DNA of 64,000 bases from contig NZ_CP047958.1 of NCBI RefSeq assembly GCF_014304815.1, forward strand, positions 2,108,001 to 2,172,000. Direction: 5' to 3'. Position 1 is the stretch's first letter; the number at the start of each line of letters is the position of its first letter. Source of the DNA: Synechococcus sp. MIT S9220. GTDB taxonomy: Bacteria > Cyanobacteriota > Cyanobacteriia > PCC-6307 > Cyanobiaceae. The notes beneath the pieces are model-generated. The model saw nothing but the letters and a program-made list of their open reading frames with translations, had not been told where the DNA came from and did not search any database. The position numbers and the translations under genes were made by a program. Positions 1 through 64,000 of this stretch are shown in pieces.

Positions 1-380
1 GGTTCGCTGCGCAGAGGAGACGTCTCATAACCAGGCCAGAACAATTTGATGCCAAGCCCCACCACCAGGATCGGCACGGTGCCAATGGCCATTGCAATCC
101 CCAGGCGGGCTTCCGGCTCACGCCACTGACCTCTCCGCAAGGCAGCGCTGATGCCCTTCCAAACCCCCACAAGGTCGTCGCGGAAGTATCCGATCACCGC
201 AACGATGCTGCCCAGCTGGATCACCGCTGTGGCCGACACACCGGGGTCCTGCCAGCCGGCTAGAGCGGGCACCACCTTCAGATGGGCCGTGCTGCTGATC
301 GGCAGAAACTCAGTCAGCCCCTGAACAACTCCCAGGACGATATTTCTCCAGATGGCCTCGAGCAGTCCGGGTTCTGACAC
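1..380 (-). CDS. uppP: Undecaprenyl-diphosphatase, N-terminal part
   Basis: Integral membrane phosphatase that recycles undecaprenyl pyrophosphate to the monophosphate carrier for peptidoglycan and surface glycans. About 126 N-terminal residues are visible and the gene runs off the left edge. The family signature is clear: Q20 and E24 followed by LTEFLPISSTAHL (about residues 22-34), then hydrophobic segments. I chose the GTG at 380; another in-frame GTG lies 21 nt upstream. The gene is divergent from the DUF3120 gene, whose start is about 50 bp away, so they share a short promoter region. The family call is secure; the start codon is less so. Confidence 0.93.
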   Translation of the reverse strand, partial: MSEPGLLEAIWRNIVLGVVQGLTEFLPISSTAHLKVVPALAGWQDPGVSATAVIQLGSIVAVIGYFRDDLVGVWKGISAALRRGQWREPEARLGIAMAIGTVPILVVGLGIKLFWPGYETSPLRSE

Positions 381-433
381 GTCTGGCGTCCTGAACACAA
401 GTTTGAAGACGCTATCGCCAGGCCCAACGTCCG

Positions 434-1255
434 ATGACATCAGACGCCTCACAAAAACGCTCAATGAGGCGCAAATCTTCTATGGTCACATTCCTTTCTT
501 CACGTTCAGGCGGGGGTGGATCCTTGTTCAGTGGGCTGATACGCAACCAAGCCCTTGCTGAGCCGGTCCAGCCGATCGCTCTTGGAAGGGTTGGATTGCC
601 CTTCTGGGCATCGATGCTCGTGGTGCTGCCTGTCTTTGTGCAGGCTCCATGGGTGCGTGAACAGCCCTTCAGCTCCTGCCTGTTCGGTTTTGTGCTCCTT
701 TCAGTGGGCGTGATCACCCATTCGATCGCACCCAGTCGATGGAAGGACTTCGGCGCTCTGCTGGTTGGCTTCAGTGGCAGCTGGCTGGCTGGCAGCCTTT
801 TCTGGGGTTGGCTTGCTTGCCACCCAGTACTTCATCTCCCTGTGGAAGCGTTTGCCTTGCCTCTGGCAATCACCGGCCTGCAAACGCGATGGCGTCTTGG
901 ATGTGCCTTCTATTTAGCTTCGCTGCTAGGCACAGCTTTCACGGATCTGGCCATGGCACTCACCGGTGTGATGGCCCTCTGGCCTGCGGTGATTGCAGCA
1001 TCCCCTACAGAAGCCTCTGTTCTCCTCCAGGACGCAGCGGCCTTCGTGCTGACGCCAAGCTCTCTGCTGACGGTGAGCGCTTCAGGAATCATCATTTTTC
1101 AGCTTGTTCAGTACTGCAGATCTCGCAGCAGCCTGTCCATGGCGTCAGATCGAGGCTGGGCTGTAGCAGCGGCAGTGCTGTTCACAACCCTCTTGATTGA
1201 TGGCTTGTTTCTGTCGCTGTCTCTGCTTGCGCCAGAACTCAGCGGCCTGGTCTGA
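434..1255 (+). CDS. DUF3120 family membrane protein
   Basis: A 273-residue protein with several hydrophobic segments (around residues 55-75, 85-100, 110-130, 140-180 and 240-265). It resembles the cyanobacterial DUF3120 membrane proteins, whose function is unknown. The first 40 or so residues are polar and serine/arginine rich, so the true start may be further in. It lies between divergent uppP and co-directional psbU, with about 117 bp before psbU that holds psbU's own promoter region. The family call rests on recognition of the overall sequence, not on a catalytic motif. Confidence 0.65.
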   Translation: MTSDASQKRSMRRKSSMVTFLSSRSGGGGSLFSGLIRNQALAEPVQPIALGRVGLPFWASMLVVLPVFVQAPWVREQPFSSCLFGFVLLSVGVITHSIAPSRWKDFGALLVGFSGSWLAGSLFWGWLACHPVLHLPVEAFALPLAITGLQTRWRLGCAFYLASLLGTAFTDLAMALTGVMALWPAVIAASPTEASVLLQDAAAFVLTPSSLLTVSASGIIIFQLVQYCRSRSSLSMASDRGWAVAAAVLFTTLLIDGLFLSLSLLAPELSGLV

Positions 1256-1322
1256 AACGAACTGCAAAAAACTGCGACCCCTTGCAACTGATCCCGGCAA
1301 TTGCACTTGTATGGTTTGCAAG

Positions 1323-1335
1323 CCGGCAGTGCCGG
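1323..1335. promoter_or_regulatory. Inverted repeat upstream of psbU
   Basis: CCGGCA and TGCCGG arms separated by one base, about 38 bp before the psbU start. The spacer is too short for an RNA hairpin, so if functional it would be a DNA-binding site. No protein can be assigned. Confidence 0.25.
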
Positions 1336-1372
1336 TAATCATCCCGTTCCGATCTTCTAGACGGAGAGTTCC

Positions 1373-1750
1373 ATGAAGCGTCTGCTGTCCTGGCTGACAG
1401 GCATTCTTGTGATGGCAGGCCTGCTGATGGGCCTGTTGCTACCCGCGAGCGTTCAGGCGGCTGACATCCGCAACGTGGCTGACGACAAAATCGCCGAACG
1501 TGGCGAAAAGGTGGATCTCAACAATTCCTCCGTCCGTCGCTTCCAGCAGTTCCCTGGCATGTATCCCACCCTCGCCGGCAAGATCGTGCTGGGTGGCCCC
1601 TACGACAGTGTGAATGACGTTCTTTCGCTGGATCTCACCGATCGGCAGAAAGAGCTGTTCGAGAAGTATCGCGACAATTTCACGGTGACCGAACCATCGA
1701 TTGCTCTCAACGAGGGTTTCGATCGGATCAATGATGGCCAGTACCGCTGA
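1373..1750 (+). CDS. psbU: Photosystem II 12 kDa extrinsic protein PsbU
   Basis: Lumenal extrinsic subunit that stabilises the Mn4CaO5 cluster of photosystem II. The protein has 125 residues. A signal peptide covers residues 1-29 (basic KR start, hydrophobic core, cleavage likely after VQA), leaving a mature protein of about 96 residues. The mature part shows the PsbU helix-hairpin-helix pattern: NNSSVRRFQQFPGMYPTLAG, then a repeated SVNDVL segment. The ATG at 1373 is preceded by GGAGAG. The gene is monocistronic, ending at a strong terminator. PsbU is usual in marine Synechococcus and missing from Prochlorococcus, which helps the lineage call. Confidence 0.96.
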   Translation: MKRLLSWLTGILVMAGLLMGLLLPASVQAADIRNVADDKIAERGEKVDLNNSSVRRFQQFPGMYPTLAGKIVLGGPYDSVNDVLSLDLTDRQKELFEKYRDNFTVTEPSIALNEGFDRINDGQYR

Positions 1751-1804
1751 GGCAGCTCACTGAAAACGCCGATCTCCACTGATTGGATTGCTCAGATTGC
1801 GGTC

Positions 1805-1832
1805 AAACCGCCGGACAACCCGGCGGTTTTTT
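1805..1832 (+). terminator. Rho-independent terminator after psbU
   Basis: A perfect 10-bp stem (AAACCGCCGG with CCGGCGGTTT, loop ACAAC) followed by a T run. It lies 55 bp after the psbU stop and just before the nadB ATG at 1842. This argues against the longer nadB start at 1788, which would run through the hairpin. Confidence 0.88.
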
Positions 1833-1841
1833 GGTGCTGAC

Positions 1842-3527
1842 ATGAGACCCTTGGGCACTGGCAACGAACCCATCCCCTCAGGTCCCTGGGACGTCGTGGT
1901 GGTTGGTGCTGGAGCCGCAGGCCTGATGACCTGCCTTGAGCTGCCAGACGGGCTGCGAGTGCTGCTGGTCAACCGAAACACCAGCCAGCGCTCATCGAGC
2001 CGATGGGCCCAGGGCGGGATCGCATCCGTCACTCGTCGCGATGACCACAGCGGCAGCCATGCGACAGACACCATCCACGCCGGCGCAGGTCTTTGCGACG
2101 GCGATGCTGTTCGTCTGCTCGTTGAACAGGCACCGCACTGTGTCGACAGGCTGCTCGAGCTGGGGATGGATTTCGATCGGAACAGCGACGGGAGCCTGGC
2201 CACAACCCTCGAGGCTGCGCACAGTCATCACCGTGTGCTGCATGTCCAGGACCGAACCGGCCATGCTCTGGTCGATGTGCTTCGGCAGCATGCCGAGCAG
2301 AGGCCTGGGTTGCTGCATCGGCGGGGTGTTCGCGTCAGCCAGCTCTGGGTGGAGAACGGACACTGCTGCGGCGTCCAGGTTCTTGACGGGTGCAGGCTGC
2401 AATGGATTCGATCGAGAGCCGTGGTCCTCGCCACTGGAGGCGGAGGGCACCTCTACACCAACACCACCAATCCAGCTCAAGCCGCAGGAGAGGGCATCGC
2501 CCTGGCCTGGGCTGCAGGGGCCGCGGTTGAAGATCTTGAGTTCGTTCAATTTCATCCCACAGCTCTGAAGCTTCCCGGAGCTCCCTGTTTTCTGATCTCC
2601 GAGGCCGTGCGAGGAGAAGGAGGACGACTCGTGGACGCCGCGGGAAACAGTCCGGTCACTGACCTGCCAGGGGCTGATCTCGCTCCGAGAGACCAGGTGA
2701 GCCGTGCACTCTTGAAAAGCATGCGCCTCCAGGGCATCGATCACATCGGCCTGGACCTTTCAGAGATCCCCCGCGACCAGGCTGAGCGCCGCTTCCCCAC
2801 CATTCTTGAGCGCTGTCGCAACCACAATCTCAATCCTCTTGAGCAACCAATCCCTGTGGCGCCTGCAGCCCACTACTGGATGGGAGGCGTAGCAACGGAC
2901 CTCAATGCCGCGACATCGCTGCCAGGCCTCTACGCAGTTGGGGAGGCGGCCTGCACCGGGCTGCACGGTGCCAATCGTCTGGCGAGCAACTCCCTGATGG
3001 AATGCCTCGTCTTTGCTCGCCAACTGGGAGCGATCGACCTGCCAGCTGTTTCAGAGGATGAAAGAGAACACTGGAGGAACCGGGGATACAGCATCAGCAC
3101 CAGTGAGATCCATGCCCGCAGCAACACCAGCATCGGGGAGCTCACGCGCAGCATCGATCAGCTGAGTGAACAGTGCTGGGATGTGGCAGGAGTCAATCGC
3201 TCCCGAGCGGGGATGCAGACACTGCTGCAGATGACCAGAAGTGCCATGAGTCCGCTGGAGCGGGAAGAACTGCTGTGCGTCGTTCATCGCCAATCCCATC
3301 AGCAATTGCTGGAACTGGAGGAGCCCAGTCGCCAGGAACTGAACCTGCTACTCGATCTCATCCATCGTCAGCGCACCACTGCCCTGCTCCTGGAAGCCTG
3401 TCTGTTTAGAACCGAAAGTCGGGGAGGACATTTCCGCAGTGATGCCCCCTGCTCCCTTCCCCAGTGGCGCCGACACAGTCGGCAGGTGAAGGGAGAAGGG
3501 ATTCAGACCCGCAGCGTCACTGAATAA
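1842..3527 (+). CDS. nadB: L-aspartate oxidase
   Basis: Flavoenzyme oxidising L-aspartate to iminoaspartate, the first step of de novo NAD synthesis before NadA. With the ATG at 1842 it has 561 residues. The FAD dinucleotide motif GAGAAG is at about 22-27. The SSRWAQGGIAS segment, EFVQFHPTAL, and the late CTGLHGANRLASNSL segment (covalent-FAD-family fold, flavin contacts) are all present, and the C-terminal helical domain is complete. An in-frame ATG at 1788 lies upstream of the psbU terminator and is unlikely to be used. The gene is convergent with the VKOR gene, 46 bp apart. nadA and nadC are not in the window. Confidence 0.96.
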   Translation: MRPLGTGNEPIPSGPWDVVVVGAGAAGLMTCLELPDGLRVLLVNRNTSQRSSSRWAQGGIASVTRRDDHSGSHATDTIHAGAGLCDGDAVRLLVEQAPHCVDRLLELGMDFDRNSDGSLATTLEAAHSHHRVLHVQDRTGHALVDVLRQHAEQRPGLLHRRGVRVSQLWVENGHCCGVQVLDGCRLQWIRSRAVVLATGGGGHLYTNTTNPAQAAGEGIALAWAAGAAVEDLEFVQFHPTALKLPGAPCFLISEAVRGEGGRLVDAAGNSPVTDLPGADLAPRDQVSRALLKSMRLQGIDHIGLDLSEIPRDQAERRFPTILERCRNHNLNPLEQPIPVAPAAHYWMGGVATDLNAATSLPGLYAVGEAACTGLHGANRLASNSLMECLVFARQLGAIDLPAVSEDEREHWRNRGYSISTSEIHARSNTSIGELTRSIDQLSEQCWDVAGVNRSRAGMQTLLQMTRSAMSPLEREELLCVVHRQSHQQLLELEEPSRQELNLLLDLIHRQRTTALLLEACLFRTESRGGHFRSDAPCSLPQWRRHSRQVKGEGIQTRSVTE

Positions 3528-3573
3528 CCAACAGTCGTAGCAGACAGTGGGCTACTCAGAGGTGGAAGGGCCT

Positions 3574-4515
3574 TCAGAAGTTGGTGTCTCCCTTGAAGCC
3601 GGACAAACCTGCAAGGGTTTTCAGATCTTTGACGCCTGAATCAAGCTTTCCATTGATCTCCCAGGTGGGGAAGCCTTCGATCTTCTTGCTCTGGCAGAGG
3701 GCGCGTTGACTGTTCTGACCATCCTCAGCACATTCAACGACGTTGAGCTTTTTGGCAGCTTCTAAACCGAAGTCCTCCTTCTGCTCATGACAGTGAGGAC
3801 ACCAGTAGGCGCTGTACATGACAGCTCCCATGGAGGTGAGATGTTCAGCCAGCGCGACCTTGGCAGGAGTGCTTTCGGTCGTCACAAGCGGAGGTGCACC
3901 AGGGCCGGTCACGGCAGCTTCGGGGCGTTCAGGGTCCAGAACCGAGGCCCAGATCAGACTGCCGAGCAACACTGCCAAAGCCAGGAGAATGCCCCGAAAG
4001 AACAACTGTGAGGGGTCGTCCCATCCACCGCCGATCATGGAAAGGATCAGCAACAGAATCGACAACGTCGCTGAAAGCACACAGAAAAAACAGAAAGCCT
4101 GAATCTTGAAGACCATCAAGCCCAGCAGCACCAAGCTGAAGACAGCCATTCCCAGGGAAACAGTGAACAGTCCCCACCAGGTGCGCCGGGACAGATCACT
4201 GCGGTTCTCCATCAACCCCGGCAGCAACGGCACAAGAGCCATCACCAGAACAGCGAGGTAAGCCAGCAGACCGGCAAAGGACAACGGAATGCTGAAGCCA
4301 TCCGTCTGAACAAGGGTTCCCCAGGGGCTATTCAGGACTGTGTCGCACCCATCTCCGCCCATCGGGCAGGTGAAGTCACCGAACATCCCCCAACGCTTAA
4401 GGGTGATCGAAGCGGTATCGATCACCCCGACGGTTGCCAGCACCGCCATGCTGATGCGTGCCCATTTGAAGCCCTGATCCTGACGACGTCGGCTGGTGAG
4501 TCGGGTGGTGCCCAT
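3574..4515 (-). CDS. VKOR-thioredoxin fusion (disulfide-forming oxidoreductase)
   Basis: A 313-residue membrane protein joining a bacterial vitamin K epoxide reductase domain to a C-terminal thioredoxin-like domain, the layout known from the structurally studied Synechococcus homolog. Redox cysteines are visible: loop pair C50/C57, active-site CFFC (C142, C145) next to the quinone site, and WCPHC (C239, C242) in the thioredoxin domain. Several membrane helices fill about 20-190. Its expected role is to pass electrons from thiols of lumenal or periplasmic proteins to quinone while making disulfides. I took the M at 4515; an earlier start at 4557 adds a poorly fitting 14 residues. It is divergent from rimO. 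Confidence 0.9.
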   Translation of the reverse strand: MGTTRLTSRRRQDQGFKWARISMAVLATVGVIDTASITLKRWGMFGDFTCPMGGDGCDTVLNSPWGTLVQTDGFSIPLSFAGLLAYLAVLVMALVPLLPGLMENRSDLSRRTWWGLFTVSLGMAVFSLVLLGLMVFKIQAFCFFCVLSATLSILLLILSMIGGGWDDPSQLFFRGILLALAVLLGSLIWASVLDPERPEAAVTGPGAPPLVTTESTPAKVALAEHLTSMGAVMYSAYWCPHCHEQKEDFGLEAAKKLNVVECAEDGQNSQRALCQSKKIEGFPTWEINGKLDSGVKDLKTLAGLSGFKGDTNF

Positions 4516-4590
4516 GCGCACGAAACTGATTGCTGAAATTTTGGCAGCAATCAGCACGAGATTTATGGTGAAAGTTGATGCGTCGTGCCC

Positions 4591-5991
4591 ATGTCACCGG
4601 ACCAAGCTCCCGGACGCGACATGGTCAGCACACGCCCGACCGTGGCTTTCGCCCATTTGGGATGCGAAAAGAACCGGGTCGATACTGAACACATGCTCGG
4701 TCTGCTGACGCGAGCGGGCTATGGCGTCAGCAGTGACGAAAGTGACGCCAACGTGGTGGTGGTCAACACCTGCAGCTTCATCCAGGAAGCCCGGGAAGAA
4801 TCAGTCCGCACACTGGTGGGACTCGCTGAGCAAGGCAAGGAACTGATCATCGCCGGCTGCCTGGCACAACATTTTCAGGAGGAGCTGCTCGAGTCCCTGC
4901 CGGAAGCCAAAGCCATTGTGGGCACTGGCGATTACCAGCACATCGTGGAAGTGCTTGAGCGGGTCGAAGCTGGAGAACGCGTCAATCGGGTCAGCAAAAA
5001 CCCGACGTTCGTCGGCGATGAAACACTGCCCAGATATCGCACCACTGGCGAAGCGGTTGCCTATCTCAAAGTGGCCGAAGGTTGCGACTATCGCTGCGCG
5101 TTTTGCATCATTCCGCATCTACGCGGAAATCAGCGTTCAAGAACGATCGAATCAATCGTTGCAGAAGCCCATCAACTGGCGGAACAGGGCGTTCAGGAAC
5201 TGATTCTGATCAGCCAGATCACCACCAATTACGGGCTGGACATCTACGGCCGTCCTCGGCTTGCAGACCTGCTCAGGGCCCTCGGCGAAGTGGAGATTCC
5301 CTGGATTCGGGTTCATTACGCCTACCCCACAGGCCTGACTCCTGAGGTGATCTCCGCTTATAGGGATGTCCCTAACGTTCTTCCCTATCTCGATCTGCCT
5401 CTCCAGCACAGCCACCCCAAAGTGCTGAGAGCCATGAACCGTCCCTGGCAGGCGGATGTCAACGAACGATTGATGAGTCAGTTGCGGGAGCAGCTGCCGG
5501 ATGCCGTGATGCGCACCACGCTGATCGTGGGCTTCCCCGGTGAAACAGAGGAGCAATTTGACCACCTGGCTGGGTTCCTTGAAAGCCAGCGATTCGATCA
5601 CGTTGGGGTGTTCACTTATTCAGCAGAGGAAGGGACCGCTGCGGCCAAGCTCCCGAATCCCGTACCAGCCGAGATTGCCACCGCCAGGAAAGATCGGCTG
5701 ATGACCCTGCAACAACCGATCTCAGCCGAAGCCAACACCCGCTGGGTGGGACGCACCGTGGATGTCCTGATCGAGCAGCACAACCCGACCACAGGAGCCA
5801 TGATCGGACGCTGCGCTCGCTTCGCACCTGAGGTGGATGGCGAAGTGCAGGTTCAGCCTCGTGCTGACGGCTTGCAAGCACAACCGGGAACCATGGTTCC
5901 AGTACGAATCAACGGAGCCGACATCTACGACCTGAGCGGCGAGATCGTGGGGGCAAGCGAGATGGTTGCGTCAGCTCGCAGCAGCCATTGA
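4591..5991 (+). CDS. rimO: Ribosomal protein uS12 methylthiotransferase RimO
   Basis: Radical SAM enzyme that methylthiolates an aspartate of ribosomal protein S12. It has about 466 residues from the ATG at 4591 (GTG at 4585 and ATG at 4621 are alternatives). The N-terminal MTTase domain has its three cluster cysteines near 25, 61 and 90. The radical SAM motif CDYRCAFC places cysteines at about 165, 169 and 172. A TRAM domain closes the protein (VDVLIEQHN onward). The CIIPHLRG segment favours RimO over MiaB. The stop overlaps the TTG start of the MFS gene, suggesting coupling. Confidence 0.93.
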
Positions 5992-7214
5992 GCCACCCTT
6001 CATCACATGCACGCCAACGCATTATTTTCCTAATCGCATCCGGCTTGAGCACTGCCGGTTCCTTCGCAGGGATCACGGCCAAAGGCTGGATCCTGATGGA
6101 TGAAACCAAAGCACCCATGGTGCTGGCGCTGAATTTTGCCGCACTCTCCCTACCCACAATTTTGGTAAGCGGGCCGGCAGGCGTGCGCACCGATCGCGTT
6201 GGCTGTGAGCGGGTGTTAATCCAGGCACAGTGGGCACTGCTATGCGCAAGCCTGCTTGGAGCGATTTCCATCCCGATCTTCGACGGACAAGCACAGGTCT
6301 TGATGCTGCTGGCCAGCACCTTGCTGGTGGGCATTGCCGGTGCCTATGAACTCACGGCTCGCAATAAGTACTGCGCTCTGCTGGTGGACGACAACTCCGA
6401 GCTGGCGCCCTTCCTGACGAGCTTCTCGGTGGTCTTCAACGTCGGCAAGCTAGTGGGCCCCCTTCTGGGGGGCCTACTGATCACTCTGGCGGGTTCGGCC
6501 ACGGCGCTCACTCTGGATGCAGCCACTTATCTGTTCCCGATCGCCAGTGTGATCTGGCTGCTGAATCCGAAAACGGAACTGGAGGAGCGCAGTGCTCCTG
6601 GGAAAAAGGCGTCGTTACGGGTGGCCTGGCGGGAATGCGGCAGCACCCTGAGGCACGTGCTGATGTTCACCGGCTTGATGTGTGTGGTGGGGTTCTTCCA
6701 CCCTGGACTTGGGCCCTTGATCGCCGCTCGTGAGCTCGGGAATGCACCGATGGATCTTGCAGCTTTCACCAGCGTTCTGGCCCTGGGAAGCATTGCTGGT
6801 GGACTGCTGCTGCAACGCAACAGTCATCGTTTCTGCCGAAGACCCTCTCTGACCCTGGCAGGGTTTGCATTAGTCACCGCCGTGGCTCAGCTGGGGATGG
6901 CCATTGGAGGTGATGTGCCCTTCTTGCTTGCCATGACTCTCTTAATCGGAGCAGGTACCGCAGGGCTTCTGAGCAGCAGCAATTTGATCACCCAGGTGGG
7001 TTCGAGCCAGATCCTGCGCGGGCGGATGGCGGGTCTTGGTCAAATTGCCTTTCTGGGTGGCGGTGGGCTCAGTGGTCTGATCGCCGCGCAAGTCACCGTC
7101 ACTTTTGGTCTTCAGGCGACCTTCGCCATCAGCGGCACTCTCGGCATTGTTCTGGCGCTGCTTGAGATCTGGCGCCGCGGCGGGTCTGTGCTGACTGAAG
7201 TCAGATCAATTTGA
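5988..7214 (+). CDS. MFS transporter, EntS-like exporter family
   Basis: A 408-residue major facilitator with about 10-12 hydrophobic helices and the MFS loop motif ([11 protein letters not shown], near 62-72). It most resembles the MFS_3/EntS-type drug or siderophore exporters; the substrate is unknown. No ATG, GTG or other good start was found in the early frame, so the TTG at 5988 overlapping the rimO stop by four bases is the best start. Its 3' end overlaps the convergent petL gene by 14 bases. Confidence 0.8.
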
Positions 7215-7293
7215 TTCGGCGCAGAACAAAACTGATCGTCACAGCAGTTGCCAGTCCGGCTCCGACCAAACCCACGTAGATGAGGACGCCCAT
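7201..7293 (-). CDS. petL: Cytochrome b6-f complex subunit PetL (30 aa)
   Basis: A tiny gene encoding 30 residues: a single hydrophobic helix (VLIYVGLVGAGLATAVTISF) followed by a basic LRRIKLI end, the pattern of cyanobacterial PetL, a one-helix subunit of the cytochrome b6-f complex. The ATG is at 7293 and TGA at 7201. It overlaps the end of the MFS gene tail to tail. Other one-helix thylakoid proteins could look alike, but the KLI ending favours PetL. Confidence 0.7.
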   Translation of the reverse strand: MGVLIYVGLVGAGLATAVTISFVLRRIKLI

Positions 7294-7451
7294 CACTGTC
7301 AAAGATTGCAAGCCCTATTACATCAGACATCAGGCCTGGAATTACCCAATCCCCCTTAAGCTTCTGCACAACGAAATCAAATAGAAACGGAAGGTTCTGT
7401 CCGCAGGGTCGACCGCACGTCACAGACAGACCAACTTGCTCGCCTCGGATC

Positions 7452-9026
7452 ATGCGCACCCTCTTTATCTATCCCCTCTTCCCGAAGACCTTCTGGAGTT
7501 ACGAGAAGATTCTGGAGCTGGTGAATCGCAAGGTGTTGCTTCCCCCGCTGGGGTTAGTGACGGTAGCGGCGCTGCTTCCCCAGGAATGGGACATGAAGTT
7601 GGTGGACCGCAACGTGCGGGAGATCACTGAAGACGAATGGAACTGGGCCGAACTTGTGGTGATCTCGGGAATGATCGTCCAAAAGGACGATATGCAGATT
7701 CAGATCGCCGAGGCCAAGCGCCGTGGAATTCCAGTTGCTGTAGGAGGCCCCTACGCCAGTTCCACTCCGGATGCGCCTGAAATCGATCAGGCCGACTTCA
7801 AAGTGCTCGATGAGGGGGAAATCACCCTGCCATTGTTCATCGAAGCGATCCAGCGAGGTGACAGCGGCGGACGTTTCAGTGCTGAAGGTGACAAGCCTGA
7901 TGTGACCTCCACTCCCATCCCTCGCTTTGATCTGCTGCAGCTCGAGGCCTATGACTCGATGAGCGTTCAGTTCTCGAGGGGTTGTCCGTTCAATTGCGAG
8001 TTCTGCGACATCATCGTTCTCTACGGACGCAAGCCACGCACGAAAAAACCGGAACAGCTGATCGCTGAGCTTCAGTATCTGCATGACCTCGGCTGGAGGC
8101 GATCGATCTTCCTAGTCGATGACAACTTCATCGGCAATAAGCGCAACGCCAAGCAGCTGCTCCCCCAAATCAGACAGTTTCAGGAAGAGCGCGGCTATCC
8201 CTTCAGCTTCGCGACTGAGGCCTCGGTGGACCTGGCCGACGACGAGGAGATGATGCGCATGATGCACGAAGCGCGTTTTGAGAGTGTGTTTCTCGGCATC
8301 GAAACTCCCGACGAGGCGAGTCTCGAAACCTCCAGAAAACTTCAGAACACCCGCAACCCTCTGGATGCTGCCGTTGACAGGATCACCGCAAACGGCATCC
8401 GTGTGATGGCAGGTTTCATCATCGGTTTCGACGGTGAAAAAGACGGCGCCGGCCGACGCATCGTTGAGTTCGTGACCAGAACCGGAATCCCGGCGGCGAT
8501 GATGGGCATGCTGCAGGCCCTTCCGAATACAGCGCTTTGGCATCGCCTTGAGAAAGAGGGCCGACTGATCCAGGACAAGTCCGCCGCCAAGGGTGTGAAC
8601 CAGACCAACCTGCTCAATTTCAAACCCACCCGCCCCATCCGGGACATCGCCAACGAATACGTGGATGCCTTCTGTGCGCTCTACGAACCCAACGCATACA
8701 TGGATCGGGTTTACTCCTACTACCTGAAGATGGGAGCTCCCCGCTGGAAGGGCACATCAAAACTGCCCACCTGGACTGATATCAGAGCTTTATCCATTGT
8801 GGTTTGGAGACAGGGAATCAAGCGGGACACTCGCAGTCGCTTCTGGCGTTACATGCTCAGCATGGCTCGACGCAATCCAGCCATGTTGGAGCAATTCCTG
8901 GTGGTGCTCGCCCACAACGAACACTTCCTTGAGTACCGCGCGATCGTTCAACGCGAAATTCGCGAACAGCTGGAATCTCTCCCTCCCGAAGAACCCAGTA
9001 CATCCCGCGAACTGATGACGGCCTGA
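7452..9026 (+). CDS. B12-binding-domain radical SAM protein (HpnP-like, DUF4070)
   Basis: A 524-residue class B radical SAM protein. Residues 1-150 form a cobalamin-binding-like Rossmann domain (LLPPLGLVTVAALLP, VGGPYASSTPD). The 4Fe-4S motif CPFNCEFC has cysteines at 178, 182 and 185. A DUF4070-type C-terminal domain follows. By overall wording it resembles the HpnP/HpnJ group, which includes the hopanoid C-2 methylase. No hopanoid gene is visible here and marine picocyanobacteria are not known for hopanoids, so a different methylation substrate is plausible. It stands alone, with 158 bp before it (after petL) and a convergent DUF4346 gene 7 bp after it. Confidence 0.82.
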   Translation: MRTLFIYPLFPKTFWSYEKILELVNRKVLLPPLGLVTVAALLPQEWDMKLVDRNVREITEDEWNWAELVVISGMIVQKDDMQIQIAEAKRRGIPVAVGGPYASSTPDAPEIDQADFKVLDEGEITLPLFIEAIQRGDSGGRFSAEGDKPDVTSTPIPRFDLLQLEAYDSMSVQFSRGCPFNCEFCDIIVLYGRKPRTKKPEQLIAELQYLHDLGWRRSIFLVDDNFIGNKRNAKQLLPQIRQFQEERGYPFSFATEASVDLADDEEMMRMMHEARFESVFLGIETPDEASLETSRKLQNTRNPLDAAVDRITANGIRVMAGFIIGFDGEKDGAGRRIVEFVTRTGIPAAMMGMLQALPNTALWHRLEKEGRLIQDKSAAKGVNQTNLLNFKPTRPIRDIANEYVDAFCALYEPNAYMDRVYSYYLKMGAPRWKGTSKLPTWTDIRALSIVVWRQGIKRDTRSRFWRYMLSMARRNPAMLEQFLVVLAHNEHFLEYRAIVQREIREQLESLPPEEPSTSRELMTA

Positions 9027-9032
9027 ACTGAT

Positions 9033-9407
9033 TCAGTCCTGCGTGTAGGCCACTCCCGCTTTCAGGCAGGCTTCTGCTTTTTGCAACTCTCGGCCGAGAT
9101 ACAGAGCATGATCCAGACGGCTGACGGGACGAGTTCCATCAGCCTCGGTCAGCGCAATGCCCAACTCCTTTGCGGTTCTGCCACGGAAGCTTTTGCTCGG
9201 CTGACGGGGGCCACCGCCACGGCAGGCGAGAACCTCTCCTGTTTCAGGGTCAGTCGCACGGCCTCGCTCATCAAGATCATTGCTGTAATGCTCAGCGACG
9301 AGCTCGCCGGCCTCGGCATCCAGCTTGATCAGGAAGTAACCAGACGGGTCGAGCTCGATGAATCGCTGCGAGAGCTGATCATCAAGTGAGGAGGTGCCTT
9401 CTGCCAT
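9033..9407 (-). CDS. DUF4346 family protein
   Basis: A 124-residue soluble protein matching the DUF4346 pattern: DPSGYFLIKLD near the start, a GRTAKELG segment in the middle and SRLDHALYLGRELQKAE near the end, finishing in an AYTQD tail. The domain is also found fused to dihydropteroate-synthase-related proteins in other lineages; stand-alone copies are common in cyanobacteria and have no known function. ATG at 9407 is preferred to the GTG at 9413. It sits 25 bp from the stop of the FemAB-like gene, which is probably transcribed ahead of it. Confidence 0.72.
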   Translation of the reverse strand: MAEGTSSLDDQLSQRFIELDPSGYFLIKLDAEAGELVAEHYSNDLDERGRATDPETGEVLACRGGGPRQPSKSFRGRTAKELGIALTEADGTRPVSRLDHALYLGRELQKAEACLKAGVAYTQD

Positions 9408-9431
9408 TGTCACACCTTACAAATGATCGCC

Positions 9432-10613
9432 TCAGGCCATCAATTCAGGCGGCTTGCTGCGGAAGGGAAGCTCGTCATTGATGGCCTCGATCTCCTCTTC
9501 CATCAGACCATTCGCCCTCGGTAGCCAGGAACGGATCAAACCATCCATACGCGGTTCATACCAACGATGCAGGCTGGTCCGGGCTTGAGCCACAAAACCA
9601 CGTCGGCGCTTGTGACTGCCACCCGCTCCTGGATCAAAGCTGTGCAGGCCCCGACGCAGAGCCCACTCGATCGGAGCGTAATAACAGACCTCAAAATGCA
9701 GGCAATCGATCTCTTCTTCACTGCCCCAGTAGCGCCCCCAGAGATGGGACTCATCCTGAATGCAAAGAGACATCGCTACAGGCTCAACGGGATCTCCGCG
9801 GTGGGCACTAAACAGCACCACATGCCTTGCCAGAGCGGGGTCCACCAGTCGATCAAAAAATGTGCTCTGAAGATATTTGCTCCCCCAAGGGCCCCAACGG
9901 GCGCAATGCTGCTCGTAAAAGGAATGCATCCGCTCCAGCAGCTCAGGCGTGAGTTCTGGTCCGGTCAATGGGGTCACGACCAGTCCTGACTGATTGACCG
10001 CCTTGCGTTCCCGCTTGATATTGCGCCTCTGATTGGCATTGAAGCTTGCGAGATAATCGGAAAAATCCTTCTGCCCTTCTGCAGACCAAAGACTCTGGTG
10101 ATTCACCCATGCCGCACAGCCCGCAGCTTCCGCCAAGGGCTGCCAGAGAGGGTCCACGTAGAGAAAGTTGCAGCTGAGAATGTTGTTGCGAGCAGCAAAC
10201 TCATCAATCAGCCGCAACATCATGACTGTGATGTCCTGCGCATCTTCATCGGGATGGATATGGAAGCGATAGCCCTGAACGGGGCTGACGGGGCTCATGC
10301 CGATCAGCTTGGGGTAGTAGCGCAGTCCCAAATCACCTGCCAGGCGTGCGAAAGACTGATCGAAAATGAATTCGCCATAGCTGTGACCCTTGAGATAAAG
10401 AGGAGCGATGGCAATCAGGCTCTCTTCGCCCCTCCAAAGCGACAGGTGCAGTGGCTGCCAGCCCTGATCCGGAGCCACACTGCCTGAGAGTTCCAGGGCT
10501 TCCAGCCAGGACCAGCGATAGAACGGGCTCACTTGTTCTGCGAGCAAGTCCTCCCATTGCGACTGGGGAATCTCATGGATGCTGCGATGCCAACGAGCCG
10601 TGAGCGATGCCAT
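9432..10613 (-). CDS. FemAB/GNAT-like acyltransferase (DUF482 family)
   Basis: A 393-residue protein of the FemAB-related, GNAT-fold group once called DUF482. Features seen are FNANQRRNIKRERKAV in the middle, SFYEQHCARWGPWGSKYL, and a late HFEVCYYAPIEWALRRGLHSFDPGAGGSHK stretch typical of the family. Family members are thought to transfer acyl or aminoacyl groups; the substrate here is unknown. The M at 10613 (MASLTARWH) is chosen because the longer frame to 10736 would overlap the divergent secreted-protein gene. It is followed on the same strand by the DUF4346 gene. Confidence 0.75.
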   Translation of the reverse strand: MASLTARWHRSIHEIPQSQWEDLLAEQVSPFYRWSWLEALELSGSVAPDQGWQPLHLSLWRGEESLIAIAPLYLKGHSYGEFIFDQSFARLAGDLGLRYYPKLIGMSPVSPVQGYRFHIHPDEDAQDITVMMLRLIDEFAARNNILSCNFLYVDPLWQPLAEAAGCAAWVNHQSLWSAEGQKDFSDYLASFNANQRRNIKRERKAVNQSGLVVTPLTGPELTPELLERMHSFYEQHCARWGPWGSKYLQSTFFDRLVDPALARHVVLFSAHRGDPVEPVAMSLCIQDESHLWGRYWGSEEEIDCLHFEVCYYAPIEWALRRGLHSFDPGAGGSHKRRRGFVAQARTSLHRWYEPRMDGLIRSWLPRANGLMEEEIEAINDELPFRSKPPELMA

Positions 10614-10698
10614 CCAGGGCCAATTGAAACGCCTCGGCAATGACACTAACCAGCGCAACCCCAAGGGGAGACAATGAAGACGCGATTGGGCCGTGGTC

Positions 10699-11163
10699 AT
10701 GCCCAAATGGACTCGGCACAACCTGAGATGGGCCACAGCTCTGTTGCTCTCGCCGCTGCTTCTGGAGGTGAGCTCCTGGCATCAAAACGCCAAAGCGGGG
10801 CTGTTCCAGCCGTTGATTCAGCTGTTACAACCACGGATTGAACGCCAGCTTGTGAGCGAATGCCTTCAGCTGGCTGAACAGGCTCTGGATGGCGTTGCTG
10901 CCGAAATCGCTCCGAAAAGCTGGTTGAACAGCGCTGTCGAGCAGCCCTGCCGGAGACTGGCCCGCCCTGTGAGTGAATGTCTGATCAGAGAAACCAGCCG
11001 CAGTGGCAGAGAGCTGGGAGTGTTGACAGAACTCCTGAGAGGCAGAGTCGGCGACGACGCGCGTGCGGTGATCAGGCGTTGCCTGGCCTCCCTGACTGGT
11101 CTGTCCCAATCCAGCCTGAATCAGAGTCCCGTTCTGGAACTGATGGAGCGATTCCGTCGGTAA
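10699..11163 (+). CDS. Hypothetical secreted protein
   Basis: A protein of about 154 residues with an N-terminal basic stretch and hydrophobic core (ATALLLSPLLLEV) that looks like a signal peptide, ending near NAKA. The mature part is mostly helical with paired cysteines (ECLQLAE, QPCRRLA, ECLIRE, RRCLAS) that may form disulfides outside the cytoplasm. I do not recognise a family. GTG at 10693 is an alternative start six bases upstream. The 3' end overlaps the convergent RibD-type reductase by 43 bases. Confidence 0.6.
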   Translation: MPKWTRHNLRWATALLLSPLLLEVSSWHQNAKAGLFQPLIQLLQPRIERQLVSECLQLAEQALDGVAAEIAPKSWLNSAVEQPCRRLARPVSECLIRETSRSGRELGVLTELLRGRVGDDARAVIRRCLASLTGLSQSSLNQSPVLELMERFRR

Positions 11164-11837
11164 TGCACCAGGAGTTCATGGTCTGCGAGGGAACGCGCCT
11201 CCACCAGACTCCACGCCTGCGAAGACGCCAGCGACGCTGGTAGTGGAGTGTCCGACTGCAGCAACCAGTTGAAGGATCCGCCCAGGATCCTTGGACTCAA
11301 GGTCAGTTGCAACTCATCAACCGCATCCTGGGCGAAGAAAGAGTGAGTCAAAACAGCGCCACCAAGTAGGACCAGCCGGAACCAGCCTTTGGAGGCCAGA
11401 TCGTTCAGCGTTTCGCTCCAGCAGGACGACAACCGACAACAGGACTGGAAGCCAGGAGCAGACCCGTCGCATCCAGACAGCAGATGACGTTCGAAAGGTT
11501 GCTGGAAAAAAGGCCACTCCAGAGGAAATCCAACCTCACGACTGACCACCAACGCTGCTGGCTGAGGCGAGCGTCCTTGGACTTGACGCTGGTTCAGCAG
11601 ATCACGATCACGAATCACACAACTGGAGTGATGGGCTCTGAGTGTGCCCGCTCCAATCAGGGCTGCATCACTCCAGGCGAGCGCCTCCTCAAGGACACGA
11701 CGATCAGCCGATCCACCGAGCTGAGCAGCTCCTCCGCTCGGTGGAGCCAGACGACCATCAAGACTGACAGCCAGCACCAGACGAACCGTGGGGCGCTGCA
11801 GCGATGAGGAGAATTCAGACAGGAAGCGCTGCCTCAA
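11121..11837 (-). CDS. RibD C-terminal-type reductase (DHFR-like fold)
   Basis: A 238-residue stand-alone RibD_C domain protein, related to the 5-amino-6-(5-phosphoribosylamino)uracil reductase domain. Seen motifs are TVRLVLAVSLDGRLAPPSG near the start, DAALIGAGTLRAHHS, LVLLGGAVLTHSFF and DELQLTLSPRILGG. No deaminase domain is attached. The best start is a TTG at 11837 lying 23 bases inside the end of the tandem-PTPS gene, so the two are probably translationally coupled. It may act in riboflavin synthesis, or the context may point to a pterin reductase; the latter is inference. Confidence 0.82.
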   Translation of the reverse strand: MRQRFLSEFSSSLQRPTVRLVLAVSLDGRLAPPSGGAAQLGGSADRRVLEEALAWSDAALIGAGTLRAHHSSCVIRDRDLLNQRQVQGRSPQPAALVVSREVGFPLEWPFFQQPFERHLLSGCDGSAPGFQSCCRLSSCWSETLNDLASKGWFRLVLLGGAVLTHSFFAQDAVDELQLTLSPRILGGSFNWLLQSDTPLPASLASSQAWSLVEARSLADHELLVHYRRNRSISSRTGL

Positions 11838-12735
11838 GCGCCGAAGGAGTCATCTCCAGTTGTGGAACTTCGGCATAAACCTCAGCCGCATTGTTAGGGC
11901 TTTCCTGGAGGCGCACTTTGTGGAGATTGGCACCAATCGCCTTGATGGGAGAAGAGAGGCGATCGGCGATATGAAGGGCGATATTTTCAGCGGTGGGGAC
12001 GCATTCAGCGAAAAAGGGCACATCCTTATTCAGGAATGTGTGATCAAACGGCTCGACCACAAGGTCGTCCACGAGGCGTTGCAGCGCGGAAAGATCGCAG
12101 ACCATGCCTGAGCGCGGATCGATGGAGCCTCGCACCGTGACATCCACCAGATAGTTGTGACCATGACCGTGGGGACGTGCGCACTTGCCGTAGATGCGCT
12201 CGTTCTCGTCCTGGCTGAGTTCAGGTCTTGCCAGACGATGGGCAGCAGCGAAATGGGTGCGGATCGTGAGAAAGGCGTCCATGGGATGTCCGAGATAGTC
12301 GGCCCAGAGGCCTGGTTGTTCGTAAAGGCGCAATGCCGTGATGGGCAGATGGGGACTCAGACGAGCCCAAATCTGCCGGACGATGGCCTCAGTGGTGGGT
12401 AGACAACCCTCCGGCTTGGACACATCGAATTCGGGCCAGGCATCGTTGAGAAAGCGAAAGTCGAGCTGACCGGTGACCTCGCTGCGGATGGCGTGCTTCA
12501 CCTCCGAGAGATTGAGCACCATGCCATGCGAATCAAGGCCACCGGCCATCGAAACGATCAGCTCATAGTTGTGACCATGCCCAGGAGCCAGTGCACAGGG
12601 GCCGAAGCGCGCGGCATTGTCATCAGCGGACAATTCAGGCAACCAGTACCGGTGGCTTGCACTGAAACAGGCACGTCGTGTGATGACGCAGCCACGTCCG
12701 CGGCCATGACGTGCAATTGACTTCATTTCAGTCAT
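11815..12735 (-). CDS. Tandem 6-pyruvoyl-tetrahydropterin synthase-family protein
   Basis: A 306-residue protein containing two PTPS/QueD domains in a row, where most family members have one of about 120-150 residues. Domain 1 (about 17-150) has FSASHRYW and C-x5-HGHNY (CALAPGHGHNY). Domain 2 (about 158-300) has FAAAHRLA and CARPHGHGHNY. Each shows the zinc-binding histidines and the catalytic cysteine. The C-x5-HGH spacing is that of classical PTPS, not the C-x3-HGH of E. coli QueD, so 6-pyruvoyl-tetrahydropterin chemistry is as likely as the queuosine step. It is divergent from aroK and overlaps the downstream reductase gene. Confidence 0.85.
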   Translation of the reverse strand: MTEMKSIARHGRGRGCVITRRACFSASHRYWLPELSADDNAARFGPCALAPGHGHNYELIVSMAGGLDSHGMVLNLSEVKHAIRSEVTGQLDFRFLNDAWPEFDVSKPEGCLPTTEAIVRQIWARLSPHLPITALRLYEQPGLWADYLGHPMDAFLTIRTHFAAAHRLARPELSQDENERIYGKCARPHGHGHNYLVDVTVRGSIDPRSGMVCDLSALQRLVDDLVVEPFDHTFLNKDVPFFAECVPTAENIALHIADRLSSPIKAIGANLHKVRLQESPNNAAEVYAEVPQLEMTPSALEAALPV

Positions 12736-12786
12736 GTGACGGTCCGGCCAGAGGGCATCCTAATGAGCTAACGGCAATTCCGAGTC

Positions 12787-13362
12787 ATGGCGGAGACCAC
12801 TCCAACCCTGCGGCAGCGTCTGGGAGGACGCAGTCTCTATCTCGTGGGCATGATGGGCAGCGGCAAAACCAGCACCGGCAGGCCTTTGGCGGAGAGGCTG
12901 GGGTATGGATTCGTCGACGCGGATGCGGTGATCGAACAAGTGGCTGGCTGCACCATCTCCGAAATCTTTGAACGTGATGGTGAAGAGGAATTCCGCAGCC
13001 TCGAAACGCAGGTGATGCGGTCCATCAGCGAACGTCATTCCCTTGTCGTGGCGACCGGTGGCGGCGTTGTCACCCGGACCGAAAACTGGGGAATGATGCA
13101 CCAGGGCATTGTGATCTGGCTCGATGTCGAACGCCGTCAGCTGCTGCAACGCCTGCAGAGCGACACCACGCAACGGCCGCTGCTGATGACAGGGGATCCT
13201 GCCGAAACACTTGACGAGATTCTCAAGCAGCGACGCCCTCTGTACGACGAGGCAGATCTCACAGTGGTGATCGAATCCGAATCAGCCGACGTCGTTGCAG
13301 ACGGCATCATTCAGCTGCTGCCGGAATTAATCAAGGATCCACCCAAAGAACGTCCGGAATGA
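12787..13362 (+). CDS. aroK: Shikimate kinase
   Basis: Phosphorylates shikimate at the 3-OH in the aromatic amino acid pathway. It has 191 residues. The Walker A motif [11 protein letters not shown] is at 21-31, the substrate-binding DADAVIE at 44-50, EEEFRSLE near 75, and ATGGGVV near 96, all standard for the family. It is divergent from the PTPS gene with about 50 bp between them and convergent with the CRR7-like gene, 3 bp apart. The length fits the family with a short C-terminal extension. Confidence 0.95.
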
Positions 13363-13365
13363 GGC

Positions 13366-13629
13366 TCAGGAGCCGGGTGGATCGAGACGCACCGCATACC
13401 ACTGCAGAGCGATGCCAGGCGAGATTTCCAGTTCACAGGCTGTATCCAACAGGCGCAGTGCAGCTTGTTCCGGGCTCTCGCAACTGCTGAGATCCGAAGG
13501 CCAGGGGTCCAGATCCTGCAGTCGGCCGGCAAGCCATGTCAGGGTGTCGGCCGCTGTGAGCAGCTGTTCAGGTTCGCCTGGCACCAACACCACGTAGTGA
13601 TCGAGGGATCGAATCAGAGGGTCGGACAT
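13366..13629 (-). CDS. CRR7-like protein (NDH-1 related)
   Basis: An 87-residue soluble protein that matches the chlororespiratory reduction 7 family: SDPLIRSLDHYVVL at the start, PGEPEQLLTA, and the DTACELEISPG-LQWYAVRL ending. In plants CRR7 is needed for assembly of the chloroplast NDH complex; cyanobacterial homologs are little studied. The ATG at 13629 uses the same CATG as the ATG of the opposite-strand DUF6816 gene, so there is no intergenic space at all between the two divergent genes. A longer start at 13662 would overlap further. Confidence 0.65.
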   Translation of the reverse strand: MSDPLIRSLDHYVVLVPGEPEQLLTAADTLTWLAGRLQDLDPWPSDLSSCESPEQAALRLLDTACELEISPGIALQWYAVRLDPPGS

Positions 13630-14338
13630 GGCAAAAGCGTTGTTGACACTGCTGATCACCATGCTGCTGCAGCTTGTGTCAGTCCAGTCCGCCGCCGCGG
13701 CCAGTGATCGTGGAATCAGCTTCCTTGAGCAGCGTTTCGAAAGCTGGCCGCAATGGTCCCTGCCGGCACCTCTGCCTCGCCCCCGCGCCAAACAAGACCT
13801 GATCTATCCCGACTGGTTTTCAGGGACATGGGAAGTGACCAGTGAGGCACTGGATGATTCAGGCCAACCCATTCCCAACGATCCCCCCCTGGTGCACGAG
13901 GTTCGTTTCCTGCGCAACCGTCGCAGCGAACTCATCGGTGACCGCCCTTTCAACGCCGCCGCAGTGGGGAAAGCACTGCTTGGCGAGCAATTGCTGTCGG
14001 TCGAACAGGACTCCAACCAGGTGAACCGTCAGCTAGCGAGGTTTCGAGACGATGTGTTGCTCGAAACCACCGTGATTGGCCGGCGAGAGACGAGCCCGAA
14101 AGAGACCACTGATTTTTTCAGCGATGAACTCGTCCTACAGATCCTGCACGGACCGGGGGCGCCGAGACTGAGCCGGATTGAGACTCTCACGCACTATGTG
14201 CGCTGTGGAGAAGACATCTGCGCCGACCAGCGTCAGGTCAGCCATGCAGGGCCCGGACTCAAAACCGATCAAACGCTGGAGGGACGCAGCAGCCGTTTCA
14301 GACTGACGCTCAGACCACTGGCGCTGGAGCAAGGTTGA
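13628..14338 (+). CDS. DUF6816-like exported protein
   Basis: A 236-residue protein with a clear signal peptide (MAK, hydrophobic core, cleavage near SAAA at about 24). The mature part carries a YPDWFSGTWEVTSEALD segment typical of a cyanobacterial/plastid family I recognise as DUF6816, followed by beta-rich sequence. Two cysteines near 200 (RCGEDIC) could pair in the lumen or periplasm. Function is unknown. The start codon interlocks with that of the divergent CRR7-like gene. Its 3' end overlaps the convergent GST gene by 29 bases. Confidence 0.58.
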   Translation: MAKALLTLLITMLLQLVSVQSAAAASDRGISFLEQRFESWPQWSLPAPLPRPRAKQDLIYPDWFSGTWEVTSEALDDSGQPIPNDPPLVHEVRFLRNRRSELIGDRPFNAAAVGKALLGEQLLSVEQDSNQVNRQLARFRDDVLLETTVIGRRETSPKETTDFFSDELVLQILHGPGAPRLSRIETLTHYVRCGEDICADQRQVSHAGPGLKTDQTLEGRSSRFRLTLRPLALEQG

Positions 14339-15038
14339 TCAGCCGGGTCTCCAGTTGATCGCGCCAGCGAAACAGATTCTGAAGACGTGGATGATCACTG
14401 ATCCCTGGAACCCCTCGGCCGGCGAGTGATTCTCCCGAGGAAGCAGGAAAACGCAGCAGCGACAACTGGGCAGCAACCGCAAGATCCGCAAGGCTGATGC
14501 CATCTCCAACCAGATAGCCATTGAGATCCACGCCATCGGCGACGGCGCACAGACTGCTGAGCATCGACGCTCTCTGCTCCTGACCAAGCAATTCTCCAAG
14601 ACTGCTGAGCCAACCACCTGGCAGACCCGACATCACCTGGCGCACTGGTGAGGGGACATCATCGGGAAGCAGCACGTCGCGCAGCTGAGCATCATCGGCA
14701 GCCGCCTGCACAAGCGCAGCCCTGACGGCAGCAGCAAGAGTGGTGTCGGCCCAATCCTCAATCAGCTGCATCTGAGCACGCTGGCGAGGATCCGCTGGAA
14801 TCAAAGCTGGCTCAGGCCTGAGTTCCTCCAGATATCGGCAGATGGCACTGGAATCGGACACCACCTCATCCCCATCCACAAGAACAGGGACCTGCCGCTG
14901 ACCGGAAAGACGGAAGAGTGAAATCTGACCGATACCAGGCGTGACCTCAACCTCGCGAAAACTGAGTCCCTTGGCTTGCAAGGCCATCCGCACCTTGAGG
15001 CAGAAAGCCGAGTGACGAAACTGATGAAGCTCCAGCAT
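14310..15038 (-). CDS. Glutathione S-transferase family protein
   Basis: A protein of about 242 residues. The N-terminal thioredoxin-like GST domain has HSAFCLKVRMAL (cysteine at 13), QRQVPVLVDGDEVVSDSSAICRYLE (the conserved cis-proline and the glutathione-binding ESxAI-like region, here DSSAI), followed by an all-helical C-terminal domain with DLNGYLVGDGISLADLAVAA. The substrate is unknown. ATG at 15038 is preferred to the TTG at 15044. Confidence 0.85.
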   Translation of the reverse strand: MLELHQFRHSAFCLKVRMALQAKGLSFREVEVTPGIGQISLFRLSGQRQVPVLVDGDEVVSDSSAICRYLEELRPEPALIPADPRQRAQMQLIEDWADTTLAAAVRAALVQAAADDAQLRDVLLPDDVPSPVRQVMSGLPGGWLSSLGELLGQEQRASMLSSLCAVADGVDLNGYLVGDGISLADLAVAAQLSLLRFPASSGESLAGRGVPGISDHPRLQNLFRWRDQLETRLINLAPAPVV

Positions 15039-15334
15039 GTCCAAGCCAGGTCAGGCGCTGGAACGGTAGCCATTCAGATCTGCTCCTCGCCATCGGATCT
15101 GGAGCAGCCATCACGACTGACCCCCACCTAGCTCAGAATCCCCTCGGCATTGTTCGACCACTGGACAGCGAGACATTCTTCTTCTGTATTTGCTCCAGAT
15201 AGACTGAAATGTGTCAACAAGGTCTTCTTATTGAGAACTTGCTGCTTGTCATTGAGTGCCCTCTCCTCTGCCGCAAGTCACAGCCATTCGGGAAGCACCG
15301 GCGGAGTCCCCAAGACACCCTGCAATAACTGGCC
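15039..15334. other. Intergenic region before ycf33
   Basis: About 296 bp between the divergent GST and ycf33 genes. One weak inverted repeat (CTGCTCC with GGAGCAG about 14 bases apart, near 15079-15106) is seen. No gene, terminator or conserved RNA motif is recognised; it presumably carries both promoters. Confidence 0.35.
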
Positions 15335-15541
15335 ATGAAAGAATTTTTCATCAACGTGACGCGCTACCCGCGCTACTTGATCGCTTTCAGCCTGGGTGTG
15401 ATCAATTCAGTCGCAGAACCACTCGCACGTCGTCGCAGCAATCCGGTCACTGCCGTCGCCCTAATCGGCGCTCTGATCAGTGGGTTCCTCAGTCTGAGCT
15501 TTGTCCTGCGTGCCATGGTGTCTTCAGCACCGCAGAGCTGA
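15335..15541 (+). CDS. ycf33: Ycf33 / DUF751 family protein
   Basis: A 68-residue membrane protein. It begins with [19 protein letters not shown], then a second hydrophobic stretch [21 protein letters not shown], the two-helix layout of the Ycf33/DUF751 family kept in cyanobacteria and plastids. Its function is not established. It lies one base before the rbfA start codon, so the two are likely cotranscribed. Confidence 0.82.
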
Positions 15542-15542
15542 C

Positions 15543-15959
15543 ATGGCCCCGGGACGTCGGGTTGAACGCGTGGCAGCCCTCATCCGGAGAGAGATCAGTG
15601 AGCTGCTGATCAACGGCATCCGCGATGAGCGCGTGCATCAGGGCATGGTGAGCATCACGAACGTTGAGGTCAGCGGCGACCTTCAGCACTGCAAAATTTT
15701 TGTCAGCGTGCTGGCGGACGACGAAGCTCGCATAGAGGTTATGGATGGTCTCCAGGCCGCCAGTGGCTACCTCAGGGGGGAACTGGGTCGTCGTCTGCAG
15801 ATGAGACGAGCGCCTGAAGTGGTGTTTCAGCTCGACCGCGGCCTCGAGAAGGGGACGTCCGTTCTGCACCTGCTCGGAGAACTGGAGCGAGAGCGAGAGG
15901 TGAAGGGCAGCCCCCCCGCCGGCAGCGACGACGCCGAGTCTTCAGACTTCAATGACTGA
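15543..15959 (+). CDS. rbfA: Ribosome-binding factor A
   Basis: Small KH-fold protein that binds the 30S subunit and aids 16S rRNA 5' end maturation. From the ATG at 15543 it has 138 residues, starting [22 protein letters not shown], with [21 protein letters not shown] in the middle and [17 protein letters not shown] near the end, as in the family. An acidic, serine-rich tail follows. It is packed after ycf33 and overlaps the GH3 gene by 8 bases. Confidence 0.93.
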
Positions 15960-17568
15960 GGCTGAGCGTCGCCAGTCTGTGGCCAGGCTTTTGGTCATCC
16001 GTGCCAGCGGCCATCGCGAAGACCGGCAGAGGCAGTACCCACGTTGGGAGCACTGCAACCGTGAACTGCAGCGGCTGCTGAAGTCGGGAGTTGGCGGGGT
16101 GATCCTGCTGGGTGGCACAGCCACGGAGCTGCAGCAGCGATGTCGAACGCTCCGCAGCTGGAGCGACAGCGAAGACCTGCTGCTCTGCGCCGACGTGGAA
16201 GAGGGAATTGGCCAGAGATTTCCTGGTGCTTCCTGGTTGGCTCCACCGATGGCGCTGGGCCGGCTGCATCAAACCAACCCGAAACAGGCTCTAGAGCTGG
16301 CTGAGCGTTACGGCCGCACAACCGGGGAGCAGGCGCAACGTTGCGGTCTCAACTGGGTGCTCGCTCCAGTCTGCGATGTGAACAGCAATCCTGAAAACCC
16401 TGTGATCAATGTGAGGGCATGGGGCGATCAACCTGAGTCCGTTGCGGATCTCGTGGCAGCGTTTCAACGTGGCCTTGATTCCGCTGGTGTTCTCGGCTGC
16501 GCCAAGCACTTTCCCGGTCACGGCGATACATACCAGGATTCCCACCTGGAGCTTCCTCTGATCAATCACGGACGCAGCCGGCTCGACCAGGTGGAACTGG
16601 TGCCATTCCGGAGATTGATCGACTCGGGAATCGCCAGTGTGATGACAGCACATCTACTGATTCCGGCCCTGGACGACTCGCAGCCGGCGACCTTGTCGCA
16701 CGCGGTGCTGACAGATCTGCTGCGATCAGAGCTTGGTTTCACTGGCCTTGTCGTCACCGACGCACTGGTGATGGAGGCAATCAGCAGAACGACAGGTCCT
16801 GGAGAAGCCGCGGTTCAGGCCTTTGCTGCTGGAGCCGATCTGATCCTAATGCCCGCTGATGCCGATGCGGCGATTGATGCAATCTGTGCAGCACTGGCAG
16901 AGGGAAGGATCCCTGAGTCCCGCCTGGAGGAGTCACTGAAGCGACGCACAGAAGCCTTGCATCGCTGCGAAAAGCCCTGCTTCAGCGACAACGAGGTTGA
17001 GTTCGAAACAGCAACAGACCGAGCGTTGTGCATGGAACTGATCGACAGCTCACTGGAGGTGCAGGGCCCACTGCTTTCACAACATCGTGATCAAACCGGT
17101 AGGGCCTTGATCCGGGTGGATGGCGTTCTCCCCTGCCCATTCCTGCATGCCAGTGCTGCGGCGATCACCACACCCGAACGCCATGGATACAAAACTCTGA
17201 TCTGCCACGACAGGGGGATTGAGCCCTGGAGCACCGAGAAATTCTCCGCCGGGCCGCTTGACCTGGAGCGACTGGGAGAGGGGCCCGTGTTCCTGCAGTT
17301 GTTTCTGCGCGGCAATCCATTCCGCGCCGGCCAGCAGCGCCAAGAATCCTGGGCTGAAGCCATCCAGCAGTTGCTGGGAGTTGAGCGCCTATCGGGCTTG
17401 GCGGTCTATGGCTGTCCCTACCGGTGGGACTCTCTGCGCAAACTCATCCCGGACAGCATTCCTGCGGGGTACAGCCCGGGTCAGATGCCTGACGCACAGC
17501 AGCAGCTCTTGAATCGGATGTGGGGTTTGAAGGAGGAGGCGCACGAACGCCAAGACTTCACCGACTAA
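15952..17568 (+). CDS. Glycoside hydrolase family 3 protein (NagZ-like)
   Basis: A 538-residue protein with a full GH3 catalytic domain in about the first 340 residues. The diagnostic KHFPGHGDT motif (about 184-192) with its histidine-aspartate dyad, and [11 protein letters not shown] with the nucleophile aspartate near 265, are both present; these mark beta-N-acetylhexosaminidases such as NagZ that trim peptidoglycan fragments. A further 190-residue C-terminal region is less conserved and gives a longer protein than typical NagZ (about 340). No lipoprotein signal is seen, so a cytoplasmic site is likely. Confidence 0.88.
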
Positions 17569-17637
17569 ACAAACGAAGCCTGTCGAAACCGCAGCGTTGG
17601 AACCGCCTTAGCCTCTGCGGCAGTGCTCATCACCAAC

Positions 17638-18849
17638 ATGCTCAGCCTCTCGATGATCGTGCGCGATGAGGAAGCGCGGATCGAGGACTGCCTCAAGTCT
17701 GTCAAGGACTTCGCGGATGAGATGGTTCTTCTCGATACCGGCTCAGTGGATCGCACCATCGCCCTGGCAGAGGCCTGCGGCGCTCGGGTGGAACGGATGG
17801 ATTGGCCAGGAGACTTTGCGCCGGCACGCAATGCGGCCCTAGAGCTCGTGAAGGGTGACTGGGTGCTGGTACTCGATGCCGACGAAGAGCTCCGCTCAGA
17901 AGCAATCCCGCAGCTCAAAGCCTTGATGGCACAGCCGGATGTGCTGGTGATCAATCTGCTGCGACACGAACTGGGAGCCGCAATGGCTCCCTACTCCAAC
18001 GTGAGCCGCCTGTTTCGCCGACATCCACGACTGCGATGGAGCAAGCCTTATCACTCGATGATCGACGAGAGCGTGGATGCGCTGCTCAAGCAGGAGCCCG
18101 GCTGGCGGATTGCCAACTGCACCGAACCAGCTCTGCTGCATGAGGGGTATCGACCGGATCTGCTGGCTGGATCGGATAAGGCGGACAGGCTGCGTCAATC
18201 GATGGAGAGCTGGCTGAAAGACCAGCCCAATGACCCCTATGCCTGCGCCAAGCTCGGTGCTCTGGAGGTGAGCGACGGCAACCGGGACAGGGGGCTCAAG
18301 CTTCTTCGCCACGGCCTGGAGCAATTGCCCGAGGGCGATGGCAGCAGTGCTGAACGCTATGAACTGCTGCTCAATCTCGGAATCGCGCTGGCTTCAGAAG
18401 ACAGCGAAGCTGCCGTGAAGTGCTATCGAGAAGCGCTTCAACAACCGTTGGAGACCCGTCTGAGCCTGGGTGCGCGTCTCAACCTGGCGGCCTTGCTGAT
18501 GCAGCGCAACGAACTGGAGGAAGCCATTCAGCTCACCACAACAGCCTGTCAACGGGCGCCCGAAGTGGCACTCGCCTGGTACAACCTGGGGCTGATGGAG
18601 CGCCGTCGTGGCGATCTGCTGGCTGCGATCAAGGCTTACGAGCGATCCCTGAGCGTGAATCCCTCCCACGCGGAAAGCCATCAGAACCTTGCCGTGGCCA
18701 GGCTGATGGGGGGTGATATCGATGGTGCACGCACAGGCTTCCGACAGGCCATCGCGCTGCTGCGCGCACAGGAGCGACAGGGAGAAGCCAACGCCCTGCA
18801 TGCCCAGGTGCATGGACTGGTGAAGCTGGACGATGAGGCCAGCGCATGA
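17638..18849 (+). CDS. Glycosyltransferase family 2 with TPR domain
   Basis: A protein of about 403 residues. The N-terminal GT-A domain has LSMIVRDEEARIEDCL, LLDTGSVDRT, and the metal-binding VLDADEEL at about 80-87. From about 200 on it has TPR-like repeats (including LAWYNLGLMERRRGDLLAAIKAY) for protein contacts. This type of GT2-TPR protein is common in cyanobacteria; the acceptor is unknown. GTG at 17623 is an alternative start. Its stop overlaps the hemD ATG by four bases. Confidence 0.85.
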   Translation: MLSLSMIVRDEEARIEDCLKSVKDFADEMVLLDTGSVDRTIALAEACGARVERMDWPGDFAPARNAALELVKGDWVLVLDADEELRSEAIPQLKALMAQPDVLVINLLRHELGAAMAPYSNVSRLFRRHPRLRWSKPYHSMIDESVDALLKQEPGWRIANCTEPALLHEGYRPDLLAGSDKADRLRQSMESWLKDQPNDPYACAKLGALEVSDGNRDRGLKLLRHGLEQLPEGDGSSAERYELLLNLGIALASEDSEAAVKCYREALQQPLETRLSLGARLNLAALLMQRNELEEAIQLTTTACQRAPEVALAWYNLGLMERRRGDLLAAIKAYERSLSVNPSHAESHQNLAVARLMGGDIDGARTGFRQAIALLRAQERQGEANALHAQVHGLVKLDDEASA

Positions 18850-19655
18850 GCGCCGATCACACCCAGCCTTTACTGGGAACCACGGTGGTGATCACACGCG
18901 CCCGTGAACAGCAGAGCGAAGGCCGCAGGCTGCTGCAGTCGCTTGGTGCAAGGGTTCTCGACCTACCGGCTCTGGAAATCGGCCCGCCTGACAGCTGGGC
19001 TCCGCTCGACGATGCCCTCGCTGACCTGGAGAACTTTCACTGGTTGATTGTCTCCAGTGCCAACGGTGTGGACGCGGTGGAGTCGCGGCTGCAGCTCAGG
19101 GGACAGGGTCTGATGCAACGCCCCGAGAGTCTCAAGATTGCAGCCGTGGGACGGAAGACCGCTCAGCGTTTGGAAGAACTTGGGGCACCGGCCGATTTCA
19201 TACCGCCCACATTCGTGGCCGACAGCCTGATTGATCATTTCCCTGTGTCTGGCTGGGGGTTGAGAATCCTGCTGCCGCGGGTGCAAAGCGGCGGACGCAC
19301 TCTTCTGGCAGAAGCCTTCGGAGAAGCCGGCTCAAGGGTGGTGGAGGTGGCGGCCTACGAATCCCGCTGCCCAACATCCATTCCGGCAGACACCCTGAAA
19401 GCACTGGAGAATGGAGAGGTCGACGTGATCAGTTTCAGCAGCGGAAAAACCGTCACCCACACCGTGCAGCTGCTGGCGGATGCCCTCGGACATTCAGACA
19501 TTGAGCAGCTGTTCAAAAAGCCTGCAGTGGTTTCAATCGGCCCACAAACCAGCCAACGCTGCAGAGAACTACTGGGCAGAGTGGATCAGGAGGCGACACC
19601 TCACGACATGGAGGGACTGGTACAGGCCTGCGTTCAGGCAATGCAGAGTCGCTGA
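18846..19655 (+). CDS. hemD: Uroporphyrinogen-III synthase
   Basis: Closes hydroxymethylbilane into uroporphyrinogen III for haem, chlorophyll, phycobilin and corrin synthesis. It has 269 residues. HemD is poorly conserved, but the typical pattern is present: VVITRAREQQSEGRRLLQSLGARV near the start, WLIVSSANGVDAV near 60, IAAVGRKTAQRLEELG near 98, and DVISFSSGKTVTH near 200. It is translationally coupled to the GT2-TPR gene. Its end overlaps the convergent lipoprotein gene by 22 bases. Confidence 0.9.
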   Translation: MSADHTQPLLGTTVVITRAREQQSEGRRLLQSLGARVLDLPALEIGPPDSWAPLDDALADLENFHWLIVSSANGVDAVESRLQLRGQGLMQRPESLKIAAVGRKTAQRLEELGAPADFIPPTFVADSLIDHFPVSGWGLRILLPRVQSGGRTLLAEAFGEAGSRVVEVAAYESRCPTSIPADTLKALENGEVDVISFSSGKTVTHTVQLLADALGHSDIEQLFKKPAVVSIGPQTSQRCRELLGRVDQEATPHDMEGLVQACVQAMQSR

Positions 19656-20167
19656 GATTCTCTGGAGATTGAAAGACTCAAACAACCTCGATCCAGATCG
19701 ATGCTGTTCACGGTCCAACCGATCGGCAGCAGGGCCGCAGCATCACCGGGGCAACGGCCGCGGGGTCCAACGCAGACCGTCCCTGAGACCTCAGAGAGGC
19801 TGACAAGCGCTCGCAGTTCAGCACCGACGGCCACCACACCCCTCACCTTGAAATCTGGACCAGCTGCCGCGTTCGGATCGACCTGAGAGGTCATGGCCGT
19901 CGAGCTGACCATGGTGGGCGCGAAAGGGTCAGCCCGACCCTCCGGCACCGATGACAAGACCTGTTCACGAGTGGGCAGGGGAATCAGGCCAGTAGCAAGT
20001 GAGGAAGGCCTGGACAAAGAGATCTCTGCCGGAGGCTGATGAGACGGCAGCGCCTCGGCTGATGGCGCTTTGTTGTCTTCCTGTCCACATCCGCTAAGGC
20101 CACCTAGAACGACAACCGAAAGCAAAGACGCCCAAGAGACTGAGGCCGAGATACGGGAGGCCGTCAC
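19634..20167 (-). CDS. Putative lipoprotein, PilP-like region
   Basis: From a GTG at 20167 the product has about 177 residues and a good lipoprotein signal with lipobox LSGC (C27). After a proline-rich linker, GRADPFAP and a beta-rich segment (FKVRGVVAVGAELRALVSL) recall the PilP family of type IV pilus lipoproteins, but this match is weak. Two late cysteine pairs (VCVGPRGRC, RGC-LCIA) are unusual. The start lies one base past the stop of the SRPBCC gene, so it is probably in an operon crtQ-SRPBCC-lipoprotein. A TTG at 20218 would add 17 residues that weaken the signal. Confidence 0.6.
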   Translation of the reverse strand: MTASRISASVSWASLLSVVVLGGLSGCGQEDNKAPSAEALPSHQPPAEISLSRPSSLATGLIPLPTREQVLSSVPEGRADPFAPTMVSSTAMTSQVDPNAAAGPDFKVRGVVAVGAELRALVSLSEVSGTVCVGPRGRCPGDAAALLPIGWTVNSIDLDRGCLSLSISRESQRLCIA

Positions 20168-20168
20168 C

Positions 20169-20618
20169 TCAGCTCTGCGCTGCGTATCCGCTTTCCACCA
20201 GATCGCGGAATCGGTCAAGGTTGGCCTGAAGTTCCTTCGTCACGATTCCACCAAGAATGCTGGGTTCCATCAAGGGGGCCAGAACACCTGGCAGTTCATA
20301 GGTCACGCTGAGCTTCACGGCAGTGAGCTGAGGTTGTTCGGCGTAGAAGCGCACCCCTCCTTTGGTGGGCAGACCTCCGACCGATTCCCAATGGAGTTGC
20401 TGAGCTTCAACCCTCTGAGTGATTCGGGCCTTCCAATGAAAACGGAAACCCTGTGCTGCCAGTGTCCAGTCGGTGAGGTCGGGATCATCGAGGGTTTTAA
20501 CGGATTGGATCCAGCGCATCCATTTGGGCATCGCCTCCAGATCGCTCCAGACATGCCAAACCTGATCAACGGGAGCCTTGACTTCAGTGGTTACGGAATG
20601 TTCGAGCCAACGTCCCAT
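20169..20618 (-). CDS. SRPBCC (cyclase/dehydrase-like) protein
   Basis: A 149-residue protein of the START-like SRPBCC fold. It begins WLEHSVTTEVKAPVDQVWHVWSDLEAMPKWMRWIQSV, the standard family opening, then alternating strands and a long C-terminal helix (TKELQANLDRFRDLVE). Such proteins bind hydrophobic ligands. It follows crtQ by only 4 bp on the same strand, an arrangement that could mean a role linked to carotenoids, but that is inference. Confidence 0.85.
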   Translation of the reverse strand: MGRWLEHSVTTEVKAPVDQVWHVWSDLEAMPKWMRWIQSVKTLDDPDLTDWTLAAQGFRFHWKARITQRVEAQQLHWESVGGLPTKGGVRFYAEQPQLTAVKLSVTYELPGVLAPLMEPSILGGIVTKELQANLDRFRDLVESGYAAQS

Positions 20619-20622
20619 CGAT

Positions 20623-22095
20623 TCAAGCCACTGCGGTGTTCACGGCAAGTCGAGCCGGTTGCCCCAGGATGGCAGCAGCGGCCAGATGTCCGCTCATGGT
20701 GGCTCCTTCCATGGAGTCGATGTAATCCTGGCGGGTGTAGCTCCCTGCCAGATAAAAATTGCTGATCGGCGTGCTCTGGTCAGGTCGGTAAGGCTCCATT
20801 CCTGGCGCTTCCCTGTAGAGAGACTGCGCCAGCTTCACCACATTGCTCCAGGTGAGTTTGAGATTTGCGGCGGATGGAAACAGCTCTCGAACCTGACGAT
20901 CGGTGTGCTCAACGATGTCTTTAACAGACTTGCGCATCCAAGGGTCACCAGGCGTCAGCACACACTGCAGCAGCGAACCCTCACCTTGTTTGCGGTAATC
21001 CTCGGGACTCGCCAAAGCAAGATCCGCGAAACAGCTGAAGTCGGCATCTGCGGTGTAAAGCAAGTTGTTCAGACCGGCGGGGTGACTGAGGTCGCCACGA
21101 CTCTCGCCCTTGCTCTCACCGAGTTCCGTAACCCAACCGTCGTAACGCAACTGGACAGTGGCAACAGGCACCGCCTCGAGATGATGAATGGCCTCGAATT
21201 GAGGAAAACGACTCCATTCCTCTGGAAGCAAACGCTGGATGCCCGGCACGTCACAAGCGGCCAGGTAGGCATCGGCAACAACATGCTGTTCGCCATCAGG
21301 GGTGCTCAACTTCAGGCCCGTGACCTCCGGTTGATCCCCGTCACTGAACTCAACCTGCTTCACAGGGTGGCGGAGATGCAGCTTGCCACCACGCTGCTGG
21401 ATGTAATCGAGAATGGGACCCGTCAGCCAACGATGGGGTGATCCTTTGAGCAGATTGAGCTTGGAGGCCTCAGTTTTGGCCGCGAACATCATGAAGATGG
21501 TCAGCATGCATCGGGCCGAAATCGTTTCGCAATCGATAAAACCAAGTGCGTAAGCAATCGGGTTCCACATCCTGCGAATGCTCTCTGGGCTGCCGCCATG
21601 GCCGACGAACCAGTCTTGAAAACTGACTGAATCGAGCGCTCGAATGGTTCGCATCGCGCCTTCGTAATCGACCAGACCTCGAACGATCGGACTGGTGCCG
21701 AGAGCTAGAGCATTGCGCAGTTTGTCGATCCAACCCAGCTGGGGGGTGGTGAAAAAGGCTTTAAGCCCGTTGAAAGGGGCACCGATGGGGAATCGAAAAT
21801 CCAGTTCCCGCAGGTCACCACCCTGATTAACAAACAAATGGGTGTGATCCTTGGGCAAGAGATTGTCGAAAGCACCCACCTTGCGCATCAACGCGAACAG
21901 GTTCGCGTAATTGAAAAAGAAAACATGCAACCCCATCTCGATGTGGTTGCCATCCGGGTCCACCCAGCTGCCCACCTTTCCGCCCATGAAAGGACGAGCC
22001 TCATAGAGATTCACCTCATGGCCTGCATCCACCAAATCCACAGCAGCGGAGAGGCCAGCCAGCCCAGAACCCACAATCGCGACCCGCACCGTCAT
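20623..22095 (-). CDS. crtQ: Zeta-carotene desaturase (plant-type)
   Basis: Flavoenzyme taking zeta-carotene to lycopene via neurosporene. The 490-residue protein starts with the FAD motif [17 protein letters not shown] (GSGLAG), then [16 protein letters not shown] and [17 protein letters not shown], which is the ZDS version and differs from CrtP's HIFFGAYPN. The C-terminal [19 protein letters not shown] flavin/substrate motif is complete. It heads a likely operon with the SRPBCC and lipoprotein genes. The paralog crtP lies at 59.0 kb with crtB, and a Z-ISO candidate at 62.6 kb completes the poly-cis pathway up to the last isomerisation. Confidence 0.95.
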
Positions 22096-22200
22096 CAGTG
22101 CAACTGCGAGGACTCTATGAATTGATCAGGCTCAACTGCTTTAGGCAGAACAAGCGAAGGGTTCATAAAGTGAACGCAGGATCCAGTGCTAGTGCCTCCG

Positions 22201-22611
22201 ATGTCCAGCATCGAAACCACAACTGAGACCGCGACAGCCAGTGAGTCTCATACCGCAAGAGACGGAAAAGGCATCTTGATTACAGGGCCTGCCATGCAGC
22301 AGCTGGCCAGACTTTGCAGCGATCAAGGAAGCCAGCAGGTTCTGAGGGTGGGCGTGCGCTCTGGAGGCTGCAGCGGCATGAGCTACACGATGGATTTTGT
22401 CCCTGCGACAGACATTCAGAACGACGATGAGCGATATCAATACGAAGCACCCGATGGCGCCTGTTTTGAAGTGATCTGTGATCCCAAAAGCCTGCTCTAC
22501 ATCTACGGAATGCAATTGGACTTCAGCACTGCGCTGATCGGCGGGGGCTTCAATTTCACCAACCCCAACGCCACTCAGACCTGCGGCTGCGGAAGCTCCT
22601 TCGCCGTTTGA
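22201..22611 (+). CDS. A-type iron-sulfur cluster carrier (SufA/IscA/ErpA family)
   Basis: A 136-residue protein from the ATG at 22201. The first 25 or so residues are a polar extension rich in T and S. The A-type domain follows with the three conserved cysteines at C57 (GGCSGM) and C128/C130 (TCGCG). It delivers 2Fe-2S or 4Fe-4S clusters to apoproteins, of which photosynthetic cells need many. It is divergent from crtQ with about 105 bp between, and precedes the TPR and LpxB-like genes on the same strand. Confidence 0.9.
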   Translation: MSSIETTTETATASESHTARDGKGILITGPAMQQLARLCSDQGSQQVLRVGVRSGGCSGMSYTMDFVPATDIQNDDERYQYEAPDGACFEVICDPKSLLYIYGMQLDFSTALIGGGFNFTNPNATQTCGCGSSFAV

Positions 22612-22674
22612 TCCATCGAGGAGCATCAAGCTGCTGTGGGAATCTGAAGGCATTGCCCGACCGATCAGCACTCC

Positions 22675-23094
22675 ATGGAGTCCAGCCAGGAAAGTCTCTT
22701 CCAGCAGGCGATGAACCGTTACCAGCAAGGAGCTCCTGCGCAGGAGTTGCTCGCTGATTTTGAGACCATCACCGCAGCGGCCCCTCGCCAGTCAGCAGGC
22801 TGGACGTGTCTGGCATGGCTGCAGTTACTGAATGATCAGTCAGAAGAAGCTCTGCGTTCTGCTCGGATGGCCGTCAAGCTGAATAATCAGGATCCTCAGG
22901 CCCGCATCAATCTGTGTCTGGCGATGCTGGAAACCAAAGCCAAAGGCGTCAGGGATCAGATTGAAGTGGTTCAGCAGGTGCTGGCACTTGCACCCGAAGT
23001 GGGAGCTGAGCTGAAGGAATCCATTGACGACGGTCTCAAACGCCGACCGGAGTGGCCGGCACTGCTCAAGGTGAAGGCCTGGCTGGAGCTCTGA
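22675..23094 (+). CDS. Small TPR-repeat protein
   Basis: A 139-residue, fully helical soluble protein with TPR-like units: SAGWTCLAWLQLLNDQSEEALRSARMAVKLNNQDP and PQARINLCLAMLE. No signal peptide or catalytic motif. It may be a scaffold for protein contacts; its partner is unknown. It lies 63 bp after the A-type carrier and one base before the GTG start of the LpxB-like gene, so it may be cotranscribed with that. Confidence 0.78.
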   Translation: MESSQESLFQQAMNRYQQGAPAQELLADFETITAAAPRQSAGWTCLAWLQLLNDQSEEALRSARMAVKLNNQDPQARINLCLAMLETKAKGVRDQIEVVQQVLALAPEVGAELKESIDDGLKRRPEWPALLKVKAWLEL

Positions 23095-23095
23095 C

Positions 23096-24301
23096 GTGGG
23101 CCGACTGCTGCTACTCAGCAACGGCCATGGGGAGGATCTATCTGGTGCGCTGCTTGGACAGGCACTCCAGTGCGAAGGCCATGCAGTGGACGCTCTTCCT
23201 CTTGTGGGCAAAGGACAGCCTTATCGGGACGCAGGCATCGCACTGATCGGAGGCACCCAGGAATTCAGCACGGGTGGCCTGGGTTACACCAGCTTGCGTG
23301 GTCGACTAACCGAGCTGTTGCAAGGACAGGTGGTCTATCTGCTGCGACGCCTGCTGAGGTTGCTGCGTATCGCCGGGCGCTACGACCAAGTGGTGGTGAT
23401 TGGCGATGTGATTCCAGTGATGGCCGCCTGGCTCTGCAGACGGCCTGTCACGACATACCTCGTGGCCTACTCAAGTCACTATGAGGGGAAATTACGCCTG
23501 CCCTGGCCGTGCGCTGAGTGCTTGCGCAGCCCTCGTTTTCAGGCCGTGTTCAGCCGCGATCAGCTCAGTGCAGACGATCTGAGCTCACAGCTGCGCAAGC
23601 CAGTCATGTTTCTGGGCAATCCGTTCATGGATCCGATCCTGAGGGACGATCGTCGCTTGCCACAGGCACGCCGACGACTGGGACTGCTGCCAGGAAGCCG
23701 CCGACCTGAACTGGAGCACAACCTGGTGCTTCTGCTGAGAGTGGTGGAACAACTACCGGCACCTTTGCTGAGCAGTGGTGAGCTTCAGCTTGAGCTGGCA
23801 TTGGTGTCCTCACTTTCCGACACTGCACTGTCAGCGCTGATTGACCCCATCGGCTGGAGCCTTCAAAAGGCCGACAACGGACCAACAACCCTGCTGTTTC
23901 GCAACGCCCATCGGGTACAGATCCACCGGGGTGGATTCGGAGCAGTCCTGCACAGTTCCGATCTGCTGCTGTGCATGGCAGGAACGGCAGCGGAACAGGC
24001 CGTGGGTCTGGCCCGACCGGTGCTGCAGTTGGTGGGTCGAGGTCCTCAGTTCACTGCAGGATTTGCGGAAGCCCAGCGCCGTCTGTTGGGTCCAACCGTG
24101 TTCTGTGCAGATGGCGAGGTGGGCGCACCAGCCACCCTTGAACGCACAGCTGCACTAGCCCTCGAGCTCCTGGAGCGCAGCCATCTTGATCAACAGCTAC
24201 GGCGACGCTGCCATGACGAAGCACTCAACCGCCTCGGCAAAGCCGGCGGCGGCAGCAGGATGGCGGCATCGATCTCTCAGCTGCTGCAGCCGTCCGAATG
24301 A
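23096..24301 (+). CDS. Lipid-A-disaccharide-synthase-related protein
   Basis: A 401-residue protein of the cyanobacterial LpxB-like family. It opens RLLLLSNGHGEDLSGALLG, contains LLPGSRRPELEHN (LpxB-like nucleotide-sugar site), and late CMAGTAAEQAVGLARPVLQLVGRGPQF, a GT-B acceptor/donor motif. Marine Synechococcus lipid A differs from the enteric kind, so the true substrate may be another glycolipid. The GTG start at 23096 follows the TPR stop by one base; the ATGA overlap with the next gene suggests coupling. Confidence 0.85.
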   Translation: MGRLLLLSNGHGEDLSGALLGQALQCEGHAVDALPLVGKGQPYRDAGIALIGGTQEFSTGGLGYTSLRGRLTELLQGQVVYLLRRLLRLLRIAGRYDQVVVIGDVIPVMAAWLCRRPVTTYLVAYSSHYEGKLRLPWPCAECLRSPRFQAVFSRDQLSADDLSSQLRKPVMFLGNPFMDPILRDDRRLPQARRRLGLLPGSRRPELEHNLVLLLRVVEQLPAPLLSSGELQLELALVSSLSDTALSALIDPIGWSLQKADNGPTTLLFRNAHRVQIHRGGFGAVLHSSDLLLCMAGTAAEQAVGLARPVLQLVGRGPQFTAGFAEAQRRLLGPTVFCADGEVGAPATLERTAALALELLERSHLDQQLRRRCHDEALNRLGKAGGGSRMAASISQLLQPSE

Positions 24302-24573
24302 GTGAGCCGAACTCCGAACCCGCCTGGAAACGCTGGCTGGATCGCATCCTTGTCCTGAATGTCTTCCTGGTCATAGCTGGGGCTGGATGGTTCGCTGTTG
24401 CAGTGATTGGCAGCAGTCAGGGCCTGGAGGCGCCGATGACATTGTTCATGCGCCTGTGGGAACCCCTGTTCACACCAGCCATCGGCCTGCTGATGGGCGC
24501 AGCCGTGCTCAGCGGTTGCTGGAGCTGGTGGCAACGTCGAGTGCAACGGGCAGAGTCGGGCAGAGGAAGTTGA
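24298..24573 (+). CDS. Small two-helix membrane protein
   Basis: A 91-residue protein with two hydrophobic helices (about VLNVFLVIAGAGWFAVAVIG and LFTPAIGLLMGAAVLSGC) and charged ends. I recognise no family. Its ATG overlaps the LpxB-like stop by four bases. The 3' 65 bases overlap the convergent TIGR01777 oxidoreductase gene, an unusually long tail-to-tail overlap for such a short gene. Confidence 0.6.
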   Translation: MSEPNSEPAWKRWLDRILVLNVFLVIAGAGWFAVAVIGSSQGLEAPMTLFMRLWEPLFTPAIGLLMGAAVLSGCWSWWQRRVQRAESGRGS

Positions 24574-25453
24574 AACCAAGCGCCTCGAGGCGACTTGAAC
24601 TCACGAACTGCCCCTCCAGAACAACCTTGGAGCCATCACCCAGCAGCAGCTGCAGCATCGGACCTGGCACCGGCAGAAGACTTGGTCTACCGAGACAACG
24701 GCCAAGACTTCCTGCAAAGACAGCCATGGTCACAGGGTCGGGAGCCACAGCGTTGATCACGCCAGACCAGGAGTCCGTTTCCAAGGAACTCTGAATAATC
24801 CTGCATAAGTCGCCACGTTCAATCCAGCTCATCCACTGCTGACCGGAGCCGATCGGGCCGCCGAAGCCGGCGCGGAACACCGGCAACATTTTGGCGAGAG
24901 CCCCTCCCTGGGAGGACAACACAATGCCGATTCGCAGCACAACGAGCCGAGTTGCTGCGGGCTTTTCAGCGGCAGCCTGCTCCCACTTCTGACACAGACG
25001 GGCCAGAAAATCCTGCCCAACGGAGCTGCTCTCCTCAAAGCGTCCATCAAGACTGGTGCCGAAATAGCCAACAGCTGAGGCATTCACCAGCACGGATGGA
25101 GGCTTGGCCAGCGTGGCCAGGGCACTCACAAGATGACGGGTGGTCTCAAGACGACTGGACTCGAGGGTTTCAAGGTGCTGAACAGTCCAGCGCTGTTCAG
25201 CGATCGGTTCACCAGCGAGATTCACAACGCCATCACTGGCGGCCAACGCATCATGCAGAGGCGTGGAGTCAGACCAGCTAGATGCCACAGCTGGATCCAC
25301 CTGAATCCATTGAAGACGTCCTGCAACGTCTGAGGGGAAGGCCGCCGGAGAGGCACGGCGACTGACGATAGTGAGTTGATGACCGGCAGCCTGCAGAACG
25401 GGAATCAGACCACGACCAACCAAGCCCGTGCATCCAATCAGCAGAAGGCGCAT
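24509..25453 (-). CDS. TIGR01777-family NAD-dependent epimerase-like oxidoreductase
   Basis: A 314-residue SDR-fold protein. The start has LLIGCTGLVGRGLIPVLQAAGH (GxxGxxG), then VVNLAGEPIAEQRW near 75 and VNASAVGYFGTSLDGRFEESS near 125 with the family's YFG pattern, followed by MSWIERGDLCRII. These match the YfcH-like group once called cell division inhibitor SulA. The reaction is not known. It lies 27 bp after the antiporter gene on the same strand. Confidence 0.88.
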   Translation of the reverse strand: MRLLLIGCTGLVGRGLIPVLQAAGHQLTIVSRRASPAAFPSDVAGRLQWIQVDPAVASSWSDSTPLHDALAASDGVVNLAGEPIAEQRWTVQHLETLESSRLETTRHLVSALATLAKPPSVLVNASAVGYFGTSLDGRFEESSSVGQDFLARLCQKWEQAAAEKPAATRLVVLRIGIVLSSQGGALAKMLPVFRAGFGGPIGSGQQWMSWIERGDLCRIIQSSLETDSWSGVINAVAPDPVTMAVFAGSLGRCLGRPSLLPVPGPMLQLLLGDGSKVVLEGQFVSSSRLEALGFNFLCPTLPVALDVATSSSNR

Positions 25454-25480
25454 TGCAACGGCGGCGTCAAGTGCTCGAGG

Positions 25481-26740
25481 TTAGGAAGCGACGGAGGGAT
25501 CAGTGTCTTCAACGGGCAAGGTGAGATTCATCTTGCGCGCCATGGGCACCAGCGCAAAGCCCTGGATGAAGAGGCCAAACAGCACCACGGCCAGAGCCAG
25601 CGGAGGCATCTCCACACCCCAGCCCACACCCGGAGTCGACCAGGCCTTGATGGCCATCGCGATGGGGACGGCGCCGCGCAGGCCTGCCCAACACACAAAA
25701 ATCCGTTCGCCATGGCTGAAGGGCGTCCGCCAGAGAAGGGTCTGCACCATCAGCAAGCGCACGAGCTGCATCACCAGAAACAGCACGAAAGCCAGGCCGA
25801 CGGCGTGAACCACATCCTGAGGATTCACCACAAGCCCCATGCAGAGAAACAGCAGGAGCTCGGCCATTTTTGCGTAGCTGGAATGGGCTTCCTCCAGGCC
25901 GTTCTGGTCAAGATCGGCACTGTTGCCAAGCACCAGCCCTGCGACGTAGGCCGCGAGCAACGGACTACCGCCCAGCAGCGAAGTGCCACCGCTGAGCACC
26001 ATCAGCAAGGCGAGGCTGACCACCGGCAGCATCGAGGTCTGATTCAGCCCCATGCGTGTTCCCAGCAACTGCACCGTGAGACTGCCGCCGAGGAAACCGA
26101 TCAGCATCCCGAGCAGGAACTGACGGATCAGATCCGTCACCAGCAAACCAGCGCCGACGCCCTCACCAGCGGCCAGTGCCAGAGCTAGTCCAGCAAGCAC
26201 GACAGCAATGGGGTCGTTGAACCCGGATTCGCACTCGATCAGATCGGTGAGCGGCTTCGGCAATCGGCCCTGCAGCGGACGGAGCAGAGCCAGAACAGCA
26301 GAAGCATCGGTGCTCGCGACCATGGCCCCAACGAAAAGACTGCGCGGGAGGAGGGCGGTGCTCGACTCCGTTCCTTGCGCCAGACCGAAGCCGAAGACCA
26401 CCAACGTGATCAGTGCTGCCGTGATCAGCACACCGATGGTGGCCAGACGAGCCGCTGGGCGAATCACTCCACGCACCTGCTGCCAGTTGGTGGTGAGACC
26501 TCCGAAAAACAACACCAGCACAAGAGCTGCTTCAGTGATCTGCTTGGCCGTATCAAGACTCAGCAGTGTGATTTCATGACTGCCGGGAACAACCACTACG
26601 TGATTTTCAATCAGCAGACCGAGCAGCAGCACCATGAGGATTCCAGGAACCCTCACCCGGGCCGCAAGGTCATCCAGCAGAACTGAGACCAGCAGCAACC
26701 CGCCGAATGCCACCAGATAAAGCGAGAGGCCGTTGTCCAA
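25481..26740 (-). CDS. CPA1-type cation/proton antiporter
   Basis: An inner- or thylakoid-membrane antiporter exchanging Na+ or K+ for protons. From a TTG at 26740 it has about 419 residues; a longer frame to 26878 crosses the divergent ndhO start and is unlikely. About 12 hydrophobic segments are seen. Ion-binding signatures are VASTDASAVLALL and ECESGFNDPIAVVLAG (the ND of the CPA1 family), and a late WAGLRGAVPIAMAI. The ion selectivity cannot be read from sequence. Confidence 0.85.
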   Translation of the reverse strand: MDNGLSLYLVAFGGLLLVSVLLDDLAARVRVPGILMVLLLGLLIENHVVVVPGSHEITLLSLDTAKQITEAALVLVLFFGGLTTNWQQVRGVIRPAARLATIGVLITAALITLVVFGFGLAQGTESSTALLPRSLFVGAMVASTDASAVLALLRPLQGRLPKPLTDLIECESGFNDPIAVVLAGLALALAAGEGVGAGLLVTDLIRQFLLGMLIGFLGGSLTVQLLGTRMGLNQTSMLPVVSLALLMVLSGGTSLLGGSPLLAAYVAGLVLGNSADLDQNGLEEAHSSYAKMAELLLFLCMGLVVNPQDVVHAVGLAFVLFLVMQLVRLLMVQTLLWRTPFSHGERIFVCWAGLRGAVPIAMAIKAWSTPGVGWGVEMPPLALAVVLFGLFIQGFALVPMARKMNLTLPVEDTDPSVAS

Positions 26741-26798
26741 ACCAACTGCGGAAGTGGTCTTGAAGGGTTCTAGCCTGAGCTGCGAATAACGACCCGTG

Positions 26799-27056
26799 AT
26801 GGCAGAGACAGAGTCGAGCCCTGCAGCAGCTGCCAAGCCACCCGCTCCCCTAAAAAAAGGTGCGTTGGTGCGGGTCAACCGAGCGGCCTATGCCGGCAGT
26901 GTTGAATCCGGAGCCAGCGATCCTTATCCACCGGCTTACATCTTCGATGGTCCTGGAGAATTGTTGGTGGTGAAGGGCGACTACGGGCAGGTCCGCTGGC
27001 GGCGTCCGGTACCCGATGTCTGGTTGCGCATCGATCAGCTCGAGCCTTTCGCCTGA
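26799..27056 (+). CDS. ndhO: NAD(P)H-quinone oxidoreductase subunit O
   Basis: Oxygenic-photosynthesis-specific subunit of thylakoid NDH-1, which takes electrons from ferredoxin. It has 85 residues, with a proline/alanine-rich start, then [44 protein letters not shown] and IDQLEPF, the NdhO pattern. GTG at 26796 directly precedes the ATG. It is divergent from the antiporter gene, and its last 22 bases overlap the convergent PMT-like gene. Other NDH-1 genes in the window, ndhM and ndhF, are dispersed. Confidence 0.94.
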
Positions 27057-29131
27057 GGATTGAGCGATTCCTCAACTGTGGTGATCGCGGCGGGCACCGA
27101 CTGAACAGCCTCAGGAAGTCGCCAGATGGCTCCACCAAGAACAGCTGCGAGCGATTCAAGGCTCACCAGAATGGGATGTTGCCCATGTCGCTCGACTGCA
27201 GCTGAGGCCACCGAGGACGCAGACCAGGGATTCCAGCCCGCCAGCAGAACCACGCTGCGATAAGCGCTAGGCCAGGGACTTTCTGAGTTGGAAGCCTCCA
27301 GCAGCTCGAAATGGTGAGCAGCCTCAGCCGGCCGATTGGTCAGGACCGCCAGCAGAGCCAGACTCCAGCGCGCAGAATCATCAGATGGATCCTGCTTGAG
27401 GCGCTCAAGAGCCGACCGCCGGAGCGGTGCTCGATAGCTGAAATGGCCGTCAAGCATGTGCTCGATCGCCACACTGCTGAAGACGGGATCGAGCCCTGCA
27501 GGTCCTTGCGCCAATCCTGCAGCGAGCCGAGGAAACCGCTGCTCGAAACCCTCGGGAACCGTTGAATCGATCCGTCGCTTCCAGAGCGAGTAACTGCCTC
27601 CCTGTGGACGCGGAAATACCTCCACCTCCTCAAAGAGCCCGCTCTTACGAACGGCCTGATCCAAGGAACGAGCAGACCTGCGGACCGAGCCCTGGTCACC
27701 TTCAGCAAGCAAGACCCAGTTGGCATGGTCCAACACGGGCTGGATGTGATCAGTGCTTCCGCCGAGCTGGCGACCCACCAACTGGCCTCCGTTGCGGCGG
27801 CCGTAGTAACTCACATTGTGCTGATTGAGATCAGGCGTACTGGGAACAACAATCAAGGTGATTGGATCAGCGACGGGATCCGCGCCACCAGCTTTCTCAA
27901 CGATCGATCGCAGCGGATGCCGATTTCCTGGTTTCAGGCGTGCATATTGGGCAGTCCAAGCTGGTGCGATCGCAACCAGTGCTCCCGCAGTGAGAGCCAA
28001 TCCAGGCAGCCAGGCTGATCGGGCAGGCCAGCGTTGACGGATCCACACGCCCCACTGCCACCAGCCGCGGCTCAGCAATACCAGCAATGGCGGCAACAAC
28101 GGAGCCATGTAACGGGGGTCTTTGTTGGGGCTGAGATTGGTCACCAACCAACCCAGAAACAGCGTTCCCACCAACCAGCGCCAGGCATCCGCTTGATCCT
28201 GTTGATTGCTGAGCGTTGCCATCCGTGGTCTGAAACGCATCACGACCAGCAAGACAAGGCCAGCCAGCCCAATCCACAGCAGTGCCGGGCCGATCTGAAG
28301 GGGGACCTGACGCAAATACCAGAGCCAGCCCGACAAGCTGAAGACCCCCGGGTCACCCTCTCGGGCCGCGGACTCGATCACCGCTCGATTGGTGCCACCA
28401 AGGGTCGTGATCCAGTTATGCCGAAGCCAGGGGAACACTGAGAGCAAAACCAACATCAATCCCGCCAGCGCCTGCAGTCGCCGGCCCCGTCCGATGCGCT
28501 GGGCTGTCACAAGTGACCAACCCAGTGCAGGCAATAACACCAGAAGAGCGCTCTGTTTCACCAAAACCGAGAACGTCACAGCAAGCGCAGCCCAAAGGGC
28601 TTGCCACCAGTGACCTCCGCAACGCGGACTCCACCAAGCTCCCAGCCGCCAAAGCGCCAACGTGACCAAAGCGGTCAAGGGCAGTTCAAGCACGTAATCG
28701 CTCCTGAGTTCCAGCAGCATCGGTGCCAGGGCTACAGCCGAAGCAGCCAGCAAGGCGAATCCCCTGGCTGATCGTCTTGGGCGCAGAAACTGGAGTGCCC
28801 ACCCGGCACTGGAGACCAGCAGCAAGCCATTCCAGAAGCTCAACGTCCATGCCGCTTCAGAAGGAGCGTCGCCAGCAACGGCCATCACCGTGCCGTTCAC
28901 CAACGAGGCCAGAGGGGGGATCTTTGGCGAGAGGTCGAGGAGAGCGTTCCAGCCTTGCCAACCACCTCCTGCCAGAACGCCAAGAGCACGTCCATGGTCA
29001 AGCGCGCTGTTGAGGTAATCCGCCTGATCCCACGACGGCAAACCAGCGTGATGGCCCCACCACAGACGATCAGCAACGGTGGACAACAGCCAGATCAAGA
29101 TCAGGCAGACACGGAACGGCCCAGCACCCAT
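27035..29131 (-). CDS. PMT/GT39-family membrane glycosyltransferase
   Basis: A 698-residue protein. Residues 1-400 are a multi-helix GT-C membrane domain; the first loop has [14 protein letters not shown], the acidic loop usual in this superfamily, and [14 protein letters not shown] near 350. The last 290 residues form a soluble extension with a helical, TPR-like end. It probably moves a sugar from a lipid carrier to a protein or glycan. The ATG at 29131 overlaps the dnaJ-like stop by one base (TGATG), so cysK, the J protein and this gene look like one operon. Confidence 0.75.
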
Positions 29132-29859
29132 CAACCGATCTCCAACCTGCGTCGTTCCTGCTGAAGACGCTGTCGACGTTGACGAGCCTCCCGCAACATC
29201 TCCCGTCCGTCATGGAGATAGCTGTCGACGTAACCCATCGTGTAACGCTCCAGCTCCGCAACAGCATCTTCTACCTGAGAGAGGCAGTGATACACGCTTA
29301 GGCCAAAGCCTCGGGCCGATGGCGGAGTCGGCAGTGATTGAAACAGGCTCTTGACCTTGTCCAATCGGTTTCGACTCTGTTCCAGATAGCTGCAAAACGC
29401 CTCCATCAGATCATCGTCATAAGGATCTGCCGACAGAGCTTTCAGTTCCCCAGTGAAAGGATTAATCACCTGACCGAGCAGACGGTCAATCGGGGCGTAG
29501 ACCTTCTGAAGCCAGGTGGACAGTGCCTGGTCTTCGCTGGCTCCCTGGCCTGATGCACGCCGTGCCGCCTGACTGGCACGGGCATTGCGGGCACCGCGGG
29601 CCCGTGCTTCCTCACGGGCAGACTCCGAGGATCCGTACTCGCGATCAAAACTTCGCCTGGCCTCCGGATCACCGATTTTCTCCCAGGCTGCATTGAGCAT
29701 CAGGATTCGCTCTTCATCTCCTCCCGCATCGGGATGGTGTTGCTTCACTAAGCGTCGATAGGAAGCTTTGAGTTCGGCTTGGGTGGCATTGGATGTCACC
29801 TCGAGCACTGCATAGGGATCCTGGGGCTGATCCGAATGATCGAAAAATGCAGGGCTCAA
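29131..29859 (-). CDS. J-domain (DnaJ-like) protein
   Basis: A 242-residue co-chaperone-like protein. The J domain covers about 14-75: [36 protein letters not shown], including the invariant HPD that stimulates Hsp70. No Gly/Phe or zinc-finger region follows; the rest is helical with an [13 protein letters not shown] tail. It overlaps the cysK stop by four bases and is followed by the PMT-like gene. Confidence 0.88.
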
Positions 29860-30824
29860 AGCTGACCATCCCTGCGCGCCGGCAGAACAGATGCAGCACT
29901 GAACATCGGAGTCGAAAGATAACGCTCGCCGAAGCTGGCAAGAATCACCACGATTCGGCGACCGGCCATCGCTGAACGCTGGCCCAGCTTTAAGGCTGCT
30001 GCAACAGCTGCTCCGCTGCTCACTCCGCAGAGCAGTCCCTCCTCTCTGGCCAGACGCCGGCCAAGCTCCATGGCTTCCTCATCGGTCACAGCAATGACCT
30101 CATCGATGAGTTCCCGCTCCAGCACCGGAGGAACAAAGCCGGCACCGATTCCCTGGATGCGATGAGGACCCGCCGCTCCACCGGACAGCACCGAACTGGC
30201 AGCTGGCTCCACTGCAATCACCTGAAGATCCCGCTGCCGGCTACGCAGCACCCGGGCACAACCGGTGATGGTTCCTCCTGTCCCCACCCCCGCCACCAGG
30301 GCATCCAAACGCCCTTCGGTGTCCTGCCAGATTTCCTCCGCCGTTGACGCAGCATGTACAGCGGGATTGGCAGGGTTATCAAATTGCTGAAGCAGATACG
30401 CTCCAGGAATCTCGTCAACCAACTCCCTGGCGAGAGCAATCGCACCCTGCATCCCTTCATTGCCTGGCGTGAGCTGTAATTCCGCGCCATAAGCACGCAG
30501 CATTGATCTCCGCTCCGTGCTCATGGTGTCGGGCATGGTGAGAATGAGGCGATAACCGCGCGCTGCTGCAACCATCGCCAAAGCAATGCCGGTATTGCCG
30601 CTAGTTGGTTCCACCAGCACTGTGCTGCCAGGCTTAATTGTTCCGCTTTCCTCAGCGGCCTCAACCATGGCGCCTGCGATTCGGTCTTTGACCGAAGCAG
30701 TGGGGTTAAAGCTCTCAAGCTTGGCAACGATTTCAGCCTTGCAGCCGAAAGCCTGAGGAAGACGATTGAGCCGCACCAAAGGTGTACGACCTACCAACGC
30801 AGTGATATCAGAAGCGATCGGCAT
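29856..30824 (-). CDS. cysK: Cysteine synthase A (O-acetylserine sulfhydrylase)
   Basis: PLP enzyme making L-cysteine from O-acetylserine and sulfide. It has 322 residues. The PLP lysine is in [10 protein letters not shown] (K46). The substrate loop [18 protein letters not shown] is near 75 and the phosphate loop [10 protein letters not shown] near 178, with the ending [16 protein letters not shown] as in the family. It is the first gene of the cysK-dnaJ-PMT set. About 250 bp separate it from the porin gene upstream. Confidence 0.95.
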
Positions 30825-30981
30825 GCGTAGTGGGTGACTGGTGCTGCGTTAAATCCATCCAATCATTGAGAGGCTATCTCTATGGCCAGCCTCAAAGGTT
30901 GAATTGCGCAAGAGCCTGAGCAATTCTGTTCATCATATGCATCAAAGTTATTCGCAGTCGACAACAATCAAAACAATCAAT

Positions 30982-31009
30982 AAAAAGCCCTCTCCTACAA
31001 GAGGGCTTT
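30982..31009 (-). terminator. Rho-independent terminator of the porin gene
   Basis: A perfect 10-bp stem (AAAGCCCTCT with AGAGGGCTTT, loop CCTACA) with a T run on the minus strand. It lies about 70 bp beyond the porin stop and separates it from cysK. Confidence 0.88.
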
Positions 31010-31035
31010 GAAATATGCAAGCTGAATCAGTGGAT

Positions 31036-31060
31036 GAAGGATTACATTAAATAATCCTTC
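31036..31060 (-). other. Second hairpin in the porin 3' region
   Basis: GAAGGATTA pairs perfectly with TAATCCTTC around a 7-base loop, between the porin stop codon and its terminator. No T run follows. It could guard the mRNA 3' end against decay. Confidence 0.45.
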
Positions 31061-31078
31061 TATCACTCATCGCTAGGG

Positions 31079-32782
31079 TCAGAAACTGAAGGTGGTCTTC
31101 ACCAGACCGCCGAACTGATTGAAGCTCTCACCCTGAGTGACGGAGCCCAGAGGACGACTCAGATAGAAAAGAGCTGGGGTCACAGAGATATTGTCGGTAA
31201 CCTGGAACTGATACCAAAATTCCCAGGCATACTGACCATCGCGCGCCAGTTGCTCTTCAGCAGTGGAAGAGGAAATTCCATCAACGGCGTTGCCGGAGAG
31301 ATCAATTCCAGTCACGAACGCTTGCTGGCCAACAGCCATACCTGCGTTGTTGCCCTTCAGGAAGACGTCACTCCACTGAAGACCCACATACCAGGACTGA
31401 GAGGTTGCAGAATCAAATTCGTAACCCAAAAGTGTGCTGTCGCTTGCGCCAGAAGTGGAGCTAAGTCCCCAACCTGCGCTGACAGAGGGGACCCAGCCGG
31501 ATTGCTCAGGCTGCCACCAAGTACTCAACCCGAAACTGTTGGTATTCCCCAAAGTGCCCACATTTGCAGCCAAAGGCGTCCCGGTCGCTTCAAAGACAGA
31601 TCCCCAATTCTTGGAGCTGTAGTTGTAAGCAGCGGCAAGTCCCCAGTTGCTATCGGCATAAGCGAGTTGAACAGTACCTGTGCCCGCAGCTCCGTCGGTT
31701 GCGATACCTCCGGATCTTGGATTACTGGAATTTCCGTTAGAGGAAACGTAGTTCGCGCTAATACTGAAACCATCGTTCGTCCACCAGACACCAGCACCAG
31801 CACCGAGATTCAGGCTGTAAGCACCTGGCGCACCTGCATAGGTGAAGTAATCAAGGATGGTATCTGAGGGATAAGCACTTGGCCAAACAGCCAGCATGTC
31901 GTCTTGGCGCACCTTGCCACCAGCTGTGATCGTGAAATCACTACCTACAGGGAATTGGTAGAAGAGACGATCAATTTTAAGGGTGTCACTCTCATCAAAA
32001 GCAACTTCCAAGCTGGAAGGTGTCAGGTAAGTACCGCCTAACGCACTGGAAATTCCGGTCGAGCCGTCAAAACCGAACGCAGTACCGGTGAAGTTGCCAG
32101 TCCTGATACGTGTACGCAGCAGATCTTTACCAGTGAAGCTGGTATCAAGATCAAGCTTATAGTCGTAATTAAAGGTGGTGGCGCCGAGTGAATAGTTGGC
32201 AATATCTGACATCTTTTCCCTGCCGCCAGGGCCTGTCAAAGCGTTGGATCTACCAAACTGTTTGTCGACCTTGGCATCGCCGCCATAGCTGTTGGAGCCG
32301 ATCACAAAGGTGGCTGTTCCACTCATCTTTGTTGTGGTGGAGAACTGGGTTGCTTCCAGTTCGCCAACGCGGGCTTCCAGACCATCAACACGGCCCTTCA
32401 CGATGGCGAGTTCTTTTTCGAACTCTTTCATCAGACGCTTGAGCTCGTCGGTCACTTCGGTGACGCGGTCGAGACAGGCGTTCAGCAGTGCAGCCGCTTC
32501 AAAGCGGGTCATTGCACGGTTGCCACGGAAAGTGCCGTTGGGATAACCGGCAACACAGCCGTAGCGCTCGATCAGGTTGCTAAGAGCCTGATAAGCCCAG
32601 TCAGTCGGAAAGACATCGTTGAACTGGTTGATGCTGGTGACCTGCTCAGAAGCAGCCGTGCCATGGGACACAGAGGCGTAATCAGAAACACCGGCAACAT
32701 TGACTTCAGTCGCGCCAGCAGCCATCGGAGCCAGCAGGCCCAGGGCAGCAGGAGCAACCAGCAGTTGCTTGAACAATTTCAT
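31079..32782 (-). CDS. Major outer-membrane porin (SLH + OprB, Som type)
   Basis: A 567-residue porin. A signal peptide covers about 1-24 (cleavage near AGA). An SLH domain follows (about 50-110: NDVFPTDWAYQALSNLIERYGCVAGYPNG, FRGNRAMTRFEAAALLNACLDRV), which anchors to peptidoglycan-linked polymer. A coiled-coil spacer (about 110-145, VTDELKRLMKEFEKEL) leads to a beta-barrel ending in aromatic residue F (KTTFSF). This is the Som/iron-uptake porin group of cyanobacteria. Its ribosome-binding site overlaps a match to the Yfr1 sRNA core, and it has its own terminator. Confidence 0.92.
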   Translation of the reverse strand: MKLFKQLLVAPAALGLLAPMAAGATEVNVAGVSDYASVSHGTAASEQVTSINQFNDVFPTDWAYQALSNLIERYGCVAGYPNGTFRGNRAMTRFEAAALLNACLDRVTEVTDELKRLMKEFEKELAIVKGRVDGLEARVGELEATQFSTTTKMSGTATFVIGSNSYGGDAKVDKQFGRSNALTGPGGREKMSDIANYSLGATTFNYDYKLDLDTSFTGKDLLRTRIRTGNFTGTAFGFDGSTGISSALGGTYLTPSSLEVAFDESDTLKIDRLFYQFPVGSDFTITAGGKVRQDDMLAVWPSAYPSDTILDYFTYAGAPGAYSLNLGAGAGVWWTNDGFSISANYVSSNGNSSNPRSGGIATDGAAGTGTVQLAYADSNWGLAAAYNYSSKNWGSVFEATGTPLAANVGTLGNTNSFGLSTWWQPEQSGWVPSVSAGWGLSSTSGASDSTLLGYEFDSATSQSWYVGLQWSDVFLKGNNAGMAVGQQAFVTGIDLSGNAVDGISSSTAEEQLARDGQYAWEFWYQFQVTDNISVTPALFYLSRPLGSVTQGESFNQFGGLVKTTFSF

Positions 32783-32791
32783 GGGGAAGGG

Positions 32792-32802
32792 TCCTCACAC
32801 AC
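32792..32802 (-). promoter_or_regulatory. Predicted Yfr1 sRNA target site over the porin ribosome-binding site
   Basis: The porin leader reads GUGUGUGAGGA, an 11-base perfect complement to the core of the conserved cyanobacterial sRNA Yfr1 (ACUCCUCACACAC). Its GAGGA also serves as Shine-Dalgarno sequence, 9 bases before the ATG. Yfr1 is known to bind porin (som) mRNAs in Prochlorococcus and lower their translation, so the same control is expected here. The Yfr1 gene itself is not in the window. Confidence 0.72.
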
Positions 32803-32975
32803 AGAACCGGCGTATAAAACGCCACATTCAATTTGCTTGGTGTGCCAAGACAGTGAGCTAAGGGCTGTGACAGCACATCCCTTGACTGGTAGCCGGCGCT
32901 ACCAAAATCAGTCCTTTGTGTAAGAACAGCCACCAAATCAGATCCCAATGCGAAGACACTGACGTTTACCAGCCC

Positions 32976-33012
32976 AAAAACGATGCCCCCACCTGGAAAT
33001 CCAGCCGGGGGC
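32976..33012 (-). terminator. Terminator-like hairpin downstream of a tiny minus-strand frame
   Basis: GCCCCC pairs with GGGGGC and CTGG with CCAG around the loop AAAT, with a 2-base internal mismatch. On the minus strand five T follow after four bases. This would end a minus-strand transcript coming from about 33.1-33.2 kb, where no large gene exists. Confidence 0.45.
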
Positions 33013-33067
33013 TCTCGCCGGGTCCACTCTGGCGCGGAACCGATTGATCAGTCAGAAGAAAATGCCG

Positions 33068-33121
33068 TCAGCCGGCGTTCTCCGCGATCAGCAGACCCTG
33101 CATCAAAGAACTGGAACTCAT
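33068..33121 (-). CDS. Possible 17-residue peptide with strong ribosome-binding site
   Basis: An ATG at 33121 opens 17 codons (MSSSSLMQGLLIAENAG). It is preceded by AGGAGGTG, a full match to the anti-Shine-Dalgarno, 3-5 bases upstream, far better than most genes here. A terminator-like hairpin lies 56 bp past the stop. In the same frame a GTG further upstream would give about 45 residues. I recognise no family. It may be a genuine microprotein, a leader peptide, or chance. Confidence 0.3.
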   Translation of the reverse strand: MSSSSLMQGLLIAENAG

Positions 33122-33158
33122 GGACACCTCCTCCCGGATGGCTAAGTGAACGCCGGTA

Positions 33159-34805
33159 ATGCCTTCGAAGCCACCCAGACCGCGAACGATCGAAAATGCC
33201 TTCACATCACTGCGATCAGGACACTTGAACCATAACGGAACCGCAAAGCCTGCGCTGTTATGGCTCCTCACCCTGTTCCTTTGGCTACCTGGTCTAGGAA
33301 ACCAGCCACTGCGCGACTGGGATGAAGGCAGGGTCGCCAGCGTGGCTCGCTCCACAATCTCCCGATGGGATTGGGGGTCTGCCGGAGGCGACTGGTTGTT
33401 GGCCTGGAAATGGGACGAGGCTTATCTCAACAAGCCTCCTGGCCTGCACTGGCTGATCGGAGCATCCACTCAGTTCTTCGGCGACAACGAGTGGGCCGTG
33501 AGGCTGATGCCATGCCTGATCGCCAGCCTCGCCATCCCCTTGTTGCTGCTGCTGCGTCGTCAGCTGGGAGGTCATGGGGCAGAGAACAAGGCCATGCTTG
33601 CCGCCTTGATCTTGATGACGGTGATGCCCATGGCACGCCATGGGCGGCTAGCAATGCTGGACGGGAGCCTCGTGACCAGCGTTCTACTGCTTTGGACCGG
33701 TTGGCTTAGCAGCCGTTCTACGCCTTGGCATGGATTACTGGCAGGACTGGGAGCCACCGGAATCTTGATGCTGAAGGCGCCTGCACTGGTTGGGTTCGTG
33801 CTGGTCACAGCAGGTATTAGCGTCCTGGATCGGCGCCAAAGCAACTGGAGCGCCACTTCACTTCTCTGGGTTTGCGCAGGAATCAGCCCGGGGCTTGCCT
33901 GGCATATTTGGCACTTCGCTCAAAGAGGTAGTTCTGCGCTCGTGATGTGGGGCGGACAGGGCTTCAGTCGTGTAGCTGGTGTGGTGGGAGACAGCACCGG
34001 TGCTTTCATCATGCCGATCACTGAGGTGCTCGAGGGAGGCTGGCCATGGCTGCTCCTGCTTCCCCTTGGCATCAGGTTGGCCTGGCAACAGCGAAGTGAC
34101 TCAGCTGGACGCTGGGAACTGGGTCTGATGATGGGAAGCGCTGCGCTGGTGCTGCCGCTGCGCAGCCAACTGCCCTGGTACAGCCACCTTCTCTGGCCTG
34201 CCATTGCTTTGCTCTGTGCCGAAGGTCTACATCACGTACTGGTCTCCGGCAGACCCCGATGGATTGTCAAAATTTGGCTGCTGATTGGAGCAGCTTTGCT
34301 GCTTGCAAGTTTGATCATATTTCTCAGCAGTAAGACCATGGCAGTACCGCGATTGGCTGTGGTCTGCGCCGGGAGCGGCCTCCTCTTGGGAGGCCAACAA
34401 CTGATTCAAGCAACGCAACAACAGCGATGGCGTGGGCTCATCACACTGCTCATAGGGTGGGGTTCTGCCCTGCTTGCGCTTTGGCACAGCCAACTTTGGC
34501 TCTGGGAGCTGAATGAGAGCTGGGACCCTCGACCAGTTGCCAACGCAATCCGGGAGCTACCAGCCGACGCCAAGGTCGTCCTCGATGGACCCACACGACC
34601 GTCGATGGGCTGGTATGCGAATCGAAAAATGCTGCAGGACACTGACCAAATCCATGGCGAATACTGGGTAGTGAGTCAACAAGCTCCCAAGGGATGCGCA
34701 GTAGACGGGGCGGAACTGAAATCAAGTCAAGGGAAGGACCCTTGGCAGCTCTGGTACTGCCCATTCAATCCAGAGAACATCGAGGAAGGCCATGAAGGGC
34801 AATAG
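33159..34805 (+). CDS. ArnT/GT39-like membrane glycosyltransferase
   Basis: Up to 548 residues. After a polar start, LFLWLPGLGNQPLRDWDEGRVA gives the first helix and the acidic DWDEG loop typical of ArnT/PMT-type GT-C enzymes. KWDEAYLNKPPGLHWLIG is the next family motif. About ten more helices follow, then a soluble C-terminal end. It probably transfers a sugar from a polyprenyl carrier. The TTG at 33225, preceded by AGGA, is a credible shorter start (526 residues) that removes the poorly fitting first 22 residues. It overlaps the DUF2079 gene downstream by 14 bases. Confidence 0.82.
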   Translation: MPSKPPRPRTIENAFTSLRSGHLNHNGTAKPALLWLLTLFLWLPGLGNQPLRDWDEGRVASVARSTISRWDWGSAGGDWLLAWKWDEAYLNKPPGLHWLIGASTQFFGDNEWAVRLMPCLIASLAIPLLLLLRRQLGGHGAENKAMLAALILMTVMPMARHGRLAMLDGSLVTSVLLLWTGWLSSRSTPWHGLLAGLGATGILMLKAPALVGFVLVTAGISVLDRRQSNWSATSLLWVCAGISPGLAWHIWHFAQRGSSALVMWGGQGFSRVAGVVGDSTGAFIMPITEVLEGGWPWLLLLPLGIRLAWQQRSDSAGRWELGLMMGSAALVLPLRSQLPWYSHLLWPAIALLCAEGLHHVLVSGRPRWIVKIWLLIGAALLLASLIIFLSSKTMAVPRLAVVCAGSGLLLGGQQLIQATQQQRWRGLITLLIGWGSALLALWHSQLWLWELNESWDPRPVANAIRELPADAKVVLDGPTRPSMGWYANRKMLQDTDQIHGEYWVVSQQAPKGCAVDGAELKSSQGKDPWQLWYCPFNPENIEEGHEGQ

Positions 34806-36207
34806 CCAATCGTTGAAACTGCCGAATCAACTCTGGCTAATCAGTCTTCTGATCGGATTACTGGGATGGAGCTGTTCTGCTACCCGACATTGGCTGCTGC
34901 AAAGCAACGCCTACGACCTGGGGCTTTTTGATCAATGGGCTTGGTTGGTGAGCAAGGGTCTGCCACCGGTATCGACGATGGAAGGAGTCCACCTCCTGGC
35001 AGATCACGCCGCTTGGTGGCTCTATCTGAGTGGCGCGCTCTACGCCATCCAACCGTCACTGGATTGGTTACTGGCTTCCCAGGCCCTGGCGTTGAGCTTC
35101 ACAGCAATTCCGATCTGGATGCTCGCAGCTCAGGCGCGACTGCCACGCAAACTCTGCTGGCTGGCTTGTCTGCTGTGGTGGCTTCAACCAGTGGTCTTCA
35201 ACTGCAATCTGTTTGATTTCCACCCGGAAGTGTGGGGGATGCCTGTGCTGGCACTTGCTCTCTGGGCTGAGAGGGCGGGTCGTCCAATCCTGTGGATCAC
35301 GTTGCTGCTGAGTCTGCTGGGATTCAGAGACGGACTACTGCTGATCATTGCCGGCATGGCGATCGAACAAGCCTGGCGACGTCGCTGGCGCTGGAGCACA
35401 GCTGCCACCTTGGTGTCAGGAGGTTGGCTGTTGATGCTCAGCCGCTGGCTTTATCCCTGGCTGCGTCATGGCGAAGGACCCAAAGCAGCAGCACAGATGT
35501 TTGGACACCTAAATGGCAACCCGGTTGAGGTCCTCAGCAGTCTCGACTGGATCGGAGGAGCTTTTTACCTCCTGCTCCTTGCACTCCCATGCGGTGTTCT
35601 CTGGAAACGCACATCTTTACCGGTGTTGCTGATCGGATTGCCTCTGGTTGTTGTCAATCTGCTTTCTTCATCCAGCAGCTATCGCACGCTGATTCATCAC
35701 TACAGCCTGCCGCTTGCTGTCATCGCCGTTGTTGCTGCCATCGACGGCCTTGCCGCAGGCGAGAGGAAAGGCCGATCCCTATCGCGCAAGCGCCGTTCTC
35801 TCATCGTGGGATGGGCAATTCTCTGCTGGCTGGCATTAGCCAAACCTTGGTTCTTCACGGGGCCTTACCTTGACCGGCTCGGCATGCGTCAGGACGCGAC
35901 AGAAGCCATCAGCCTCGTGCCCTCTCGCGCACGCGTGTTGAGTACCAGTTACCTGGCACCTCATCTAACTCAACGCCAATGGATTGCCTTCCCGAAAAAA
36001 CAATCCGAAAAACTGCTGACAACCGGCAACTGGAAGGCATTACTGCTGAATCCAGATGATGCCGGTTGGGGTTCAACCAAAACAATCCAGACAGACTTAC
36101 TCAAGCAAGCGCATCGCAATGGCTGGAAATGCCGGAAGTGGTCTTCTGGCCTGGAACTCTGTCTGGCACCCGACGGAGCACAAGTGCCCCCGCTTCACAA
36201 TGAATGA
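34792..36207 (+). CDS. DUF2079 membrane protein A
   Basis: A 471-residue multi-helix membrane protein of the DUF2079 family, thought to be GT-C-like. It has SNAYDLGLFDQWAWLVSKG near the start, HLLADHAAWW, and FDFHPEVWGMPVLALALW near 140, the usual family motifs. Its ATG lies within the end of the ArnT-like gene. Its 3' 107 bases overlap the truncated minus-strand DUF2079 copy. A decayed copy of its 3' third is found at 38.5-38.95 kb. Substrate unknown. Confidence 0.83.
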   Translation: MKGNSQSLKLPNQLWLISLLIGLLGWSCSATRHWLLQSNAYDLGLFDQWAWLVSKGLPPVSTMEGVHLLADHAAWWLYLSGALYAIQPSLDWLLASQALALSFTAIPIWMLAAQARLPRKLCWLACLLWWLQPVVFNCNLFDFHPEVWGMPVLALALWAERAGRPILWITLLLSLLGFRDGLLLIIAGMAIEQAWRRRWRWSTAATLVSGGWLLMLSRWLYPWLRHGEGPKAAAQMFGHLNGNPVEVLSSLDWIGGAFYLLLLALPCGVLWKRTSLPVLLIGLPLVVVNLLSSSSSYRTLIHHYSLPLAVIAVVAAIDGLAAGERKGRSLSRKRRSLIVGWAILCWLALAKPWFFTGPYLDRLGMRQDATEAISLVPSRARVLSTSYLAPHLTQRQWIAFPKKQSEKLLTTGNWKALLLNPDDAGWGSTKTIQTDLLKQAHRNGWKCRKWSSGLELCLAPDGAQVPPLHNE

Positions 36208-36480
36208 GCTTGTAATCGCCTTTGGCAAGCAATTCTTGAACCTGATCGCGAATTTTGATCTGCACACGTCGCTCATGTTTGAAAACTGGCGCCAAGGGTG
36301 TGTAGTAAACGGGGAAAGTAACGACATAGACCACTGAACGCACCGCAACCTTCCGATCCTTGAATTGCACTGAATTCGGGAAACGAATCAACTCTTCCCG
36401 CTGAGCCAAAAGCGCTGCATCCGCCGAGTCAAAGGGGAAGAAAAGCAAAGGCAAGCTGAGCGCAAAAAGAAATCTATTAA
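36101..36480 (-). pseudogene. Truncated DUF2079 copy (C-terminal fragment with internal deletion)
   Basis: The minus strand encodes a C-terminal piece almost identical to that of the intact gene at 38849-40498 (LAQREELIRFPNSVQF, YYTPLAPVFKHERRVQIKI). Near 36412 the match stops and the frame joins directly to an internal membrane segment (LFALSLPLLF-P) resembling the middle of the gene at 36489-38093. About 100 or more residues between the two are missing, and there is no start. It overlaps the end of DUF2079 A on the other strand. Confidence 0.78.
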
Positions 36481-36488
36481 GACGTCTA

Positions 36489-38093
36489 TTAAAGTATATC
36501 GCAATTGACAGGATTACTGGAATTAGTCTGTAACTCGCTTCGACCTCGGCGAAGCACCAATGCTCCGCCATGGCAATGAATTAGCTGATAGTCAAAGTCA
36601 GTCGTCAATATACGAACATAGTCTAGAATTTTGGCCTGCTGCTCTTTCTCTTTTTTGAAGACTGGTGCTAATGGTGAATAGTAGCCAGGGAATGTCACAA
36701 CATATTCAACTGACTTTTGCAGACCCTTCCTGTCTATAAATCGCACAGACTGCGGGAAGCGGATCAATTCTTCTCTCTGGGCTAAAAGTGGGAGCAACGG
36801 TGTATCCGCTGCAACGCTGACTCCTTTTGGAACCTTTGCAAGCGCTTTCTTAGCTGCCTCGCGTCTCTCCAACATTGTTTGAGGAGAAACGTACGCCCAA
36901 GGGACAAAACTATCGGGAATAATTGCCGACAAACTCCGATGAGGATTACCGACGACAGTAAGAACCAGGCAGAGGCTTAGAGCTCCTGTCCACAAAGGAC
37001 GACAACGTCGACGTTGCCATGCCTGTGGATGAGATTCCCACCACAGCACAGATCCCAGATAAAGGCCAGGAACAAGTGCCAATACATAACGCAAATTGAT
37101 TGCCAAAGCCGTCTGTCCTTGGGAAACCAAAGCAACAAACAACGGTCCTGAAACCAAAAGCGCTGCATCCACCGAGACAAGGGGGACGAAAAACAAAGGC
37201 AAGCTGAGTGCCAACAAGAATCCAAGCGTTGCAAAAGGTGGAGATACCAACGCGAGTAACACTGCAAAAGGACGGCGCAAAATAGTGATCAATACACTGA
37301 AAGTTCCTCCTGAAGGGTCATCGACTAGGTGACCAAATTTCTCCGTCAGAAAACGATCAGCCAGTGAAGAGTCAACTGATGGCTGAATCCAACCTGTTAC
37401 CAAGAGAACCCATGCAAATGAAGCAATCATCAAACCCAATCCCCACCAACGCACATCGGAACGACGCACCAACGCCCAGAAACCAAGGGAAAACAACAAA
37501 AGGCCACTGTCCTCGCGTACGAGCAACAAAAGAGAAGCCGAGATCAGCACCTGCCAAATTCGACGTTCAAGCAAGCCCTCGACCACCAAAAAACCCAACA
37601 AAGGCAACCAGATCAGGTCATGAAAATTTTCGAGAACAGGGCCAATCACAGCCCCACTTAGGAAATAAGCCAAAGTCAACCGTAAAGCGAGCTCTGCCGG
37701 CAAACGACGCGATGCAATGCGCCACAACAACAAACCAGCAACAGTGAGTGTCGACACCTGCACCAGTGGAAGTGCCAAGGCACCTAGTAATGCCACCAAC
37801 GGGGAAACCGCCAACGTCAAAAAATTGGCATGTTGACCAAGATGCAGATAATTCACCCAGGGCAACGCACCCCCAACCTGTACCGGCCCTGAAAGAACTG
37901 ATGAGAGACTGCTTTCAAATGGTCGACCTTGAGCTGTTGACCAAAGCTCTTGCAAAAACAGGGCTTGGTCATAACTGGCACTAAGACTCTCGAGGCGCCA
38001 AATCTGAAGAAGGAAAGTTAGAGCCCAGAAGCCCGAAGCAAGCCAAACGATGGATTTCCAATAATTGACTGAGTAGGAATCAGAGTTCTGCAT
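36489..38093 (-). CDS. DUF2079 membrane protein B
   Basis: A full-length member, 534 residues from the ATG at 38093 (TTG at 38099 possible). It has ATYDQALFLQEL-type family sequence (ASYDQALFLQELWSTAQGRPF), LHLGQHANFLTLAVSPLV, ENFHDLIWLPLLGFLVVEG and about 11 helices, then a soluble end. It is a close paralog of the protein at 38849-40498 across its length. Its base composition is clearly more AT-rich than that paralog and most of the window, so it may have been brought in or replaced by recombination with a lower-GC relative. Confidence 0.85.
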   Translation of the reverse strand: MQNSDSYSVNYWKSIVWLASGFWALTFLLQIWRLESLSASYDQALFLQELWSTAQGRPFESSLSSVLSGPVQVGGALPWVNYLHLGQHANFLTLAVSPLVALLGALALPLVQVSTLTVAGLLLWRIASRRLPAELALRLTLAYFLSGAVIGPVLENFHDLIWLPLLGFLVVEGLLERRIWQVLISASLLLLVREDSGLLLFSLGFWALVRRSDVRWWGLGLMIASFAWVLLVTGWIQPSVDSSLADRFLTEKFGHLVDDPSGGTFSVLITILRRPFAVLLALVSPPFATLGFLLALSLPLFFVPLVSVDAALLVSGPLFVALVSQGQTALAINLRYVLALVPGLYLGSVLWWESHPQAWQRRRCRPLWTGALSLCLVLTVVGNPHRSLSAIIPDSFVPWAYVSPQTMLERREAAKKALAKVPKGVSVAADTPLLPLLAQREELIRFPQSVRFIDRKGLQKSVEYVVTFPGYYSPLAPVFKKEKEQQAKILDYVRILTTDFDYQLIHCHGGALVLRRGRSELQTNSSNPVNCDIL

Positions 38094-38348
38094 CAGCAAG
38101 GTGAAAACACTTTAATCAAAACCAAATAATGGCAACAAGAATCAACCAATCATACCTCTATATTGCATTTCATAAAAAGTTTCGCCATCACGACCACCTA
38201 GAAACTACTCAATGAATCCTGCAAGTAATTATATGATTAGCATGGTCTCTGCATCAAGGGTAGGTGCTACGCAAGGCTGAACAGATACCCATAGTAGCAA
38301 TACTCACACCACCGACTTTTAGAGGAGTTAGATCAGCAAATAGCTCTT
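38094..38348. other. AT-rich intergenic region
   Basis: About 255 bp, markedly AT-rich against the rest of the window. No gene, hairpin with T run, or repeat is recognised. It presumably carries the promoter of DUF2079 B and debris of the duplicated segment. Confidence 0.4.
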
Positions 38349-38540
38349 TTAAAAGGTATTTCCATGGGGTAGAACTTCTTCAGGGAAGATGAAGGTTTCG
38401 TGCGGCTGGTCAGCCGTTGCCATCCAGGCACACAGACCTTCATTCAGAAGGATGTTCTTGGTGCAGAAGGTCTCAAATCGGGGATCTTGTGCATCGAGGA
38501 TTTTCTTTGATTCGATGGCCTTGCCGCAGGCGAGCGACAA
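38349..38540 (-). pseudogene. psbD 3'-end remnant
   Basis: The minus strand encodes a diverged copy of the last 50 or so residues of the D2 protein: [19 protein letters not shown], then [19 protein letters not shown], against the intact gene's [19 protein letters not shown] and [19 protein letters not shown]. The frame remains open but the rest of psbD is missing. It abuts the DUF2079 A remnant at about 38540, which marks a duplication junction. The true psbD is at 40571-41626. Confidence 0.85.
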
Positions 38541-38955
38541 GGCCAATCTCTCATAACAGGATGGTCAATTCTCTACTGGCTGGCATTGGCCAAATCTTTT
38601 TTCGTCACTGAGCCTTACCTAGAACGACTCTGCATGCGTAAGGACGGAACAGAAGCAATCAGCCTCGTGTCACTTGACGCGCTTGTACTGAGCACTAGCT
38701 AACCAGTGTCTCACTCAGCCAACGCTAGTGGCTTCTATTCCCAAGGATCAGCCTAGAAACACCCCTGGGAAACAACCACCGGACGGCCATGGTGCTGAAT
38801 CCCGATGATGCCGATTGGGGTTCAACCAGAACAATTCATACACAGTACTCAAGCAAGCGCATCGCAATGGCTGAAAATGCCGGAAGTGGTCTTCTGGCCT
38901 GGAACTCTGTCTGGCACCCGACGGAGCACAAGTGCCCCCGCTTCACAATGAATGA
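38541..38955 (+). pseudogene. Decayed 3' remnant of DUF2079 A
   Basis: Plus-strand sequence matching the last third of the gene at 34792-36207: [16 protein letters not shown] against SLIVGWAILCWLALAK, ATEAISLV-like and LNPDDADWGSTRTI against LNPDDAGWGSTKTI. It has in-frame stops (TAA after VLSTS, and TAG later) and a frame change, and no start. It overlaps the C-terminal end of the minus-strand DUF2079 C gene just as the intact copy overlaps the truncated one. Confidence 0.83.
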
Positions 38956-40498
38956 GCTTGTAATCGCCTTTGGCAAGCAATTCTTGAACCTGATCGCGAA
39001 TTTTGATCTGCACACGTCGCTCATGTTTGAAAACTGGCGCCAAGGGTGTGTAGTAACCGGGGAAAGTAACGACATAGTCCACTGAACGCACCGCACCCTT
39101 CCGATCCTTGAATTGCACTGAATTCGGGAAACGAATCAACTCTTCCCGCTGAGCTAAAAGCGGAAGCAAAGGTGTATCCGCTGAAACACTTGCCCCATCT
39201 GGCACATAGGCCACCGCCTTCAGTGCTGCTTCGCGTCGGTGGAGCATGGTCTTCGGTGGGACATGAATCCAGGGAACAAAGCTGTCAGGAATCACCGCAG
39301 AGAAACTTCGGTGAGGGTTACCAACAATTGTGAGAACAAGCCCGAGAGTCACCGCACCAGTCCAGACCATGCGCACTTGGCGCTGATGCCAGGCCAGTGG
39401 GTGCGCTTGCCACCACAACACGGCGCCCAGATAGAGGCCAGGCACAAGAGCCAGGACGTAGCGCAGCGTGACGGCAAGAGCGGTGCGTCCTTGCGAAACA
39501 AGGGCAACAAACAGTGGTGCTGAGACCAGCAACAGAGCATCCAGGGAAAGAAGAGGGATGAATAGCAGCGGCAACGTGAGGGCAAGCACGAAACCGAGCG
39601 TGGCGCCAGGCGGTGAAACAAGTGCCTGAAGTACCGCCAGGGGCTCACGGAGCATCGCGAGCATCAGGGCAACCGTGCCTCGAGACGGATCCTCGACAAG
39701 ATGACCAAACTTCTCTGCGAGGAAGCGATCAGCCAAAGAAGAATCCACAGCCGGTTGGATCCAACCTGTGATGAGCAAGACCCATCCCAACGATGCAAGC
39801 ATCAGAGCAACGCCCCAATAACGCTCACGGGGGCGGCGCATTAGGGCCCACAGACCCAGAGAGAACAGAACCAGGCCGCTGTCCTCGCGCACCAGCAACA
39901 GGAACACAGCTGACAGCAAAACCTGCCACTGACGTCGTTCCATCAGGCCTTCCACCACGAGGAAACCAAGCAGAGGAATCCAGATCAGATCGTGAAAATT
40001 CTCAATCGCAGGACCGAGAACGGCCCCACTGAGGAAGTAGGCCACTGTGATCCTGAAGGCGACCTCAGAATCCAAACGGCGTGATGCGATTCGCCAAAGC
40101 AGCAGCCCAGCAGCAGTGAGGGCCGAAACCTGAACGAAGGGCAAGGCCCAGCGACCCATCAAAACCACCAACGGGGAGACCGTCAGAGTCAAGAAATTCG
40201 CGTGCTGACCAAGGTGGAGGTAATTCACCGAGGGGAGTGCACCATCACTCGTCACAGCTCCGGAAAGCACCGAAGACAAACTGCTTTCGAACGGTCGTCC
40301 CTGGGACGTTGACCAAAGCTCCTGAAGAAACAGAGCCTGGTCATAAGTGGCGCTGAGGCTCTCAAGGCGCCAAATCTGAATGAGAAAAGTGACCACCCAA
40401 AAGCCGCTGGCGAGCAGCAGTACAGATCTGGGCCAACTCACAGACCTCAGAGCGGGAGCGCGCATCGGATAACGGCTTGGTTCGGGGAATAAGGCCAT
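38849..40498 (-). CDS. DUF2079 membrane protein C
   Basis: A full-length member with 549 residues; a start at 40465 is also possible. It carries the same motifs as copy B (TYDQALFLQELWS, HLGQHANFLTL, ENFHDLIWIPLLGFLVVEG) with about 11 helices, and a soluble end LIHCEAGALVLRR. Its GC content is like the surrounding genome, unlike copy B. It follows psbD and its terminator on the same strand. The last 300 or so bases are nearly identical to the truncated copy at 36101-36412. Function unknown, likely a membrane glycan enzyme. Confidence 0.86.
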   Translation of the reverse strand: MALFPEPSRYPMRAPALRSVSWPRSVLLLASGFWVVTFLIQIWRLESLSATYDQALFLQELWSTSQGRPFESSLSSVLSGAVTSDGALPSVNYLHLGQHANFLTLTVSPLVVLMGRWALPFVQVSALTAAGLLLWRIASRRLDSEVAFRITVAYFLSGAVLGPAIENFHDLIWIPLLGFLVVEGLMERRQWQVLLSAVFLLLVREDSGLVLFSLGLWALMRRPRERYWGVALMLASLGWVLLITGWIQPAVDSSLADRFLAEKFGHLVEDPSRGTVALMLAMLREPLAVLQALVSPPGATLGFVLALTLPLLFIPLLSLDALLLVSAPLFVALVSQGRTALAVTLRYVLALVPGLYLGAVLWWQAHPLAWHQRQVRMVWTGAVTLGLVLTIVGNPHRSFSAVIPDSFVPWIHVPPKTMLHRREAALKAVAYVPDGASVSADTPLLPLLAQREELIRFPNSVQFKDRKGAVRSVDYVVTFPGYYTPLAPVFKHERRVQIKIRDQVQELLAKGDYKLIHCEAGALVLRRVPDRVPGQKTTSGIFSHCDALA

Positions 40499-40513
40499 TC
40501 AAAACCGGCCAAT

Positions 40514-40542
40514 AAAAAAAGGATGCCCTTAGGCATCCTTTT
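40514..40542 (-). terminator. Rho-independent terminator of psbD
   Basis: AAAAGGATGCC pairs perfectly with GGCATCCTTTT around CTTA, with a run of seven T on the minus strand. It lies 29 bp past the psbD stop. Confidence 0.9.
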
Positions 40543-40570
40543 GACGATCGGAAGGATCAACGTCTTGGAA

Positions 40571-41626
40571 TCAGAGAGCGTTACCGCGAGGCAGAACCTC
40601 TTCAGGGAAGACGAAGTTTTCGTGCGGCTGGTCAGCCGGTGCCATCCAGGCACGCAGACCTTCATTCAGAAGGATGTTCTTGGTGTAGAAGGTCTCAAAT
40701 TCGGGATCTTCTGCAGCGCGGATTTCCTGTGACACGAAGTCATAGGCGCGCAGGTTGAGGGCCAAACCGATGATGCCGATGGAGCTGGTCCACAGACCCA
40801 TCACAGGCACGAACAGCATGAAGAAGTGCAGCCAGCGCTTGTTGGAGAAGGCGATACCAAAGATCTGACTCCAGAAGCGGTTGGCGGTGACCATCGAATA
40901 GGTCTCTTCTTCCTGGGTGGGCTCGAACGCCTTGAAGGTGTTGGCCTGCTCACCATCCTCAAACAAGGTGTTTTCCACCGTTGCACCGTGAATGGCGCAA
41001 AGCAGTGCACCGCCGAGGATGCCGGCGACGCCCATCATGTGGAAGGGGTTGAGGGTCCAGTTGTGGAAGCCCTGCAGGAAGAGGAGGAAGCGGAAGATCG
41101 CTGCCACACCGAAGGAGGGCGCGAAGAACCAGCTGCTCTGGCCGAGGGGGTACATCAGGAAGACACTGACGAACACCGCAATCGGGCCGGAGAAGGCGAT
41201 GGCGTTGTAAGGGCGGATGCCGACCAGACGGGCAATCTCGAACTGACGCAGCATGAAGCCGATCAGTGCGAAAGCACCGTGCAGTGCAACGAAGGCCCAG
41301 AGGCCGCCGAGCTGACACCAGCGAACGAAATCACCCTGGGCTTCAGGGCCCCAGAGCAACAGAAGGCTGTGACCCATCGCATCAGCGGGGGTGGACACAG
41401 CAGCAGTCAGGAAGTTGCAACCTTCCAGGTACGACGAGGCAATGCCGTGGGTGTACCAGGAGGTGACAAAGGTGGTGCCTGTGAGCCAGCCACCGATGGC
41501 CAAGTAGGCCGTTGGGAAGAGAAGAATGCCGGACCAGCCGACAAAAACGAAGCGGTCGCGCTTGAGCCAGTCATCGAGGACGTCAAACCATCCCCGCTGT
41601 GGCGCGCGTCCTACAGCGATCGTCAT
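40571..41626 (-). CDS. psbD: Photosystem II D2 protein
   Basis: Reaction-centre core subunit that binds P680, pheophytin, QA and non-haem iron. It has 351 residues. All the expected sequence is present: the [22 protein letters not shown] start, [77 protein letters not shown], and the [12 protein letters not shown] ending. psbC is not next to it, so this is the stand-alone copy; cyanobacteria usually have another in a psbDC operon. It has its own terminator. A perfect 12-bp palindrome, GCTTCATGAAGC, lies in the leader at 41634-41645. Confidence 0.97.
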
Positions 41627-41782
41627 GAGGGGAGCTTCATGAAGCGTTACGTGACGAGCCTAGTTGGAGTCAGCGATTCTGTGGGCACTGATTCAGAAAA
41701 TGAGCGCGACATAAGTAGAAATGCCCATTACTACACCGCTGCCTTTCATTCGCGAAGATGAACGCAGTGAAGAGATCCAACC

Positions 41783-42046
41783 GTGTACGTGATTGAGCTG
41801 GCTCTGCGCATGAGCCCCATGCCCGTGTCCGTGCAGCGCAAGGAGCATGACGCTGCAGAGGGGCTCTATCAACAAGTGCGGACGGCCCTCGAGCAGGGGC
41901 AACCACGATTGCTCGAACTCACCTGCGAGAAGGTTGAAGGAAAACGGCTCAGTGTGCTGACCAGCGATTTGCTTGCGGTGCAGATTTACGAAAAAACAGC
42001 CGCAGCGGGTGGCAGCAAGCGCCCTGGCTTCTCTCTGGATGGCTGA
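41783..42046 (+). CDS. UPF0367 family protein
   Basis: An 87-residue soluble protein found across cyanobacteria and called UPF0367. Starting at a GTG, it reads [50 protein letters not shown], and [11 protein letters not shown], as in the family. Its function is not known. It is divergent from psbD with about 156 bp between, and lies 6 bp before the ABC ATPase gene, so the two probably form an operon. Confidence 0.85.
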
Positions 42047-42052
42047 ACCTGC

Positions 42053-42751
42053 ATGAGCTCGGATCAACAGACCGCGCGGGCAGGGCTGAGGTTCGAACGA
42101 GTGAGCTACAGCTGGCCCTGCGGCACAAAAGCTCTGGACCGCTGCAGTTTCGAGGTACCGGGCCCTGGACTTTGGATGCTCGTTGGCAGCAATGGCAGCG
42201 GCAAAAGCACCTTGTTCAGAATGATCAGCGGCCTGATCAGTCCTCAGTCGGGCCTTGTTTGCCATCACCTAAGACCAGCCCTGGTCTTCCAGAATCCAGA
42301 CCATCAGTTGTTATTACCCAGCTGCGGCAGCGAGCTTCTGCTCAATCTGCCTCTCGGCTTGAGCCGTCATGAACAACGGCACAGAATCCATCGACTGATG
42401 GAGCAGGTCGGGCTTGCAGGGATGGCGGGCCGTCCGATTCACACCCTGAGCGGAGGGCAGAAGCAACGCCTGGCCATCGCCGGCGCGCTGGCCAGTGAAG
42501 CAACACTTCTGCTTCTCGATGAGCCAACAGCTCTGCTGGATCCCACCAGTCAGTCAGCCATCTTGAGCACGGTCCAACAGCTCTGCCACCGTTCCAGCTC
42601 TCCGTTAACAGCTCTCTGGATCACCCACCGACTAGGCGAGCTGGACCATGCTGATGGAGCTGCCCGGATGGAGCGAGGACGAGTCGGGGGATGGCAGAAC
42701 GGTCCAGCGCTGCGAAGACGACTTGAACCCCTTGCCGGACGGCATGGCTGA
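42053..42751 (+). CDS. ABC transporter ATP-binding protein, ECF type
   Basis: A 232-residue ATPase. Walker A GSNGSGKST is at 45-53, a Q-loop in FQNPDHQLLLP (typical of energy-coupling factor ATPases), signature LSGGQKQR at 133-140, Walker B LLLLDEPT at 153-160, and the H-loop in WITHRL. No EcfT or substrate-binding S component is next to it, so the substrate (a vitamin or metal ion) is unknown. Confidence 0.86.
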   Translation: MSSDQQTARAGLRFERVSYSWPCGTKALDRCSFEVPGPGLWMLVGSNGSGKSTLFRMISGLISPQSGLVCHHLRPALVFQNPDHQLLLPSCGSELLLNLPLGLSRHEQRHRIHRLMEQVGLAGMAGRPIHTLSGGQKQRLAIAGALASEATLLLLDEPTALLDPTSQSAILSTVQQLCHRSSSPLTALWITHRLGELDHADGAARMERGRVGGWQNGPALRRRLEPLAGRHG

Positions 42752-42774
42752 GGGGTAGGTTCTCCACGTCACAT

Positions 42775-42846
42775 TCCTCGGTAGCTCAGCGGTAGAGCGG
42801 TCGACTGTTAATCGATTGGTCGCAGGTTCGAATCCCGCCCGGGGAG
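42775..42846 (+). tRNA. tRNA-Asn (anticodon GTT)
   Basis: A complete cloverleaf of 72 bases. The acceptor arm TCCTCGG pairs with CCGGGGA (one G-T pair), the discriminator is G, the D arm has GTAGCTCAGCGGTAGAGC, the anticodon loop CTGTTAA gives GTT at 42807-42809, and the T arm has GGTTCGAATCC. The CCA end is not encoded. A strong terminator follows. Confidence 0.95.
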
Positions 42847-42860
42847 TTTTGATCAACTTC

Positions 42861-42896
42861 ATCACCACAACTCGGCGAGTTGTGGTGATTTTTTTT
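42861..42896 (+). terminator. Rho-independent terminator after tRNA-Asn
   Basis: A 13-bp perfect stem (ATCACCACAACTC with GAGTTGTGGTGAT, loop GGC) followed by eight T. It lies 14 bases beyond the tRNA. Confidence 0.93.
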
Positions 42897-43209
42897 GAAT
42901 CAATCTCAGGGACTATCGCCAGGCTGAACAGCTGAACGTCGAAAAAGCTGAATTGATGCCTTGGGAAATGCCTTGAAAAAAGGAATTTCCTTAACAGTTG
43001 CCCCCCGAAACCGAAGACTTTCTGTAGAGGCCGGACCTCCAACCCGAGTCGAAGTAAGCCAAAAACCTAGTGGCAGCAGCAGTTCTGAACCAAGAGATCC
43101 TGTTCACTCCCTTTAAGGACATCAATGCAAGCCACAAAGAACCTTGAGAGAATCTGTCAAGCAATGACGCGGCATACCCTCGTCCACCTTTTCCTCCGCT
43201 GCTCTGTCG
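42897..43209. other. Intergenic region upstream of rpaA
   Basis: About 313 bp between the tRNA terminator and rpaA. It holds a short direct repeat (ATGCCTTG, near 42955-42974) and a small palindrome (AAGGAATTTCCTT). No coding region or known RNA motif is recognised. A long leader or the rpaA promoter is expected here. Confidence 0.4.
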
Positions 43210-44007
43210 ATGAAGCCCTGCATCCTGCTAATCGAAGACGACCGGGACATGCGCGAACTGGTGAGTGGTCACCTTGAGCACAGTGGCTTCGACGTGCAAA
43301 GCGCCGACGATGGAATCAAAGGCCAGGCACTGGCGCTGCAGTACAGCCCAGATCTGATTCTGCTGGATCTGATGTTGCCCAAAGTCGATGGGCTCACCCT
43401 CTGTCAACGTCTTCGACGCGATGAGCGCACAGCGGCCATCCCGATCCTGATGCTCACGGCCCTGGGTGGAACCAAAGACAAAGTCAGTGGCTTCAATTCC
43501 GGAGCTGATGACTACTTGACCAAGCCCTTCGACCTGGAGGAGCTGCAAGTCAGGGTCAAGGCGTTGTTGCGCCGCAGCGATCGTGCACCGGTTGGAACAA
43601 GCAGCAACCATCACGAAATCCTCAGTTACGGTCCACTGACCTTGGTACCGGAACGGTTTGAGGCGATCTGGTTCGACCGACCTGTACGCCTCACGCACCT
43701 CGAATTTGAACTGCTGCACTGCCTGTTGCAGCGTCATGGTCAGACCGTCGCCCCCTCTCTCATTCTCAAAGAAGTCTGGGGATACGAGCCTGACGATGAC
43801 ATCGAAACCATCCGAGTGCATGTGCGCCACTTGCGCACCAAACTGGAGCCTGATCCGCGCAAACCGCGCTTCATCAAAACGGTTTACGGAGCCGGTTATT
43901 GCCTAGAGCTTCCGACTGGAGCTCAGCTTGAAGGTCTGCAAGACGTTTTGGCTCAGGCGCGCCAAGACCGTGAACAAAAAGATCAGGAGAGTCGCGCAAG
44001 CGCTTGA
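43210..44007 (+). CDS. rpaA: Response regulator RpaA
   Basis: OmpR-type transcription regulator that carries the output of the KaiC/SasA clock and affects phycobilisome association. It has 265 residues. The receiver domain has acidic D10/D11 and phospho-acceptor D53 in [13 protein letters not shown], then [14 protein letters not shown]. The winged-helix DNA-binding domain has [36 protein letters not shown] and [41 protein letters not shown], characteristic of RpaA. A C-terminal charged tail is added. The cognate kinase sasA is not in the window. Upstream lies a 313-bp gap. Confidence 0.92.
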
Positions 44008-44018
44008 CCAGACATTGA

Positions 44019-44984
44019 TCAAGTTTCAATCAAATTGAGTAGCGCAACCTCCCAGGCCAGCCTGGGTTGAACAAACGACAAAAGATGCTGGCGCAAACGA
44101 TCCAGCCTCTGCAAACGCTCAGGCTGACTGGATGCATTCCAGAGATGGTGCTGCCACCAGTTGATCATCCAGAGCTGCTGATCTCCTTCCAGCTGCTCTG
44201 TGACATCTCGCGCCAAGCCCAGAGCTTGCAAAGGCGTTGCGGGAAGGGTCTGGAGTCTTTGTCTGAGCTCTTCAGGAATGCTGGACCACATCCGCACGTG
44301 GTCCAGCAAAGCCCCAGGCGATCCACCAGCCAGGGCCAGGAGCTCTGGATGACTGGCCGCCAGGCCGAGTGCTTGCTCCCCTTGTCCTTCAGGCAATTGC
44401 GCCAGCACTGAACGCATGCACTCCTCGCTAAGGCGTGTAAAACGGATCTGCTGACATCGCGATCGGATGGTGGTCAGGAGTCGTTCCGGTGCAGCAGATA
44501 ACAGGATCAATAGCCCATGCCCTGGCTCTTCAAGGGTCTTCAGCAGTGCGTTGGCGGCTCCCTCCGCCATGGCCTCAGGTTGTTCAAGAATCACCAAACC
44601 TCTCGGTGACTGCAAAGGCTGGCGGGCCAGAAATCTGCTTAGCTCTCGGATCTGCTCCAAGCGCACCTGCGGAGGAGTCCGCTTGCTCACGCCCAGTGAC
44701 TCGGCTTCCGATCGTGGGATCAGACGACCCTGATGGTTGTAGGTGGGCTCCACCCAAAGCAAGTCGGGATGGTTGCGTTCTTCAAGACGCCGGCGTTCGC
44801 GCGGAGTGGAGTGACCTCCGCCCAACAAACCTTCCAGGAAACGGAGCGCTGCAAGACGTCGTCCCACCCCATCAGGGCCACTGAACAAATAGGCGGGAGC
44901 CAGTCGGCGGTTCTCCAGAGCCGCAACAAGGAGCCGTTGCGCCAGCGGCTGCCCCTGTAACTCGCCGAACAACATCTCAGTCAC
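44019..44984 (-). CDS. holB: DNA polymerase III delta' subunit
   Basis: Clamp-loader subunit. From a GTG at 44984 it has about 321 residues; ATG at 44975 is also possible. LFGELQGQPLAQRLLVAALENRRLAPAYLFSGPDGVGRR starts the AAA+ domain; the P-loop lysine is replaced by R (GPDGVGRR), as expected for a delta' that does not hydrolyse ATP. EQIRELSRFLARQPLQSPRGLVILEQPEAMAEGAANALLKTLEEPGHG is the family hallmark. The start overlaps the tmk stop, suggesting coupling. It is convergent with rpaA, 11 bp apart. Confidence 0.9.
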   Translation of the reverse strand: MTEMLFGELQGQPLAQRLLVAALENRRLAPAYLFSGPDGVGRRLAALRFLEGLLGGGHSTPRERRRLEERNHPDLLWVEPTYNHQGRLIPRSEAESLGVSKRTPPQVRLEQIRELSRFLARQPLQSPRGLVILEQPEAMAEGAANALLKTLEEPGHGLLILLSAAPERLLTTIRSRCQQIRFTRLSEECMRSVLAQLPEGQGEQALGLAASHPELLALAGGSPGALLDHVRMWSSIPEELRQRLQTLPATPLQALGLARDVTEQLEGDQQLWMINWWQHHLWNASSQPERLQRLDRLRQHLLSFVQPRLAWEVALLNLIET

Positions 44985-45622
44985 AGCAGTGCCTTTCCAA
45001 GCCAATCCCTCAGCCGTGTGCGAATGACCTGCTGCACTTGATCAGCGCTCTGATCCGCCGCCACCGCAGTCCAGTTTCGCTCAGCTGACAGCCGCTGGAA
45101 TCCCTCGGCCACCCTGGCCAGGAAAGCCTCTCCTTCCGCTTCGATCCGATCATCGATGCAGGCACCGCGACGTTTGAGGCTCTCCTGCAGTGGCAGATCA
45201 AGCCAGAAGGTGAGATCCGGACTGACACCAGCCGTGGCGATCCGCTCCAGATCCAGGATGGTCTGCAGATCTAGTCCACGACCATCACCCTGATAGGCGA
45301 TGGTGGAGCCGCTGAAACGATCGCTAAGAACCCAGTCCCCCCGATTCAGAGCAGGGCGAATCAAACGTTCCACATGCTGAGCGCGATCTGCGGCATAAAG
45401 CAGCAATTCGGCGGTGGGACTCGGAGCCGACTCGTCAGGTGGATTGAGCAGCAGCTCGCGCAACGCACGACCCAGGGGTGTGCCGCCAGGTTCACGCGTG
45501 AGATGGAGCGTCGCTCCGGAGGGCATCAGACCACTGTCTGGAAGCCAGTCGGCGAGCTGACGAAGCTGCGTGGTTTTGCCACAGCCATCGATGCCCTCAA
45601 GCACCAGAAAACGTCCAGCCAT
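44981..45622 (-). CDS. tmk: Thymidylate kinase
   Basis: Phosphorylates dTMP to dTDP. It has 213 residues with P-loop GIDGCGKT at 10-17, HLTREPGGTPLGRALRELLL, LLYAADRAQHVERLI, VLSDRFSGSTIAYQGDGRGLD and a lid-like LQESLKRRGACIDDRIE segment. The tmk-holB pair is a common arrangement. It starts 2 bp after the copper ATPase stop, so the three may be one transcript. Confidence 0.95.
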   Translation of the reverse strand: MAGRFLVLEGIDGCGKTTQLRQLADWLPDSGLMPSGATLHLTREPGGTPLGRALRELLLNPPDESAPSPTAELLLYAADRAQHVERLIRPALNRGDWVLSDRFSGSTIAYQGDGRGLDLQTILDLERIATAGVSPDLTFWLDLPLQESLKRRGACIDDRIEAEGEAFLARVAEGFQRLSAERNWTAVAADQSADQVQQVIRTRLRDWLGKALL

Positions 45623-45624
45623 GA

Positions 45625-47979
45625 TCAGCGGATACGCAGGCTGAGGGCATTGAGAACCACCGACACGGAGCTGAGGGCCATGAGCAGTGCCGCAAGCGGC
45701 GGAGACAAGAGCAGATTGAAGCCTGGCAACAGAACGCCTGCAGCAACTGGCAACGCGATCATGTTGTAGCCGAACGCCCAGAACAGGTTCTGGCGAATCT
45801 TGGCCATCGTGCGTCTAGCCAGAGTCAGGGCTTCCGGCAAAGCCTCGAGCCGATCACCAAGCAGCACCAGATCTGCGGTGTCCTGAGCAATCTGCGTACC
45901 GGTTCCCACGGCGATTCCCAGATCCGCCGCAGCCAAGGCGGGAGCATCATTGATGCCGTCCCCGACCATTCCCACAGTCTCGTTGGTGCGCCAGTGTTCG
46001 AGGCGCTCCAGCTTCTGATTCGGGAGAAGTTGCCATGCCAGTTCGTCAGCTGAAAAGCCAAGCATCTGACCGATTTTTTCGACGGCTTGACGGCGATCAC
46101 CACTGAGCATCCCAACGGCCAGCCCTTGATCCCTGAGACGCTTCAGTGCAACGGGTGCGTCGGGCCTGAGGCGGTCATCAATCGCCACCACCCCCAGCGG
46201 CTGGGCATCGAGACCAACTGCCACGAGCGTCTGACCACGCTTGAGAGCTTGCTCAACCGCCTGTCGTTGCGTTTCGGACCACACCACACCTTCCTGCTGC
46301 AGCCATTCGGGAGAGCCAACACGCAGTTGTCCCTTCAGCGACTCGAGTGTGCCCTCCATGCCGAAACCTGGCAGGGTCCGACTGGCTGTGACCGGCAAAA
46401 GGGTGAGATTGAGCCTCTGAGCCTCCTGCAAGAGTGCATGAGCCAGAGGATGACGGCTGGTTTGTTCCAGACTCGCTGCCAGTTGGATGGTGCGGGAGGG
46501 ATCGTCACTGGCCATCACCGCATCCACAAGCGGGCGACCAAGGGTGAGGGTTCCGGTCTTGTCAAAGACCATCCGCTGAATGGACGCGGACTGCTCGATC
46601 ACATCGCCGCCTCTGAACAGCCAGCCCTGGCGTGCGGCAAGTCCTGAAGAGACCGTGATCACCGTGGGCGTTGCCAGACCAAGGGCACAGGGGCAGGCCA
46701 CCACGAGCACGGCAATCGCCAGCTGAAGTCCAAGACCGAACGGTGTCTGAGCTCCGACGCCAAGGGCGCCATGAAGCGCAGCATCATGGCCATGATCCAT
46801 GAGCACCACAGGAACTTCCAGGACCTGCGGCCAGAGACGACTGCCCAGCTGCCACCAAAACAGGAAGGTGATGAGCGCCAGGCTGACGACGCCGTAGCAA
46901 AAACGGCCCGCAACCCTGTCGGCCAGACCCTGAATGGGAGCTCGCCTGGCCTGAGCCTCCTCAACCAGGGCAATGATCCTGGCCAGGGCCGTGTCGCTGC
47001 CAACGCGCTGAACCTCCATCTCCAGATTGGCCTCGAGATTGAGGCAACCGGAACTGAGCTCCGTCCCTGGCTTGGCCTCGAGCGGCAGCGGTTCACCGGT
47101 GAGGCTCGACAAATCCACAGCAGAACAACCGTTCCGCACCACACCATCCACAGGAATTCTGTCTCCAGCGAGCAGCTGGATGCATTCGCCTGGCCGGAGC
47201 ACAGCCACGGGAACCTCGCGAACCGTGTTGTCCGCCATCAATAGGCGAGCGCTATCGGGCTGGAGTGCAGCGAGCTCCTGAAGGGCTCTGCCCGTCCGCC
47301 GGCGGGCTCGCTCCTCAAGAAAACGCCCCAGCAGCACGAACCCGAGAAGCATCACGGGCTCATTGAAAAAACAAGGCCACCCCACCGAAGGCCAGATCAG
47401 CGCCACCAGACTCGCGAGGTAGGCACTGCCGACCCCAAGACTGACCAGGGTGTCCATGCTGGGCACACCGCTGCGAACCGCAGACCAGCCACTGATCAGG
47501 ATCGGGCGACCAGGCCCGAGCAGAGCCACCGTGGCCAGGGCAGCATGGAAGCCGAGCGTGCCGATCACTGGCAATGAAAGCGTTCCAGCTTCGGCAAGGT
47601 GACCAAGCACCGACAGCAGCAGCAGCACAAGAGCGACCATCAGCTGTCGCCACTGCTGCCACCATCCCCGGGTCCGATCGGGCTCAGTTCCCTTGGCAAA
47701 CAAACCGCTCTGACGGGGCTGTGCTGGAAAACCACGACCCTGCAGAGCCGCCAGCACGTCATCAAGCAACGGTTGCGACGACGATGTCGCCTCGCCATCG
47801 AGTCGAAGCCAGGCGCTGCGGGTCACAAGGTTGACACTGGCCTCCTGCACACCTGGCTGAGAGAGCAGCGTGCGCTCCACCGCGCGAACACACGCCCCAC
47901 ATTTCATTCCCTCGACATCGAGGAGAACCGCATGGGAGTGCGCGGTCGGGTCAAGTGGACGGGAAGACGCTGCTGACAC
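45625..47979 (-). CDS. Copper-translocating P-type ATPase
   Basis: A 784-residue P1B ATPase. An N-terminal metal-binding domain has GMKCGACV (C27, C30). The ion channel motif is CPCALGLATP. Catalytic motifs are DKTGTLTLG with the phospho-aspartate, SRHPLAHAL with the nucleotide-binding HP, and GDGINDAPAL. YN in helix 7 (FGYNMIALP) and MxxSS in helix 8 (MALSSVSVV) mark copper(I) specificity. Cyanobacteria have two such pumps, CtaA and PacS, feeding plastocyanin; sequence alone does not tell which this is. It starts with GTG. Confidence 0.92.
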   Translation of the reverse strand: MSAASSRPLDPTAHSHAVLLDVEGMKCGACVRAVERTLLSQPGVQEASVNLVTRSAWLRLDGEATSSSQPLLDDVLAALQGRGFPAQPRQSGLFAKGTEPDRTRGWWQQWRQLMVALVLLLLSVLGHLAEAGTLSLPVIGTLGFHAALATVALLGPGRPILISGWSAVRSGVPSMDTLVSLGVGSAYLASLVALIWPSVGWPCFFNEPVMLLGFVLLGRFLEERARRRTGRALQELAALQPDSARLLMADNTVREVPVAVLRPGECIQLLAGDRIPVDGVVRNGCSAVDLSSLTGEPLPLEAKPGTELSSGCLNLEANLEMEVQRVGSDTALARIIALVEEAQARRAPIQGLADRVAGRFCYGVVSLALITFLFWWQLGSRLWPQVLEVPVVLMDHGHDAALHGALGVGAQTPFGLGLQLAIAVLVVACPCALGLATPTVITVSSGLAARQGWLFRGGDVIEQSASIQRMVFDKTGTLTLGRPLVDAVMASDDPSRTIQLAASLEQTSRHPLAHALLQEAQRLNLTLLPVTASRTLPGFGMEGTLESLKGQLRVGSPEWLQQEGVVWSETQRQAVEQALKRGQTLVAVGLDAQPLGVVAIDDRLRPDAPVALKRLRDQGLAVGMLSGDRRQAVEKIGQMLGFSADELAWQLLPNQKLERLEHWRTNETVGMVGDGINDAPALAAADLGIAVGTGTQIAQDTADLVLLGDRLEALPEALTLARRTMAKIRQNLFWAFGYNMIALPVAAGVLLPGFNLLLSPPLAALLMALSSVSVVLNALSLRIR

Positions 47980-48052
47980 TTCAACGGTTCACACCACTCC
48001 ACGCTAGGCAGCACCTGTTGGGTTCAGGATGGTTTCATCCGTCCGGCTTTCC

Positions 48053-48574
48053 GTGCCACGCAGCAACCGCAACGACAACTTCATCGACAAGAGCTTCACG
48101 GTCATGGCCGACCTGATTGTGAAGCTGCTGCCGATCAATGCCCGGGCCAAGGAGGCCTATGTGTACTACCGCGATGGACTGTCTGCACAGAACGACGGTG
48201 ATTACGCCGAAGCCCTCGAGAACTATGAGGAGAGCCTCAAGCTCGAGGAGAACCCGATCGATCGTGGAGAAACCCTCAAGAACATGGCGATCATCTATAT
48301 GAGCAACGGCGAAGAAGACAGGGCCATCGAGACCTATCAACAGGCTCTTGATGAAAATCCCAAACAGCCGTCGTGTCTCAAAAACATGGGGCTGATCTAC
48401 GAAAAACGCGGACGAATTGCCGAAGAAGAAGGTCGCCGCGATGAAGCAGACATCTGGCTCGACAAAGCCGCTGAAGCCTGGACGCAGGCAGTGCGTCTGA
48501 ATCCAGGGGGCTATCTCGACATCGAGAACTGGCTCAAATCCAGTGGCCGCAGCAATGTCGACGTCTACTTCTGA
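48053..48574 (+). CDS. ycf3: Photosystem I assembly protein Ycf3
   Basis: Thylakoid-associated TPR chaperone needed for photosystem I assembly. From a GTG at 48053 it has 173 residues, starting [26 protein letters not shown], as in the family; the ATG at 48029 adds eight unlikely residues. Three TPR repeats are seen (about 35-70, 72-105, 120-153), including [30 protein letters not shown], and [34 protein letters not shown] near the end. It is divergent from the copper ATPase. Confidence 0.95.
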
Positions 48575-48588
48575 GCCGTCGCAGGGGC

Positions 48589-49983
48589 TCAGGCCTCCTC
48601 CTCAGGGTTCACCCCGAGGCCCAACACGAGCGCTTCTGTGATGGACCCCGCCTCTAGCAGGTCTAGATCCAGACCGGAAGCGACCGGACCCAGGCCACTC
48701 CCACGAGGCACGACGGCTCTTCTGAAGCCCAGACGAACAGCCTCCTGCAGGCGCAACTCGAGCTGGCCCACCGGTCTCAGCTGACCTCCCAGGCCAAGTT
48801 CTCCGAGCAGAACGGTGCCAGCCGGCAGAGTCAGATCTCTGAAACTGGCCACCACCGCCGCGGCCACTCCCAGGTCTGCCGCGGGCTCCTCCACATCCAG
48901 GCCACCAGCCACGGCCAAATAGCAATCGAACCTTGAGAGTGGCAGGCCCATGTGCTTTTCGAGCACGGCCAGGATCTGATGCAGACGGTTGACGGCGATC
49001 CCAGTGGCAGTCCTTCGGGGACTGGCATAGCTGGTGGCACTGACTAGCGCTTGCAGATCGACCACCAACGGCCGGGTGCCTTCACAGGCAACGATCGTTG
49101 CCACACCATTGGCCCGCTCACCACTGAGGAATAGCTCACTGGGATTGCCAACCTCCTCCAGGCCCTGACCACGCATCTCAAACACCCCCAGCTCGTGGGT
49201 GGCACCAAACCGGTTCTTGACAGCCCGAAGCAGGCGATGGCTGGCGAAACGATCTCCTTCGAAGGTGAGCACCGCATCCACCAGGTGTTCCAACACCTTT
49301 GGACCGGCCAGCGCGCCTTCCTTCGTGACATGGCCCACAAGCAGCAACGCGGTGTTCTGACGCTTCGCCAGTCTCTGCAAGGCAGCCGCACATTCCCTCA
49401 CCTGAGCGACGGACCCAGGTGCACTGGAGAGTTCGGCATCGTGCAAGGCCTGGATGCTGTCAATGACGGCCACATCTGGCCTCAGAGCTTCGAGTTCCTG
49501 CAGCACCAGCTCCAGATCCGTCTCCGCCAGCAATTGCAGATCACTGCTGTCAGCAGTGAGCCGCTGCCAGCGCAGCTTCACCTGCTGTGCAGATTCTTCG
49601 GCACTCACATAGAGCACCACACGATCCCGTGCAATGGCTGATGCGCTCTGCAACAGCAGTGTGCTCTTGCCAATCCCAGGATCTCCCCCCACCAGCACCA
49701 GTGATCCAGGGACCAGTCCGCCGCCAAGAACGCGATTGAGCTCCCCGTAACCACTGCCGATGCGCTGAAGGGGCTGATCGCCGAGGGATGCCATTGACGT
49801 GGAACGACGCGCCTTCGGTGCGGCGGCGGGATCGGCCCCGGAGCGACGGCGACGGCCGTCGTCCTTGGGCGCCGATTGCTCCACCAAAGAATTCCAGCTA
49901 CCGCAGCTGCTACACCGCCCAAAGAACTGCCGTGTCTGGGCACCACAGCTCTGACAGACGTAGAGATTGGCCGATCGGGGCAC
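48589..49983 (-). CDS. radA: DNA repair protein RadA
   Basis: A RecA-related, Lon-like protein that aids recombination intermediate processing. It has 464 residues. A four-cysteine zinc finger (C10, C13, C24, C27) opens it, followed by a basic, low-complexity linker. The Walker A GDPGIGKST is at 100-108, Walker B VAVIDSIQAL near 175, the RadA-specific KNRFG near 257, and a Lon-like C-terminal domain. It starts with GTG and is divergent from rpaB with 90 bp between. Confidence 0.95.
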   Translation of the reverse strand: MPRSANLYVCQSCGAQTRQFFGRCSSCGSWNSLVEQSAPKDDGRRRRSGADPAAAPKARRSTSMASLGDQPLQRIGSGYGELNRVLGGGLVPGSLVLVGGDPGIGKSTLLLQSASAIARDRVVLYVSAEESAQQVKLRWQRLTADSSDLQLLAETDLELVLQELEALRPDVAVIDSIQALHDAELSSAPGSVAQVRECAAALQRLAKRQNTALLLVGHVTKEGALAGPKVLEHLVDAVLTFEGDRFASHRLLRAVKNRFGATHELGVFEMRGQGLEEVGNPSELFLSGERANGVATIVACEGTRPLVVDLQALVSATSYASPRRTATGIAVNRLHQILAVLEKHMGLPLSRFDCYLAVAGGLDVEEPAADLGVAAAVVASFRDLTLPAGTVLLGELGLGGQLRPVGQLELRLQEAVRLGFRRAVVPRGSGLGPVASGLDLDLLEAGSITEALVLGLGVNPEEEA

Positions 49984-50073
49984 GTCGAATGATGAAGAAA
50001 GTTGGCGCTACGTGAACGACTGAACCCGCTAATCACCTATTTGTGAGCACTATCTTCGCTCCTTGTCGGCGAT

Positions 50074-50826
50074 ATGACGGCCTCAGCACCCTCCACCTCT
50101 AAGGAAACCATCCTCGTAGTGGATGACGAGGCCAGTATCCGCAGGATCCTCGAAACCCGGCTCTCAATGATCGGGTACAACGTCGTCACGGCCTGCGACG
50201 GAACCGAGGCCCTGGAAAGCTTCCAGGAATGCAACCCGGATCTGGTCGTACTCGACGTGATGATGCCCAAGCTCGATGGCTACGGGGTCTGTCAGGAACT
50301 GCGCAAGGAGTCGGATGTTCCGATCGTGATGCTCACCGCTCTCGGCGATGTCGCTGACCGGATCACGGGCCTGGAGCTCGGGGCGGACGACTATGTGATC
50401 AAACCCTTCAGTCCGAAAGAGCTTGAGGCTCGGATCCGCTGCGTTTTGCGACGCGAGGAAAAAGAGCACGCTGCCGGCATCCCCAACTCCGGAGTGATCC
50501 AGGTCTCAGACCTGAAGATCGACACCAACAAGCGGCAGGTGTTCCGCAACGATGAGCGCATCCGTCTCACCGGGATGGAATTCAGTCTGCTTGAACTGCT
50601 CGTCAGCCGATCAGGCGAACCGTTCAGCCGCGGTGAGATCCTGAAGGAGGTCTGGGGTTACACCCCTGAACGCCACGTCGACACCCGGGTCGTGGATGTT
50701 CATATCTCACGTCTTCGTTCCAAATTGGAAGACGACCCAGCCAACCCCGAGCTGATCCTCACGGCTCGCGGCACCGGCTACTTGTTCCAGCGCATCGTCG
50801 ATTCTGTTGCCTCCGAAGGATCCTGA
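50074..50826 (+). CDS. rpaB: Response regulator RpaB
   Basis: OmpR-type regulator (Ycf27), essential in most cyanobacteria, which controls high-light and photosystem genes by binding HLR1 sites. It has 250 residues. The receiver domain has D17/D18 and phospho-acceptor D61 (LVVLDVMMPKLDGYGVC), then LGADDYVIKPFSPKELEARI. The winged helix has [59 protein letters not shown]. The kinase NblS/Hik33 is not in the window. Its stop lies inside the likely start of plsX. Confidence 0.93.
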   Translation: MTASAPSTSKETILVVDDEASIRRILETRLSMIGYNVVTACDGTEALESFQECNPDLVVLDVMMPKLDGYGVCQELRKESDVPIVMLTALGDVADRITGLELGADDYVIKPFSPKELEARIRCVLRREEKEHAAGIPNSGVIQVSDLKIDTNKRQVFRNDERIRLTGMEFSLLELLVSRSGEPFSRGEILKEVWGYTPERHVDTRVVDVHISRLRSKLEDDPANPELILTARGTGYLFQRIVDSVASEGS

Positions 50827-52147
50827 CCTCACCCCGGACGCTGCGCCGAGGATCAAAGCCCGCCGATCCAAGGCTGTTCGACGCCTTGTGATTTGGTATC
50901 GGCGCAATGCTGCAGTGACCACCCTGGTGGACACTGCAGCCACGTCAGCGAATGCCGCCGGGAATGTGGCAGGTTCCGTCACCTCCATGGCGGGAACTGT
51001 GGTGAACAGCGCCGGCAGCATGGCCGGCTCCGTGCTGCAACCCGTGATGGATCCCCTCCGACGCCTTCAGGGCGGGGTTCCAGGCGAAGAACTCGAGATC
51101 GACGACCGTGACCGTGTGTGGGTGGCCGTGGACGGAATGGGGGGTGACAACGCTCCTGTGCCGATTTTGGAGGGATGCCTCCAGGCCATCGAACGGCTGG
51201 CCGTGAAAATCCGCTTCGTCGGCGAAACGGACCGGGTGCTGGAAGCTGCCACCGCTGCAGGCCTGGATGACGCGTTGAATGCGGCCCTTGATGCTGGCCG
51301 GCTGGAACTGATCACCAGCGGCCCCTCCGTGGAAATGCATGAGGAGGCCACGGTGGTGCGCCGCAAACGCGACGCCAGCATCAACGTGGCCATGGATCTC
51401 GTGAAGCGAGGCGAGGCCCAAGCCGTTTACTCCGCAGGCAACTCCGGGGCTGTGATGGCTTCAGCCATCTTCCGGCTAGGACGACTGGCCGGCATCGACC
51501 GACCCGCCATCGGGGCCCTGTTTCCCACCAAAGATCCCGGCCAGCCAGTGCTGGTGCTCGACGTGGGAGCCAATATGGATTGCAAGCCCTCCTACCTGCA
51601 CCAGTTCGCCCTGCTGGGAGACATCTACTGCAGAGATGTGCTGCAAGTAAACAAACCCAGGATCGGACTGCTCAACATCGGCGAGGAGGAATGCAAGGGC
51701 AACGATCTTTCCGTGCGCACCCATGAGCTGCTCATCGAAGAATCACGTCTGCACTTCGCCGGCAACTGTGAGGGGCGGGATGTGCTGTCGGGAGAGTTCG
51801 ATGTGGTGGTCTGTGACGGCTTTACCGGCAATGTTCTGCTCAAGTTCCTTGAATCGGTTGGCAGCGTGCTGCTTGGCGTCCTCAGAGCCGAACTACCACG
51901 TGGACGTCGAGGCAAGGTGGGGTCTGCCTTCCTGCGCAGCAACCTCAAGCGCATCAAAAAGCGGTTGGACCATGCCGAACATGGCGGAGCACTGCTGCTG
52001 GGCGTGAACGGCATCTGCGTGATCGGCCACGGCAGCAGCAAAGCCTTGTCAGTGGTCAGCGCCTTGCGACTGGCCCATTCCGCCGCCAGTCATGGCGTAA
52101 TGGATCATCTCGCCCAGCTGGGAGCTAAAGCCACCTCGCGAGCATGA
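50807..52147 (+). CDS. plsX: Phosphate acyltransferase PlsX with N-terminal extension
   Basis: Converts acyl-ACP to acyl-phosphate for phospholipid and glycolipid synthesis. The PlsX core starts at about residue 103 with RVWVAVDGMGGDNAP and continues through EVSGNSGAVMA-like AVYSAGNSGAVMASAIF, VLDVGANMDCKP, GLLNIGEEECKGND and VVVCDGFTGNVLLKFLE. About 100 residues precede it, with a basic start (RRLVIWYRRNAAV) and an A/G/S/V-rich stretch; typical PlsX is about 330-350 residues. The TTG at 50807 overlaps rpaB by 20 bases; later GTG starts (50888, 50915) would shorten the extension. Confidence 0.92.
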   Translation: MPPKDPDLTPDAAPRIKARRSKAVRRLVIWYRRNAAVTTLVDTAATSANAAGNVAGSVTSMAGTVVNSAGSMAGSVLQPVMDPLRRLQGGVPGEELEIDDRDRVWVAVDGMGGDNAPVPILEGCLQAIERLAVKIRFVGETDRVLEAATAAGLDDALNAALDAGRLELITSGPSVEMHEEATVVRRKRDASINVAMDLVKRGEAQAVYSAGNSGAVMASAIFRLGRLAGIDRPAIGALFPTKDPGQPVLVLDVGANMDCKPSYLHQFALLGDIYCRDVLQVNKPRIGLLNIGEEECKGNDLSVRTHELLIEESRLHFAGNCEGRDVLSGEFDVVVCDGFTGNVLLKFLESVGSVLLGVLRAELPRGRRGKVGSAFLRSNLKRIKKRLDHAEHGGALLLGVNGICVIGHGSSKALSVVSALRLAHSAASHGVMDHLAQLGAKATSRA

Positions 52148-52203
52148 TCAACCCCCTTGCCTGACAGGCGTTCTGGCGGACTGTGATTGACTGACGCCAC
52201 TGC

Positions 52204-53229
52204 TTGGACCCTCTTTTGGCTGGAGCATCACCGCACTCTCGAGGCGTCGCTCTGATCGGCAGCGGCAGTGCCCAGGCAGCCCAGGTGATCACCAACCATC
52301 AGCTGGGTCAGCGTGTGGAAACCAGCGATGAATGGATCCGCAGCCGTACAGGCATCTCCACGCGACGGGTGAGCAGTCCAGATCAACGCCTCAGCGACCT
52401 TGCAGCTGAGGCCGGTCGATCGGCTCTGGAGATGGCCGGTTGGTCCGCTAACAGCCTCGACTTGGTGTTGCTCGCGACCTCAACGCCAGATGATCTGTTT
52501 GGCTCAGCCCCGGCAGTGCAGGCCGCACTGGGTGCTTCGAATGCCGTGGCTTTTGATCTCACATCCGCCTGCAGCGGTTTTCTGTTTTCGCTGGTGACGG
52601 CCGCTCAGTATCTGCGCACAGGCGCCATGCGACGGGCTCTTGTGATCGGTGCTGATCAGTTGAGCCGTTTCGTGGACTGGGATGACCGCCGCAGCTGTGT
52701 GCTGTTCGGCGATGGTGCCGGTGCTGTCGCCCTTGAAGCCAGCGATGACGACGGACTCCTGGGGTTTCTGCTGCGCAGTGATGGGGCCCGCGGTGGGGTG
52801 CTGAACCTGCCTGCTCTCGACAGCGATGCACCCTTGGCAGACGATGCTCGCCATCGCCTGGGTGGCTACCGACCGATCGAGATGAATGGTCAGGAGGTCT
52901 ACAAATTCGCCGTGCGCGAAGTGCCGGCGGTCTTGCAATGCCTGCTTGAACGCTGTGCGGTTAGCCCTGAAACAATCGACTGGCTACTCCTGCATCAAGC
53001 TAATCAGCGCATCCTCGATGCCGTCGCCGATCGCTTTGCGATTCCCAGGGCCAAAGTGCTGAGCAACCTGGCGCACTACGGCAACACCTCAGCGGCAACC
53101 ATCCCTCTGGTTCTTGATGAAGCCGTGCGGAACGGCAAAATCCAGCCTGGACACCTCCTGGCAAGCAGTGGTTTTGGAGCTGGTCTGAGTTGGGGAGCAG
53201 CCCTATTGCGCTGGCAGGGTCCCGCCTAG
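52204..53229 (+). CDS. fabH: Beta-ketoacyl-ACP synthase III
   Basis: Starts fatty acid synthesis by condensing acetyl-CoA with malonyl-ACP. It has 341 residues from a TTG at 52204; a second TTG at 52216 is possible. Catalytic C123 lies in TSACSGFLFSL, the histidine in LLHQANQRIL (near 265), and the asparagine in HYGNTSAATIPL (near 296). The GVALIGSGSA opening and TSDEWIRSRTGI also match. It lies 56 bp after plsX and 27 bp before fabD. Confidence 0.95.
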   Translation: MDPLLAGASPHSRGVALIGSGSAQAAQVITNHQLGQRVETSDEWIRSRTGISTRRVSSPDQRLSDLAAEAGRSALEMAGWSANSLDLVLLATSTPDDLFGSAPAVQAALGASNAVAFDLTSACSGFLFSLVTAAQYLRTGAMRRALVIGADQLSRFVDWDDRRSCVLFGDGAGAVALEASDDDGLLGFLLRSDGARGGVLNLPALDSDAPLADDARHRLGGYRPIEMNGQEVYKFAVREVPAVLQCLLERCAVSPETIDWLLLHQANQRILDAVADRFAIPRAKVLSNLAHYGNTSAATIPLVLDEAVRNGKIQPGHLLASSGFGAGLSWGAALLRWQGPA

Positions 53230-53256
53230 GCTCCCAACACCGTTGCGCCACTGTGA

Positions 53257-54153
53257 ATGTCGATCGCCTGGGTGTTCCCCGGTCAGGGGTCTCAGAAAAC
53301 CGGCATGGCCGACCCCGTCCTCAGCCTGCCTGGCGCGGAGGAACGCTTCGCTCTGGCATCGAACCTGCTTGGCAGAGACCTTCTCAAGATCTGCCGGGGT
53401 GAAGGCTCAGATGCTGACAGCCCCTCCGATTTGAACGACACCCGGAACACCCAGCCAGCTCTGTTTGCGGTGGAATCGCTGATTGTGGATGAGTTGCTGC
53501 GCCAGGGCAGGCAACCCGACCTGGTGGCCGGACACAGCCTTGGCGAGCTGGTGGCGCTTTACGCGGCTGGTGTGTTCGATGCCGCCACCGGCCTGGAGCT
53601 GATGCAACGCCGATCGGAGCTGATGGCAAGTGCAGGAGGAGGCGCAATGACGGCAGTGATCGGTTTTGACCGCAGCCAACTGGAGACCCTTGTGGATGCC
53701 ACTGAAGGTGTGGTGATTGCCAATGACAACAGTGATGCCCAGGTCGTGCTGTCAGGCAGCCCAGAGGCGGTGAACGCGCTGAGTGAAGCACTCACCTGCA
53801 AACGAGCCATTCCCCTCGCCGTCTCCGGAGCCTTTCATTCCCCCTTTATGGCGAAGGCGGCAGATGCCTTCGCGTCCCATCTCGACACTGTGGCCTTCGC
53901 AGATGCTCGCTTCCCGGTGTTCAGCAACACCGACCCCACCCCCAGCCGCGATGCCGGTGAACTGAAGCAACGACTGCGTCGCCAGATGACCACTGGCGTG
54001 CGTTGGCGGGAAACGATGGCGGCAATGACCTCATCGGGCGTGGACACCCTGGTTGAAATCGGTCCTGGCAACGTGCTCAGCGGTCTAGCCAAACGTGCCA
54101 TGAAAGGGGTCACCACGTCGCAGCTGGCCAGCGTTGGCGACCTGGGTCTGTGA
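53257..54153 (+). CDS. fabD: Malonyl-CoA:ACP transacylase
   Basis: Loads malonyl groups onto ACP. It has 298 residues: VFPGQGSQKTGM at 6-17, catalytic S94 in GHSLGE, the arginine in MQRRSELM near 118, and the histidine in VSGAFHSPFM near 201, all expected. The last four bases overlap the GTG start of plsC. It is part of the plsX-fabH-fabD-plsC cluster. Confidence 0.95.
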   Translation: MSIAWVFPGQGSQKTGMADPVLSLPGAEERFALASNLLGRDLLKICRGEGSDADSPSDLNDTRNTQPALFAVESLIVDELLRQGRQPDLVAGHSLGELVALYAAGVFDAATGLELMQRRSELMASAGGGAMTAVIGFDRSQLETLVDATEGVVIANDNSDAQVVLSGSPEAVNALSEALTCKRAIPLAVSGAFHSPFMAKAADAFASHLDTVAFADARFPVFSNTDPTPSRDAGELKQRLRRQMTTGVRWRETMAAMTSSGVDTLVEIGPGNVLSGLAKRAMKGVTTSQLASVGDLGL

Positions 54154-54818
54154 ATGTGAGCAGCAACCTTGCAACCAACACCAGCGACCTGCAGCCACTG
54201 AAGGCGCCGCGACCAAGCCTCACCTACAGGCTGGTCAGTGGGCTACTGGTGTTTCCAGTGTTCAGGATGCTGTTCCGCGGACGCACCCGCGGCAACGGCA
54301 ACGTGCCGATGGATGGCCCCCTGGTTGTTGTGGCGAACCATGGATCGCATCTCGATCCACCCTTGCTTGGCCATGCTCTGGGACGACCGGTGTCGTTCAT
54401 GGCCAAAGCCGAGCTGTTCGGAATCCCGATCCTTGGCCATCTGATCCGAGCCTGCGGCGCCTACCCGGTCAAGCGTGGAGCGAGCGATCGTGAAGCCATT
54501 CGCACAGCCACCGCCAGACTCAACGATGGGTGGGCCATCGGCGTCTTTCTCGATGGAACCCGACAGTCGGATGGTCGCGTGAACCAGCCCATGCCAGGCG
54601 CAGCTCTGCTGGCGGCGAGGTCAGGAGCTCCGCTTCTGCCAGTCGCCATCCTCAACAGCCACAGAGCCCTGGGTACTGGTCGCAATCTGCCGCGCTTGGT
54701 GAAGCTTGAGATGCGAATTGGCACGCCCATTCCCGCACCAACCAGCAGGCGCAAACCTGACCTGGAGGCGACGACACGCGAACTGCAACGACGGATCAAC
54801 GCCCTGCTCGATCATTGA
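54150..54818 (+). CDS. plsC: 1-acyl-sn-glycerol-3-phosphate acyltransferase
   Basis: Adds the second acyl chain to lysophosphatidic acid. It has 222 residues. The HX4D catalytic motif is NHGSHLD (H64, D69), and the glycerol-phosphate binding motif is FLDGTRQSDG near 132. An N-terminal hydrophobic stretch (LVSGLLVFPVFRMLF) probably ties it to the membrane. It starts with GTG overlapping fabD and its end overlaps the convergent YdcF gene by 7 bases. Confidence 0.92.
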   Translation: MNVSSNLATNTSDLQPLKAPRPSLTYRLVSGLLVFPVFRMLFRGRTRGNGNVPMDGPLVVVANHGSHLDPPLLGHALGRPVSFMAKAELFGIPILGHLIRACGAYPVKRGASDREAIRTATARLNDGWAIGVFLDGTRQSDGRVNQPMPGAALLAARSGAPLLPVAILNSHRALGTGRNLPRLVKLEMRIGTPIPAPTSRRKPDLEATTRELQRRINALLDH

Positions 54819-55399
54819 GCACTGAAGAGCTGAGGCCAGTGTCTGCGAGCCCATGGCTTGAAATCCCGACCTGTGATCACCCAGGCAGCCGCGCGTAAGC
54901 CATCTCCAACACGCTTGCTCAGGCTTTCATCACGGCATTGGGGCCGACAGCTGACTGGAACACCTGTCAGCCGAATGCCACGGCTGCCAGCAACGATGCC
55001 GCCAACAGCCATCGCCCGTGGCAGATGGTCTTCGCTGGTGACCAGCAAGAGATGATGCACCCCATCCCTTTGCAGTTCGTCCACCAGCGACGTGAAATTT
55101 CCGAGCGTGTCCTTCGCCCTGTAATCCAATCGAACCCGGTCCTGCGTGAGACCGGCATCACGAACCAGAGACTGGGCATATTCAGGGTTGGTCCCCCCGC
55201 TCACGACCAAAGGCAGGTTCATCCGGCGCGCCAGATACAGACCCATCCGCTCACGATCAGCATCGCCACCGAGCACCAGAATGCGCTGGGGCTGATGATT
55301 GGTGAGAGCAGCTTCCGCGAAGGGGCGCAGGGGACCAGCTACAGCGGCTCCGGCCAGAACGGCTGCACAGAGCAGCAGCGAGCGACCACCAAACCCCAT
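54812..55399 (-). CDS. YdcF/DUF218-family protein
   Basis: A 195-residue protein with an N-terminal membrane anchor or signal (SLLLCAAVLAGAAVAGPL). The DUF218 domain shows RILVLGGDADRERMGLYLARRMNLPLVVSGG, YRAKDTLGNFTSLVDEL and LLLVTSEDHLPRAMAVG, as in the YdcF/SanA family whose members are linked to cell-envelope functions. The ATG overlaps the tsaB stop by one base (TGATG), so the two are coupled. Confidence 0.85.
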   Translation of the reverse strand: MGFGGRSLLLCAAVLAGAAVAGPLRPFAEAALTNHQPQRILVLGGDADRERMGLYLARRMNLPLVVSGGTNPEYAQSLVRDAGLTQDRVRLDYRAKDTLGNFTSLVDELQRDGVHHLLLVTSEDHLPRAMAVGGIVAGSRGIRLTGVPVSCRPQCRDESLSKRVGDGLRAAAWVITGRDFKPWARRHWPQLFSAQ

Positions 55400-56016
55400 C
55401 AGACTGGCCCCACAGGGGAAGTGGGATAGATCGGCAGGACCGGGTCCCATGGACCTGGAAGGTCTCGGTCATGACACTCACGGCAGTAGCGCAGTAGTTG
55501 CCGCACATCCGCAGCAACATCAACAGCCATCTCAACAGCTGGAGCAGGCTGATCGCGCTCGCTGAGCAAGCGAGGGGATTCCAGTTCCTCCACCTCGGCC
55601 TTCACAATCCTGTAGCGGCCGGCGACCTGTCCCCTGCGGGGCAGTGTCTGCACAATCGAAAACGGCTGGTCGCGCTGCAGCTCCGGCAGCTGTTGATGAA
55701 GCCTTGGAGCCATTAAGGCGAAACTGCTTACACCGTGCAGTGGTGTCCCCAACTGCTGAGCCAGCGTCCTGGCCAAAACAACAGTGAGACGGGTGCCCGT
55801 AAATCCGCCCGGTCCTGTGGCCACAGCAAGCCTTCTGATATCTGCCCACTGATCAGCGGGCAACAGCTGCTGCAGCGAGATCACCAGCTCATTGGTGAGC
55901 GCGCGTCCAAGCGAGCGACAGATCACGCGGGCTTCCCCGATGGGGGCGTCTGCAGCCACCAGTGCAATCCCAAGAGTTTCTGTGGAGCTGTGCAGAGCGA
56001 GCAGCCAGTCGCTCAT
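55399..56016 (-). CDS. tsaB: tRNA threonylcarbamoyladenosine synthesis protein TsaB
   Basis: Partner of TsaD in making t6A at position 37 of ANN-decoding tRNAs. It has 205 residues. LLALHSSTETLGIALVA at the start and RRLAVATGPGGFTGTRLTVVLARTLAQQLGTPLHGVSSFALMA are the TsaB hallmarks; it lacks the metal-binding histidines of TsaD. It overlaps ycf34 upstream by four bases and ydcF downstream by one. Confidence 0.92.
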   Translation of the reverse strand: MSDWLLALHSSTETLGIALVAADAPIGEARVICRSLGRALTNELVISLQQLLPADQWADIRRLAVATGPGGFTGTRLTVVLARTLAQQLGTPLHGVSSFALMAPRLHQQLPELQRDQPFSIVQTLPRRGQVAGRYRIVKAEVEELESPRLLSERDQPAPAVEMAVDVAADVRQLLRYCRECHDRDLPGPWDPVLPIYPTSPVGPV

Positions 56017-56264
56017 GTAGGCACCTCCTCACCGGGCCTGAGTCGACTCCAACGCCCTTGATCCAGTTGAAACGATCCACAGCCACGCACATCCCATTCG
56101 ACACCGACCTGCCCGGCCGGCAAGTCCATCACGCTGATGTGGATTCGAGGATCCGCAGGCTTCAGATCAGGTGTCTCAGCGAGATGGGGGGCACCATGCT
56201 GACGCTCCACAGCGTGATAGGCCTGACAGCGGTCCACCCAGCGGCAGTCCACACAGATGCACAT
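56013..56264 (-). CDS. ycf34: Ycf34 family iron-sulfur protein
   Basis: An 83-residue protein beginning MCICVDCRWVDRCQAYH, with cysteines at 2, 4, 7 and 13, the Ycf34 pattern. The Synechocystis homolog binds an Fe-S cluster and affects photosynthetic electron transport. It starts a ycf34-tsaB-ydcF operon with overlapping ends. Its start codon shares a CATG (56262-56265) with one of the in-frame ATGs of the divergent cca gene. Confidence 0.85.
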   Translation of the reverse strand: MCICVDCRWVDRCQAYHAVERQHGAPHLAETPDLKPADPRIHISVMDLPAGQVGVEWDVRGCGSFQLDQGRWSRLRPGEEVPT

Positions 56265-57540
56265 GCCCCCCCGCTCCAGTTCGTCATCCATTCTGACGGG
56301 AGATCGGGGCAGGCTGGCTGAAATCATCTGGCAGCGTTTGAAACCAGACAGCTGGCCGGTGCGGCCCACAGAGCTCCCGATGGGATCAGTGCTGGTGGGA
56401 GGGGCCGTTCGTGATGCATTCCTGGACAGGCTTTCTGATGCTCCTGACCTGGACCTGGTGGTGCCGGACAACGCCCTCAAGAGCACACGACAGCTGGCGC
56501 AGAAGCTTGGCGGGGCCTGCGTTGTCCTCGATGAGCAACGGGACATGGGCCGCCTCGTGCTGGGGGGATGGACAATCGATCTGGCCCGACAGGACGGGAA
56601 AACGCTGGAGGACGATCTGAACCGTCGCGATTACCGGCTGAATGCCATTGCCCTCAGCTTTGACGGCACCCCAAGGCTGCTCGATCCCACAGGTGGTCTT
56701 GAGGATCTGCAGGACGCCCGGGTGGTCGCGGTTAACGAAGCCAATCTTCAGGCGGATCCCCTGCGTTTGTTGCGAGGCCTGCGCCTGACCGCGGAACTGA
56801 ATATGCGCCTGGACGCTCAGACGCTGAAGATGCTGCAGCGCAACCGTTCCCTGCTTCCCCGTGCAGCGCCGGAACGGATCCAGGCTGAACTGCTGCGGCT
56901 TGTCGCAGCACCTGCTGCCGACCGAGCCATGGCGACTCTTCTGGAACTGGAGCTGTTGAAGCCCTGGACGAGGCAGAGCTCAGCCACTGGTGATCAACAA
57001 CCGCTCGGGGCGGCAAAGACAAGCGAACTGCTCACAGACAGCGAACGCCAGCAAGCCCTGCCGCTCGCAAGGCTCACCAGGCTGCTGCCGGATACCGGAC
57101 TGAAAGAGCTTCGTTTCAGTCGCCGACAGCTGCAGCGCTGTGAACGGCTGCGTTATTGGATCCAGCGTTCAACAGCCAGCGGGGGATGTCCTTGTCCGGA
57201 TGCTTTGACGGAGCCAGAACGATTACGGCTCCACATGGATCTTGAACAGGATTTACCTGCGCTCATCTTGACTTGGCCCGCAGCACTACAGCAGTCATGG
57301 CTGGAGCGCTGGAGAGACCCCCAGGACCCCCTCTTCCATCCACGGCCACCTCTCAATGGCACAGACCTGCAGGAAACCCTCCAGATTTCGCCTGGACCCA
57401 CGTTGGGCGCTCTGATTCAACACTTGAGCCTTGAGCGTGCGTATGGTCGGGTTTCAACTCGCGAGCAGGCGCTGAACGCAGCCCGATCCTGGTTGTTCCA
57501 CCAAGAGGTTCAGACAGACCCGAATGGGTCCTGTGATTAA
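56257..57540 (+). CDS. cca: CCA tRNA nucleotidyltransferase / poly(A) polymerase family
   Basis: Adds or repairs the CCA end of tRNAs (needed, as the tRNA gene here does not encode CCA). It has 427 residues from ATG 56257 or 425 from ATG 56263. The class II nucleotidyltransferase motifs are GGAVRD at 48-53, catalytic DLD at 64-66, RRDYRLNA at 123-130, and DPLRLLRGLRLTAEL near 168. The C-terminal part is less conserved. In some cyanobacteria the work is split between CC- and A-adding enzymes; sequence does not decide which. It overlaps the ycf34 start by 8 bases. Confidence 0.9.
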   Translation: MHMPPRSSSSSILTGDRGRLAEIIWQRLKPDSWPVRPTELPMGSVLVGGAVRDAFLDRLSDAPDLDLVVPDNALKSTRQLAQKLGGACVVLDEQRDMGRLVLGGWTIDLARQDGKTLEDDLNRRDYRLNAIALSFDGTPRLLDPTGGLEDLQDARVVAVNEANLQADPLRLLRGLRLTAELNMRLDAQTLKMLQRNRSLLPRAAPERIQAELLRLVAAPAADRAMATLLELELLKPWTRQSSATGDQQPLGAAKTSELLTDSERQQALPLARLTRLLPDTGLKELRFSRRQLQRCERLRYWIQRSTASGGCPCPDALTEPERLRLHMDLEQDLPALILTWPAALQQSWLERWRDPQDPLFHPRPPLNGTDLQETLQISPGPTLGALIQHLSLERAYGRVSTREQALNAARSWLFHQEVQTDPNGSCD

Positions 57541-57604
57541 CTGCCCTTGCAGCGACGACAACGATCGGCCTGACACGCAGTCTTCCGTTTCCCTTCCCCG
57601 TTTC

Positions 57605-58036
57605 ATGAGCGTGCGTCTTTACATCGGCAATTTGCCGCAGAATTTTGAGAGCAAAGAGCTTGAAGCTCAGCTCACCAGCGTTGGGGAGGGAATTCGCTTC
57701 AAGGCCGTTCTCGACCGTGAAACAGGTGCCTGCCGAGGCTTCGGCTTCGCGAACGTCGACGACGAAAAAGTCGCTGATGCCGTGATTGAACAGTTCAACG
57801 GCAAGGAACTCGGAGGGAATTCACTCCGTGTCGAACGCTCGGAGCGGCGCGACAGCAATGCCGGCGGCGGTGGGCGACGCGGACAGGCCAGTGGCCATGC
57901 ACCGGGCTCAGCTCGCAAAGCTGTCAACAAGGTTGTTCACAGTGATGCCAAAGCCGAAGAGGCACCAGATCCCCGCTGGGCAGGTGAACTTTCCAAACTC
58001 AAGGAACTTCTTGGAAATCAGAAAACGGCTGTCTGA
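57605..58036 (+). CDS. RRM-type RNA-binding protein
   Basis: A 143-residue protein of the cyanobacterial Rbp group. One RRM covers residues 1-80: RNP2 is LYIGNL (5-10) and RNP1 RGFGFANV (44-51). A glycine/arginine-rich linker (GGGGRRGQ) and a conserved short C-terminal helix (DPRWAGELSKLKELL) follow. Such proteins respond to cold and bind mRNA in other cyanobacteria. ATG 57605 is well placed after cca (65 bp). A strong terminator follows. Confidence 0.9.
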   Translation: MSVRLYIGNLPQNFESKELEAQLTSVGEGIRFKAVLDRETGACRGFGFANVDDEKVADAVIEQFNGKELGGNSLRVERSERRDSNAGGGGRRGQASGHAPGSARKAVNKVVHSDAKAEEAPDPRWAGELSKLKELLGNQKTAV

Positions 58037-58061
58037 ACAGTCGTTTGATCTGATCAGCATC

Positions 58062-58090
58062 ACCGGTCATCTGAGATGACCGGTTTTTTT
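58062..58090 (+). terminator. Rho-independent terminator after the RRM gene
   Basis: ACCGGTCAT pairs perfectly with ATGACCGGT around a 5-base loop CTGAG, followed by seven T. It lies 26 bp past the stop and just before the convergent crtB stop. Confidence 0.92.
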
Positions 58091-58103
58091 TGGCCTAAGC
58101 CGA

Positions 58104-59012
58104 TTAGCGAGACTGAGCGAGGACAAAGGAGCGAGGAAGGTCAAGGAACTTGTTGAGCTTTCCCACGTAGGCGCGCTTGTTGAAGACGTCATAATCGTGG
58201 CGCTCGATCACATCCAAAATCCCCCTGTAGAGGCGTAGGGATGTCCAGACTGGCCATCGTGCATCGCGGGACAACCAGCGCACTCCAGCCTCAGAGCGAT
58301 CAAACCACGCACGTGCGCGGCTCAGCTGAAACGCCATGAGATCCTTCCAGGCCTGATTGATGCGACCTGCCATCAGGTCATCTTCGGAATATCCGAAGTG
58401 CTCAAGATCTTCCAACGGCAGATAGATCCGACCACGACCGCGATCTTCTCCAACATCACGAAGAATATTGGTGAGCTGGTTGGCGATTCCAAGGGCAACT
58501 GCGGCATCTGACGTATCAGGACGATCGCTCCAAGGCGCAGAGCTGTAAGCCTGATCCAAACCCATGACCCCCTGAGTCATCAGGCCAACTGTTCCTGCAA
58601 CCCTGTAGCAGTACAACCTGAGATCGTCGAAACGGGGGTAGCGAGTCCAGGTGAGATCCATGCGCTGTCCCTCGATCATGTCGAGATAGGGCTGAATGCT
58701 CTGAGGAAAGCGCTCGAGCGTGTCGACCATCACCGCATCGAGCTCATCCTCGACCTGTCCCTTGAACAGGTCGCGGGTTTTCAACTCCCAGCGATTCAGA
58801 CGATCGGCCAGCTCCTCCACAGGACGAGCCTGAGCCTCAGGACTGTCCATGAGCTCATCGGTACGTCTGCACCAGACGTAGATCGCCCAGATTGCCCGAC
58901 GCTTCTCATGGGGGAGCAGCAGCGTTCCGAGATAGAACGTTTTGGCCCACTCGGCGGTCTCCCGACGACAGGCCTCGAAGGCTGCGTCGAGGTCCGGAGC
59001 TGCGAGAGGCAT
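58104..59012 (-). CDS. crtB: Phytoene synthase
   Basis: Condenses two geranylgeranyl diphosphates to 15-cis-phytoene. It has 302 residues with the first aspartate motif DELMD at 52-56 (YVWCRRTDELMD), the second in NILRDVGEDRGRGRIYLP near 187, and the family's AVALGIANQLTNI. It starts 3 bp after the crtP stop, so crtP-crtB is an operon. It is convergent with the RRM gene. Confidence 0.96.
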   Translation of the reverse strand: MPLAAPDLDAAFEACRRETAEWAKTFYLGTLLLPHEKRRAIWAIYVWCRRTDELMDSPEAQARPVEELADRLNRWELKTRDLFKGQVEDELDAVMVDTLERFPQSIQPYLDMIEGQRMDLTWTRYPRFDDLRLYCYRVAGTVGLMTQGVMGLDQAYSSAPWSDRPDTSDAAVALGIANQLTNILRDVGEDRGRGRIYLPLEDLEHFGYSEDDLMAGRINQAWKDLMAFQLSRARAWFDRSEAGVRWLSRDARWPVWTSLRLYRGILDVIERHDYDVFNKRAYVGKLNKFLDLPRSFVLAQSR

Positions 59013-59015
59013 GAC

Positions 59016-60461
<1,446 letters not shown>

Positions 60462-60467
60462 TTAAAA

Positions 60468-60484
60468 GGAGAGGTCTCCTCTCC
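60468..60484. promoter_or_regulatory. Inverted repeat between crtP and ndhM
   Basis: GGAGAGG and CCTCTCC around TCT, a perfect 7-bp inverted repeat in the 108-bp divergent region. It lies about 34 bp before the crtP ATG and 59 bp before ndhM. It could be an operator for either gene; no known regulator site is matched. Confidence 0.35.
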
Positions 60485-60542
60485 GCTTCCTAAAGTCACT
60501 TGCAATACGCCTGCGCGGTGTTCGCATCGCTTCGCTTGATTC

Positions 60543-60890
60543 ATGGCCGAGACCCTGCTGAAGAGCACCACCCGTCACGTGCGCCTGTTCACAGCGCGGG
60601 TCGAGAATGGTGATCTGATCGCCGACCCGAGTCAACTCACCCTCGACTTGGATCCCGACAACGAATTCGTCTGGTCTGACAGCACGGTCGAGACTGTCCA
60701 GCAACGCTTCCGCGAATTGGTCAAGAGCCATGACGGTCAAGCTCTGAATGACTACAACCTGCGTCGCATCGGCACGGAACTAGAAGGCTGCATCCGCGAG
60801 CTGCTGCAGGCCGGAAAGCTGAGTTACAACCCCGACTGCCGAGTCCTCAACTATTCGATGGGTCTTCCCAGAACGCCTGAACTGCTGTGA
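60543..60890 (+). CDS. ndhM: NAD(P)H-quinone oxidoreductase subunit M
   Basis: Peripheral subunit special to photosynthetic NDH-1. It has 115 residues: [38 protein letters not shown] at the start, [42 protein letters not shown] at the end. The GTG of the DUF3172 gene overlaps its stop by four bases. Confidence 0.95.
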
Positions 60891-61516
60891 GTCGATCCCC
60901 CTACGACCGTTCCGGCTCCGGCTACGACCGGAGAAGCGGTGACCGACGCCGTGATGAGCCGCGCAGGGATGACCGCCGGGACGGCAGAGGATACGGAGGG
61001 CCACCTCCTCCGAAGAATGGTGGCAACGGCATGAGCTTGAACACGGCCACCATTGCTGTGCTGGCTGGGGTTCTGATTGTGGGAATCGGCATTGGCAGTG
61101 CCGTCACCAGCACCACTCAGGGCGACCAAGGCAACATCGCCAGCTCACAACAGCTGGACATGGCAGTGCCAGACCCCGAGTTCTGCAGGCAGTGGGGTGC
61201 CAGTGCCTTTGTGATGGATATCGAGATGTATACGACGCTGAATCCATCCAGCAGTTTTGTCACTCAGCCGACCCTGCAGCCTGGATGCGTGATTCGAAGA
61301 GAGAACTGGGCGGTGCTGCGCAAGGAAGGGGCGATCACCTCAGCGCAGGAGAGGGAATGCAAACAGCGGATGAACACCTTTGCCTACATCGGCTCAGTGC
61401 GTGACAAACCTGTTGTGCGTTGCGTTTACCAGACCGACATCACTCAGAACAAGTTCCTGACCCGAGGAGTGGCGGATGACACTGTCGGAATCACTCCGGA
61501 AGCCGATCAGTTCTGA
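60887..61516 (+). CDS. DUF3172 family membrane-anchored protein
   Basis: A 209-residue protein. The first 45 residues are strongly basic and repetitive in D/R/S/Y ([20 protein letters not shown]), then one membrane helix (about 52-72: [19 protein letters not shown]), and a C-terminal domain of about 120 residues with cysteines near 100, 133, 158 and 180 that match the DUF3172 pattern. Function is unknown. It is coupled to ndhM and its end overlaps the convergent LysR gene by 10 bases. Confidence 0.78.
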
Positions 61517-62511
61517 TCGATCTCCCCGGTTTGCTCAAAGCTGATGTCCTGAGGCACTGCGGCAGCCCTTCCCTGACGCAAGGGACTGTCAGCACTTGCA
61601 AAGACCGGCAATACATCTCGCCGGAAGGCTTCGGCTGCTCGGGAGCAATAGCGAGATGGGTTCGTGATCAACTTGAGCTGACGACGCACCTGAAGGTCGA
61701 CGACGGTTGGGCGTAACAAGGTCCCGGCAGTGAGCTCACGCTCGATCGAGACCACTGGCAGGAAAGCCGCGCCCAGACCTGCCTGAACGGCATTTTTGAT
61801 CGCTTCGAATGAGTTCAGTTCCATCTCAATCCGCAGCCGCTGAACATCCAATCCGGAGCGGCCGAGCAACTGATCAACCATCTTGCGAGTGGTCGACTGC
61901 GCATCCAGGCTCACAAAACCAAGCCGATAAAGGTCATCCTTGCTGAGCTCCACCAGACGCGCGAGGGGGTGCTTCACAGGCAGCACCAGAGCCAACTCGT
62001 CACTGGCATAAGGCACAACCTGCAGCAGTTCATTCAGTTCAGCTGGTAATTCACCACCGATGATCGCCAGATCGATCTGTCCATTAGCGACACTCCAGCC
62101 GGTACGCCGGGTGCTGTGCACATGCAGCTGCACGGCCACATCCGGGAATTTCTGGCGGAACAAACCGATCATGCGAGGCATGAGATAAGTCCCGGTGGTC
62201 TGGCTGGCGCCAACCAGCAAAGAGCCCCCCTTGAGGTCGTGAAGATCATCTAGCGCCCTGCACGCCTCATGACACTGACTGAGAATTCGATCGCAGTAGC
62301 TGAGCAGAAGGTGGCCCGCTTCTGTGAGCTGAGCCTTGCGACCGCCACGGTCGAACAGGGCAACCTCCAGCTGCTTCTCCAGATTCTGAATCTGCAGGCT
62401 CACCGCCGGCTGGGTCACATAAAGACTGTCGGCTGCCTTTTTGAAACTGCCCTCACTGACGATGGCCCGCAGGATGCGCAGCTGATCCAGGGTGAAGGGC
62501 AGATCGGCCAT
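61507..62511 (-). CDS. rbcR: LysR-type regulator RbcR-like (Ycf30)
   Basis: A 334-residue LysR regulator. The winged helix-turn-helix is at about 5-65 ([41 protein letters not shown]); the inducer-binding domain follows, with [54 protein letters not shown], close to the RbcR/CbbR/NdhR group controlling RuBisCO, carbon uptake and NDH genes. Its place near ndhF fits this, but RbcR and NdhR (CcmR) are hard to tell apart from sequence. It is divergent from the Z-ISO candidate. Confidence 0.85.
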
Positions 62512-62602
62512 GGAAAGCTGCCCGAAAAACAGCAGAAGCCTAAAAACTGTAGGGGTCCCCTTCCCTGCCGAACGCCAGAATCACGGCTCTCGCAGCATCT
62601 CG

Positions 62603-63346
62603 TTGGCTGACGCAACAGCAGGCATCCATCACAGCAGCCTGGTGATGCTGGGGTTGCTCGTTGTTTTCGCAGTGATTCACAGCGGTGGCGCAGCCTTGCG
62701 AACACGGGCTGAGGCCAAGATCGGCGCGCGAGCCTGGCGGCTGGTGTTTGCAGCCCTGAGCATTCCCTCAGCCGTTGTGGTGATCGCTTACTTCCTGGCT
62801 CACCGCTATGACGGCATCCGGATCTGGAATCTTCAGGGTGTGCCAGGGATGGTGCCATCCATCTGGGTTGTGACAGCGATCAGTTTCCTGTTCCTCTACC
62901 CAGCCACCTACAACCTGCTGGAGATCCCTGCGGTGCTGAAGCCTCAGGTGCGTCTCTATGCCACAGGAATCATCCGGATCAGCCGACATCCTCAGGCTGT
63001 CGGTCAGATTCTTTGGTGCATGAGCCATGCACTCTGGATTGGAAGCAGCTTCATGCTGGTGACCTGTGCAGGTCTGATTGCGCATCATCTCTTTGCCGTC
63101 TGGCATGGCGACCGACGACTCAAAGCACGCTTCGGAGAAGCTTTCGACAGTCTTCAGGCCGAAACATCCGTGGTTCCGTTCGCCGCCGTGATCGATGGGC
63201 GCCAACAGCTGGTGTTGAGCGAGCTGGTCCGACCGGCTCAGCTGGGCATCGCCATCGCAGTCGGGGTGTTCTGGTGGGCGCACCGCTACATCCCCAGAGG
63301 AGGCATGGCCTTTCTGCACTCGCGTCTCGGAGAATTGTTGAACTGA
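62603..63346 (+). CDS. NnrU-family protein, candidate 15-cis-zeta-carotene isomerase (Z-ISO)
   Basis: A membrane protein of about 247 residues from the TTG at 62603; GTG 62642 and ATG 62645 are alternatives. It has about six helices and the NnrU/Z-ISO motifs: VFAVIHSGGAALR, YNLLEIPAVLKPQVRLYATGIIRISRHPQAVGQILWC, and HHLFAVWHGDRRLKARFG. Z-ISO isomerises the 15-cis bond of zeta-carotene between CrtP and CrtQ, using a haem with histidine ligands. With crtP, crtB and crtQ in the same window this job is likely, though NnrU-family proteins can do other things. Confidence 0.75.
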   Translation: MADATAGIHHSSLVMLGLLVVFAVIHSGGAALRTRAEAKIGARAWRLVFAALSIPSAVVVIAYFLAHRYDGIRIWNLQGVPGMVPSIWVVTAISFLFLYPATYNLLEIPAVLKPQVRLYATGIIRISRHPQAVGQILWCMSHALWIGSSFMLVTCAGLIAHHLFAVWHGDRRLKARFGEAFDSLQAETSVVPFAAVIDGRQQLVLSELVRPAQLGIAIAVGVFWWAHRYIPRGGMAFLHSRLGELLN

Positions 63347-63380
63347 GCTGCCTACACTCGCTACAAGCTGTTTTGCCTGG

Positions 63381-64000
63381 ATGCCCTCGGCTGCCGACTC
63401 CGCCTGGTTGATTCCAGTGCTGCCCTTGTTCGGGGCCCTGATCACTGGTCTGGGTCTGATCAGCTTCAACCGCACAATCAACCGATTGCGAAAACCGGTG
63501 GCCGTGCTGCTGATCAGCTGCATTGGTGCTGCCGCAGTGATCAGTTATGCGGTGCTCTTGGAGCAACTGGGAGGCGCACCGCCGGTCGAACACCTGTTTA
63601 TTTGGGCAAGCGCAGGGGATTTCATCCTGCCAATGGGCTACGTGGTCGACCCTCTTGCCGCAGTGATGCTGGCTCTGGTCACCACTGTGGCCTTGCTGGT
63701 GATGATCTACTCACACGGCTACATGGCGCACGACAAGAGCTACGTGCGCTTTTTCACCTACCTGGCCATCTTCAGCAGTTCGATGCTTGGACTGGTGGTG
63801 AGCCCCAACCTGCTCGAGATCTATGTGTTCTGGGAGTTGGTGGGCATGTCGTCCTATCTGCTGGTGGGCTTCTGGTACGACCGAGACGGCGCAGCACATG
63901 CCGCTCAGAAGGCTTTTGTGGTCAACAGGGTTGGTGACTTCGGCCTCTTGCTCGGCATCCTCGGTCTGTTCTGGGCTACAGGCAGTTTCGACTTCCAGGG
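63381..64000 (+). CDS. ndhF: NAD(P)H-quinone oxidoreductase subunit 5 (NdhF), N-terminal part
   Basis: Proton-pumping membrane subunit of NDH-1. The first 206 residues are visible and the gene runs off the right edge. Helix 1 is WLIPVLPLFGALITGLGLI; DPLAAVMLALVTTVALLVMIYSHGYMAHD, the FFTYLAIFSSSMLGLV helix, IYVFWELVGMSSYLLVGFWYDR (with the conserved glutamate) and AFVVNRVGDFGLLLGI are all typical of NdhF/NuoL. The WH-type NDH-1 form (respiratory D1 or CO2-uptake D3/D4) cannot be settled from this end alone. It is 34 bp after the Z-ISO candidate. Confidence 0.95.
   Translation, partial: MPSAADSAWLIPVLPLFGALITGLGLISFNRTINRLRKPVAVLLISCIGAAAVISYAVLLEQLGGAPPVEHLFIWASAGDFILPMGYVVDPLAAVMLALVTTVALLVMIYSHGYMAHDKSYVRFFTYLAIFSSSMLGLVVSPNLLEIYVFWELVGMSSYLLVGFWYDRDGAAHAAQKAFVVNRVGDFGLLLGILGLFWATGSFDFQ

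What the first reader, a model, noticed from the sequence alone, without database searches (positions are those of the whole stretch)
36099..36412. Near-identical 310-bp patch between two DUF2079 3' ends: probable recent gene conversion
About 36099-36412 and 38847-39162 match with only about five differences by eye, yet sequence on both sides of the patch is much more diverged (the DUF2079 A 3' region before it, membrane-domain sequence after it). Such sharp limits point to a recent copy or conversion event laid over an older duplication. The patch covers the ends of two convergent genes at once: the minus-strand C-terminus and, antisense to it, the last residues of DUF2079 A.
Basis: seen in the sequence. 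Interest (0 to 1): 0.58.

Follow-up and report, generated by a model that had tools for sequence, protein, structure and literature searches.

The report
Copied gene end in mosaic duplication
Two neighbouring membrane-protein genes in a marine cyanobacterium share a 315-base end that is nearly identical, probably because one end was recently copied over the other inside an older, scrambled duplication; this is ordinary genome evolution, neatly recorded.

Summary
The repeat is real. Window 36098-36412 and 38846-39160 match at 310 of 315 positions; just left, the homologous A/A' sequence is 73.7% identical over 334 ungapped positions (permutation 0 of 10,000). Relative L003 differs from both copies by about 17% inside the patch, so constraint does not explain the identity. 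The right limit is no divergence border: there copy 1 switches to sequence like the middle of neighbouring gene B. The surroundings are a mosaic: intact A, C-type stub R, decayed A tail antisense to B, intact B, decayed psbD fragment, pseudo-A tail (A'), intact C, psbD. Four relatives' contigs checked have A, one convergent C and psbD. The patch (1.6% divergence) is younger than the other duplicated pieces compared (about 10-26%). Against L003 it evolved as a functional C end, so the likely direction is C to A/R. Best reading: a recent short gene conversion over an older mosaic duplication (0.58). Chief rival: one insertion that duplicated 315 bp of its target (0.25). Ordinary in kind.

The parts
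34792..36207 (+). DUF2079 gene A, intact; its last 36 codons (from 36097/36098) lie in the patch
   Evidence: PF09852, 335 bits; dN 0.093, dS 0.427 against L003
36098..36412 (.). patch copy 1: A tail on +, C-type C-terminus on -; the match to copy 2 runs on to 36414
   Evidence: 310 of 315 identical to copy 2
36101..36571 (-). stub ORF R: C-type C-terminus joined to a B-mid-type piece; no whole DUF2079 gene
   Evidence: (21.9 bits, below the Pfam cut-off of 28.2)
36406..36474 (-). B-mid-type piece of R, 59 of 69 positions as in 37154-37222; joined to the patch over AAAAGCG (36408-36414)
36484..36570 (+). decayed A tail (A''), antisense to the 3' end of B, with in-frame stops; left edge uncertain by about 15 bp
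36489..38099 (-). DUF2079 gene B, intact; 74% aa to C, synonymous sites near saturation against C (pS 0.71); GC3 0.46
38349..38510 (-). decayed 3' fragment of psbD (14 of 143 core positions differ; 11 changed codons nonsynonymous, 2 synonymous)
38512..38845 (+). A', pseudogene copy of the 3' part of A, with indels
38846..39160 (.). patch copy 2: A' tail on +, C-terminus of C on -
38849..40498 (-). DUF2079 gene C, intact; 89% aa to L003 (G030)
40571..41626 (-). psbD, the type of gene the fragment derives from; a second psbD elsewhere in the genome is 99% identical

Best explanation
The locus is an older mosaic duplication of the 'A > < C < psbD' module on which a short, recent gene conversion (or equivalent copying of about 315 bp) has been laid. 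Shown: the structure, the identity step at 36098/38846, and that the patch is less diverged than the other duplicated pieces. Inferred: the 3' end of functional C, with the A' tail on its other strand, was the template and the A/R end was overwritten. The tract stopped on the right where homology ends (the R breakpoint) and on the left where A and A' are about 26% diverged. Afterwards R gained three changes as non-functional DNA, and C one or two.
For: Identity 98.4% in the patch, 73.7% to the left, 0 of 10,000 permutations. L003 is 83% to both copies inside the patch and 78% (A) or 71% (A') outside, so the patch is not a slow region. In C's frame, C against L003 in the part of the patch not shared with A has pS 0.52 and pN 0.07: the template evolved as coding C. 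Polarised by L003, copy 1 is derived at 36309, 36330 and 36348 (G>V, D>V, G>V in R) and copy 2 at 36126; 36407 is unresolved. The psbD fragment, B-mid piece and A/A' are all more diverged than the patch. L003 (G030), L004 (UW140), L005 (UW105) and L023 (G005) show A, one C and psbD with no insert.
Against: The ages inside the array disagree. B splits before the C/L003 split (a B+C clade is rejected, p-AU 6e-5; pS 0.71 against 0.39), whereas A' falls with A and G017, excluding L003 (99/97), and the psbD fragment is only 10% diverged. One tandem duplication therefore does not explain the array, and part of it (B) may be foreign. Homology on the right side of the tract is missing in copy 1. Direction rests on selection in one frame and few sites. 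No strain with both copies unconverted was found.
Confidence: 0.58

Rival explanations
1. One recent insertion. Resident A and C were contiguous (A through 36412, then C from 39161). A foreign piece (B-mid piece, A'' tail, B, psbD fragment, A') entered by homologous crossover on the A'/A side and by a 7-bp microhomology join on the other, so that 315 bp of resident sequence is now on both sides. No conversion is needed; the identity step lies only in the incoming A'.
For: Copy 1 up to 36412 and copy 2 from 38846 on both match the unbroken A-C end of L003; AAAAGCG is shared at the join; B lies outside C+L003 and has low GC3.
Against: The incoming piece would already have had to hold a decayed A'' tail, a decayed psbD fragment and A'. 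A' groups with A and G017 rather than outside L003 (p-AU 0.014 against it lying outside), unlike B, so a single donor lineage fits poorly. AAAAGCG is not rare: 6 in the window against 7.9 expected, so the microhomology is weak evidence.
Confidence: 0.25
2. Recurrent concerted evolution: the repeat is old and the two ends have been homogenised repeatedly, also in the G017 lineage.
For: The G017 contig stops at the equivalent of 36095, 2 bp before the patch; A' tends to branch before the A/G017 split (site patterns 15 against 4 and 2; support 77/85). psbD copies in cyanobacteria are reported to evolve in concert (PMC6053082, passages).
Against: A+A' as a clade is not rejected (p-AU 0.20). The contig end may be chance or assembly trimming. 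Four small G017 contigs fetched read entirely N, so it could not be tested. Searches of G017 found neither B nor C.
Confidence: 0.12
3. Assembly artefact.
For: A 315-bp repeat twice within 3 kb; no reads were available.
Against: Single-contig genome, two copies with 5 differences and distinct flanks on both sides.
Confidence: 0.04

Closest known systems
Gene conversion / concerted evolution between bacterial paralogues (psbA, psbD in cyanobacteria; PMC6053082, passages seen)
   Same: Paralogous copies in one genome more alike than to orthologues
   Different: Here only 315 bp at the overlapping ends of two convergent genes, and one partner is a stub
Insertion-duplication by homology-facilitated illegitimate recombination (recalled, no call)
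   Same: Homology on one side, short microhomology on the other, duplicated target
   Different: The pieces of the insert are of unequal age, and the microhomology is no rarer than chance
DUF2079 membrane proteins (PF09852)
   Same: A, B and C match far above the Pfam cut-off
   Different: R is a stub below the cut-off

Membership tests
Gene conversion between paralogues | Paralogues more alike in a tract than outside it, beyond chance | tested here: met
   98.4% against 73.7%, 0 of 10,000 permutations
Gene conversion between paralogues | Tract not explained by slow evolution | tested here: met
   L003 82.9% and 83.5% to the two copies inside the patch
Gene conversion between paralogues | Homologous sequence on both sides of the tract in both copies | tested here: not met
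   homologous on the left only; on the right copy 1 is rearranged. This lowers the claim but does not exclude a tract that ends at the limit of homology
Gene conversion between paralogues | Relatives that carry the duplication with unconverted copies | tested here: inconclusive
   of 99 genomes searched (55 with a match) only G000 has two C-type matches at 50% identity or more; G017 partly unreadable
Insertion-duplication | Close insert-free relative and a foreign insert | tested here: inconclusive
   L003/G030 is insert-free but distant (dS about 0.4-0.6); B foreign-like, A' not
DUF2079 (PF09852) | Match above Pfam's gathering score | tested here: met
   A 335, B 423, C 426 bits; R 21.9 of 28.2 needed, not met

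The most novel reading that the evidence does not exclude
The overlap of two convergent genes acted as an archive. After duplication the A' reading frame was dead, but its tail stayed intact because it is antisense to the living C gene. A, whose own original tail had decayed to a premature stop (A'', now antisense to B), was then repaired with a full-length end from that archive.
Probability: 0.07. Interest if true: 0.5.

Novelty: new member of a known kind. Interest (0 to 1): 0.22.

Why it matters
It is a clear, roughly datable record of how duplication, decay and short-tract copying build a gene cluster next to psbD. It also warns that the 3' ends of such paralogues can have a different history from the rest of the gene, which would mislead trees. 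If the archive reading held, overlapping genes would be a way in which a dead copy keeps usable sequence.

Tried and rejected
Slow evolution of the overlap: rejected, L003 differs by about 17% inside the patch. A single simple tandem duplication of A-C-psbD: rejected as the whole story, because B is too old, A' younger and the psbD fragment younger still. RNA element: no Rfam family in 34700-41700 at gathering score. Tandem repeat: in 33000-42000 only a 16-bp period at 35153-35184. Viral source for B: 7 stretches matched a pattern in the viral collection, none encodes a relative. Solved relative of C by sequence: none convincing (one chain, E 0.5). Significance of the 7-mer at the join: none on its own (6 in the window, 7.9 expected). 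Calibrating the G017 contig end: the pipeline papers (passages only; PMC5519541, PMC6122165) report SPAdes --careful --sc, and PMC5519541 also 100-bp end trimming and a 2000-bp cut. Those passages do not state the assembly k-mer length, and G017 is unnamed, so the contig end stays only suggestive. Note entry 2 argued from a k of 99; that was recalled and is not borne out by any search. Papers: none held has both DUF2079 and Synechococcus; 'gene conversion' + 'overlapping genes' + 'convergent' + 'tandem duplication' gave five papers, three listed, none on this by title. A search on MITS9220, made on a guess at the strain, gave nothing that I used.

One search scored at most 9 first-look candidates per genome, so its lists are not exhaustive. 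The 5/52 core of the B-mid piece was first counted by eye and recounted by script (5/52 core, 10/69 whole).

Full report
Setting. The window lies in a 2,424,175-base single-contig genome. Of the 18 loci that encode relatives of its gene C in the genome collection, nearly all have Synechococcus titles. The strain was not established.

Observation. Aligning 36098-36412 with 38846-39160 gives 310 of 315 identical positions; the match then runs on to 36414/39162. The 334 ungapped positions to the left (A against the pseudogene copy A') are 73.7% identical, and 60-base windows fall to 0.53-0.59 at 35921-36040. Among 174 variable sites of copy 1, copy 2 and L003, the best stretch of agreement between copies 1 and 2 was not reached in 10,000 permutations by either of two scores. 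L003 is 82.9% and 83.5% identical to the copies inside the patch, so the patch is not slow; outside it is 78.4% to A and 71.3% to A'.

Anatomy. From left to right: a PMT-like gene (33159-34805), A (34792-36207), the patch, stub R, B (36489-38099, -), a psbD 3' fragment (38349-38510), A' (38512-38845), C (38849-40498, -) and psbD (40571-41626, -). R is a C-type C-terminus joined to about 69 bp like the middle of B; the join falls on AAAAGCG, a 7-mer that is no commoner or rarer in the window than chance gives. On the other strand of B's 3' end is a decayed A tail with stops (A''); its left edge is near the point homologous to the patch's left edge, but only to within about 15 bp. L003 runs continuously from the PMT-like gene through A into a single C and the psbD end; L004 (UW140), L005 (UW105) and L023 (G005) show the same order of A, C and psbD. 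In two other genomes (G016, G025) C and psbD lie about 2-3 kb apart. In one search, 55 of 99 genomes have a match to C at the cut used, and only this genome has two of 50% identity or more.

Ages. The psbD fragment decays as a pseudogene: 11 nonsynonymous and 2 synonymous codon changes. The patch is thus the youngest of the duplicated pieces compared.

Origin of the array. B is sister to C+L003 (100/99), and a B+C clade is rejected (p-AU 6e-5); B has a long branch (0.34), which the tool flags as of unsure place. C-B synonymous difference is pS 0.71 against 0.39 for C-L003. A' groups with A and G017, excluding L003 (99/97); a tree with A' outside A+G017+L003 is rejected (p-AU 0.014), while A+A' is not (0.20). 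The pieces do not share one date, so I read the array as a mosaic in which B is an older or foreign allele. B has GC3 0.46, against 0.59-0.60 for C and A, which fits a foreign origin or long drift.

Direction. In the part of the patch where only C is coded, C against L003 has pS 0.52 and pN 0.07, like a functional gene. Three of the five differences are derived in copy 1 and change residues of R that are invariant or mostly kept in the relatives aligned (G, D, G to V); one is derived in C; one (36407) is unresolved and may belong to the join. This favours C as the template. The A frame in the 36-codon tail has pN 0.109 and pS 0.195 against L003, too few changes to tell.

Sister evidence. G017, 89% identical in the A 3' region, ends its contig at the equivalent of 36095. 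The other end lies in a gene that I read as porin-like (no family search), whose 5' region has two more copies in our genome. A repeat at the patch would cause such an end, but single-cell style trimming is uncertain and four small contigs were unreadable. Searches of G017 found neither B nor C, which means little for an 80% complete genome.

Verdict. The near-identity is real and needs recent copying. The left limit is a true identity step; the right limit is a breakpoint. Recent conversion from C's end over an older mosaic is the best reading (0.58); a single insertion with target duplication is the main rival (0.25).

Noticed in passing
40571-41626 and genome 787001-788063: The two psbD copies are 99% identical, as expected from the concerted evolution reported for psbD (PMC6053082, passages; identity).
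   Followed up: partly
38349-38510: A decayed psbD 3' fragment between two DUF2079 genes. The 30 other genus genomes showed at most two psbD-type matches each, though not all candidates were scored.
   Followed up: yes
31079-32782: Porin-like gene (my reading, no family search) whose 5' region has two further copies in the genome (93% and 86%).
   Followed up: no
L006 5110-6738: A C-type DUF2079 gene on a contig labelled Gammaproteobacteria that also carries psbD-type sequence and falls among Synechococcus in the tree: probably a misbinned contig.
   Followed up: no
L097 (G017 contig 66): The first and last 60 bases of this contig are reverse complements of each other, as in amplification chimeras of single-cell genomes.
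   Followed up: no
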